NCBI GenBank assembly: GCA_947176425.1
Contig: CAMWQV010000002.1
Coordinates: 1 to 35,954 of the forward strand
Direction: 5' to 3'
Source of the DNA: an uncultured Clostridia bacterium
GTDB lineage: Bacteria > Bacillota > Clostridia > Oscillospirales > Oscillospiraceae
DNA length: 35,954 nucleotides
This document shows, piece by piece, positions 1 to 35,954 of the stretch. Each line of letters opens with the position of its first letter. Positions within the stretch are counted from its first letter, which is position 1. The notes beneath the pieces are model-generated. The model saw only the letters and a list, made by a program, of their open reading frames with translations, had not been told where the DNA came from and ran no database searches. A program made the translations under genes and the position numbers.

Positions 1-1
1 C

Positions 2-880
2 ACCGCCACCCCTGCTCCCAATGACGTCATGGAATTGGGCAATCACGCGGAGTTCCTGGGTATTATGTCATACTCGGAGATGCTGGCGATGTTTTTCGTC
101 CACGACGGAGGCCAAACCAGCAAATGGAGGCTGAAGGGACACGCGCAGGATGTGTTTTGGAAATGGATGGGCTCATGGGCTGTGGTGCTGGACAGCCCCG
201 CCACTCTGGGCTACTCTGCTGAGGGATACGACCTGCCAGCGCTGAACATCCACGAGATCATTGCAGATGGGGGCGAGGCGGTGACAGAAGCGCTGTCCCT
301 CACCCAACGGCGGCAGGCACGGAAGGAAACCCTGGCCCTGCGGTGTGCTGCTGCGGCAGAGCTGGTCAATTTCTCTGACGAGCAGTGGCTGGTCTGGTGT
401 GACCTGAACGCCGAGAGCGATGAGCTAACACGGCTCGTCACTGGCGCAGTGGAGGTCAAGGGCAGCGATAAGCCGGAGCACCGAAGCAGAGCTATGCTGG
501 GTTTTTCTATGGGGCTGGTGAAGTGCCTAGTGACCAAGCCCTCTATCGCCGGGTTCGGTATGAACTGGCAGCAGTGCCACAATATGATCTTTGTCGGCCT
601 GTCTGACAGCTATGAGCAATATTATCAGGCGGTGCGGCGGTGCTGGCGCTTTGGTCAGAAGCGGCCTGTGGATGTTTACATCGTTATCAGCAGTCGGGAG
701 GGCTGTGTGAAGGAGAATATCCAGCGCAAGCAGGCGGACTGCGAGCATATGCGCGACGCAATGGTGGCTCAGACAAAGGAGATCACTCAGAAGGAACTGC
801 AAAGCACCTGCCGGCTTGCCACCCCATACCGGCCCTGCACCGATCTTCATCTGCCAGACTGGAGGGAGTTTTCAGCTTGA
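2..880 (+). CDS. SNF2/DEAD-like helicase, C-terminal part (5' truncated by window edge)
   Basis: Frame open to the window start; 'SIAGFGMNWQQCHNMIFVGLSDSYEQYYQAVRRCWRFGQKRPVDVYIVIS' is a typical SF2 helicase C-terminal motif V/VI region (QAxxRxxRxGQ). Confidence 0.85.
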   Translation, partial: TATPAPNDVMELGNHAEFLGIMSYSEMLAMFFVHDGGQTSKWRLKGHAQDVFWKWMGSWAVVLDSPATLGYSAEGYDLPALNIHEIIADGGEAVTEALSLTQRRQARKETLALRCAAAAELVNFSDEQWLVWCDLNAESDELTRLVTGAVEVKGSDKPEHRSRAMLGFSMGLVKCLVTKPSIAGFGMNWQQCHNMIFVGLSDSYEQYYQAVRRCWRFGQKRPVDVYIVISSREGCVKENIQRKQADCEHMRDAMVAQTKEITQKELQSTCRLATPYRPCTDLHLPDWREFSA

Positions 881-1830
881 ATGTATTAGACCAGAGCGTC
901 AGCGAACGCTTTACCCTCTACCAGGGGGACTGTGTGGAAGTGCTGCATGGTATCCCTGACAACACTATCCACTACTCCATCTTTTCCCCGCCCTTTGCCA
1001 GCCTCTACACCTACTCGGACAGCGACAGGGACATGGGGAACTGCAAAGACGACGCTGAGTTTCAGCAGCACTTTTCCTTCCTGATCGCCGAGCTGTACCG
1101 GGTCATCCTGGCTGGGCGGCTGGTGTCGGTCCACTGTATGAACCTCCCGGCCATGAAGAGCCGGGACGGATTCATTGGTGTGAAGGACTTTCGCGGCGAT
1201 ATCATCCGCTTGTTCACCGAAGGCGGCTTCATCTATCACAGTGAGGTATGCATCTGGAAGAACCCAGTCACCGAGATGCAGCGCACCAAGGCACTGGGCC
1301 TGCTTCACAAGCAGATCCGCAAGGACAGCGCTATGAGCCGCCAGGGCCTACCTGACTACGTGGTCACCTTCCGCAAGCCAGGTGAGAATACCGCGCCCAT
1401 ATCCCACACGATGGAGCAGTTCCCCGTGGACGTGTGGCAGCGGTACGCCTCTCCTGTGTGGATGGACATTCGCCAGAGCAACACCCTCCAGCGCAAATCT
1501 GCGCGAGACGAGAAGGACGAAAAACATATTTGTCCTCTCCAGCTGGACTTGATCGAGCGCTGCATCGATCTGTGGACTAATTTGGGTGACATCGTGCTGG
1601 ACCCGTTCTGCGGTATCGGTTCTGTGCCCTATCAGGCGGTCCTCATGGGCCGCCGCGGGCTGGGAGTGGAGCTGAAGGACACCTACTACCAGCAGTCGGT
1701 GAAAAACCTCCAGGCGGCGGAGCAGGAGGTGAATGGGAAAATTGGATTGGACCAGGTGCGCTGCCGCTGTCCGAACTGCGGAGTGAAGGTACCGGGTAAG
1801 GTCTGTTCCATCTGCGGGACGGAAGTTTAG
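877..1830 (+). CDS. DNA methyltransferase (SPPF-type, N4-cytosine/N6-adenine family) with C-terminal zinc-ribbon-like tail
   Basis: 'FSPPFASLYTYSDSDRDMGN' catalytic motif and 'VLDPFCGIGSVPYQAVLMGRRGLGVEL' SAM-binding motif; TTG start at 877 after GGAGGG, overlapping the upstream stop; C-terminal CRCPNCG...CSICG. Confidence 0.85.
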   Translation: MNVLDQSVSERFTLYQGDCVEVLHGIPDNTIHYSIFSPPFASLYTYSDSDRDMGNCKDDAEFQQHFSFLIAELYRVILAGRLVSVHCMNLPAMKSRDGFIGVKDFRGDIIRLFTEGGFIYHSEVCIWKNPVTEMQRTKALGLLHKQIRKDSAMSRQGLPDYVVTFRKPGENTAPISHTMEQFPVDVWQRYASPVWMDIRQSNTLQRKSARDEKDEKHICPLQLDLIERCIDLWTNLGDIVLDPFCGIGSVPYQAVLMGRRGLGVELKDTYYQQSVKNLQAAEQEVNGKIGLDQVRCRCPNCGVKVPGKVCSICGTEV

Positions 1831-1833
1831 GAG

Positions 1834-4140
1834 GTGCGGGCCGTGCAGCACGACCGCAAAATAACCATATCCATCGGCAACAGCCGCAAGTCCGTGAACT
1901 GGACCCCGGCGACTATGCTGATCTCGGAGTTCTACGCCCGGCTCCAGATCCCTACCAGAGGAACGGAGACGCTGGCGGAATATCTCAACATGAAGAAGGG
2001 CCAGCAGGATGAGCTGAAGGACTGCAACGGCGGCTTTGTGGCCGGCGCGCTGTCCGGCCCCCGCCGCAAGGCCAACGCAGTCACCGGGCGGGATATCATC
2101 ACCTTGGACCTGGATAACATTCCCGCGGGGGGCACGGAGGACGTGCTGCGCCGGGTGGAGGGGCTGGGCTGCGGCTACTGCGTCTATTCCACCCGCAAGC
2201 ACAGCTCAGCGGCCCCAAGGCTTCGAGTTCTCCTGCCACTTGACCGCACGGCGACGGCGGACGAGTACGAGCCCCTGGCTCGTAAGATGGCCGAGTACAT
2301 CGGTCTGGAGCTGGCTGACCCTACCACATTCCAGGTCTCCCGGCTCATGTACTGGGCGTCCTGCTGCGCCGACAGCCAATATGTCTACACGTGGCAGGAT
2401 AAGCCCCTCCTATCTGCCGATGGCCTGCTGGCCCAGTATGCGGACTGGCGGGACTGCCGCTTGTGGCCCCAGGTGCCAGGGGCTGTGAGCCTGCCTAAGC
2501 TGGCAGTGAAGCAGGGCGACCCGGAGGCCAAGAGCGGCGTTGTGGGGGCGTTCTGCCGCACTTATGACGTGTACAGGGCCATGGACGAGCTGATCCCCGG
2601 CGTGTATGAACCGGTGGACAATATGCCGGGGCGGTACACCTACCTTGGCGGGTCTACAACGGGCGGGGCCGTGGCCTACGACGATGGCAAATTCCTCTAC
2701 AGCCACCACGCAACTGACCCATGCAGCGGGCGGCTGGTGAACGCCTTTGACCTGGTGCGGCTGCACAAATTTGGGGAGATGGACGACGAGGCTCAGCCGG
2801 GGACACCTACGGTACGGATGCCCAGCTATCTCGCTATGTGTGAGTATGCTAAGCAAGACGATGGAGTAGCGGAGCTGATGGCTCGTGAACTAGTGACGGC
2901 GGTGGAGGACTTCCAGGGTGTAACCGACGAGACCGCACTGATGGAACTGGGAAAACGGGCAGGCGATAATCTGTCAGAATCCATTGTCACCACTGCGTTG
3001 AGGGCGTTCGATATTCAGGTCCGAAAAAACCTCATTACAGGAAAAGCAGAGATCATCGGAATGCCCCGCAAATACTCCAAGGAGGAGGCTGCGAATACCC
3101 TCCCCGTCTATTTGATGGACAAGCTGAAAGCAGTCGGTGTGAAGGGCGTGACGAAAACATCTGTAGCGGACTATTTGGCAAATATTGTGGACGTGGGGCG
3201 CTATAACCCGGTGCTGGATATGCTGCATAACACCGTGTGGGATGGGGTGTCCAGGTTCCCGGTGCTGCTGAAGATCATCACAGTATCGCCGGATAGTTTC
3301 CACGCGGTGTTGGTTAAAAAGTGGCTCATTCAGTGCGTGGCGTTGGCCCATAACGAGCCAGGGCACTTGCAGGCAGCGGATGGCGTGCTGGTTCTCCAAG
3401 GGGACCAGCGCATCGGTAAAACGCACTTTTTCCGGAGGCTTGCAATTTGGGAAGACTGGATCGCGGAAGGCGTTTCACTGGATATGCGCAACAAAGACGA
3501 TATTATACGGGCGACGGGGGCCTGGATCACCGAGCTAGGGGAGCTGGACAGCACCTTAAAGCGGGAACAGGCCAGCTTAAAGGCATTTATTACACAGCGG
3601 ATGGACTCCATTAGAGCGCCTTATGCGCGGTCAGAGACCAACCGGCCACGGAGGACTTCTTTCTGCGCCACGGTGAATCCGGGGGTGTTCCTCCGGGATG
3701 ATACCGGTGGAAACCGCTGGTGGACTGTGCCAGTTGGAAATATCGACACTCAGGCGCTGATTGAGCTGCCAGATTCCTGGTTCATCCAGCTGTGGGCCGA
3801 GGTCATGATGTGGTGGAAGCAAAATCCGCAGGGATTCCGGCTGACACGTGCGGAGCAGGCGGAGCTTGGCCGGGTAAATCAGGTTTATCAGGAGCCGCTG
3901 GCAGGGGAGGAGGAGCTTCGCTCCCTGTTAGATTTTGAGCTGCCGCTGGAGCACTGGACGCGCTATTCAGCATCAGAAATCAAGAAGCGTTTCTTCTGTG
4001 GAGACCGGACAACGTCGGCACAAATTGGCAGATTATTAATGAAATTGGCCCGTGAAGACAAACGAATAAAATGTATAAATATTCACAATATCAAAAAATA
4101 TATACTGCCTGTCAAAAGCGATTTTAGCACCAAAGGTTAG
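1834..4140 (+). CDS. VapE-like primase/helicase (virulence-associated E family) with N-terminal primase-like region
   Basis: GTG start; Walker-A-like 'LQGDQRIGKTHFFRRL', 'TELGELDSTLKREQASLKAFITQRMDSIRAPYARSETNRPRRTSFCATVNPGVFLRDDTGGNRWWTVPV' characteristic of the VapE family. Confidence 0.85.
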   Translation: MRAVQHDRKITISIGNSRKSVNWTPATMLISEFYARLQIPTRGTETLAEYLNMKKGQQDELKDCNGGFVAGALSGPRRKANAVTGRDIITLDLDNIPAGGTEDVLRRVEGLGCGYCVYSTRKHSSAAPRLRVLLPLDRTATADEYEPLARKMAEYIGLELADPTTFQVSRLMYWASCCADSQYVYTWQDKPLLSADGLLAQYADWRDCRLWPQVPGAVSLPKLAVKQGDPEAKSGVVGAFCRTYDVYRAMDELIPGVYEPVDNMPGRYTYLGGSTTGGAVAYDDGKFLYSHHATDPCSGRLVNAFDLVRLHKFGEMDDEAQPGTPTVRMPSYLAMCEYAKQDDGVAELMARELVTAVEDFQGVTDETALMELGKRAGDNLSESIVTTALRAFDIQVRKNLITGKAEIIGMPRKYSKEEAANTLPVYLMDKLKAVGVKGVTKTSVADYLANIVDVGRYNPVLDMLHNTVWDGVSRFPVLLKIITVSPDSFHAVLVKKWLIQCVALAHNEPGHLQAADGVLVLQGDQRIGKTHFFRRLAIWEDWIAEGVSLDMRNKDDIIRATGAWITELGELDSTLKREQASLKAFITQRMDSIRAPYARSETNRPRRTSFCATVNPGVFLRDDTGGNRWWTVPVGNIDTQALIELPDSWFIQLWAEVMMWWKQNPQGFRLTRAEQAELGRVNQVYQEPLAGEEELRSLLDFELPLEHWTRYSASEIKKRFFCGDRTTSAQIGRLLMKLAREDKRIKCINIHNIKKYILPVKSDFSTKG

Positions 4141-4274
4141 GGTAGGTTAGGGTAAATTCTATATAGAGCTAAAATTAAGAGTTTTAAGGGAAAATAAGAA
4201 AACAGAGAAAACCTATAAAGTCTTTAAAACCTTAATTTACGGGCTATAAGAAAAATACCCTAACCCACCCTAAC
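4135..4274. repeat. Extended nested imperfect inverted repeat with two tandem GGTTAGGGTA units in the left arm
   Basis: 4136-4154 GTTAGGGTAGGTTAGGGTA pairs with 4256-4274 TACCCTAACCCACCCTAAC (18/19). Inner stems 4162-4166/4244-4248, 4172-4179/4231-4238 and 4181-4190/4221-4230 (with GU pairs) keep the same register; AT-rich intergenic DNA. Confidence 0.85.
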
Positions 4275-4304
4275 ACAGAAGCAATTGAAAGGAAGAAATT
4301 TAGC

Positions 4305-4541
4305 ATGAAAGATTTACGAGATTATCTGTGGAAAGGTCTGGATTTGAAGAATTTTGCAGTGGTTGCGATATGGCCTCAAAACAAAAAGGAGGCAGTGATC
4401 TTTATGCGGTATCGAGGGCCGCGGGAAGACCCTTATCCGTGGTGCATTGAGTATCGAGGTAATGGCCACTATTTCCAGACGCCAGGTGATGCAATAGACT
4501 ATTGCGAAAAACGAAAATTTATACAGGAGATACCGGTGTAA
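4305..4541 (+). CDS. Hypothetical phage protein (78 aa)
   Basis: ATG after GAAAGGAAG; co-directional, overlaps the next gene start. Confidence 0.7.
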   Translation: MKDLRDYLWKGLDLKNFAVVAIWPQNKKEAVIFMRYRGPREDPYPWCIEYRGNGHYFQTPGDAIDYCEKRKFIQEIPV

Positions 4542-4828
4542 TGCTTGAAAAAGACGTAGAGCGCTACCTCCGGGAGCAGGTCAAGAAAAAGCTGAGAGGT
4601 ATGGCGCTGAAATTCGTAAGTCCCGGATTGAGTGGGGTGCCGGACAGGGTGGTCCTGCTGCCAGGCGGGCGGGTGGCCTTTGTGGAAACCAAGGCTCCTG
4701 GTAAAAAGCTGAGAGCCTTGCAGGCGCATGTCTGTGGGATGATCGCCGCCATGGGCTTTGAGGTCCGGCAGATCGACACCCGGGCAGGCGTGGACGCGTT
4801 CATCCTGGAGATGGGGGCAGAACAGTGA
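4541..4828 (+). CDS. VRR-NUC domain nuclease
   Basis: 'MALKFVSPGLSGVPDRVVLLPGGRVAFVETKAPGKKLRALQ' is the canonical VRR-NUC core (GxPDxxxxxxxxxxFxExKxxxxxxxxxQ). Confidence 0.9.
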   Translation: MLEKDVERYLREQVKKKLRGMALKFVSPGLSGVPDRVVLLPGGRVAFVETKAPGKKLRALQAHVCGMIAAMGFEVRQIDTRAGVDAFILEMGAEQ

Positions 4829-6216
4829 AGTACATACCCCACGAGTACCAGACCTACTGCATCCAGCGGGTGGTGGAAGATCCCGCAATTGGGCTGTTCC
4901 TTCGTCCTGGCCTGGGGAAGACAGTCATCACCCTGTCCGCCGTCAACATCCTGAAATATTTTCGCTGGCAGGTGTGCAAAGTGCTGGTGGTGGCACCCAA
5001 GAAGGTGGCTGAGGCCACTTGGAGCAAGGAGGCCGCCAAGTGGGACCACCTTCAGCACCTCCGTATTTCCGTGGTGCTGGGGTCCACCACACGGCGGGTC
5101 AGGGCACTCAATACCCCAGCGGACGTGTACATCATCAACCGGGAAAACGTGGAGTGGCTGGTGGACTACTACAGGCAGGCGTGGCCATTTGACATGGTGG
5201 TCCTGGACGAGAGTACCAGCTTCAAGAACCCAAGCAGTAAACGCTTCAAGGCTATGCGGCGGGTACGGCGGTTTGTGAAAAAGATGGTCCTCCTGACCGG
5301 AACACCGTCCTCCAAGGGGTTGATCGACCTGTGGGCGCAGGTGTACCTTCTGGACGGCGGGACCCGCTTGGGTCCAACACTGGGGGCGTACCGGGAGAGA
5401 TATTTTGACCCTGACCAGCGCAGCCGGACCCAGATCTTCAGCTACAAGGCCAAGGACGGTGCGGAGAGTGCGGTGTTGGCAGCCATCGCTGACATCTGCA
5501 TCTCCATGAAGGCGGAGGATTACTTACAGCTGCCGGAGAACATCTCCCACGAGGTCCCCATTATGCTGGACAGCAAAGCCAAAAAGGCGTATGAGAAATT
5601 TGAGCGCGACCTGCTGCTGGAGGTCGATGAAAACATCATCACCGCTGGCACTGCCGGAGTCCTGACCGGGAAACTCCTGCAATTCTGCAATGGAGCAGTG
5701 TATGGCAGCGAAGGCCAGATCGTGCCGGTGCATGACTGCAAGCTGGAGGCTTACATGGAGCTGCTGGAGCGCCTGGACGGAGAACCCGCACTGACGTTCT
5801 ACGGCTACCAGCACGACCGGGACCGCATTCTGGAGCGCTTGGCTAAGACCAAGCTGAGGGTGAGGGTCTACAAGGGCGTGGAGGACGAGGATGCCTGGAA
5901 CAGCGGCGAGGTGAACGTGCTGCTGGTGCATCCGGCGAGCTGCGCCTATGGACTGAACCTCCAGGCTGGTGGCCGTCATGTGGTGTGGTACGGTCTCAAC
6001 TGGTCCTTTGAGCTGAACGATCAGGGGAACTGCCGCCTGTGGCGGCAGGGTTCCCCTTACGACAAGGTTTTTATTCACTATCTGGTGGTGCAGGGCTGCG
6101 TGGATGAGGATGTCATGGCTGCTATTCGGGATCGGGCAGATACCCATGAGGCGGTTATGCGGGCCCTTAAAGCCAGAATACAGAAGGTCAAGGAGGAAAC
6201 CGACAATGATGGTTGA
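4825..6216 (+). CDS. SNF2-family DEAD/DEAH helicase
   Basis: 'GLFLRPGLGKTVITLSAV' (Walker A), 'DMVVLDESTSFKNPSSKRFKAMR' (DExx), 'LLTGTPSSKGLIDLWAQ', 'NWSFELNDQGNCRLWRQGSPYDKVFIHYLV'. Confidence 0.93.
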   Translation: MKYIPHEYQTYCIQRVVEDPAIGLFLRPGLGKTVITLSAVNILKYFRWQVCKVLVVAPKKVAEATWSKEAAKWDHLQHLRISVVLGSTTRRVRALNTPADVYIINRENVEWLVDYYRQAWPFDMVVLDESTSFKNPSSKRFKAMRRVRRFVKKMVLLTGTPSSKGLIDLWAQVYLLDGGTRLGPTLGAYRERYFDPDQRSRTQIFSYKAKDGAESAVLAAIADICISMKAEDYLQLPENISHEVPIMLDSKAKKAYEKFERDLLLEVDENIITAGTAGVLTGKLLQFCNGAVYGSEGQIVPVHDCKLEAYMELLERLDGEPALTFYGYQHDRDRILERLAKTKLRVRVYKGVEDEDAWNSGEVNVLLVHPASCAYGLNLQAGGRHVVWYGLNWSFELNDQGNCRLWRQGSPYDKVFIHYLVVQGCVDEDVMAAIRDRADTHEAVMRALKARIQKVKEETDNDG

Positions 6217-6400
6217 TAGCTATAACATGGTGCACATGAGGGAGCTGGCGGCACCATTGGAGCCGCCAAACCTGCGGACAGGTGCAGGGCATGGGCATTT
6301 CAGAGTATTTGATTGGGAGATGCCCAAAAAGGACGCCTGGGTAAAGAAACGCAAGCTGGTGAAAATGCGCAAGGCTAGCAGAAAGAGGAACAGGACGTAG
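6206..6400 (+). CDS. Hypothetical small basic phage protein
   Basis: ATGATG start at 6206 overlapping the upstream stop, preceded by AGGAGG; longer ORF start at 6104 unlikely. Confidence 0.65.
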   Translation: MMVDSYNMVHMRELAAPLEPPNLRTGAGHGHFRVFDWEMPKKDAWVKKRKLVKMRKASRKRNRT

Positions 6401-6414
6401 GAGGGAAGCAAAAA

Positions 6415-6567
6415 ATGAGCATTGTGACTGATAAGGACACCATTTTTGTTGATGAACTCATCCGGGAAAACGCTCGACTGACCGTCCAGCATGAAGCTGA
6501 CCATCAGATTATATTGGCGCTTTCAGATCGGGTGGAGCAGCTTGAGAAGGAGGTAGCTAACCAGTGA
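6415..6567 (+). CDS. Small hypothetical protein (50 aa: MSIVTDKDTIFVDELIRENARLTVQHEADHQIILALSDRVEQLEKEVANQ)
   Basis: Below the ORF-track length cut-off; preceded by GGAGGG; stop overlaps the next GTG start (GTGA). Confidence 0.65.
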   Translation: MSIVTDKDTIFVDELIRENARLTVQHEADHQIILALSDRVEQLEKEVANQ

Positions 6568-6959
6568 CCCTGAAAGAACTTTCCCAGCTTTACTACCTCA
6601 ACCGGGAGATCGAGATGGACCAGCACCGCCTTCGAGAGTTGGAGGCTAAGGCGCTGTCAGGTGCCCAGGTTATCACTGGGATGCCGCACGGTTCTGGAAC
6701 AGTTGACAAAGTAGGTGCTTTGGTGGCTGAGATGGCGGATGTATGGGAAATGATTGAAGCGAAGCTTCAAAGATGCTTACAGCAGCAAGTGAGTCTAGAG
6801 AAGTATATTTCAGGTATCGATGATAGCCTGACCCGGCAAATTTTTACCTATCGCTTTGTGGAAGGTTTGTCTTGGGAAAATGTAGCAGATAAAATTGGAA
6901 AAGGCTATACAGCTGTGAGTGTGCGACAGATAGCTTGTAGATACGTTAGAAAAAATTGA
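6564..6959 (+). CDS. ArpU/RinA/DUF1492-like phage transcriptional regulator (sigma r4-like HTH)
   Basis: C-terminal 'DDSLTRQIFTYRFVEGLSWENVADKIGKGYTAVSVRQIACRYVRKN' and position just before the terminase genes. Confidence 0.7.
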   Translation: MTLKELSQLYYLNREIEMDQHRLRELEAKALSGAQVITGMPHGSGTVDKVGALVAEMADVWEMIEAKLQRCLQQQVSLEKYISGIDDSLTRQIFTYRFVEGLSWENVADKIGKGYTAVSVRQIACRYVRKN

Positions 6960-6963
6960 AATT

Positions 6964-7003
6964 GTCACACACGTCACAGCAGTTCTGTGGTATGCTATAT
7001 ACT
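6964..7003 (+). promoter_or_regulatory. Candidate late promoter with two GTCACA direct repeats and extended -10
   Basis: GTCACA at 6964-6969 and 6973-6978; TGcTATATA with -10 TATATA at 6996-7001, 17 nt after the second GTCACA (4/6 match to TTGACA). Confidence 0.5.
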
Positions 7004-7013
7004 GAAAAAAGTA

Positions 7014-7057
7014 AGCCAGACGGTTCCTCTTGAGCGGGGACCGCCTGGCTTTGTGTT
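7014..7057 (+). terminator. Hairpin with short T-rich tail between promoter candidate and terS
   Basis: AGCCAGACGGTTCC...GGACCGCCTGGCT stem followed by TTGTGTTT. Confidence 0.5.
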
Positions 7058-7084
7058 TCGGGTCGAGCGCAAGGAGAGGAGGAA

Positions 7085-7603
7085 ATGCCAAATAAAAAAA
7101 GTGAACAGCCGTGGGAGAGGCAAAAGGGAGAGAGCGCCCAGGCCTTTGAGGCATTTTTTCTTTACCTGGAAATGGGGGCGGACCGGACTCACCAAGCCGT
7201 ATCTCAAGAGTGTAGCAAAAGTATATCTTTAATCCGGCGTTGGAGCAGCGCCTATCACTGGGTGGAGAGGTGTCGAGCATGGGACAACCACCTCCAGCAC
7301 GAGGCCCAAAAAGCGGCAATTGCAGAAGCCAAGTCTATGACCCGCAGGCACATCAAAATGGCTCAGAAGATTCAAGATGCAGCTATGATTGCGCTGCAAA
7401 ATATGGGCAGCCGTATGGTGACACCACAGAATTTCGCCGCTGTTGTAAAACTCGCCGCTGAGTTGGAACGGGCAAATGTAGAGATCGAGGTAAAAACAAC
7501 AACCGAGGCAGTCAGCGGGGCACAGGAAACAGCAGGCCCAAACACCCTGGCCGATGCCATCAATGAGGCGTGGGAAAAACGGAGTGAAGAAGATGAGCCT
7601 TAA
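7085..7603 (+). CDS. Terminase small subunit-like protein
   Basis: HTH-containing N-terminus ('SISLIRRWSSAYHWVERCRAWDNH'); immediately precedes TerL. Confidence 0.75.
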   Translation: MPNKKSEQPWERQKGESAQAFEAFFLYLEMGADRTHQAVSQECSKSISLIRRWSSAYHWVERCRAWDNHLQHEAQKAAIAEAKSMTRRHIKMAQKIQDAAMIALQNMGSRMVTPQNFAAVVKLAAELERANVEIEVKTTTEAVSGAQETAGPNTLADAINEAWEKRSEEDEP

Positions 7604-9071
7604 CCCCGCAGCAATCCGCTACTATGCTGCCCACCCAGTAGAGTTCGTCGAGGACATCATCCGCGCCAAGCCCGACGCCCGCCAGAGGGACATGCTCCGC
7701 AGTGTGGCGGATAACCCCCTCACCAGCGTGCGCAGCGGTCACGGTGTAGGCAAATCGGCGGTGGAGAGTTGGCTGATTATCTGGTTTCTGGCTACCCGCC
7801 CCTATCCCAAAATTCCCTGCACCGCCCCCACCAAGCATCAGCTGTATGATATTCTCTGGGCAGAGATCAGCAAGTGGCTGCGCAATAACCCGGTCCTGGG
7901 AAACGACATCATGTGGACCCAGGAGAAGGTCTTTTTGAAGGGCTACCGAGAAGAGTGGTTTGCTGTGGCCCGCACGGCCAGCAAACCGGACGCGCTCCAG
8001 GGCTTCCATGCAGAACATGTGCTGTACATTATCGACGAGGCCAGCGGCGTGGATGACAAGGTGTTTGAGCCAATCCTAGGTGCCCTGACCACGGAGGGGT
8101 CCCGCCTGTTTATGGCCGGAAACCCCACCAAGCTGACGGGTTTCTTTTTTGACAGCCACCACAAGAACCGGACGCAGTACAGCACCCTCCACATCGACGG
8201 GCGGGAGAGCAGCCGGGTGGATACGGCGTTTATCCGTAAGATTGTGGAGATGTTCGGCGAAGACAGCGATGTGTTCCGGGTCCGTGTGGCGGGGGCCTTC
8301 CCCAAGGCACTGCCGGACAGCTTCATCCCCATGGAGTGGGCGGAGCGGGCCAGCGGGCCTGTGTGTATCCCGGAAGTCCCCAAACGTATCGACATCGGCG
8401 TGGACGTAGCCCGGTACGGCGATGACAGCTCTGTAGTGTGCCCAGTCTACGACAAGGCCCAGCAGGGCGAACCGGATATCTACCACCACAACAACATCAC
8501 CGAGCTGTCTGGCCATGTGGTGGCGCTGGTGAAGAAGCTGGCCAGGAAATACCCCGGTGCGGAGATCCACGTGAAGATCGACTGCGACGGTATGGGGGTG
8601 GGTGTATACGACATTCTCCAGGAGCAGCAGGAGGACCTCGTGGAGGAGATCAACAAAGAGCGAGAGGCCGCTGAAGTCGAGACCCCCTTCGTCCTGGAGC
8701 TGTACGAGTGCCACTTCGGCGGCGAGGGCGGCACCATCGGCGATGTGGGCGACGATCCCGTTGAGTATGAGAACAGCACCGGCCTCATGTGGGGGGCGGT
8801 ACGGCTGGCACTCTATGAGAAGCGGCTGAAGCTGTGGGAGAACGACCAGCAGATCAGCCAGCTCTCCAATCGAAAATACGTTGTGAACAGCAAGGGCAAG
8901 ATCGAGCTGGAGCGTAAGGAGGCCATGAAGAAGCGCGGCCTCCCCTCTCCAGACATGGGGGACGCTCTGGCTCTTGCTATGTACGAGCCAAGGCGGTACA
9001 CCTGGGAGTTTTATACAGGTCCGGAGGAGGGAGAAAAGCAGGATGTCATTTATAGACCGTCTGTTTGGTAG
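7593..9071 (+). CDS. Terminase large subunit
   Basis: Walker A 'RSGHGVGKSAVESW', 'VLYIIDEASGVDDKVFE' Walker B, 'RIDIGVDVARYGDDSSVV' nuclease motif. Confidence 0.93.
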   Translation: MSLNPAAIRYYAAHPVEFVEDIIRAKPDARQRDMLRSVADNPLTSVRSGHGVGKSAVESWLIIWFLATRPYPKIPCTAPTKHQLYDILWAEISKWLRNNPVLGNDIMWTQEKVFLKGYREEWFAVARTASKPDALQGFHAEHVLYIIDEASGVDDKVFEPILGALTTEGSRLFMAGNPTKLTGFFFDSHHKNRTQYSTLHIDGRESSRVDTAFIRKIVEMFGEDSDVFRVRVAGAFPKALPDSFIPMEWAERASGPVCIPEVPKRIDIGVDVARYGDDSSVVCPVYDKAQQGEPDIYHHNNITELSGHVVALVKKLARKYPGAEIHVKIDCDGMGVGVYDILQEQQEDLVEEINKEREAAEVETPFVLELYECHFGGEGGTIGDVGDDPVEYENSTGLMWGAVRLALYEKRLKLWENDQQISQLSNRKYVVNSKGKIELERKEAMKKRGLPSPDMGDALALAMYEPRRYTWEFYTGPEEGEKQDVIYRPSVW

Positions 9072-11220
9072 ACGCGGACATGGGGCGGCGCAAAATTTCA
9101 CGGGTTGGAATGCCAGTGTTATGGTCCCCCGGTACACCTCCCCGCCGGAGCGGAACACACAGGAATGGTTCCGTATGTTTGGGCAGAACCCCCGCCTGGC
9201 CGTGGTGGACCGGATTGCCTCCGACCTGTCCACCTGCGCCGGTAAGCTGTTCCGAATTGACCCCAAGACGGGTGAGGAGTCAGAAGTCCAGGAACACCCC
9301 TTCCTGGATTTTTGGGCCAGTCCCAATCCGCTGTATGAGATGACCTCCGCAGCGTGCTGGCGGTTGCAGCAAATCTATTTGGATCTGAAGGGCGAGGGGT
9401 ATTTCCTCTACGAGTTCGACGCTCTGGGCCGTCCGGCGGAGCTGTGGCCGTTGCCCTCCAGTTGGGTGCAGCAGACGCCGTATCTGGGCCACCCGTTCTA
9501 TGAGATCAAGACTACCGGCGGATTAATCCGCCAGATCCCGGTGGATGACATGTTCTGCATGAAGGACCTGAACCCCCTTGACCCCTACAAGCGGGGGCTC
9601 GGTGCGGCGGAGGCCCTGGCGGACGAGATAGACATCGACGAGTACGCTGCCAAGTTCCAAAAGCGGTTTTTCCTCAATGACGCTACGCCTGCCACCATTA
9701 TCACTATGCCAGGCTCTAAGCGTGAGCAGCGGATGCGTTTTCTGTCAGAGTGGGCGCAAGCGTTCCGGGGCTCATATAACAGCCATGGCGTTGCCGCGGT
9801 GGACGGGGAGATTACAGTCAACAAGCTGGCGGAGAACATGAAGGACATGGACATGATCCAGGGCCGGGAGTTCATCCGCAACGCAGTCTTGGAGCACTTT
9901 GGTGTGCCCCGCGAGATCATGGGCATTACCGAGAGCTCCAACCGAGCCACCAGCGAGGCAGCACAGTACATCTATGCTAGCAACGTCATCATGCCCCGCC
10001 TGCGCAAGCGGGAGGACGCGATCAACACCCAGCTCCTACCCCTGTTTGGTCCCGGCTTGATCTGGCGGTTCGATGATATCGTCCCACGGTCCCAAGAGTT
10101 CGACAAGGCCAAGGCCCTGGACGGCTGGAACGCCGGACTGCTGACCCGTAACGAGTCGCGGGAGCTGCTGGGTATGCCGCCCTGCGAAACGGGCGGCGAT
10201 ATCTTCAAGGTGACAATCTCCGACGTGTTTGTCCACAGTGATGAAGACCCGGCGGAGGTAACATCCGCCTTGATGTCCGGCCCGGACATGGGTATGGACT
10301 TCGACCTGGACGATGAGGGCGGCGCGGACGGTGAGATCACCATTGAGGACAGCGGCAAGGGGAGCGCCGGGCCGCAGGAGCATAAGGTCCGTGCCTCAGA
10401 TGTGGCCCGCCTGATGGAGACCGCCCAGCGGGCCCAGGGGGCCAAGTTCGAGGTGGCCACCACGAAGTATTTTCGTGACCAGCACAAAGCTCTGGCGAAC
10501 AGCCTGGGCGGTCAAGACAAGGCCGTTTTGACCGTGTGGGACCCCATTCTGCCCTACATCGGAGAAAACTATGTCGCCGACCCAGACGCATGGGCCGAAC
10601 TGGGCGAGGCAGGGCAAAAGGCGCTTGTGGACAGCTTTGTGGTGGGCCTGCTCAACTGGCCGTCTGAGCAGGCTGTATTGGAGAGCGTGTTCAAACCGCT
10701 GTGGAAGCAGACCTATAACGCGGGGACGGCGGTGGCCAAGAAGGTCTATGCCATCCGAGGCGTGGACAGGCCGGAGCTGATCAGCCCCGCCAAGCTGCGG
10801 GGTGCTCAGCGTGTCACCCGCGTCACCCAGACCACCAAGGACAGTATCCGGGACACAGTAGTCCGCTGTCTGGAGCAGGGCACCAGCCGGGAGGATATGG
10901 CCGCAGAGATCTTGCAGGAGCATGAGATCGCCACCAAGACCAGGGCGCGGCTGATCGCCGACCAGGAGAGCGCTATGTGCCTGGAGCAGGGCCACTACGA
11001 CATGATGAAGACCAGCGGGGCGCGGTGGAAGGTGTGGCACCACCGGGCGCAGAAAAACCCCAGGGATGGCAGGGACGGCGGCCCCAATCATATGGCTATG
11101 GAGGGGGAACGGGTACCCATTGACGGCAAGTTCAGCAACGGCCTCCGTTTCCCCTGCGACCCCGATGGCCCTGCGGTGGAGACAATCAAGTGCAGGTGTT
11201 ATCTGACCTATGAGAGATAG
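9043..11220 (+). CDS. Portal protein fused to C-terminal MuF/SPP1-gp7-like head morphogenesis domain
   Basis: N-terminus HK97-type portal ('RIASDLSTCAGKLFRID...', 'FGVPREIMGITESSNRATSEAAQYIYASNVIMPRL'); C-terminus 'RARLIADQESAMCLEQGHYDMMKTSGARWKVWHHRAQKNPRDGRDGGPNHMAMEGERVPIDGKF...CRCYLTYE'. Confidence 0.9.
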   Translation: MSFIDRLFGRRGHGAAQNFTGWNASVMVPRYTSPPERNTQEWFRMFGQNPRLAVVDRIASDLSTCAGKLFRIDPKTGEESEVQEHPFLDFWASPNPLYEMTSAACWRLQQIYLDLKGEGYFLYEFDALGRPAELWPLPSSWVQQTPYLGHPFYEIKTTGGLIRQIPVDDMFCMKDLNPLDPYKRGLGAAEALADEIDIDEYAAKFQKRFFLNDATPATIITMPGSKREQRMRFLSEWAQAFRGSYNSHGVAAVDGEITVNKLAENMKDMDMIQGREFIRNAVLEHFGVPREIMGITESSNRATSEAAQYIYASNVIMPRLRKREDAINTQLLPLFGPGLIWRFDDIVPRSQEFDKAKALDGWNAGLLTRNESRELLGMPPCETGGDIFKVTISDVFVHSDEDPAEVTSALMSGPDMGMDFDLDDEGGADGEITIEDSGKGSAGPQEHKVRASDVARLMETAQRAQGAKFEVATTKYFRDQHKALANSLGGQDKAVLTVWDPILPYIGENYVADPDAWAELGEAGQKALVDSFVVGLLNWPSEQAVLESVFKPLWKQTYNAGTAVAKKVYAIRGVDRPELISPAKLRGAQRVTRVTQTTKDSIRDTVVRCLEQGTSREDMAAEILQEHEIATKTRARLIADQESAMCLEQGHYDMMKTSGARWKVWHHRAQKNPRDGRDGGPNHMAMEGERVPIDGKFSNGLRFPCDPDGPAVETIKCRCYLTYER

Positions 11221-11232
11221 GAGGAATTTGAT

Positions 11233-12000
11233 ATGAGCGGGAAAGCGAACAGCCAGCGGGCGTCCCCCAAGTGGGAGCGGAAAACCATCGAATTTGAGCT
11301 TGAGAATTACAACGAGGCCGAGGGTATCTTCTCTGGCTACGGTGCTGTGTTCTCTAATGTGGACAGCGGCGGCGACATCATCGAGCCGGGCGCATTCACC
11401 AAGACCATCGCGGAGAACGCGGACCGGGTGAAGATACTCTCCGGCCACAACGAGGGCCTGTTGCCAATTGGTAAGCCGCTGGAGCTGAGGGAGGACGCAA
11501 AGGGACTGTTCCTCAAGGCTAAGATCAGCGACACCGCCTTGGGGCGGGACGTGAAGACTTTGATTGGTGACGGCGTTCTGTGTGAGCTGTCTATCGGCTA
11601 TGACCCTGTGGTCTTTGATTACGACGCGGACGGTATCCGGCACTTGAAAGAGGTTAAGCTGTGGGAAATCAGCGTGGTGACATGGGCCATGAACGAGGAG
11701 GCAGTCATTACTGATTTTAAGGCCAGTGACCTGTCCGCTCAGTTTGAGGCCCAGCTGAAGGCTGAGTTGGAGCAGGACATGGCGGAGATCAAGGCCGGGC
11801 GCAAGATCAGTGCCGCCCGCATGCGTACCATCAAGGACGCCAGCGCCACTATGAAGACGGCGGTCAAGCTGCTAGACGCCATCATCCGCGAGGCTGAGGA
11901 CGGTGTAAAAAGGGCCGCGCCGGTGGGGGCGGTAAAAAGGGCGCCTCCTAGAGGGCAGCCCGCAGGACAGGCAAAGCAGACCGTAGAAATCTTATTTTGA
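11233..12000 (+). CDS. HK97-family prohead protease
   Basis: 'FSGYGAVFSNVDSGGDIIEPGAFTKTIAE', 'ILSGHN', 'CELSIGYDPV', 'KLWEISVVTWAMNEEAVI'. Confidence 0.93.
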   Translation: MSGKANSQRASPKWERKTIEFELENYNEAEGIFSGYGAVFSNVDSGGDIIEPGAFTKTIAENADRVKILSGHNEGLLPIGKPLELREDAKGLFLKAKISDTALGRDVKTLIGDGVLCELSIGYDPVVFDYDADGIRHLKEVKLWEISVVTWAMNEEAVITDFKASDLSAQFEAQLKAELEQDMAEIKAGRKISAARMRTIKDASATMKTAVKLLDAIIREAEDGVKRAAPVGAVKRAPPRGQPAGQAKQTVEILF

Positions 12001-12015
12001 AATGGAGGAAAAGTT

Positions 12016-13623
12016 ATGCGTAAGAACAGAAAGAAGAACCCTGCAAATGCTCCCGGCTCCGGCAAGTCCATGAAAATGGGCACCGATGAGCTGAAGGACC
12101 TCATCAAGTCCGCTGTCAAGGAGGCTATGGGCGGTGAGGACGATGGCCTGGAGGGCAGCGCCCCCCTGGAGGGTGTGACCACCGACGATGTCATGGCGAT
12201 TATCGAGCAGGCGGTGGAGGCCGTCGGTGAGAAACACAAGTCCCGCAAGGAGGCGGGTGAGGAGGATGTCGGCGAGATCACCGCAGAGGAGATCGTTCAG
12301 GAGGCCGCTGCCATGCTGGAGGAACTGGCCACCGCCGAAGAGGGCATGAGCGACGATGACGCTGATCCCGAGGGCAAAGAAGATCCTGACGCTGATCCCG
12401 AGGGTAAGGAGGGCGAGGAAGAGGACGAGGCCAAGCGCCGGAAGTCCGCCCCCGCTGGCCAGCGTCAGGTGAAGCGTGCCGCCCGGGCCGTCCAGCGCAA
12501 GTACGCCGATGTGTTCCTGGGCGGCAGCTCTGGCGTTGCTTCCAGGAAGCAGCAGAAGAAAATCCCGCCCATGGTGCAGCTGGCCCGCGCCATCAAGTGC
12601 CTGGACGTGTTCGGACGGAACGACCCGGAGCGGGCGGCGTTCTACGCCAGAAAGCACTACGATGACACCGAGATGGAGCGGGAGTTCAAGGCCCTCAGCG
12701 CCACCAACCCCGTGAACGGCGGTTTCCTCATCCCTGAGGTGTACACCGATGACATCATTGAACTGCTATACAGCAAGACCGTCATCAAGGAACTGGGTGC
12801 CCGCACCATTCCTCTGGAAACCGGTAACCTCAACATTCCCCGCATGACCTCCGGCACCCGTGCTCGGTGGGGCGGTGAGGCGCGCAAGATCGCCACTACG
12901 CAGCCCACCTTCGGCAATCTGCGTCTGAGTGCCAAGCGGCTGGAGGCTATCGTGCCTCAGACCCGTGAGCTGATCATGTCCACCAAGTACAGTGCCGATG
13001 AGATTTTCGCCGCCGACCTCTCCCGCCGCATGGAGCTGGGCCTTGACTGGGGTGGCCTGTATGGAAAGGGTGGCGAGTTCCAGCCCGTTGGCATCGCCAA
13101 CACCAAGGGTATTGAGGTGATCGATGCCCTGAAGCTGACCTCTGATCTGGCGAGCGCTGATGGGCGAGTCACCGCCGACTTCCCGGTTTACGTCAAGTCC
13201 AAGGTCATGAGCAAGAATGTAGACGATCAGGCGCTGGGTTGGACGTTCAACAGTTTCATGGAGGGCTACCTCATGAACCTGAAAACCACGACCGGCGACT
13301 ACCTCTACCGGGACGAGATGAATCAGGGCAAGTTCCTGGGTATTCCCTACCGTGTCACCAACCAGATCCAGACGGAGGACGGACTGACGGATATGTTCTT
13401 CGGCAACTGGGCCGACCTGATGATCGGCGACCAGATGGGTCTGGAGACGTTCACTACCCTGGAGGGCAGCTGGACCGATGACGCTGGTGTTGTCCACAAC
13501 GCGTTCGAGGAGAACCTGACCGGTACCCGCGCACTCATGTACGACGACATTGGCGTGCGCCACGTGGAGAGCTTCGCCTACATCAAGAATGTCAGGGCGT
13601 ATGCTTCGAGGAAAGGAGCCTAA
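12016..13623 (+). CDS. HK97-fold major capsid protein with long acidic N-terminal delta/scaffold region
   Basis: 'SATNPVNGGFLIPEVYTDDIIELLYSKTVIKELGARTIPLETGNLNIPRMT', 'VPQTRELIMSTKYSADEIFAADLSRRMELGLDWGGLYG'. Confidence 0.92.
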   Translation: MRKNRKKNPANAPGSGKSMKMGTDELKDLIKSAVKEAMGGEDDGLEGSAPLEGVTTDDVMAIIEQAVEAVGEKHKSRKEAGEEDVGEITAEEIVQEAAAMLEELATAEEGMSDDDADPEGKEDPDADPEGKEGEEEDEAKRRKSAPAGQRQVKRAARAVQRKYADVFLGGSSGVASRKQQKKIPPMVQLARAIKCLDVFGRNDPERAAFYARKHYDDTEMEREFKALSATNPVNGGFLIPEVYTDDIIELLYSKTVIKELGARTIPLETGNLNIPRMTSGTRARWGGEARKIATTQPTFGNLRLSAKRLEAIVPQTRELIMSTKYSADEIFAADLSRRMELGLDWGGLYGKGGEFQPVGIANTKGIEVIDALKLTSDLASADGRVTADFPVYVKSKVMSKNVDDQALGWTFNSFMEGYLMNLKTTTGDYLYRDEMNQGKFLGIPYRVTNQIQTEDGLTDMFFGNWADLMIGDQMGLETFTTLEGSWTDDAGVVHNAFEENLTGTRALMYDDIGVRHVESFAYIKNVRAYASRKGA

Positions 13624-13628
13624 TCACA

Positions 13629-14057
13629 ATGAAAAGAGCACTTTTTGACACTGTGGCGGTCCTGCCCTTCACCAGTGGCAGCGTCACCGAGCGCATGGGC
13701 TTTGAGAGCGCCATCCTGTCCCTGACCATTGCTGCGGGCAAGACCGCGACGGTCAAGGTGGAGCACGCTGACACCGAGGACGGGCCTTTTGAGGCCGTGT
13801 CCGACACCCGCCTGTTTGTCGACAATCCGGTGGGTGAGGACGGCAGCGCGCTGGTTGAGAACAGCGCGGAGGCCGAAACCGTCGCCAACCTCAACATCGA
13901 CCTGATCGGCTGCAAGGAGTTTGTGAAGATCACCGCCACCGGTGGTGCCATCGCCGCCCTGGCCCTGGGCGACGCCACGGAACACCCCGTCAAAGCGGGC
14001 GAAATCGCGGTGACTGCGGGTGCGGCTAAGCCCGCTGGTACCGGGGGCAAGAGCTGA
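13629..14057 (+). CDS. Hypothetical head protein (possible capsid decoration)
   Basis: Position directly after capsid gene; beta-rich composition; function inferred from synteny only. Confidence 0.6.
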   Translation: MKRALFDTVAVLPFTSGSVTERMGFESAILSLTIAAGKTATVKVEHADTEDGPFEAVSDTRLFVDNPVGEDGSALVENSAEAETVANLNIDLIGCKEFVKITATGGAIAALALGDATEHPVKAGEIAVTAGAAKPAGTGGKS

Positions 14058-14824
14058 TGATCGGACCCTCTGAGAATAAGAAGACAGGTCCCAAGGAGGA
14101 CCTGGAGGGGAAAAACAGCGGGACGGCCTCGGAGGGCGATGAAGCCGCCGGGGTCCCCCTGGTTCCGCTGGAGCCCGCGATACCGAGGGAGATCGTGCCG
14201 CTGAAGGCAAACGCTCTCACCACCCTGGAGTCAGTCAAGGTGTTCATGGGGATCGACCTGAATGAGGCGGACCCCAAGCGGGACGCCGCTCTCTCCCAGC
14301 TCATCAACGCGGCCTCCGCCTGGCTGGAGACCACACTGGGCCGGAAACTGGGCCGCAATGACTACCGGGAGCGCCACACCGGCACCGGTACACAGCGGCT
14401 GGTGCTGGAGCAGTATCCCATCCGCGTCGTGTCCAGGGTCATGGACACAGACAGCGGTGCTGAAATCGACGGCTATGACTGGGACGACGAGGACGACATC
14501 GGCGTGGTTTACCGGGAAGACGGCTGGACCTATCAGGGTCACATCGGCGGACTGGCACGGGACTATGTAGCGCCTAGGCGGTATCTGATGGTGGAGTACA
14601 CGGCGGGCTACATCCTGCCCAAAGACGCCACCGAGGAGGAGCCGTCCGATTTCCCCGCTGATCTGGAAGCGCTGCTTTGGAACATGATCTCTCAGCAGTG
14701 GGCGATTATGGACAACGATGCTGCTGGACTGTCTGCATTCTCTATCTCAGATGTGTCCTGGACTTTCGACAAGGAGATCAGCGGGACATGGCAGTCAGTC
14801 ATATCCGCCTACAAGCGATGGTGA
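14057..14824 (+). CDS. Head-tail connector (gp6-like)
   Basis: 'LTTLESVKVFMGIDLNEADPKRDAALSQLINAASAWLETTLGRKL...YPIRVVSRV...LMVEYTAGY' typical of the gp6-like connector. Confidence 0.85.
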   Translation: MIGPSENKKTGPKEDLEGKNSGTASEGDEAAGVPLVPLEPAIPREIVPLKANALTTLESVKVFMGIDLNEADPKRDAALSQLINAASAWLETTLGRKLGRNDYRERHTGTGTQRLVLEQYPIRVVSRVMDTDSGAEIDGYDWDDEDDIGVVYREDGWTYQGHIGGLARDYVAPRRYLMVEYTAGYILPKDATEEEPSDFPADLEALLWNMISQQWAIMDNDAAGLSAFSISDVSWTFDKEISGTWQSVISAYKRW

Positions 14825-14825
14825 C

Positions 14826-15551
14826 ATGAGAATTCTGAGAGATACCCTCCGCCCGGAGCTGGCCCGTATCCAGCGGGAGCTGGCGGCGCTGAAAGAGCTG
14901 ACTGTCCACATCGGCATTATGGGCGACGAGGACAGCGATTTGCTGATGGTCGCCCGGGTGCAGGAGTATGGGGCGACGATAAGCGCGAAGACTGTCAAGA
15001 ATCTCGCCATCCCGCTGACCAAAGAAGCCAGAGACGCGGGCACTCCCAGGGCGTTCAACGACCTGCGCTATGTTCCGGGCAGTCAGCCGGGGGTTGGCTT
15101 CTTGGTCCGGGACCCGGAGCACGCCCAGAAGCCGCCTGAACCGCATGAGCCGGTGGAGCCCAAGCAGCGCAGGCCCAGACCGCAGCGCACCGCTGGAACG
15201 GAGGACCCCCGCCCCGACACCGAGCAGGAGTGGATGTTCATGCTGGTGAAAAGTGTGGACATCCCGGAGCGTAGCTTCATCCGCGCCAGCTATGACACGG
15301 GAAGGAGCACCCTGGGCGGCATTTGCAGGGACGCGGTGGACGGCATTGTCCGTGAGGGGTGGACAGCCCGGGAAGCCGCTGACTTCATCGGAAAATGGGC
15401 GTTGGAGATGACCCGGGACTACTTCAACACCAAGCTGACGCCGCCCAAGTCGGAGACCACCAAACTGACCAGCACCCAGGAGCAGCCGTTGTTTGATACA
15501 GGGCGGCTGTTCCGCAGTATCACCTACCGCGTAGAGGGAGGCAGCACATGA
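14826..15551 (+). CDS. Head-tail/virion morphogenesis (neck) protein
   Basis: 'LTVHIGIMGDEDSDLLMVARVQEYGATI' typical of gpG/HK97-gp10-like neck proteins; syntenic. Confidence 0.65.
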   Translation: MRILRDTLRPELARIQRELAALKELTVHIGIMGDEDSDLLMVARVQEYGATISAKTVKNLAIPLTKEARDAGTPRAFNDLRYVPGSQPGVGFLVRDPEHAQKPPEPHEPVEPKQRRPRPQRTAGTEDPRPDTEQEWMFMLVKSVDIPERSFIRASYDTGRSTLGGICRDAVDGIVREGWTAREAADFIGKWALEMTRDYFNTKLTPPKSETTKLTSTQEQPLFDTGRLFRSITYRVEGGST

Positions 15552-15916
15552 GGACATGGAGAGGGCCGAAGCTGCCCCGGAGCCTGCTGCATGACATGTA
15601 TGAGGTCCACACCGAAGGCGGCGGCTACAGCAGCGAGAACGGTGGACAGTGGAAGGCTGGCGAGACTGTAGAGACTAAATTTCAGGGCGTTGTGATGCCG
15701 CTGAATAATGAGGATTTACAGTATATCGACAGCGGCACCTACACCCTCAACTGCCAGAAGGTCTATACGAATGGCCACCAGCTGAGGGTGGGGGCCGAGT
15801 TTCGGGATGGCTATGACGGGCAGACCTACACCGTCAAACAGGAGTTGACCCACGGGCCTGTCCACCCCATGAAGCGCTACATGGTGGAGAAGAAAGGGGG
15901 CAGCAGTGCCAAATGA
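15548..15916 (+). CDS. Putative head-tail joining protein
   Basis: Overlapping start/stop within connector block; no firm motif. Confidence 0.5.
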   Translation: MRTWRGPKLPRSLLHDMYEVHTEGGGYSSENGGQWKAGETVETKFQGVVMPLNNEDLQYIDSGTYTLNCQKVYTNGHQLRVGAEFRDGYDGQTYTVKQELTHGPVHPMKRYMVEKKGGSSAK

Positions 15917-16440
15917 CACCTGTGCAATTGAGAAATGAAATCGTGAAGCTCCTATGGGCATATCTGGGGATCCCGGTTATCATGTCCAACCAGGTCCAGC
16001 CGGAGGCGGAGCTGCCCTTTTGTATCTATTCTGTGATTTCATCCTACTCTGGCACCGGGGAGCTGGGCGACATCACCAGCCGCCCCGCCGAGGTTGAAGG
16101 TGAGGTGCTGGAGAGCCGTATGGAGATGCCCTCCGCCACCCTGTCGTTTACCGTATGCAGCGAAAACCGCATAGGTGAGAACGGGGAGGAGATCAGCGGT
16201 GCCGATGAGGCGGAGGAGCTGGCGGACAAGGCGGTAGGCTTTTTCAAGCAGACCGGCTATGACGATTTTGCCCGCCTGGGTATCTGCATCGTGGATGTAA
16301 GCGATGTCCAGGACCGGACAGTTCTGATTGTGGACGAGGCTGCCCGGCGCAAGGGCTTTGATGTCCGCATCCGGTACACCCGCACGGATACCCGTCAAAT
16401 CAGTACCGTAAAGCACGCGACTATGACCGAAAAGGAGTGA
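15913..16440 (+). CDS. Phage neck/tail terminator protein (gp12-like)
   Basis: 'MTPVQLRNEIVKLLWAYLGIPVIMSNQVQPEAELPFCIYSVIS' typical; precedes sheath. Confidence 0.75.
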   Translation: MTPVQLRNEIVKLLWAYLGIPVIMSNQVQPEAELPFCIYSVISSYSGTGELGDITSRPAEVEGEVLESRMEMPSATLSFTVCSENRIGENGEEISGADEAEELADKAVGFFKQTGYDDFARLGICIVDVSDVQDRTVLIVDEAARRKGFDVRIRYTRTDTRQISTVKHATMTEKE

Positions 16441-17879
16441 ATCCAAATATGAGCAAAGACATTCAGGTCTATACCGCCATTGACGCCAAGGTCGCACCCG
16501 CGGAGCGTCTGGACATCTTGGTGCTGTCCACCGAGGGCAAGGCGGAGATGAAGACCTACAACGACCTGGATCTGATCAAGCAGGCGTTCTCCGGGAAGAA
16601 GGTCGCCAGCCTGATCGACCGGCTGTTCAACCAGGACCACACTTTGGCGGACACGCTGATCCGCAAGGTCCGCATTGCGGGCATTGACAACCCGCAGAAC
16701 ACGGGCGGCGAGCCGTCCACCCTCACTGCTGTATTCATCGGGGTGGGTACCGAGAAGCCCCTGGAACCCTCCACCACCTACTACGCCAAGTTGGGCGGCA
16801 AAGCTGTGATCCCCGTCAAGACAGGGAAGACCATTCCTGACTCGGACAACGCCTATGCGGCCCTGTTCAAGTCCGTGGCTTTCACGGCGGATGACGTGGA
16901 GTTTACCGCGAAGGTCAACAGCAACGGCGTGATCTTCACATCTACGACCAGGACGCCCATTTCCGGCTACGATGAGACAGTTGGTCTGTACGCCGATGAG
17001 AGCTGCATGGAGAGTATGGGCCTGACCGGGGCACAGCTGGTGGCGCAGAGCGGGCACGCTGATGTGACCCGCGCTGAAAACCTCGTCGCCGCCCTGGAGG
17101 CTTTGCGCGACATCGACGACGATTTCTACATCGTGCTCACCGATGTCACAGACGCGGACTGTGTGACCGCTCTGTGTGTCTGGGCTGAGAGCACCGAGCC
17201 CACCGAGGCTGCCTTGGGGGCCGGTGTGGAAGATCACCGGAAGTTCTACTTCGGCCAGACCAGTAACAAGGGGTATAGGAACACCCACGGGCGCAGCGCG
17301 GTGATCTACACTGACAAGCCTGTGACTGACTGGGCAGACGCCGCATGGGTGGGCTGTGTCGGTCCCTTCTGGCCGGAGAGCGTTACTTGGAAGTGGAAGG
17401 TGCCCGATGGTATCGCGCCGCCTGACCTGCGCGACAGTGAGCGCGACATCCTGGAGGAGAACCTGGTCAACTTCTTCACGGTGGAGTACAAGCACCAGTA
17501 CATCAAAAATGGGACCTGCGGCGATGGCAACTTCATTGATAACGTCCTGGGTGCGGACTACATCACCCACCAGATGAGGGAGAACCTCTACAATATTTTC
17601 CTGGCGAACCCCAAGATCGGCTACACCGACGCGGGCTTTGCTGTGGTGGCGTCCGGCGTGTATGCGGCGCTCAACCGCGCTACGGCGCTGCATATCATCG
17701 CCAAAGACCCGGAGAGCAATTCCGGCATCTACACCGTCACCATCCCCAAGCGTGCCGATGCCACCGATGAGCAGGCCAGGAACCGCACTATGCCCAATAT
17801 CGTCTGGGAGGCGCAGCTGGAGGGCGCGGTGCACAGTGCGAAGGTCCGGGGCACGCTGCGTGTCACGCTGAACCAGTAG
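16437..17879 (+). CDS. Contractile tail sheath protein (DUF3383-like)
   Basis: 'LDILVLSTEGKAEMKTYNDLDLIKQAF', 'DDDFYIVLTDVTDADCVTALCVWAE', C-terminal 'RTMPNIVWEAQLEGAVHSAKVRGTLRVTL'. Confidence 0.88.
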   Translation: MNPNMSKDIQVYTAIDAKVAPAERLDILVLSTEGKAEMKTYNDLDLIKQAFSGKKVASLIDRLFNQDHTLADTLIRKVRIAGIDNPQNTGGEPSTLTAVFIGVGTEKPLEPSTTYYAKLGGKAVIPVKTGKTIPDSDNAYAALFKSVAFTADDVEFTAKVNSNGVIFTSTTRTPISGYDETVGLYADESCMESMGLTGAQLVAQSGHADVTRAENLVAALEALRDIDDDFYIVLTDVTDADCVTALCVWAESTEPTEAALGAGVEDHRKFYFGQTSNKGYRNTHGRSAVIYTDKPVTDWADAAWVGCVGPFWPESVTWKWKVPDGIAPPDLRDSERDILEENLVNFFTVEYKHQYIKNGTCGDGNFIDNVLGADYITHQMRENLYNIFLANPKIGYTDAGFAVVASGVYAALNRATALHIIAKDPESNSGIYTVTIPKRADATDEQARNRTMPNIVWEAQLEGAVHSAKVRGTLRVTLNQ

Positions 17880-17893
17880 GGAGGTAAAAGATT

Positions 17894-18316
17894 ATGGCAA
17901 CCAACGCAAACGGCATTGAAGTCGCAACCTACGACCCCCGAAAGGTCAATCTGATCCTCAATGGCAAAATCATCACTGGCTTTTCCAGTGACGGTGTGAT
18001 CACCATCTCCAGGAACGAAGACATCGTGAGCACTACCGTCGGTGTCAAGGGGGACGTGGCCTACTCCGAGAACGCCAACGAGAGCGGCAACATCGCCTTT
18101 ACTCTGATGGATACGTCCAGCTCCCTGCCCTACGTCCGTGAGCTGGCGCTGAAGCGCCGGCCTGTGCAGATTACCATCACCAACGCCAACGACGTGGGCG
18201 CGGTTCAGGTGGCGGAGGAGGACTGCCGCGTCCTCAAGCCCGCTGATGCCAACGCCGGTAAGGAAGTGGGTGGGCAGCAGATCAACATCTTTGTTCCGTT
18301 CCTGAATTTCCGGTAA
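17894..18316 (+). CDS. Tail tube protein (DUF3277-like)
   Basis: 'YDPRKVNLILNGKIITGFSSDGVITISRNEDIVSTTVGVKGDVAYSENANESGNIAFTLMDTSSS'. Confidence 0.88.
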   Translation: MATNANGIEVATYDPRKVNLILNGKIITGFSSDGVITISRNEDIVSTTVGVKGDVAYSENANESGNIAFTLMDTSSSLPYVRELALKRRPVQITITNANDVGAVQVAEEDCRVLKPADANAGKEVGGQQINIFVPFLNFR

Positions 18317-18382
18317 GGTATGAAAATCTTGAACTGGCCCAAGCGGCCCAAAAGTTTAACCGAAAAGGGGTACAGAAAGTAT

Positions 18383-18652
18383 ATGGCTAAAACAAAGAAG
18401 ATCACCATCGGGGCGCAGGAGTTTGAGCTCCAGAGCGTTTCCCCGTCCTGGTACTACGATTTCAACGACGAGTGCGGCAACACCGGCGGCGGCAAGCGCA
18501 AGAGCGTCAAGTACATGGACGGGATGTTCCGCAACTGTGTCATCAGCCCGCCGGAGGTCAAGGCCGACGGCATGAAATACTTCGATGAGAAGGAGGACCT
18601 CCGCACGGCGGAGAAGCTGATCGCGGAGATTGAGACCTTTCTTAGAAGCTGA
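18383..18652 (+). CDS. Tail assembly chaperone, zero-frame product
   Basis: ATG at 18383; between tube and tape measure; overlapped at its 3' end by a +1-frame ORF. Confidence 0.75.
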   Translation: MAKTKKITIGAQEFELQSVSPSWYYDFNDECGNTGGGKRKSVKYMDGMFRNCVISPPEVKADGMKYFDEKEDLRTAEKLIAEIETFLRS

Positions 18653-18845
18653 GCAGTCTGTCCCGGAGGCACGGAGGCGGGCCAGGGCCAAGAAAGAGTT
18701 TTGGTGCATGGTCTGGTCCGGGAACGGCGTCACCTACACCGAAATGATGCGGATGGACCTGGCCGAATACCGCGAGGCGGTGGAGGCTAAGGTTCTCTAC
18801 ATCGACGTCTGGAGGCCGCAGGCGAAAAAGAGGGCAAATAGGTAG
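18621..18845 (+). CDS. Tail assembly chaperone, frameshifted extension (probable)
   Basis: +1-frame ORF (EAEQSVPEARRRARAKKEFWCMVWSGNGVTYTEMMRMDLAEYREAVEAKV...) open from just after the in-frame stop at 18618-18620; overlaps upstream ORF end by about 30 nt. Confidence 0.6.
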   Translation, partial: SRRLRPFLEAEQSVPEARRRARAKKEFWCMVWSGNGVTYTEMMRMDLAEYREAVEAKVLYIDVWRPQAKKRANR

Positions 18846-18878
18846 CCACTCGTTGTGTGTGGAAGGAGGTGGGGCGGA

Positions 18879-21800
18879 GTGGACGACGCGAGAGATCTTC
18901 AATATGGCATCAGCTTCGATACCGGGGACGCGGATGGTTCGCTTGACCAGCTGAATGACAGTGTTGAGCAGCTGGAACAGCGGTTTGGCGCGGCTGAGAT
19001 GGGTGCGCAGAGGATGGGAGCTGGTGCCGTCTCCGCCTGCGACAGCGGCGCGGCCGGGGCCGAACGCTTTACGGGGGCCGTAGACCGTACCAGCGGGGCT
19101 ATGGACGATATGGCCGGCGCTACCGAGTCCGCGGCAAATACTGCCCGCCAGTTCGGCGGCGGACTGGATGACGCGGGAAACGATGCAAACGCCTTCCGGG
19201 ACAGCATCCGGGAGACAGCGGAGGGGGCCGAGAGCCTGGGCGCTGCTTTCCGGGAGACGATGGCCGGCGGCCTGGAGGCCGGGCAGAGTATCGCCAGGAG
19301 CTTCGGCACCGGCCTTACCGGGGCCATCGACTTCTCCCGAAATAAGGTCAGAACCTTTGTGAACGATACCGTCAAGGGCGCTCAGAACATCGCCACGAAA
19401 TTCCGCCACCCAATCAAGACGATCCGCCAGGAGCTGGTGAAGGCCCTGCACGGGGCCAGAAGCAGCACGGAGGACTTGGGGGACGAGGCAGACGACGCCG
19501 GGGATGACCTGCGCGATATGGGTGTGGCGGGTGAGGCTGCCGGAAATCAGGTATCCGAGGCGATCAAAAGTGTGGTGGCCTCATTTATCGGATTTGAGGC
19601 CATCAAGCAGGGCATTGACCTCCTGAAGCAGTTCGGGGCCGCTGCCCTGTCCGCCTACTCCCAGACCGAGACCACCGCAAAGCAATTCGACACCCTGTTC
19701 TCCACGGAGGCAGCGGCGTGGGTGGACAACTACGCCGATGCTGTTCACCGAAGCATTGGCGAGGTCCAGGGGTTCATGGTGCAGAACAGCGCCATGTACA
19801 AGGCCCTGGGTATCACTGGGGATGCAGCTGAGGAGTTATCCACCCTCACCACATCGCTGGCCTACGACCTGGGCAACGCCTTTTCCATGGATGATGCCGA
19901 GGCCCTTGGCCTCATTCAGAGCGCCATCCAGGGGGATACTGCGGCCCTCGACGCCTACGGTGTCGCGCTGGATGAAACTGTCCTGAAGCAGAGCGCGGCG
20001 GCTCTGGGCCTGGGTAAGAACATTGATGAGCTGGACGACGCCGCTATGGCCCAGGTGCGGCTCAATGCCATCCTGGAGCAGAGCGGGGCCATCCAGAGAG
20101 CCGCTGTGGAGCAGACCGGCGGGCTGACCAACAGCCTGAAAAGTCTGAACGGTGAGTGGTCCAATTTTCTGGTCACAGCCGGTGGGAAATTTGCCCCCGT
20201 CCTCGAAAATGTCGTGAGTTCCGTTGTGGACAGCTGGCCCACGGTTGAACCCATGCTCTTGTCCTTTGTCGATGTGCTGGCCGGCGGGCTCAGTGGTGTG
20301 GCGCCCACGTTGATACAGCTGGCGCAAAACCTCATCCCGTCCGTCGTGAGCGTCCTGGGCACTCTGAGCAGCGCCGCTGGTCCGGTCCTGTCAGTATTCA
20401 CCGAGATTGCAGGGTCTGCGCTACCGCCGCTGGTCGAGATCATCAACAGCCTGGCCTCTTACGTTGTGCCGCCGTTTATCTCGACGCTTCAGGTACTCAA
20501 CACCAACGTGATTCAGCCGCTGATTCCGGTCATTCAGCAGGTGGCTACGCAGGTGCTTCCTGTATTCGGTCAGGCCTTTTCTGCGGCGGGTCAGATCATC
20601 GGCCAGTTAGCCTCGTCTGTCCTCCCACCGCTGGTGCAGATTTTAGGGGTGCTCATGCAGGCAGCACAGCCCCTCATTTCGGTAGCCCAGAATTTTATTT
20701 CTGTACTGCTGCCGCCGTTGATGTCCCTGATTTCCGCAGCGGGCCGCATCCTGTCCGGCGTCGTACTTCCGGCTGTGAGTAACCTGTCCCCAGTCCTTTC
20801 TGTGGCGGCGGATATTTTGGGCGTGATCACCGACACTCTGGCAAAAACTGTAGGCTGGATGGCCGATGGTGCGGGCAAGGTGGCGGACTTCTTTAGCGGC
20901 CTGTTTGGGGGCGCGAAAGAAAGCAGTGCCGCTGTGGAGGAATTGGGCAACAGTGTGACCGGCCTGGGAGCGGCAACTGAAAGCGTCAAGTCCCCGGATA
21001 TTGAGATACCTGAACCAGAAATTCCAGATATCCCAACGCTTACTGTACCTGTGGAGACCGCGCCCTTTGAGATGCCGGACTTCACAGCGGACATTGCGCC
21101 GCTGTCCATCCCGGTTATGGCTGAGATCCCTGAGATCACACCCCCGGCTGTGGAGGCAGTCAACATCCCTGTCACCGTGGAGAAACCCATCATTCCGGAG
21201 CCGGAGGTCAAGGCGGTGGAGCTGCCGGTCACGGTCAAAAAACCGGTGATCCCAGAGCCGGACATTGAGCCAGTAGTGCTGCCGGTGAAGGCGGAGAAGC
21301 CCGATATACCCAAGCTGGATATCCCCTCGATTGTCATCCCTGTTACGGCTGAGAAGCCTGCCATCCCGGAGCCGGATGTCTCCCCGGTTACGATACCGGC
21401 GACGGTTGAGGTTGCCACTATGGAACCCCCAGTGCTGGAGCCTGTAACCCTTCCGGTAAATGTGGAGAGGCCAGTTATCCCGGAACCGGAGATCGTGCCA
21501 GTCACCATTCCTGTGTCAATTCAGAAGCCAGTCATCCCGGAGCCTGAGCCGCCAGAGATGCCTACGCTTGAGCTGGGGGCGGTGGATACTGCACCCTTCA
21601 CGCAGTCTGTCATGAAGGCTGTGCAGGATGCGGGACTTGCAGGCCAAGCGTCTGCAAAGGCAGTCCAAACTTTCTATGGAAACGCCATGGATGATATTGG
21701 CGCAGCGGCGTCCAGCACCTACACCAAAGCCGCCGATGCTGCTGAAAATAGCTGGGCCCGCATGATAGACGCCGCTCGGGATGGGGCGCGGAGCATTATT

Positions 21801-22217
21801 TCCAGCTTCCAGGACATTGGAGCTGCCGCCAGTCAGGCGGGGAACATGAAACTCTCCATTTCCTCTGTGAGTATCCCAAGCCATGCCAAGGGAACCAACT
21901 CCTTTGAAGGCGGCTGGACTCGAATGAACGAGGAGGGCGGCGAGCTGGCCTACCTGCCCAGCGGGTCAGCGATCATCCCGGCAGACCAGACAGATAAAAT
22001 CATCAACAATGCCGCCAGCTCCAGCGAGTCTGTAAGCTACACTGACAGCTCCACCTTCTCCCCTCAGCTGAGTATCGTCATGGGGCAGGGCGGCGGAGCT
22101 GTAGACGAAGAGACCCTGCTGAGAAAAATCCAGGCTTTGATGGAGCAATTCTACCGTGAAAAGAAGGAAGAAGAGGCTCACAGGAACGCCCTACAGGGCG
22201 GATATACACGACGATAG
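18879..22217 (+). CDS. Tail tape measure protein
   Basis: About 1110 aa, long coiled/hydrophobic segments, located after the chaperone; GTG start with GGAGGTGGGG. Confidence 0.88.
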   Translation: MDDARDLQYGISFDTGDADGSLDQLNDSVEQLEQRFGAAEMGAQRMGAGAVSACDSGAAGAERFTGAVDRTSGAMDDMAGATESAANTARQFGGGLDDAGNDANAFRDSIRETAEGAESLGAAFRETMAGGLEAGQSIARSFGTGLTGAIDFSRNKVRTFVNDTVKGAQNIATKFRHPIKTIRQELVKALHGARSSTEDLGDEADDAGDDLRDMGVAGEAAGNQVSEAIKSVVASFIGFEAIKQGIDLLKQFGAAALSAYSQTETTAKQFDTLFSTEAAAWVDNYADAVHRSIGEVQGFMVQNSAMYKALGITGDAAEELSTLTTSLAYDLGNAFSMDDAEALGLIQSAIQGDTAALDAYGVALDETVLKQSAAALGLGKNIDELDDAAMAQVRLNAILEQSGAIQRAAVEQTGGLTNSLKSLNGEWSNFLVTAGGKFAPVLENVVSSVVDSWPTVEPMLLSFVDVLAGGLSGVAPTLIQLAQNLIPSVVSVLGTLSSAAGPVLSVFTEIAGSALPPLVEIINSLASYVVPPFISTLQVLNTNVIQPLIPVIQQVATQVLPVFGQAFSAAGQIIGQLASSVLPPLVQILGVLMQAAQPLISVAQNFISVLLPPLMSLISAAGRILSGVVLPAVSNLSPVLSVAADILGVITDTLAKTVGWMADGAGKVADFFSGLFGGAKESSAAVEELGNSVTGLGAATESVKSPDIEIPEPEIPDIPTLTVPVETAPFEMPDFTADIAPLSIPVMAEIPEITPPAVEAVNIPVTVEKPIIPEPEVKAVELPVTVKKPVIPEPDIEPVVLPVKAEKPDIPKLDIPSIVIPVTAEKPAIPEPDVSPVTIPATVEVATMEPPVLEPVTLPVNVERPVIPEPEIVPVTIPVSIQKPVIPEPEPPEMPTLELGAVDTAPFTQSVMKAVQDAGLAGQASAKAVQTFYGNAMDDIGAAASSTYTKAADAAENSWARMIDAARDGARSIISSFQDIGAAASQAGNMKLSISSVSIPSHAKGTNSFEGGWTRMNEEGGELAYLPSGSAIIPADQTDKIINNAASSSESVSYTDSSTFSPQLSIVMGQGGGAVDEETLLRKIQALMEQFYREKKEEEAHRNALQGGYTRR
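21102..21557 (+). repeat. Eight tandem 57-bp (19-aa) repeats, consensus VTIPVTVEKPVIPEPEVxP, within tape measure gene
   Basis: Direct alignment of translated repeats from LSIPVMAEIPEITPPAVEA to VTIPVSIQKPVIPEPEPPE, each exactly 19 aa. Confidence 0.85.
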
Positions 22218-22228
22218 GAGGGGTTCGC

Positions 22229-22831
22229 ATGGCTTACATCATTTCTGGTCAGTGCGGTGTGGTGCGCCTGGATCCCCGGCAGACGGGCATTGTCTCGGCT
22301 GAAAGTGCCCAATACTCCAGTAAGGTGACCTCCAACCCTGTGGAAAGTGGTAGCGACATTAACGATCATGTAGTGACAAATCCAGAGAAGTACACCGTGA
22401 CTGGAGTGACTATTGGTGGTAATGCTGTCAGCATTCTCAATCAAATGTGGAAGATGGGGGACATTCTGGAGTACGCCGGGCGCATCCACGTCTCCTCCTG
22501 TGTCATCACAGACCTGAAGCAGGATATTTCGGCAAAAAACAGGGACGGTGTCAGCTTCACACTCCAGCTCCAGGTGGTCAACATCACCTCAGCCGGGTAT
22601 GTCCCGACGGGTGAACTGCTTATGAGCATGCAGGACGCGGGGGCCGGGACGAGTGCGGCCATCGGCGGCACTAACCAGACAAAAGCGACTGCGGCGGACG
22701 GCTTGAAGACCACAACTGCCCAGACGATCAGTGCCAGTGCTTACACCAACTATGTCAAGGGCTATGCCTCCAAGCCCGCCGGGAGCAGTGGGCCGTCCTC
22801 ACGCAAGCAGGCGTCCTTCAGCGCGGCGTAG
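22229..22831 (+). CDS. Baseplate/Dit-like phage tail protein
   Basis: 'YSSKVTSNPVESGSDINDHVVTNPEKYTVTGVTIGG' typical of the Dit-like N-terminal domain family. Confidence 0.7.
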   Translation: MAYIISGQCGVVRLDPRQTGIVSAESAQYSSKVTSNPVESGSDINDHVVTNPEKYTVTGVTIGGNAVSILNQMWKMGDILEYAGRIHVSSCVITDLKQDISAKNRDGVSFTLQLQVVNITSAGYVPTGELLMSMQDAGAGTSAAIGGTNQTKATAADGLKTTTAQTISASAYTNYVKGYASKPAGSSGPSSRKQASFSAA

Positions 22832-22845
22832 GGGGGCGTGAAGAG

Positions 22846-23202
22846 TTGGAACTGATTGATCTGAGCAATTCCGTTGACTACATCGGTGTGGATACATCGA
22901 AGGTGCCATACAACTTCTCAGTGAAGCTGGAGGACCGTACCTACACCTTCTCCATCCGCTACAACGCGCAGGGCGGTTTTTTTACCGCTGATTTGTCCAT
23001 CACCGCTACTGGGGAGGTGCTGGTTTATGGAGACATTATCCGGTATGGCCGCCCCATGTTCAATTCGGTGGAGGATGATCGCTTTCCCATCCCGGTTATC
23101 ATCCCCCGGTGCCTTACTGGAGATGATATCCACGAGATTACCTGGGACAACTTCGGGAAGCAGGTCAAGCTCTATCTTTACGAGAGGAGAGGCGGCACAT
23201 GA
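22846..23202 (+). CDS. Baseplate plug-like protein
   Basis: TTG start; 'LEDRTYTFSIRYNAQGGFFTADLSITATGEVLVYGDIIRYGRPMF' resembles phage baseplate plug proteins; synteny. Confidence 0.7.
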   Translation: MELIDLSNSVDYIGVDTSKVPYNFSVKLEDRTYTFSIRYNAQGGFFTADLSITATGEVLVYGDIIRYGRPMFNSVEDDRFPIPVIIPRCLTGDDIHEITWDNFGKQVKLYLYERRGGT

Positions 23203-24038
23203 CATTTTGGAAACGTTCTGCCAATCTTCAGATTGGACCAAAACTCTACAACCTCTCAAACCTGTACTTCACCTTTGACGTACCGTTCACCGATTCCGAG
23301 GAGCTGGGTACCGCTACCATTACAGCGCACAACCTGTCCAAGTCCACACGGAGCGCCATTAAGCGGGGCATGGTTGTCATCCTGAACGCCGGGTATGAGG
23401 GGGACATCGGCTGTATATTTGTGGGAAAAATATCCCGCGCCGCCAGCAAGCAGCAGGGGACGGAATGGATCACCACCATCACCGCCGCCGAAGCGCTGGA
23501 TGAGTGGCTGACCTCTGAGGTCAATAAGACCTATGCAGCTGGGAGCAAGGCCAGCGCGATAGTAAAGGACCTGCTGAACATCTTCGGTGTGGAGATTGGC
23601 GCCTTTGAACTGGTGGTGGATATGGAATACCCCAGGGGGAAGGTATGTAAGGGCAAAGTCAAGGACGTAGTGAAGGAGATCGTCACGCTTGACTGCAAAA
23701 GCAGATTCCTCATTCGCAACGGTACTGTCATCATCAACAACCCCAATGATGGGCAGAACATGGGCTATTTGCTGTCCCCCTCGACTGGGCTGCTGAAAGC
23801 AACGGAGGAAGTGGAGGACACCGAACCGGTCACCAACCAGACCACCATTGATGATGGGAATGAGCCGGAGGAACAGACCTATAAACGGCGCTGCCTGCTC
23901 AATTACCACCTGGGTCCCGCTGATGTGGTGGGGATAAGCAGCAATAGCCTGAATGGGGCGTTCCTCATCAAGTCAGGCCGTCATACTGGGGACCCGACTG
24001 GGGACTGGATGACCGAAATCGAGGTGAAACCGGTGTGA
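23199..24038 (+). CDS. Baseplate hub protein
   Basis: 'IYNLSNLYFTFDVPFTDSEELGTATITAHNLSKSTRSAIKRGMVVILNAGYEGDIGCIFVGKI'-type hub sequence; synteny. Confidence 0.75.
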   Translation: MTFWKRSANLQIGPKLYNLSNLYFTFDVPFTDSEELGTATITAHNLSKSTRSAIKRGMVVILNAGYEGDIGCIFVGKISRAASKQQGTEWITTITAAEALDEWLTSEVNKTYAAGSKASAIVKDLLNIFGVEIGAFELVVDMEYPRGKVCKGKVKDVVKEIVTLDCKSRFLIRNGTVIINNPNDGQNMGYLLSPSTGLLKATEEVEDTEPVTNQTTIDDGNEPEEQTYKRRCLLNYHLGPADVVGISSNSLNGAFLIKSGRHTGDPTGDWMTEIEVKPV

Positions 24039-24544
24039 GTCGGAACAGCTATAGCGTAGAAAACCAGGAGCAAAAGGCCCTCCTGGAGAGTGTCCGCGTG
24101 TCCGCTATGTGCAAGGTGACGGCGTTCGACAGTGCTGCCATGACGGTGGACGTTCAGCCGCTTTCCAAGGTCCTGGACGGCGGGGTTTACCGGACGCCGC
24201 CCCCTGTGCTGGGAGTCCCCATTGCCATGATCCGGGGCGGAGGGTTCTTTCTGCGGCCCTGGTACAAGGCGGGGGATGTGGGCATTATCGTCTACGCCGA
24301 CCACGACATCGACCGAATCGCCGAGGCCGGGAAGGAGTGCCGACCCAACACCGAGCGCAACCACGGGGAAGAGGACGCATTTTTTGTCGGAGCCTTCGTC
24401 CCCAAGAGCAACCCTATCAGCGGCGTGCCGGATGAGGCGCTGGTACTCTCCACCGAGGGTGGGGGCGTGTATATCGCTGTTTGCAAAGATAAGGTCAAAA
24501 TCAAGGGAAATGTTGAGGTGGAAGGGACCGTCCAGGAGGTTTGA
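24035..24544 (+). CDS. Baseplate spike protein (Gp138 N-terminal domain-like)
   Basis: 'VSAMCKVTAFDSAAMTVDVQPL...VPIAMIRGGGFFLRPWYKAGDVGIIVYADHDID'. Confidence 0.85.
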   Translation: MSRNSYSVENQEQKALLESVRVSAMCKVTAFDSAAMTVDVQPLSKVLDGGVYRTPPPVLGVPIAMIRGGGFFLRPWYKAGDVGIIVYADHDIDRIAEAGKECRPNTERNHGEEDAFFVGAFVPKSNPISGVPDEALVLSTEGGGVYIAVCKDKVKIKGNVEVEGTVQEV

Positions 24545-24572
24545 CCTCCAACCGCGACGAGGAGGGATGTCT

Positions 24573-24944
24573 ATGGCAAAGATAACTGTTTTGAAGCTGG
24601 ACCCGGACAGCCGGGACCTGTGCTTTGACAGTGAGGGTCTGCTCGACATTCTGGAGGACGGTGCAGCCATCGCGCAGAATATCCGCAACAACCTCAACAC
24701 ATGGAAGGGCGAATTTGAGCTTGACACCTCCCACGGTACTGAGTGGGAGCGTGTCGTGGGCCAACCCCTTTCAGGCATTGAGGATGAGGCGGACGATGTG
24801 CTCCGGACATCCATTTTCCAGGAGCCTTATGTCCGGGAGATTAAAAGCCTCACCCCCCTTGTAGAGGGGCGCACCATTGGGGCGGAGTTCTACGGCACAT
24901 TGTATGACGGTTCTGCCATCAGAGTGGAGGCGAGGAGCGGATGA
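24573..24944 (+). CDS. Baseplate wedge protein (gp25/DUF2634-like)
   Basis: 'LEDGAAIAQNIRNNLNTWKGEFELDTSHGTEW'; ATG 6 nt after GGAGGG. Confidence 0.78.
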   Translation: MAKITVLKLDPDSRDLCFDSEGLLDILEDGAAIAQNIRNNLNTWKGEFELDTSHGTEWERVVGQPLSGIEDEADDVLRTSIFQEPYVREIKSLTPLVEGRTIGAEFYGTLYDGSAIRVEARSG

Positions 24945-26128
24945 GTGAAAAGGGCTGGGGTCTGACCTCTCTGGGGTTCCGGCGACCCACCTATGTGGAG
25001 CTGCTGGACGCCCTGGAGTACAAGGCCAGAGAACTGTTCGGTAGCACCGCCAATCTGACCGTCAGGAGCCCCCTGGGCCTGTTCCTGCGCATTTACGCCT
25101 GGATGCTCAACATCCTGTTCTCCGTCCTGGAGGATGTCTACAACAGTCGTTTCGTGGACACGGCTGTGGGCACGTCCCTTCTAAACCTGGGCCGGGCCAT
25201 CGGTCTGCGGGTTCTGCCGGCACAGAAGGCGACCGGCTATCTCACTGTCACTGGGCCGCCCGGGACCGTGATACCTGCGGGCTGGCTGGCTGAGACTGCT
25301 GCGGGCATCCAGTTCTATGCAGTCACCGAAGCAGAGATCAGGGAAGACGGGACGGCGCTTGTCCCGGCCATGGCGGTGGAGAAGGGACCTTATGGGAATG
25401 TCGAGGCGGGGACTGTGACCACCATTACCAACCCCGGCGCTGTGGCCGGTGTGGAGTCTGTCACGAACCTTAAGCCCTTCACTGGGGGCCGGGAGCGGGA
25501 GACAGACGAGGAATACCGGGACCGCTACTACGTCTCGGTGGACTACGCTGGAGGCGTCAACGCCGACGCTATCCGGGCGGCGCTGCTCCAGGAGGTGGAG
25601 GGCATTATGGAAGCCAAGGTGTTTGAGAATGACTCAGACTTTGAGGATGAACACGGCCTCCCGCCCCACAGCATTGAGGCCGTTGTCTACGGCGGACTGG
25701 AGAGCGACATTGCCAGGGTGATCTATGACAAGCTGGGTACCGGCATCCAGACTCTGGGAGACATCGAGGTCCCGGTCATTACCCTAAGCGGAAACACCAA
25801 GAGGATCTGCTTTAACCGTCCCCACCCGGTACCGGTCTATGTCAGGGTGACAAACCTGCTCACAGGAAGAAACTTCCCCCATGACGGGCAGGAGCGTATC
25901 ATCTCCGCCCTGGTGGCGTATATCGGCAGCCGGGAGAGCGGCGGTGTGGCGGTGGGAGAAACGCTGTACCACCAGAAGCTTCCCGCAGTCCTCTACACTG
26001 TTCCCGGCGTGCTGGACTTCGACATTTTCATTGGCGCCGACCCTGACGCCCTGCAAATGGAAAATGTCCGGGTAGACAGCCGGAGCAAGGTGGTCACGGA
26101 CGAGGAGAAGGTGAGCATCATTGCGTAA
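24941..26128 (+). CDS. Baseplate J-like protein
   Basis: 'TYVELLDALEYKARELFGSTANLTVRSPLGLFLRIYAWMLNILFSVLEDVYNS', 'TGGRERETDEEYRDRYYVSV' characteristic of baseplate J. Confidence 0.93.
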   Translation: MSEKGWGLTSLGFRRPTYVELLDALEYKARELFGSTANLTVRSPLGLFLRIYAWMLNILFSVLEDVYNSRFVDTAVGTSLLNLGRAIGLRVLPAQKATGYLTVTGPPGTVIPAGWLAETAAGIQFYAVTEAEIREDGTALVPAMAVEKGPYGNVEAGTVTTITNPGAVAGVESVTNLKPFTGGRERETDEEYRDRYYVSVDYAGGVNADAIRAALLQEVEGIMEAKVFENDSDFEDEHGLPPHSIEAVVYGGLESDIARVIYDKLGTGIQTLGDIEVPVITLSGNTKRICFNRPHPVPVYVRVTNLLTGRNFPHDGQERIISALVAYIGSRESGGVAVGETLYHQKLPAVLYTVPGVLDFDIFIGADPDALQMENVRVDSRSKVVTDEEKVSIIA

Positions 26129-27050
26129 ACACGGCTTTTGGGCGCGAATGCTGGATATGCTCACCAGCGCCTACAACCGCTCTGACCTTCGGAGCGCACG
26201 GCTGGAGCTTCCCCCAGAGACCAATATCGGCCGCTTGTTCTACCTTATCGCGGAGGGCTTTGAAGTCATCTTTGAGAACGCGGAGCGGGTCAGGGAGTGG
26301 GATGACCTGGACAACGCTCAGGGGGCTGTGCTCGACCGCTACGGGGCCAACTTCGGCGTGGAGCGCGGCGCGGCCAGCGATGCGCTGTACCGGATTTTCA
26401 TCAAGGTCAAGATGATCGCGCAGCTGTCCGGCGGCGACAACGACGCCATCATCAACGCCGCCGCTGAGCTGCTTGGGGTGGAGTATTCCGACATTCTCCT
26501 GGAAGATGTCTACCCGGCGAAGATCGCCCTGTATGTGGACGAAAACCTTCTGAGCGAAGAGCGGCTTGACCTCATCGAGCAAATCGCCTACGCCATCAAG
26601 CGGGCCTTGCTGGCGGGCGTTGGAATGCGGTTGTATCTGCGGACTTACCACACGTTCCGCTATGATCTGCTTGTACGTCACGGAGGCACAGTACAGACCT
26701 ATTTTTCCTATGAGCCGATTGGCGAGGACCGGGAGGCGGTTTTGAAACTCCCGTTCTCCCACGGAGGTGTGGTCTCTGGCTATATTCCCGGCGTGCCGGT
26801 GGGCCAGGACAGGAGTGCCCGCGCTGAGCTGTTTGTGGGGCGTGGCGTAGGAGTTGAAGCGGGGTTTGAACCACTGCCAGTGGGGGACGATAAGACGTTT
26901 CACCACGTCCTTCCAGTGGCTCGTGGCGGGTTTCTACCGCCTGCCTTTGATGCGGCACCAGCCGATGTAAAACGGGCTGAGAAGGGCACACAGGGAGCCG
27001 TGGGAGGCATTTATACCCGTACCCACATCACTGCAAAACGTATCAATTAG
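26121..27050 (+). CDS. Baseplate/tail protein (gpI/DUF2313-like position)
   Basis: TTG start; 'AQGAVLDRYGANFGVERGAASDALYRIFIKVK'; follows baseplate J. Confidence 0.7.
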   Translation: MRKHGFWARMLDMLTSAYNRSDLRSARLELPPETNIGRLFYLIAEGFEVIFENAERVREWDDLDNAQGAVLDRYGANFGVERGAASDALYRIFIKVKMIAQLSGGDNDAIINAAAELLGVEYSDILLEDVYPAKIALYVDENLLSEERLDLIEQIAYAIKRALLAGVGMRLYLRTYHTFRYDLLVRHGGTVQTYFSYEPIGEDREAVLKLPFSHGGVVSGYIPGVPVGQDRSARAELFVGRGVGVEAGFEPLPVGDDKTFHHVLPVARGGFLPPAFDAAPADVKRAEKGTQGAVGGIYTRTHITAKRIN

Positions 27051-27061
27051 GAGGGAGAACA

Positions 27062-28066
27062 GTGGGAAAATTTGAGGACGGCTGCTATGGCAGTTTGAAG
27101 GGGATTGCCCTGATCGCCAAGGTATTGGCCGGACGGTGCAAGATGCACTATACCCGTGTTGCGGCCGGAAAGGGGACGATCCCCGATGGCATGACACCAA
27201 AAACGATGGAAGCGCCGCCTGATTATGTTATGGACGCTATGATCAGTGCCATCACAAACCCCGTAGACGGCGAGTGTCAGGTGACGGTACAGCTGAATAG
27301 CGCAAATGTAGAGGCAGGGTTTTATGTGACCAGCCTTCTGCTGTATGCAGAGGACCCGGACGAGGGAGAAGTCCCGTTTACATACCTGGTCCTGGAAAGC
27401 GAGCCGGAATGGATTCGCCCGTCCAGTTCTATCGTGGGCAAACTGGCGACCTTTGACATTATCGCGGCGGTGGGCGATGTGGATACCGTGACCGCGACCA
27501 TCGACCAAAACTCCCTTGCTACAGCGGCAGCAGTGGCACGGATGATCGGGGAGCACAACTCCGACCTGACCGCCCATGCAGATATCCGCTGGGCGCTGGA
27601 GCATCTGGTGGCCCTGGTGGATGTGACCATTCCAGTGGCAGGGTGGATCGAGGAGGCAGCTGGACAGTACAAGCTCCGCCGGGATGTGGATGTGAGCGGC
27701 GTCACAGCTGAGATGATCCCCCGGCTGACCATCCCAGTGGAGCAGGAGGGGGCTGCGGCGGCCTGCGGCCTGAGCCCAGTGGTGGAGACAGTAGAAGGTG
27801 CGATTCGCTTGCGGGGAATGTCCGCACCTAAGGCGGATATTCCCGCCAGCCTGGTGCTGCTGCAACACGGTGTAGAGGTGAGTCAGCTTCCGCAGGGGCC
27901 AGGCGCAGTTGCCGCCATGCCGTTGGCTACCGAACACACGCCCGGCGCTGTAAAACCGGGCCGCGGGCTGCTGGTGGACAAGGACGGCACTCTGTCGGTA
28001 GACATGGCCTCGGACGAGGATTTCAAGCAGATGATGGACGGCCTGGACGGCGGAGAGGGGGCTTAA
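27062..28066 (+). CDS. Tail fibre / tail-collar-type protein
   Basis: GTG start; 'YTRVAAGKGTIPDGMTPKTMEAPPDYVMDAMISAITNPVDGECQVTVQLNSANVEAGFYVTSLLLYAEDPDEGE' typical tail fibre N-terminus. Confidence 0.75.
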   Translation: MGKFEDGCYGSLKGIALIAKVLAGRCKMHYTRVAAGKGTIPDGMTPKTMEAPPDYVMDAMISAITNPVDGECQVTVQLNSANVEAGFYVTSLLLYAEDPDEGEVPFTYLVLESEPEWIRPSSSIVGKLATFDIIAAVGDVDTVTATIDQNSLATAAAVARMIGEHNSDLTAHADIRWALEHLVALVDVTIPVAGWIEEAAGQYKLRRDVDVSGVTAEMIPRLTIPVEQEGAAAACGLSPVVETVEGAIRLRGMSAPKADIPASLVLLQHGVEVSQLPQGPGAVAAMPLATEHTPGAVKPGRGLLVDKDGTLSVDMASDEDFKQMMDGLDGGEGA

Positions 28067-28068
28067 CG

Positions 28069-28482
28069 ATGGCATTAGGCAGCGCAAATGTGCCGGGTGC
28101 GCAGGCTTTGGACCTGGTATCCCGCGTAGTCAGCCTGGAAAAGACACTATCCGGCCAGGAGAAGATCCCCGGCACCTCCGCACCGACGGGTCAGGTGTCC
28201 GCAAAGGTGGGACAGATCTATATCAATGTCATTACCGGCGAAGAGTGGAAGTGTGTCTCCGCAGACGGCAGCGGCACGGTGTGGGAGAAACAAACAAGCT
28301 CCAGCGTGGGGCTGACGGCGCAGCAGGTGGGGGCGAAAGAGTCCGGCTGGAAACCGTATCACTTTGGGTCCAGCGCTCCAAGCGACACCACACAGCTGTG
28401 GGTAGACACGACACCCAACACCGGTGGCTTGAAATATCACAATGGTTCGGACTGGGTCCATGTGCCGGTGTCGTACACATAA
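28069..28482 (+). CDS. Tail-fibre-associated hypothetical protein
   Basis: 'GTSAPTGQVSAKVGQIYINVITGEEWKCVSADGSGTVWEK' fibre-like segment; synteny. Confidence 0.55.
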   Translation: MALGSANVPGAQALDLVSRVVSLEKTLSGQEKIPGTSAPTGQVSAKVGQIYINVITGEEWKCVSADGSGTVWEKQTSSSVGLTAQQVGAKESGWKPYHFGSSAPSDTTQLWVDTTPNTGGLKYHNGSDWVHVPVSYT

Positions 28483-28499
28483 GAGAGGGGTGAAAGGGT

Positions 28500-29168
28500 A
28501 TGAGTATTGCAAAAGCAGAGCGGTTTACGGCTTTGAAGGCCAAGGTCAAGGCTGAGATGAAGCGGCGCAACCAGTCCGGGTCCGTGGCGGACTACGGCGG
28601 CACGGCGTATGACTACACCGTTCCCCCGGCGGCGGGCAAGACCATCCGGGCCGAGCACCGGGACAAGCTGGTGGGACCGATGCGGGCCATCAACAGTGAC
28701 CTGGTGCCCGCCAGCAAGGGGACCGTCATCAAGGAGGACGAGCTGGCAAACATGGAGACCCGTGTGGCGGTCTGGGGTGCCAGAGACATGACGGACCGGA
28801 GCGCGAGCGACTGTAAGTCCGGCTGCACTGGGACCTGTTACACCGGGTGCGCTATGGGGTGCTTCTCCTGCGGTGGGGCGTGTTCAGACGGCTGCACTGG
28901 CTGCGGGTCCGGGTGCCCTACTGGGTGTTCTGGGTGTGGGTCGGGGTGTCCCAATGGGTGCCAGTCGTGCCCAAGCGGATGCTCGGACGCTTGCTCGGGG
29001 TGTGGGGACGCTTGTTCCATTGGCTGTACTGGATGCATAATGATGTGTGATAATACATGCAAAAATGAATGCGGTAACAGCTGTCAGGAAAACTGCTCTC
29101 CATGCACCAGCGCCTGTTATTCGACGTGCATGGTTTACTGCACATCGCATGGATCAAGCGAACCGTAA
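28500..29168 (+). CDS. Cys-rich CXXX-repeat protein, putative radical SAM substrate (RiPP-type precursor)
   Basis: 222 aa; about 104-aa N-terminal region without cysteine, then 30 Cys in 110 aa with spacing mostly 3-3-2; upstream of a radical SAM/SPASM gene. Confidence 0.8.
   Translation: MSIAKAERFTALKAKVKAEMKRRNQSGSVADYGGTAYDYTVPPAAGKTIRAEHRDKLVGPMRAINSDLVPASKGTVIKEDELANMETRVAVWGARDMTDRSASDCKSGCTGTCYTGCAMGCFSCGGACSDGCTGCGSGCPTGCSGCGSGCPNGCQSCPSGCSDACSGCGDACSIGCTGCIMMCDNTCKNECGNSCQENCSPCTSACYSTCMVYCTSHGSSEP
28812..29141 (+). repeat. Cysteine array CxxxCxxxCxx (11-residue period), 30 Cys codons
   Basis: First Cys codon 28812, last 29139-29141; spacers read 3,3,3,3,2,3,3,2,3,3,2,3,3,2,3,3,2,3,3,2,3,3,3,3,3,2,3,3,3. 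Confidence 0.9.
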
Positions 29169-29178
29169 GGAGTATGTC

Positions 29179-29811
29179 ATGGAAAAAATGAGTGTGATTA
29201 AACAGACTAAGGCCATTATCACCGCCGTAGTTGGGTCAAAGCGGTATGGATATGCTTCCGATTCCTCCGACGGAGACTATTTTTTGCTCACCCATAACAC
29301 GGATATCGCACATCATGACCGAGTATCAAACATCACATATTTTTTGTGGTCCATCCAACACATCAAAGGTCACTGGGGGCATCCTATGCTGATCGACGAC
29401 CTGACAGCGGACTGCCAGGGGCATGAGACCCTATGCTCATTCCTGCGGGATCATAAGCACGATATCGCTTATGCGGCTCCAGCGAATACAGTGCGTTTCG
29501 GGCTAGAGTACATCGGAGCAAAGGAGAGCATTGGGATTGATACCGCTGTAAAACCTGCGTTATGTACCGCCTTTATTCTCGGGCATATGATCCAGGGGGC
29601 AGAGGACCCGGTCCTGTTTACAGAGCAGGAGAAGGCAATACTTACCAGAGTGCGCACCGGTGAGGTGTTGTCGGAGGAACGAGTGGACATCTACCGCCGG
29701 ACACTTACCACAGAGAACCTGGACAAGCTCCGGCGGATGCCGGAAAACCTGACTGTAAAAAACGTGCTGTTTGCGCTGCTTGATGAAATCTGCAAGGAGG
29801 AGACACCATGA
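29179..29811 (+). CDS. Predicted nucleotidyltransferase-fold protein
   Basis: 'VVGSKRYGYASDSSDGDYFLL' fits the GSxxxGxxxxxSDxDxxxx nucleotidyltransferase signature; ATG with AAGGAG 6 nt upstream. Confidence 0.7.
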   Translation: MEKMSVIKQTKAIITAVVGSKRYGYASDSSDGDYFLLTHNTDIAHHDRVSNITYFLWSIQHIKGHWGHPMLIDDLTADCQGHETLCSFLRDHKHDIAYAAPANTVRFGLEYIGAKESIGIDTAVKPALCTAFILGHMIQGAEDPVLFTEQEKAILTRVRTGEVLSEERVDIYRRTLTTENLDKLRRMPENLTVKNVLFALLDEICKEETP

Positions 29812-30338
29812 TCGACCGTATTTTACCCGTGATTCATGACACAGGCGACTATCTCACCGCCCTGTCCTTGTACAAAGCCGACGCTCCACTAACCAAGGAA
29901 GAGGCAGACAAGCTGGTGGCCATCTACCAGAAATATGACGAGGGACTGGAGGATGCCGCTCTGGCTAAGCTGTGTATTGCCCTGGACCTGCTGCCGGGGC
30001 GGACGGAGGAGGACGCCGCCGATTTTTATGGGTTGGAGCTGCCGGTCGCTGATTTGAATGTTTTGTTCCAGGTCAAGGATATCATTTCCGGCCAGCTGGA
30101 ATTGACGGCTGGAAACGCTAACCAGGTGGTAGAGGTCGTAAAGAGCGGCAAGCTGACCCGGCCCGTGGACATCATCCTGGCCCGGACGGCTCTGGACGTT
30201 ATGGCAGGGGCCTGGAACTTCGGCGGGCTGCGGGAACAGACCCAGGCGCTGGCGGAATTTTTGTCCGGCCTGGGCACCGAGGAACTGGACAAGTACAGCA
30301 CCATCGTGGAGGAGGCAAGAATCAAATGCAGGAGCTGA
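29808..30338 (+). CDS. Hypothetical protein of the Cys-rich peptide cassette
   Basis: ATGA overlap with upstream gene and overlap with downstream start; no recognised motif. Confidence 0.7.
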   Translation: MIDRILPVIHDTGDYLTALSLYKADAPLTKEEADKLVAIYQKYDEGLEDAALAKLCIALDLLPGRTEEDAADFYGLELPVADLNVLFQVKDIISGQLELTAGNANQVVEVVKSGKLTRPVDIILARTALDVMAGAWNFGGLREQTQALAEFLSGLGTEELDKYSTIVEEARIKCRS

Positions 30339-30673
30339 AGAAACCCTCAGTCACGGCTTCGCCGTGCCAGCTCCCTTTTCAAGGGAGCCTGAATGAAATC
30401 ACCATTCGCCTGCCGGAGGAGACTGTGAGCTACCTCCAGCGGCTGGACTACGAAATCGGCGGGCTGAACGTCCTCCACACGCACGCGCTCAATGCCGGGG
30501 TGCCATTGGTGAAGCGCTTGGAAATCCGCCGGGAGCACCAGGAGGTCTACGCCGAGTACCAGCTTGCCAAGCAGGAGATGTGGGCGGAGTTCGCGCCGCA
30601 GTTCCCCAGCTTCAAGCGCTGGTGGGTGGACTTCCAAACGGGTCTCCTCCATGTGGAGGTGCCCAATGAATAA
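30326..30673 (+). CDS. Small accessory protein, possibly CXXX-repeat peptide modification system protein-like
   Basis: Small protein ending 'FAPQFPSFKRWWVDFQTGLLHVEV' directly upstream of and overlapping the radical SAM gene; family resemblance is from memory. Confidence 0.5.
   Translation: MQELKKPSVTASPCQLPFQGSLNEITIRLPEETVSYLQRLDYEIGGLNVLHTHALNAGVPLVKRLEIRREHQEVYAEYQLAKQEMWAEFAPQFPSFKRWWVDFQTGLLHVEVPNE
30344..30390. repeat. REP-like palindromic repeat inside CDS
   Basis: CCCTCAGTCACGGCTTCGCCGTGCCAGCTCCCTTTTCAAGGGAGCCT: two perfect hairpins, CACGGC-TTC-GCCGTG (30352-30366) and GCTCCCTT-TTC-AAGGGAGC (30370-30388). Confidence 0.75.
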
Positions 30674-31976
30674 CGACCGCAGACACGCCCGCCAGTTTCA
30701 GAACACTTACCCCTCCTATTACCCTGGGAAAAAGATCAAGACCGTGACCTTCATCGTCACCCACCAGTGCAATTTGAGGTGTTCCTACTGCTACGAGGGG
30801 CACAAATCGGACAAGAAAATGTCCCTGGAGACGGCGAAGCGGTGTGTGGACCTGCTCTTTGCCGAGGATGCCAAAAATTCCGAGCTGGTCAATGACACCG
30901 AGGCCAACGGGCTGATCATTGAGTTCATCGGCGGGGAGCCCTTCTTGGAGATCGACTTGATCGACCAGACCATGGAGTATTTCCTGACTCAGGCCATTGA
31001 GCTGAACCACCGCTGGAAAACCCGGTACATGATCAACATTTCCACCAACGGCACCTTGGGGGACGACCCCCGTGTCCAGCAGTTTATGCGCAAATACGCG
31101 GGCCGCCTGTCCATCGGCGTGACCATCGACGGCGACAAGGCCGCCCACGACGCCTGCCGGGTGGACTGTAATGGCTGCGGGTCCTACGACAAGGCGATCA
31201 AGATGTTCCGTGAAGTGGCAGGGCCGGACGGCAAGCGGACCACCAAGTACACCATCGCTCCCGGCAATATCGGCCTGTTCGCCTCCTCGGTGCGGCACCT
31301 GGTGCTGGAGGAGGGGGTGGACACCCTCAACTGCAATTGCGTGTACGAGGAGGGCTGGACACCGGAGCACGCCAGGGAACTGTACAGGCAGCTCAAAGAG
31401 GTGTCCGATATGGTCCAGGAGTCCGGGACCGATACCTACATCTCCATTTTGGACTGGGAGGCCGGGAACCACCTGCCGGACACCGAGACCCAGAACTGGT
31501 GCGGCGGGGATGGGCGGATGCTGGCCTTTGACGTGGACGGGACGGTGCTGCCGTGTATGCGCTACTCACCCATCTCCATCGCCAACCAGCCCGTCTACCG
31601 CATTGGCGACGTGGACTGCGGGATCGGCACCAGGGAGGACGACGCCCAGCGGCTGGCGGATTTGCGGTCCATCACCCGGCAGTCTCAGAGTGAGCAGCGG
31701 TGTTTGGACTGTCCCATCAATCAGGGCTGTGCCTGGTGTACCGCTTACAACTACGAGCGTACCGGGACGCCCAACCAGCGGGTCACTTACATCTGCGATA
31801 TGCACAAGGCCAGGGTGCTGGCCCAGTGCTATCATCACAATAAGCTCCACCTGCTCCACCGGTCGCATGAACCCAAGAAAATCAACATCCCCATGGAGTG
31901 GGCGCTGGAAATTATCTCTTCCGAGGAGTGGGAGATGCTGCTGGAGCTGGAGCGGCAGTGTTTTGATGAGGCGTAG
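30666..31976 (+). CDS. Radical SAM/SPASM peptide maturase (CXXX-repeat target type)
   Basis: CxxxCxxC motif 'THQCNLRCSYCYEGH'; 'EFIGGEPFLEIDLI' (GGEP); SPASM cysteines 'WCGGDGRMLAFDVDGTVLPCMRYSP...RCLDCPINQGCAWCTAYNYERTGTPNQRVTYICDMH'. Confidence 0.92.
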   Translation: MNNDRRHARQFQNTYPSYYPGKKIKTVTFIVTHQCNLRCSYCYEGHKSDKKMSLETAKRCVDLLFAEDAKNSELVNDTEANGLIIEFIGGEPFLEIDLIDQTMEYFLTQAIELNHRWKTRYMINISTNGTLGDDPRVQQFMRKYAGRLSIGVTIDGDKAAHDACRVDCNGCGSYDKAIKMFREVAGPDGKRTTKYTIAPGNIGLFASSVRHLVLEEGVDTLNCNCVYEEGWTPEHARELYRQLKEVSDMVQESGTDTYISILDWEAGNHLPDTETQNWCGGDGRMLAFDVDGTVLPCMRYSPISIANQPVYRIGDVDCGIGTREDDAQRLADLRSITRQSQSEQRCLDCPINQGCAWCTAYNYERTGTPNQRVTYICDMHKARVLAQCYHHNKLHLLHRSHEPKKINIPMEWALEIISSEEWEMLLELERQCFDEA

Positions 31977-32020
31977 ACGGGATATGCCCGTGCGCAAATA
32001 AATTTTTGGAGGAATAGACC

Positions 32021-32620
32021 ATGGCTAACAATGAAAACAACAAAAAAGTCCCGACCCTGGCGCAGATGATCGAGGCGCACAAGAAGAGCAATGCCAGCGT
32101 CAAAGCGTTGGACAAGAAGGTCGAGGATCTGAAAGCCGCCGCAATGACGGAGGAGCGGGTGACCGCCGCCATCAACGCCAAGGTTTCCAGTACTTACAAG
32201 GCTGGCGGCAGCGTGGCTTTCGCGGATCTGCCCGAGCTGAGCGAGGCAAACATGGGCCTGGTGGTTAACGTGACCGACAAGTTCACCACCACCGATGATT
32301 TTGTGGAGGGTGCGGGGAATAAACACTCCGCGGGTACCAACGTGGCCGTGGTTCTGGCGGGTGAGGTTTACAAGTACGACGTGATGTCCGGCTTTGTGGA
32401 TCTGTCCGGCCTGGTGGAGAAGGAGGACGGCAAGGGCCTGTCCGAGGAGAACTTCACCGCCGCTGATAAGGCCAAGCTGGACGGTATTGAGTTCGCCACC
32501 GATGAGGAGGTGGCCGCCGCGCTGGCGGAGATTTACGGTAAGGACGAGACCGAAGATGAGGATGGCGGCAAGATCAAAGTCGATGAGACCGAGACCGAGA
32601 GCGGGAGAGGCGACCACTAA
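32021..32620 (+). CDS. Tail-fibre-like structural protein
   Basis: 'KAGGSVAFADLPELSEANMGLVVNVTDKFTTTDDFVEGAGNKHSAGTNVAVV' recurrent in phage fibre/structural proteins. Confidence 0.65.
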   Translation: MANNENNKKVPTLAQMIEAHKKSNASVKALDKKVEDLKAAAMTEERVTAAINAKVSSTYKAGGSVAFADLPELSEANMGLVVNVTDKFTTTDDFVEGAGNKHSAGTNVAVVLAGEVYKYDVMSGFVDLSGLVEKEDGKGLSEENFTAADKAKLDGIEFATDEEVAAALAEIYGKDETEDEDGGKIKVDETETESGRGDH

Positions 32621-32627
32621 CACAGCA

Positions 32628-32651
32628 GAGGGGCCGGAAATCCGGCCCCTC
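32628..32651 (+). terminator. Strong hairpin after fibre gene (no U-tract)
   Basis: GAGGGGCCGGA-AA-TCCGGCCCCTC perfect 11-bp inverted repeat 8 nt after the stop at 32620. Confidence 0.45.
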
Positions 32652-32671
32652 ACTTGAAACGAGGTGCTGAT

Positions 32672-32848
32672 ATGAGCAAAAAAGCGGTGACCGTGGAGCA
32701 GCTGCTGGAGAGCGCGCGGCAGGGCGAGGCGCTGACTATGCAGATGGCGGAAGCGGCGGCGGCAGACTTGGCGCAGCGCCCGAAGAGGGATGAGGTCAAT
32801 GATGCCATTAACGCCGCCATCACCGGCGCATTGGGGAGGGCTTACTGA
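32672..32848 (+). CDS. Small hypothetical phage protein
   Basis: ATG with upstream GAGGTG; stop overlaps next ATG (TGATG). Confidence 0.6.
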   Translation: MSKKAVTVEQLLESARQGEALTMQMAEAAAADLAQRPKRDEVNDAINAAITGALGRAY

Positions 32849-33438
32849 TGGGACCGTCAATACCGCTTGAGCCGCTGCTCCAGGATATCGCCGACGCCAT
32901 CCGCGCCAAGACCGGCACCGATGATCCCATCTACCCAGAGGACTACGCCGTCAAAATCATGACCATCGAGAGCGGGGACGGCACCATCACCATGGAGTCC
33001 CTGGAGATCGCCGCCCCGCCGGACAAGGTGGATTACTACTACAACGGCCTGTGGCATGAGTTTCTGGACCCCACGGGGATGACCTTTGTGCTCCATGTGG
33101 ACCTGCTGGGCATGAAGCTGGCCCTGCCCATACGGCCCGACTATGAGGCCATTGACCAGGACCGCCACCGGATGCTTTACACCGTCCGCCCAATGGCCCC
33201 GGAGGGTATGTCCAACTGGCCGGAGGTGACGCTGGAGCTGTCCCCGGACCGGGAGGTCCAGGACGGCGACACCCGGCTCACCGCCGAGGTGCGCTGGCGC
33301 GGGCAGAAGGTCCGGGCTGTCCAGCCGGTCAACGTGTTCTACGCCTCGCCCCACTGGTACGACATCGAGAAGCAGGACCGGACCTGGGCGGAGTTTGAGA
33401 ACACCTTTGTGACCTGGGACGGCGTTGCCACCGCGTGA
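32848..33438 (+). CDS. Phage structural (tail-associated) hypothetical protein
   Basis: N-terminal 'PLLQDIADAIRAKTGTDDPIYPEDYAVKI' is a common phage tail/fibre-protein opening. Confidence 0.6.
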   Translation: MGPSIPLEPLLQDIADAIRAKTGTDDPIYPEDYAVKIMTIESGDGTITMESLEIAAPPDKVDYYYNGLWHEFLDPTGMTFVLHVDLLGMKLALPIRPDYEAIDQDRHRMLYTVRPMAPEGMSNWPEVTLELSPDREVQDGDTRLTAEVRWRGQKVRAVQPVNVFYASPHWYDIEKQDRTWAEFENTFVTWDGVATA

Positions 33439-33449
33439 CGAGGTGAGCC

Positions 33450-33689
33450 GTGGCCACACTGAAAGAAATGGCACGGGAGTACCGGAGGGCGGCAGCGAAG
33501 CTGACCCTGTGGCTGGAGGAGCGGGAGGCGGCGGGAAAGCTGGACCCGTCGCAGCTGCGGTCTGCGCGTGAAGCGCTGAGCGGCATTCGGGAGGTGCAGC
33601 GGGCCTTGGACGGGTACTACGATGTGCCGCGCCCGGAGGGGCTGTGCGCTGTGGGTTGGAAGGCGAGGCGGACCGATGACAACGGTTGA
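33450..33689 (+). CDS. Small hypothetical protein
   Basis: GTG start after GAGGTGAG; overlaps next gene start. Confidence 0.55.
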   Translation: MATLKEMAREYRRAAAKLTLWLEEREAAGKLDPSQLRSAREALSGIREVQRALDGYYDVPRPEGLCAVGWKARRTDDNG

Positions 33690-34698
33690 GGGACTTCGCG
33701 CCCGGAAGCGGGAGCTGCTTGAGCGGAAAAAGGCCGAGCAGGAGCGCCTGGAGCGGGGCGAGGGGGATAAGCTGGCCCTGGCGGAGATCAGCGAGGAGCT
33801 GCTTGACCTCAATGCCCAGCTCCGGGCGCTGACCCATGGGCGGCGGAAGCGGGGCAAGGACACCTCCTCCCAGGCTGCGCAGGACCGGCGGCAATTTGAC
33901 GCCTGGGCCAACCAGGAGGATCAGGCAGAGGCCGAGCAGGCGCGGGAGCAGCTGCGTACCGCAGCGGCGAGCAGTCTGGATGCGCTGACCAAAACACAGC
34001 GGGAGACATTGGCGCTCTATTCCGGCGGGATGAGGCAGTCCGAGATCGCCCAGACACTGGGTATAAGCCCGTCCTCTGTGTCGCGTAACCTCTCCAGAGC
34101 GCGGCACAATGCGGCGGAAGCCGTGACCAAAGCCGTGGAAGGGCAAAAGATCGTGGAAGCGGGCCAGTGTGTGGACCTGGTCCGGGAAGATGCCGTCCGG
34201 TTGGTGGTGATGACCATGACGGCCAAGCAGCTGGTGTATTTTTACCTGTATTATTCCGAGAGGCTCAGTCTGCGGGAAATCGGGGAGCTGCTGGGCATAA
34301 CCCACGCGACCATATGCCGGACGGTAAAGCGGGCCGTGCTCAAGCTGGACCGGCTGTTTGGCGGGCAGTCTGTTGTGGTCACCCACCCGGAAGCGATCGA
34401 CGAGGCCGCATATCTGGCCTGGCTGGAATTGGAGGCGCACCCCGAATTGGTGCCGGAGCAAGTCAAACCGCTGCTCTCAAAACGCCAAAAGCGTCCAGCG
34501 GAGTATTACAAACAATATCGTCATAAGACCTGGCTGCCGGACCCACGCACCACCATCCTACGGCCAAAAAAAGAGCATCCTGGACGGTTGCTGCTGGTTC
34601 TCCAGGAAAAGGCAAAAAACAGGGTAACAGGGCTGTTACAGTGGCTGGAATCGGTGTTTTCCGGCCTGAAGCAGATATGGAAGGGAGTAACACCATGA
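33676..34698 (+). CDS. Transcriptional regulator with two sigma-70 region-4-like HTH motifs
   Basis: 'LTKTQRETLALYSGGMRQSEIAQTLGISPSSVSRNLSRARHNA' and 'MTAKQLVYFYLYYSERLSLREIGELLGITHATICRTVKRAVLKL'. Confidence 0.8.
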   Translation: MTTVEGLRARKRELLERKKAEQERLERGEGDKLALAEISEELLDLNAQLRALTHGRRKRGKDTSSQAAQDRRQFDAWANQEDQAEAEQAREQLRTAAASSLDALTKTQRETLALYSGGMRQSEIAQTLGISPSSVSRNLSRARHNAAEAVTKAVEGQKIVEAGQCVDLVREDAVRLVVMTMTAKQLVYFYLYYSERLSLREIGELLGITHATICRTVKRAVLKLDRLFGGQSVVVTHPEAIDEAAYLAWLELEAHPELVPEQVKPLLSKRQKRPAEYYKQYRHKTWLPDPRTTILRPKKEHPGRLLLVLQEKAKNRVTGLLQWLESVFSGLKQIWKGVTP

Positions 34699-35009
34699 TC
34701 TACGAAAAAAAGGACTGGCCGCCCGGCGCGGAATGGTGCCGGGAGATTCCGTTTCTGGCGAGCCAGTGGGGTGAGCCGGATGAGGACGGCGTGCGGAGGC
34801 TGCGTATCAACATGACGGAGCACAACATCCAGATCGCGCCGGACCGTATGATGCCGTTCTTCCGGGTCCTTGGCAGGTGCCGGACGGGTGAGCTGACCAA
34901 GACCTGGGGCAGTGTGGGGACCACGGCATGCGGTAACCCGGAAAACAAGATGATCACGCTGAAATGCGCGGATGCCTACGAAGGTGTCCTGATTGTCTGG
35001 GGTAACTGA
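34695..35009 (+). CDS. Hypothetical phage protein
   Basis: ATGA overlap with upstream stop; AAGGGAG SD. Confidence 0.6.
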   Translation: MIYEKKDWPPGAEWCREIPFLASQWGEPDEDGVRRLRINMTEHNIQIAPDRMMPFFRVLGRCRTGELTKTWGSVGTTACGNPENKMITLKCADAYEGVLIVWGN

Positions 35010-35023
35010 AGGAGGGATTTGTC

Positions 35024-35467
35024 ATGAGTCTGTACAGCAAAAAAGCGAAAATTGACGGGCTGACGTTCGGGCTGGTCATGCGGGGCGCGGTCAACGGCCA
35101 GTACATCATTGTGATTGAGAGGGACTGCGCCACCCTGGATCAGATCGAGGCCGTCAACTGGACCGCGCCCACCATTGAGGGCGACTGCATCCTGCCCGCT
35201 GGCTATGGCTTTGAGGTGGAGGATATCGCCTACTCCTCCAGCGACAAGAGCTACCGGGTGACCGTGCAGGTGGCGAAGCAGTTTCTGGGGGATGTGACCG
35301 GGTACGTGGCCCAGGTGGAGGAGCTGGAGGAGAAGCTGTCCGCCGGGAAGGAGCAAATCTCCGGCCTGCGGGACCAGCTGGCTGAGGCGGATGAGGCCCT
35401 GATCACCCTGTATGAGCGGCAGGCCACGCCTTCTGAATCGGTTGGGAAGGAGGAACAGGCACAATGA
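35024..35467 (+). CDS. Hypothetical phage protein with C-terminal coiled coil
   Basis: GGAGGG SD; 'VEELEEKLSAGKEQISGLRDQLAEADEAL' coiled coil. Confidence 0.65.
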   Translation: MSLYSKKAKIDGLTFGLVMRGAVNGQYIIVIERDCATLDQIEAVNWTAPTIEGDCILPAGYGFEVEDIAYSSSDKSYRVTVQVAKQFLGDVTGYVAQVEELEEKLSAGKEQISGLRDQLAEADEALITLYERQATPSESVGKEEQAQ

Positions 35468-35601
35468 ACGAAGCTGTGGTAAAGAGCTACGCCCGGAGCA
35501 TCCGACGCGGGACACGGTCCCTGGACCAGGTACCGGAGGCGCTGCGGGAGGCTGTGGCGGCGGCGCTGACGGCTGAGAAATCGGAAGAGGGGAGCGGGTG
35601 A
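35464..35601 (+). CDS. XkdX/CD1375-like small phage protein (45 aa)
   Basis: 'MNEAVVKSYARSIRRGTRSLDQVPEALREAVAAALTAEKSEEGSG'; not in ORF track; overlaps upstream stop. Confidence 0.6.
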   Translation: MNEAVVKSYARSIRRGTRSLDQVPEALREAVAAALTAEKSEEGSG

Positions 35602-35604
35602 TTT

Positions 35605-35954
35605 ATGGAGAGTATCATTGTCGCTGTTATTACTGGCGGGTTAGCCCTGATTGGAACGCTGGTGGGTACTTACGCTTCCAACCGCAAAAGCGCCGCCCTC
35701 CTCGCTTATCGGATGGAGCAGCTGGAAAAGCGGATGGATGAGAACAAGGACCTGGTTGACCGCGTATCCAAAATGGAAGAGCGTGCCAAAATTCAAGATG
35801 GAAAAATTGAAGACCTGGAGAAACGTGTGAATGCGCTGGAAGCACTGGTCGACCGTACTTACCAACTGGAAAAGCTGACGGAGTTGCAGGAGAAGGATAT
35901 CACATCTCTGGAGGAACAGATGCGCGGACACAGTGATCTGGCCAAGCGCACCTA
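35605..35954 (+). CDS. XhlA/holin-like protein, 3' truncated by window end
   Basis: N-terminal TM 'MESIIVAVITGGLALIGTLVGTYAS' followed by charged coiled coil; frame open to window end. Confidence 0.65.
   Translation, partial: MESIIVAVITGGLALIGTLVGTYASNRKSAALLAYRMEQLEKRMDENKDLVDRVSKMEERAKIQDGKIEDLEKRVNALEALVDRTYQLEKLTELQEKDITSLEEQMRGHSDLAKRT

What the first reader, a model, noticed from the sequence alone, without database searches (positions are those of the whole stretch)
28500..31976. RiPP-type radical SAM cassette with a Cys-array substrate embedded in a phage tail module
Five co-directional, coupled genes (Cys-array protein, nucleotidyltransferase-fold protein, unknown, small accessory, radical SAM/SPASM) sit between tail-fibre-like genes on both sides. 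SPASM enzymes adjacent to regularly spaced Cys peptides are established thioether-forming RiPP systems (ranthipeptide/sactipeptide type, CXXX-repeat families). Finding one inside a myovirus structural block suggests either a phage-carried antimicrobial/accessory 'moron' or a post-translationally crosslinked virion protein. The phage role is inference.
Basis: partly seen in the sequence, partly recalled or inferred. Interest (0 to 1): 0.92.

Follow-up and report, generated by a model that had tools for sequence, protein, structure and literature searches.

The report
Phage tail cassette crosslinking a cysteine-array protein
Many uncultured phages, including this one, carry next to their tail-fibre genes a cysteine-studded protein together with its own radical-SAM modifying enzyme, which suggests that phages build a chemically crosslinked tail or accessory protein using peptide-natural-product chemistry; the modification itself has not been shown.

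Summary
The window carries a contractile-tailed phage in which five coupled genes (28500-31976) follow tail-fibre genes. The enzyme is a complete radical SAM/SPASM protein over the cut-off of NCBIfam TIGR04115 (CXXX-repeat peptide maturase). The first gene encodes a conserved N-domain of about 104 residues and 30 regularly spaced cysteines. The small fourth gene is a remote homologue of the CXXX accessory protein TIGR04116. The cassette recurs: a search by the Cys protein's N-domain finds the enzyme within 5 kb in 35 of 39 viral loci (3 of 4 misses at contig ends); a search by the enzyme finds the Cys protein or a Cys array in 74 of 80. In 71 non-redundant arrays 97.4% of 3,237 Cys-Cys steps are exactly 3 or 4. 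Unlike the bacterial CXXX system, the phage version has no Tat signal, no TatC and no TIGR04119 partner, lies next to tail-fibre genes, and one array is fused to a Gly-rich domain that is elsewhere a neighbour gene. Best reading: a phage tail-module protein crosslinked (probably thioether) by a dedicated maturase. Pairing is strongly supported; chemistry and virion location are inferred. New variant of a known kind.

The parts
27062..28066 (+). Tail fibre protein (N-terminal fibre domain), gene upstream of the cassette
   Evidence: phrog_7037 tail fiber E 9.1e-38; homologue 56% identical upstream of the cassette in L005
28069..28482 (+). Short fibre-like protein directly before cysA
   Evidence: weak phrog_18983 tail fiber E 7e-4; homologous segments next to the cassette in L004, L005, L008, L089
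28500..29168 (+). cysA: Cys-array protein, 222 aa, probable substrate
   Evidence: homologues in 39 viral loci by its N-domain; 35 of 39 have the rSAM within 5 kb
28500..28811 (+). conserved N-domain of cysA (about 104 aa; candidate recognition/docking domain)
   Evidence: alignments A2, A6, A10; AF2 model helical, moderate confidence pLDDT 65
28812..29141 (+). Cys array: 30 Cys at CX3C/CX2C spacing
   Evidence: 97.4% of 3237 steps in 71 arrays are 3 or 4
29179..29811 (+). nucleotidyltransferase-like protein (GSxxYG...SDxDYF motif), optional accessory
   Evidence: phrog_388 E 1e-3; homologues adjacent to cysA in L110, L126, L165; L165 copy hits phrog_388 E 5e-6
29808..30338 (+). midC: unknown protein, 176 aa
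   Evidence: homologues only in close relatives L004, L005, L008, L110
30326..30673 (+). smallD: accessory protein, remote homologue of TIGR04116 CXXX-repeat modification protein
   Evidence: profile-profile Prob 96.2%, E 2.3e-9, 88 columns; shuffled controls at most 19.5%; fused to the rSAM N-terminus in L113, L114, L145; AF2 strand-helix-helix-strand-strand, pLDDT 93.9
30666..31976 (+). radical SAM/SPASM maturase, 436 aa
   Evidence: TIGR04115 383.4 bits over cut-off 350, E 1.3e-114; CX3CX2C and 7 SPASM Cys invariant in A5
32021..32620 (+). downstream phage gene of unknown function
   Evidence: phrog_38190 E 1.5e-27; homologues after the cassette in L004 and L005

Best explanation
A phage late-gene (tail-module) cassette in which the radical SAM/SPASM enzyme (30666-31976), helped by the small TIGR04116-like protein (30326-30673), post-translationally crosslinks the Cys array of cysA (28500-29168). 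The conserved N-domain of cysA probably serves as the recognition and/or docking part. The crosslinks are most likely intrachain thioethers from Cys sulphur to carbons of nearby residues, repeated every 3 or 4 residues. This would turn a floppy Gly/Ser/Thr/Cys sequence into a stiff, protease- and reduction-proof rod or tip that is a tail-fibre accessory or virion component. Shown by sequence: the family of the enzyme, strict array spacing, near-obligate pairing of enzyme and array in diverse phages, and the tail-module position. Inferred: that cysA is the substrate (strong), that the bond is a thioether (moderate), that the product is in the virion (moderate), and the mechanical role (speculative).
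For: TIGR04115 over the curated cut-off, PapB ranthipeptide maturase next. Invariant radical SAM and SPASM cysteines. Reciprocal co-occurrence 35/39 and 74/80; no such array more than 6 kb away in 540 kb of the same phage loci; control 1 of 77 bacterial SPASM loci. Array spacing 97.4% 3 or 4. smallD homologous to TIGR04116 and fused to the enzyme in three loci. Inteins (Hint plus LAGLIDADG) interrupt the enzyme at its CX3CX2C motif in L091 and at a SPASM Cys in L090 and L091, which by general knowledge of inteins points to a gene under strong selection. Upstream neighbours from 47 loci are dominated, among named PHROGs, by tail-fibre, tail-collar, tail and virion families; downstream neighbours include endolysin and holin families. 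Array fused to a Gly-rich domain in L194 (PF12810), whose PHROGs are also those of the gene upstream of cysA in L121. Array length changes fast while the enzyme stays similar (41 vs 72 Cys at 82% enzyme identity, L144/L186), as expected of a structural repeat protein.
Against: No chemistry is shown, and the closest solved relative by sequence is only E 9e-19 (5wgg). No virion proteomics: tblastn of two cysA N-domains against 50,697 phage records found one uncultured record. In L126 cysA is present without a detectable enzyme in the 31.8-kb record. In L153, L155 and L159 a second array ORF has no N-domain, so the N-domain cannot be strictly required if those are modified. In L089 cysA is on the opposite strand. 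The virion reading rests on gene position and few fusions. The PapB Cys-X3-Asp/Glu acceptor rule is not visible in the arrays.
Confidence: 0.6

Rival explanations
1. A phage-carried secreted RiPP (bacteriocin, signal or lysogeny 'moron'): the matured Cys-array protein is released and acts on competitors or the host.
For: SPASM enzymes with Cys-rich precursors make bacteriocins and signals in bacteria (PMC8326336); the bacterial CXXX system appears to export its array by Tat.
Against: None of 116 phage cysA hits has a Tat motif, and no TatC or TIGR04119 partner was found in the phage loci. No exporter or leader peptidase was noticed among the listed neighbour genes. The products are large (17-126 Cys). 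The locus lies in structural/lysis regions, including viral contigs over 200 kb.
Confidence: 0.13
2. A metal- or redox-buffering Cys protein (metallothionein-like, or an Fe-S/sulphur reservoir), with the radical SAM enzyme acting on something else or using the array as a sulphur source.
For: Cys is 26% of array residues; radical SAM enzymes need Fe and S.
Against: Step 2 (CXC, typical of metallothioneins by general knowledge) makes up only 0.2% of steps. The array is coupled to a peptide-maturase family and its accessory and placed next to tail fibres.
Confidence: 0.08
3. The enzyme does modify cysA, but not by thioether bonds (for example epimerisation, dehydrogenation, C-C crosslinks or Cys rearrangement).
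For: SPASM maturases do varied chemistry (PMC8326336); the acceptor motif of PapB (Cys-X3-Asp/Glu, PMC9413430) is absent; position i+4 is usually another Cys.
Against: The nearest characterised families by score (PapB, SCIFF maturase, QhpD) form thioethers.
Confidence: 0.17
4. Chance neighbours: a Cys-rich protein and an unrelated radical SAM auxiliary gene.
For: L126 has cysA and an NTase-like gene without the enzyme.
Against: Reciprocal co-occurrence 35/39 and 74/80 across distant phages, and no far array in 540 kb.
Confidence: 0.02

Closest known systems
CXXX-repeat radical SAM RiPP system of Bacteroidales and others (NCBIfam TIGR04115, TIGR04116, TIGR04119, targets TIGR04114/04117/04118)
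   Same: The enzyme passes TIGR04115; smallD is a remote homologue of TIGR04116; arrays use Cys every 4 residues, sometimes 3 (bacterial 83% step 4 and 10% step 3; phage 73% and 25%).
   Different: The phage version lacks TIGR04119, the Tat signal and TatC, has a new N-domain on the substrate, sits in phage tail modules, has longer and more variable arrays, and its enzymes fall outside the 8-member bacterial group (SH-aLRT 100).
PapB / freyrasin ranthipeptide maturase (NF047865)
   Same: Second-best NCBIfam hit (171 bits); radical SAM plus SPASM; multiple crosslinks from repeated Cys motifs (PMC9413430).
   Different: Half the family cut-off (340); the arrays have no Cys-X3-Asp/Glu rule.
SCIFF maturase (TIGR03974; PDB 5wgg)
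   Same: Best sequence match with a solved structure (E 9e-19); the family makes Cys thioethers (PMC8326336).
   Different: 98 bits against cut-off 425; SCIFF is a small six-Cys peptide of Clostridia. The host assembly has a separate SCIFF-like locus, L002.
PHROG 1802 radical SAM proteins of jumbo and Campylobacter phages (e.g. SPN3US gp103)
   Same: Same PHROG (E 1e-63), phage-borne.
   Different: About 25% identity, and no Cys-array gene among the seven genes checked around it in SPN3US.

Membership tests
TIGR04115 CXXX-repeat radical SAM peptide maturase | score over curated cut-off (350 bits) | tested here: met
   383.4 bits, E 1.3e-114
TIGR04115 CXXX-repeat radical SAM peptide maturase | CX3CX2C plus SPASM Cys set | tested here: met
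   all invariant in 20-sequence alignment A5
Bacterial CXXX-repeat RiPP system | neighbouring target with Cys every 3-4 residues | tested here: met
   the window array itself hits no TIGR04114/04117/04118 model
Bacterial CXXX-repeat RiPP system | TIGR04116 accessory protein | tested here: inconclusive
   NCBIfam model not hit, but profile-profile Prob 96%, E 2.3e-9
Bacterial CXXX-repeat RiPP system | TIGR04119 partner maturase | tested here: not met
   absent from all phage loci; present in L107 and L108
Bacterial CXXX-repeat RiPP system | Tat signal on target and TatC nearby | tested here: not met
   0 of 116 cysA hits; no TatC in phage loci; seen in Bacteroidales loci
PapB-type ranthipeptide | NF047865 cut-off (340 bits) | tested here: not met
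   170.9 bits
PapB-type ranthipeptide | Cys-X3-Asp/Glu crosslink motif | tested here: not met
   residue i+4 is Cys in 73% of steps; Asp is about 3% and Glu 1% of array residues
PapB-type ranthipeptide | S to beta/gamma-carbon thioether | not testable with these tools
   needs mass spectrometry or NMR
SCIFF system | TIGR03974 cut-off (425 bits) | tested here: not met
   98.2 bits
RRE-containing RiPP system | small partner with PqqD-like winged-helix fold | tested here: inconclusive
   smallD model (pLDDT 93.9) has no PDB match at E<=0.001; no direct RRE comparison made
Phage virion/tail protein | found in the virion | not testable with these tools
   no proteomics; only position and fusion evidence
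Phage virion/tail protein | encoded in tail/late gene module | tested here: met

The most novel reading that the evidence does not exclude
Phages have domesticated a radical-SAM RiPP system to build part of their tail: a virion protein whose Cys arrays (17 to 126 Cys) are enzymatically stapled into a crosslinked rod or tip. This would be a radical-SAM-modified virion protein, with the bacterial Tat-exported CXXX system as its cellular cousin.
Probability: 0.45. Interest if true: 0.93.

Novelty: new variant of a known kind. Interest (0 to 1): 0.82.

Why it matters
Known radical-SAM RiPP systems make small secreted or cellular peptides. Here the same enzyme family appears to have been taken over by many phages for a large repeat protein next to tail fibres. 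If true, it adds a class of covalent protein crosslinking to virion assembly, gives a function to a set of 'unknown' phage genes, provides extreme multi-site substrates for studying how one maturase installs dozens of bonds, and offers stiff, genetically encoded stapled rods for engineering. It also makes the unexplained bacterial CXXX system testable by comparison.

Tried and rejected
Direct NCBIfam/Pfam/PHROG hits for cysA and smallD: none useful. Cellular spread: cysA was found in no other genome of 295 in the order or 399 in the phylum sample, and TIGR04115 over its cut-off in no other of the 399, so it is not a typical host gene. An 11-residue (hendecad) repeat as the general rule was rejected: it is clear in the window, but across 71 arrays the aab-aab pattern is 61 observed against 43.6 expected with a shuffle range up to 62. 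The idea that SPN3US-type jumbo phage radical SAM genes have Cys-array partners was not supported for the genes checked. smallD as a PqqD-like RRE: no PDB match. The 45-bp inverted-repeat stretch at the start of smallD as a dispersed repeat: single copy in this assembly. Literature: full-text searches for phage plus ranthipeptide, CXXX repeat, TIGR04115, or tail fibre plus RiPP gave no paper describing such a system in the held library; the original TIGR paper was not held. AF2 of the cysA N-domain was only moderate (pLDDT 65); its best viral structure matches are uncharacterised or 'TNFR-Cys' phage proteins, probably homologues.
Full report
OBSERVATION. The window belongs to a contractile-tailed phage: portal, head protease, major head protein, tail sheath, tape measure and baseplate wedge genes are recognisable by PHROGs, with Dit-like and Baseplate_J Pfam domains. 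The enzyme start is ATG 30666, inside the end of the preceding gene.

THE ENZYME. The 436-aa protein passes the curated cut-off of NCBIfam TIGR04115, 'radical SAM peptide maturase, CXXX-repeat target family' (383 against 350 bits). Next come the PapB ranthipeptide maturase (171 bits) and, further down, the SCIFF and QhpD-type maturases (about 98 bits each), all below their own cut-offs. CX3CX2C and seven SPASM cysteines are invariant in 20 phage relatives.

THE CYS PROTEIN. cysA has a conserved N-domain of about 104 residues and an array of 30 Cys. In 71 non-redundant homologues, 3,237 Cys-Cys steps are 72.6% step 4 and 24.8% step 3, with 2.6% anything else; shuffled arrays give 10.7% and 14.3%. 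Arrays hold 17 to 126 Cys (median 38) and are mostly Cys, Gly, Ser and Thr. Between phages whose enzymes are 82% identical, the array can change from 41 to 72 Cys (L144/L186).

CO-OCCURRENCE. A viral-contig scan with the cysA N-domain gave 39 loci; the enzyme lies within 5 kb in 35, and three of the four exceptions end at the contig edge. The fourth (L126) lacks the enzyme in its whole 31.8-kb record. A scan with the enzyme found 183 viral relatives, of which the best 80 were kept: 74 have cysA or a strict Cys array within 5 kb, 65 by the N-domain model, and 68 have smallD. At least two of the remaining enzymes (L178, L211) are read through TAG, and in L211 an array with an N-domain appears once TAG is read as Gln. 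No further strict array lies more than 6 kb from the enzyme in 540 kb of the same contigs, and only 1 of 77 bacterial loci with other SPASM enzymes has one. Some loci are near-copies (for example L121-L125), so the counts overstate independence; however, 74 phage enzyme rows remain distinct in the tree. The cassette is rare in sampled bacterial genomes.

THE ACCESSORY PROTEIN. smallD hits no family model, but a profile of 47 phage sequences aligns over 88 columns with seven bacterial TIGR04116 proteins at Prob 96.2%, E 2.3e-9; forty column-shuffled controls reach at most 19.5%. It is fused to the N-terminus of the enzyme in L113, L114 and L145, so it most likely works with the enzyme. Its AF2 model is confident (strand, helical hairpin, beta hairpin; pLDDT 93.9) and matches no PDB fold at E<=0.001.

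COMPARISON WITH THE BACTERIAL SYSTEM. In a sample of 198 genomes of the order of a Bacteroidales bacterium, six carry TIGR04116. All six loci also encode TIGR04115-like and TIGR04119-like proteins (fused in L231). Five of the eight bacterial-type loci examined show a clear twin-arginine signal plus Cys-array target, and several have TatA/TatC-like genes next door (by eye). Bacterial arrays are 83% step 4 and 10% step 3. The phage loci have no TIGR04119, no TatC, and no Tat motif in 116 cysA hits. The eight bacterial enzymes form one group (SH-aLRT 100); the window groups with L004, L005 and L088. The root is uncertain (midpoint, long outgroups), so no direction of transfer is claimed.

LOCATION IN PHAGES. 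Among 47 genes upstream of the cassette, the named PHROG matches are tail-fibre, tail-collar, tail and virion families; downstream genes include endolysin and holin families. In L194 an array is fused to a Gly-rich domain (PF12810, E 8e-25; the reading frame appears to shift after it) whose PHROGs are also those of the gene upstream of cysA in L121. Other long cysA forms carry extra non-Cys regions (L183, L198, L213) without clear family hits. The enzyme is interrupted by inteins in L090 and L091. TAG read as Gln is seen in L116 and L143.

OPTIONAL GENES. The NTase-like gene recurs directly after cysA in L110, L126 and L165, and midC only in close relatives, so they are accessory rather than core.

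INTERPRETATION. Shown: an enzyme, accessory and Cys-array module found in many phages, in tail regions. Strong inference: cysA is the enzyme's substrate. Moderate inference: thioether crosslinks, because the nearest characterised maturases make them (PMC8326336, PMC9413430). The PapB acceptor motif is absent, so the acceptor residues are unknown. Moderate inference: the product is a virion or tail accessory protein, from position, fusion and lack of export genes. Speculative: that it forms a stapled rod or tip used in adsorption.

VERDICT. Observation confirmed; interpretation partly supported and extended. New variant of a known kind. The enzyme's family is known; the phage tail-linked substrate family, the lack of the Tat/TIGR04119 parts and the scale of the arrays are not described in the papers searched, and that absence is only indicative because most subscription papers are not held.

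Noticed in passing
L116 9971-12860, L143 7557-9940; L178, L211: Cassette genes are read through in-frame TAG at Gln-like positions, so these phages probably recode TAG.
   Followed up: partly
L091 8801-12346, L090 9881-12346: Inteins with Hint and LAGLIDADG homing parts sit inside the radical SAM enzyme, two in L091 (at the CX3CX2C motif and at a SPASM Cys) and one in L090.
   Followed up: partly
L154 15519-17855: A second, more distant radical SAM gene is followed by a 364-aa protein with 81 Cys in a different Asp/Asn/Cys-rich pattern (CSCNSDCADGCGSDC), perhaps a parallel enzyme-substrate pair.
   Followed up: partly
L126 7597-9581: Two cysA copies and an NTase-like gene without any detectable radical SAM gene in the 31.8-kb record.
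   Followed up: partly
L153 8365-9348, L155 8288-9285, L159 8241-9578: cysA is followed at once by a second array-only ORF without N-domain.
   Followed up: partly
window 30326-30390: The start of smallD contains an extra stretch with two short inverted repeats (CACGGCTTCGCCGTG, GCTCCCTTTTCAAGGGAGC) absent from relatives, where the usual start codon reads CTG; single copy in this assembly.
   Followed up: partly
L011 8856-9952: A Cys-array ORF next to a different SPASM enzyme in an Acidobacteriaceae contig, the only hit among 77 control loci.
   Followed up: no
L002 354-1961: The window's own assembly has a separate 48-aa Cys-rich peptide next to a SCIFF-like radical SAM maturase.
   Followed up: no
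L108 2920-8108: A genome of the same order has a TIGR04115-TIGR04119 fusion enzyme with two small Cys-rich peptides lacking a Tat signal, a further bacterial variant.
   Followed up: partly

What the first reader, a model, noticed from the sequence alone, without database searches (positions are those of the whole stretch)
28500..32620. Modified Cys-rich protein may be a virion/tail-tip component
Its gene directly follows a fibre-associated gene (28069-28482), and the maturase is directly followed by another fibre-like gene (32021-32620). No transporter or leader peptidase gene is seen in the cassette, whereas dedicated exporters usually accompany secreted RiPPs. A crosslinked spike or receptor-binding element released with virions would explain the placement. 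This is an inference.
Basis: inference. Interest (0 to 1): 0.7.

Follow-up and report, generated by a model that had tools for sequence, protein, structure and literature searches.

The report
Phage tail-module protein stapled by radical-SAM enzyme
A gut-bacterium virus carries, inside its tail-fibre genes, a small cysteine-packed protein together with the enzyme that probably cross-links it; the same pairing recurs in dozens of unrelated viruses, including overlooked genes in a well-studied Salmonella virus, which suggests a chemically hardened tail part, although nobody has yet shown the protein in a virus particle.

Summary
28500-29168 encodes a 222-aa protein with a ~104-aa N-terminal domain and 30 Cys spaced only 3 or 4 residues apart. 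It lies 17 nt after a tail-fibre-like gene, in one operon with a TIGR04115 radical-SAM/SPASM maturase (30666-31976; 383 bits, cut-off 350) and a ~100-aa partner. A fibre-like gene follows. No exporter is present.

63 distinct viral/prophage loci pair this domain with this enzyme; upstream neighbours with assignable families are mainly tail-fibre/collar/baseplate, and downstream ones often endolysin/holin. The domain was found in 1 of 391 genomes of the host's class (the window's own) and sits at the C-terminus in some phages, so it is not simply a RiPP leader. Cellular relatives instead carry Tat signals (47 of 80 loci, 33 with tatC nearby); 13 phage-type loci have neither. Jumbo phages SPN3US, ChrisDB, CR5 and phiEaH2 carry CXXX ORFs, partly unannotated or mis-framed, next to baseplate/fibre genes and two radical-SAM genes.

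Most likely: a tail-associated protein, anchored by a helical domain and presenting a thioether-stapled tip. Virion presence and the cross-links are unproven. Main rival: a toxin/RiPP released at lysis.

The parts
27062..28066 (+). tail fibre protein, upstream neighbour
   Evidence: phrog_7037 tail fiber E=9e-38
28069..28482 (+). short fibre-associated protein ending in a ...LWVDTTPNTGGLKYHNGSDWVHVPVSYT module also present in the genes upstream of the cassette in L001 and L002
   Evidence: phrog_18983 tail fiber E=7e-4; same ending
28500..28811 (+). conserved helical domain of the substrate (~104 aa), putative anchor
   Evidence: alignments A3/A4/A7; AlphaFold2 three helices, mean pLDDT 72
28812..29168 (+). 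Cys-rich region of the substrate: 30 Cys, 22 spacings of 4 and 7 of 3
29179..29811 (+). accessory nucleotidyltransferase-like protein (motif GSKRYGYASDSSDGDY)
   Evidence: phrog_388 E=0.0014; motif scan; no Pfam match
29808..30338 (+). 176-aa protein of no known family, conserved in L001, L002, L003
   Evidence: HMM hits; no significant Pfam/NCBIfam match
30326..30673 (+). ~100-aa cassette partner present at nearly all loci, distantly related to TIGR04116 (CXXX repeat modification system protein)
   Evidence: 79 loci; phage-only HMM hits 56 cellular CXXX loci; TIGR04116 on cellular member
30666..31976 (+). radical SAM/SPASM peptide maturase, TIGR04115 rSAM_Cxxx_rpt
   Evidence: 383.4 bits vs cut-off 350; CxxxCxxC and further SPASM-type Cys invariant in 7 homologues; nearest solved structure 5wgg, E=9e-19
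32021..32620 (+). downstream fibre-like protein
   Evidence: phrog_38190 (unknown function) E=1.5e-27; same family downstream of the cassette in L001
32848..33438 (+). further fibre-like protein (IADAIRAKTG motif, also in a fibre-region gene of L040)
   Evidence: sequence comparison; no PHROG match

Best explanation
The cassette is a phage version of the CXXX-repeat/radical-SAM modification system, used to make a late, tail-associated protein. In the cytoplasm the maturase, helped by the ~100-aa partner, installs several Cys-derived cross-links (probably thioethers) along the Gly/Ser-rich CxxxC/CxxC region, stapling it into a rigid, protease-resistant element. The ~104-aa helical domain docks the product onto the tail fibre or baseplate encoded just upstream, so it needs no exporter and leaves the cell with the virion at lysis. 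The Cys-rich end would be the exposed, variable tip, working like the S16/T-even gp38 adhesin (helical attachment domain plus repetitive Gly-rich tip). Shown here: conserved pairing of substrate and enzyme, tail-module location, absence of an export signal, movable domain, and in some close pairs a faster-changing Cys region. Inferred: the cross-link chemistry, docking, virion presence, receptor or surface binding.
For: Maturase over the TIGR04115 cut-off with intact Fe-S Cys. 63 distinct loci with both domain and maturase; Cys-rich ORF in 79 of 86 viral and related loci examined, on either side of the enzyme. Upstream neighbours: tail fibre, tail collar, baseplate, Mu gp48, P2 gpI. The domain is phage-borne: 1 of 391 genomes of the class, the window's own. 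It sits at the C-terminus in L087, L089, L092. Cellular relatives carry Tat signals (47/80; 33 with tatC), phage ones none; N-terminal hydropathy median 0.45 vs 1.91. SPN3US-type jumbo phages, with a different N-terminal module, have CXXX ORFs directly beside a putative virion structural gene and the 168-170 genes, whose products are in virions as baseplate/fibre candidates (PMC5694885; PMC10052503). In three close pairs the Cys region is 30-34% identical outside Cys while rSAM is 82-87% and the domain 56-79%. L121 and L122/L149 are 99.7% identical over >4 kb, then break inside the Cys region. gp38 parallel: PMC6851490.
Against: No proteomic evidence. The N-domain has no fold match in the PDB and matches only its own family in BFVD; the model is of moderate confidence. 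The Cys region is predicted disordered. Downstream neighbours are often endolysin/holin, which also fits a lysis-released product. The Cys region is not always faster-evolving: L088/L095, L040/L057 and L059/L060 show little or no such excess. 11 of 20 sampled upstream genes gave no tail match. The tip swap is a single event.
Confidence: 0.55

Rival explanations
1. A RiPP-like toxin or signal released at lysis: the maturase modifies the Cys-rich core, the N-domain is a leader or carrier, and no exporter is needed because holin and endolysin free it, as with colicins.
For: Downstream neighbours are often endolysin/holin; the enzyme family modifies peptides; no transporter in the cassette.
Against: The domain is at the C-terminus in L087, L089, L092; no immunity or protease gene recognised; it also occurs in virulent jumbo phages beside baseplate/fibre genes, where a toxin would help little; most Cys regions, up to 378 aa, are far longer than usual RiPP cores.
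Confidence: 0.2
2. A host-directed protein acting inside the infected or lysogenised cell (metal or thiol buffering, superinfection exclusion, anti-defence).
For: Cys-rich proteins can bind metals (general knowledge); prophage context.
Against: Placement among late structural genes rather than in early or moron regions; conserved dedicated maturase and partner.
Confidence: 0.12
3. A tail-fibre assembly factor that is itself modified but not part of the finished virion.
For: Genes directly behind fibre genes often encode fibre chaperones (general knowledge); position shown.
Against: Chaperones do not need stapled repeat regions of variable length; the swap breakpoint lies inside the Cys region.
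Confidence: 0.07
4. The Cys-rich region binds Fe-S or other metals and the maturase acts on a different substrate.
For: CxxC and CxxxC spacings resemble metal ligands.
Against: The pairing with a CXXX-repeat maturase recurs, and cellular homologues have the same pairing with Tat-exported Cys-rich peptides.
Confidence: 0.06

Closest known systems
CXXX-repeat peptide modification system (NCBIfam TIGR04115 rSAM, TIGR04116, TIGR04119)
   Same: Maturase passes the TIGR04115 cut-off; substrate is a Cys repeat; partner distantly related to TIGR04116
   Different: No TIGR04119 protein found; substrate has a phage-specific helical domain instead of the Tat signal of the Bacteroidales-type peptides; located in tail modules; no tatC
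PapB-type ranthipeptide system (NF047865)
   Same: Related radical SAM/SPASM enzyme; PapB makes Cys-X3-Asp/Glu thioethers (PMC9413430), a spacing reminiscent of CXXX
   Different: 171 bits, below the 340 cut-off; no Cys-X3-Asp pattern; product unknown
gp38 adhesin of Salmonella phage S16 and other T-even phages (PMC6851490)
   Same: Gene directly behind the fibre gene; three-helix attachment domain; repetitive Gly-rich, variable distal part
   Different: No sequence or fold match; gp38 is held by polyglycine-II packing, not by an enzyme; resemblance only
SPN3US-type jumbo phage rSAM pair (SPN3US_0163/0164)
   Same: CXXX ORFs plus radical SAM genes next to baseplate/fibre genes
   Different: Different N-terminal module; maturase 25-28% identical to the window's and below the TIGR04115 cut-off (112.9-125.6 bits)

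Membership tests
TIGR04115 rSAM_Cxxx_rpt maturase | Score over curated cut-off of 350 bits | tested here: met
   383.4 bits
TIGR04115 rSAM_Cxxx_rpt maturase | Radical SAM CxxxCxxC and auxiliary (SPASM-type) cysteines | tested here: met
   C36, C40, C43, C280, C298, C347, C350, C356, C359, C378 invariant in 7 homologues
CXXX-repeat modification system | Adjacent Cys-repeat target | tested here: met
   30 Cys with spacings of 3 or 4 only
CXXX-repeat modification system | TIGR04116 partner | tested here: inconclusive
   Window partner has no NCBIfam match, but a phage-only HMM finds the cellular TIGR04116-type partners
CXXX-repeat modification system | TIGR04119 CXXX repeat peptide maturase | tested here: not met
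   Present in the cellular contig L006; no match among the window's cassette genes
Tat-exported CXXX peptide | Twin-arginine signal and tat genes | tested here: not met
PapB ranthipeptide maturase | NF047865 cut-off of 340 bits | tested here: not met
   170.9 bits
Ranthipeptide/sactipeptide product | Thioether cross-links in the product | not testable with these tools
   Needs mass spectrometry
Tailed-phage structural protein | Tail-module gene location | tested here: met
Tailed-phage structural protein | Presence in virions | not testable with these tools
   No proteome containing the ORFs in the right frame was found
gp38-type adhesin | Homology or fold match | tested here: not met
   No significant PDB fold match for the N-domain, no PDB sequence match

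The most novel reading that the evidence does not exclude
A widespread class of tailed phages carries tail receptor-binding or tip proteins that are post-translationally stapled by a dedicated radical-SAM enzyme, i.e. virion parts matured by RiPP chemistry; this has been overlooked because the ORFs are Cys-repeats that annotation misses or mis-frames.
Probability: 0.4. Interest if true: 0.92.

Novelty: new variant of a known kind. Interest (0 to 1): 0.74.

Why it matters
To my knowledge no virion protein is known to be matured by a radical-SAM peptide enzyme, and the literature searches found no description of phage CXXX systems (the key 2011 paper was not held). If true, phages of gut and rumen bacteria build covalently hardened tail parts with RiPP chemistry, and the purpose of CXXX systems becomes testable in a cultured, genetically tractable phage (SPN3US) whose proteome could simply be re-searched with the right frames.

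Tried and rejected
N-domain alone in viral contigs: all 24 loci found belonged to the same context, and every N-domain ORF recovered by HMM there was Cys-rich apart from one truncated tandem copy in L137, so no free-standing use was found. A first 43-row N-domain alignment gave no usable search pattern. Fold searches of the N-domain: no informative match. Full-length structure: Cys region disordered. Campylobacter CP21 rSAM: best hit only 23% identical, neighbours mixed, no Cys-rich gene annotated beside it. MT836452 and MT837768 contigs: chromosomal genes, no Cys-repeat ORF beside the rSAM. The idea that the N-domain is a RiPP leader: weakened by C-terminal placement in L087/L089/L092. Calling 29179-29811 a nucleotidyltransferase rests on a motif and one weak PHROG hit only. 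A regex search for ferredoxin/NifU-like neighbours found nothing although Pfam tallies list two each; not resolved.

Full report
Check of the observation. The window is a contractile-tailed prophage with its structural genes in order on the + strand. At 28500-29168 lies a 222-aa ORF with 30 cysteines, first Cys at residue 105, every Cys-Cys spacing 3 or 4. It starts 17 nt after 28069-28482, itself behind a clear tail fibre gene 27062-28066 (phrog_7037). The maturase 30666-31976 passes the curated TIGR04115 cut-off and keeps the radical SAM and auxiliary cysteines. Between them are 29179-29811, 29808-30338 and 30326-30673. The downstream gene 32021-32620 is fibre-like only by resemblance. No transporter or peptidase family was matched in the cassette.

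Relatives in viruses. One maturase query and one seven-sequence alignment gave 4 and 184 viral relatives, 80 of the latter kept. In 79 of 86 loci examined a Cys-repeat ORF lies beside the enzyme, upstream or downstream of it. Most carry the same N-domain, and 63 distinct loci carry domain and enzyme together. The ~100-aa partner is at 79 loci. Substrate and enzyme thus form a conserved unit whose gene order varies, which argues for functional pairing rather than chance neighbourhood.

The N-domain. It is predicted as three helices (pLDDT 72), has no solved relative by fold or sequence, and in structure space finds only proteins of metagenomic phages, one of them named a TNFR-Cys protein. It was found in 1 of 391 genomes of the host's class, namely the window's own, so it is essentially phage-borne. 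In L087, L089 and L092 it lies at the C-terminus, after the Cys region. A RiPP leader is normally N-terminal, so a docking module is the better reading (inference).

Export. The cellular relatives give a natural contrast. In a Bacteroides-like contig the Cys-repeat peptide has a Tat signal and the cassette (TIGR04115, TIGR04119, TIGR04116) is followed by genes whose products read as TatA and TatC. Among 80 loci from bacterial genomes, 47 have Tat-type signals on the Cys-rich peptide, 33 of these with tatC in the fetched region; the 13 loci with the phage N-domain have neither. Phage substrates also lack a hydrophobic N-terminal stretch.

Location. Upstream neighbours of the cassette match tail fibre, tail collar, baseplate, collagen-like minor tail, Mu gp48 and P2 gpI families; downstream ones often match endolysins and holins, with some unrelated genes in large phages. 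In a sample of 20 divergent loci, 9 upstream genes hit tail families and none hit only a non-virion family; the other 11 had no match, a match to unknown function, or a minor head match.

Independent occurrence in jumbo phages. SPN3US, ChrisDB, CR5 and phiEaH2 each have two CXXX ORFs of 127-155 aa directly behind a virion structural gene and before two radical SAM genes. In SPN3US both are missing from the annotation; SPN3US_0166 is annotated in another frame over the second. The neighbours SPN3US_0168-0170 encode virion proteins assigned as baseplate or tail-fibre candidates and placed in the tail. These substrates have a different N-terminal part, and the maturases score below the TIGR04115 cut-off, so this is a related but distinct lineage. 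Because the ORFs are missing from the annotation, searches against annotated proteins could not have detected them (inference).

Variation. In three close pairs the Cys region, outside Cys columns, is 30-34% identical while the maturase is 82-87% identical; other pairs do not show this. L121 and L122/L149 are 99.7% identical over more than 4 kb up to a point inside the Cys region and then diverge; L121 and L149 carry different nucleotidyltransferase-like genes behind it, and homology resumes further on. This resembles exchange of a distal tip module, but it is one event.

Mechanism. The likeliest account is cytoplasmic stapling of the Gly/Ser/Cys-rich region by the maturase, docking through the helical domain to the fibre or baseplate, and display as a rigid distal element. 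Cross-linking follows from the enzyme family (SPASM thioether-forming maturases; the nearest solved structure is 5wgg), not from data here. The comparison with gp38 of S16 (three-helix attachment domain, Gly-rich variable tip, PMC6851490) is a working analogy; no homology was found.

Verdict. A new variant of the known CXXX system, in a new setting. The tail hypothesis is the best-supported reading at about 0.55 overall; the lysis-released product is the main rival. The decisive data may already exist as SPN3US spectra.

Noticed in passing
L142 (SPN3US NC_027402) 3097-3489, 3500-3904, 3920-4126; L145 4124-4912; L146 4154-4959; L147 4126-4919: Unannotated, mis-framed or unnamed CXXX Cys-rich ORFs in cultured jumbo phages beside two radical SAM genes and baseplate/fibre genes.
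   Followed up: yes
window 29179-29811; L121 5695-6420; L149 4555-5730; L064 7905-8570: Nucleotidyltransferase-like ORF (GS...G...SDxD motif) directly behind the substrate in four loci; no significant Pfam match. Role unknown; might be a second modification or a tip-specific factor.
   Followed up: partly
L121 5638 versus L149 4493: Near-identical phages diverge abruptly inside the Cys region and carry different nucleotidyltransferase-like genes behind it: possible tip-plus-accessory module exchange.
   Followed up: partly
L006 (MT837480) 2222-6270: Cellular-type CXXX cassette with Tat-signal Cys peptide followed by TatA- and TatC-like genes, in a record filed as a phage contig; 33 of 80 genome loci show the same link to tatC.
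   Followed up: yes
L052 4365-5348; L059 4328-5665; L158 851-1957: Substrate split in two ORFs: N-domain with a few Cys, then a separate long Cys-rich ORF.
   Followed up: no
L093 and L108: One maturase beside several Cys-rich ORFs (six in L093, four in L108), as if a family of substrates shares an enzyme.
   Followed up: no
L040 3257-6111 and L057 4175-7281: Two tandem TIGR04115-related maturases in one cassette; in L040 the second is below the cut-off (244 bits).
   Followed up: partly
L082, L116, L128: Maturase frame broken by stops under the standard code, perhaps phages with a reassigned stop codon.
   Followed up: no
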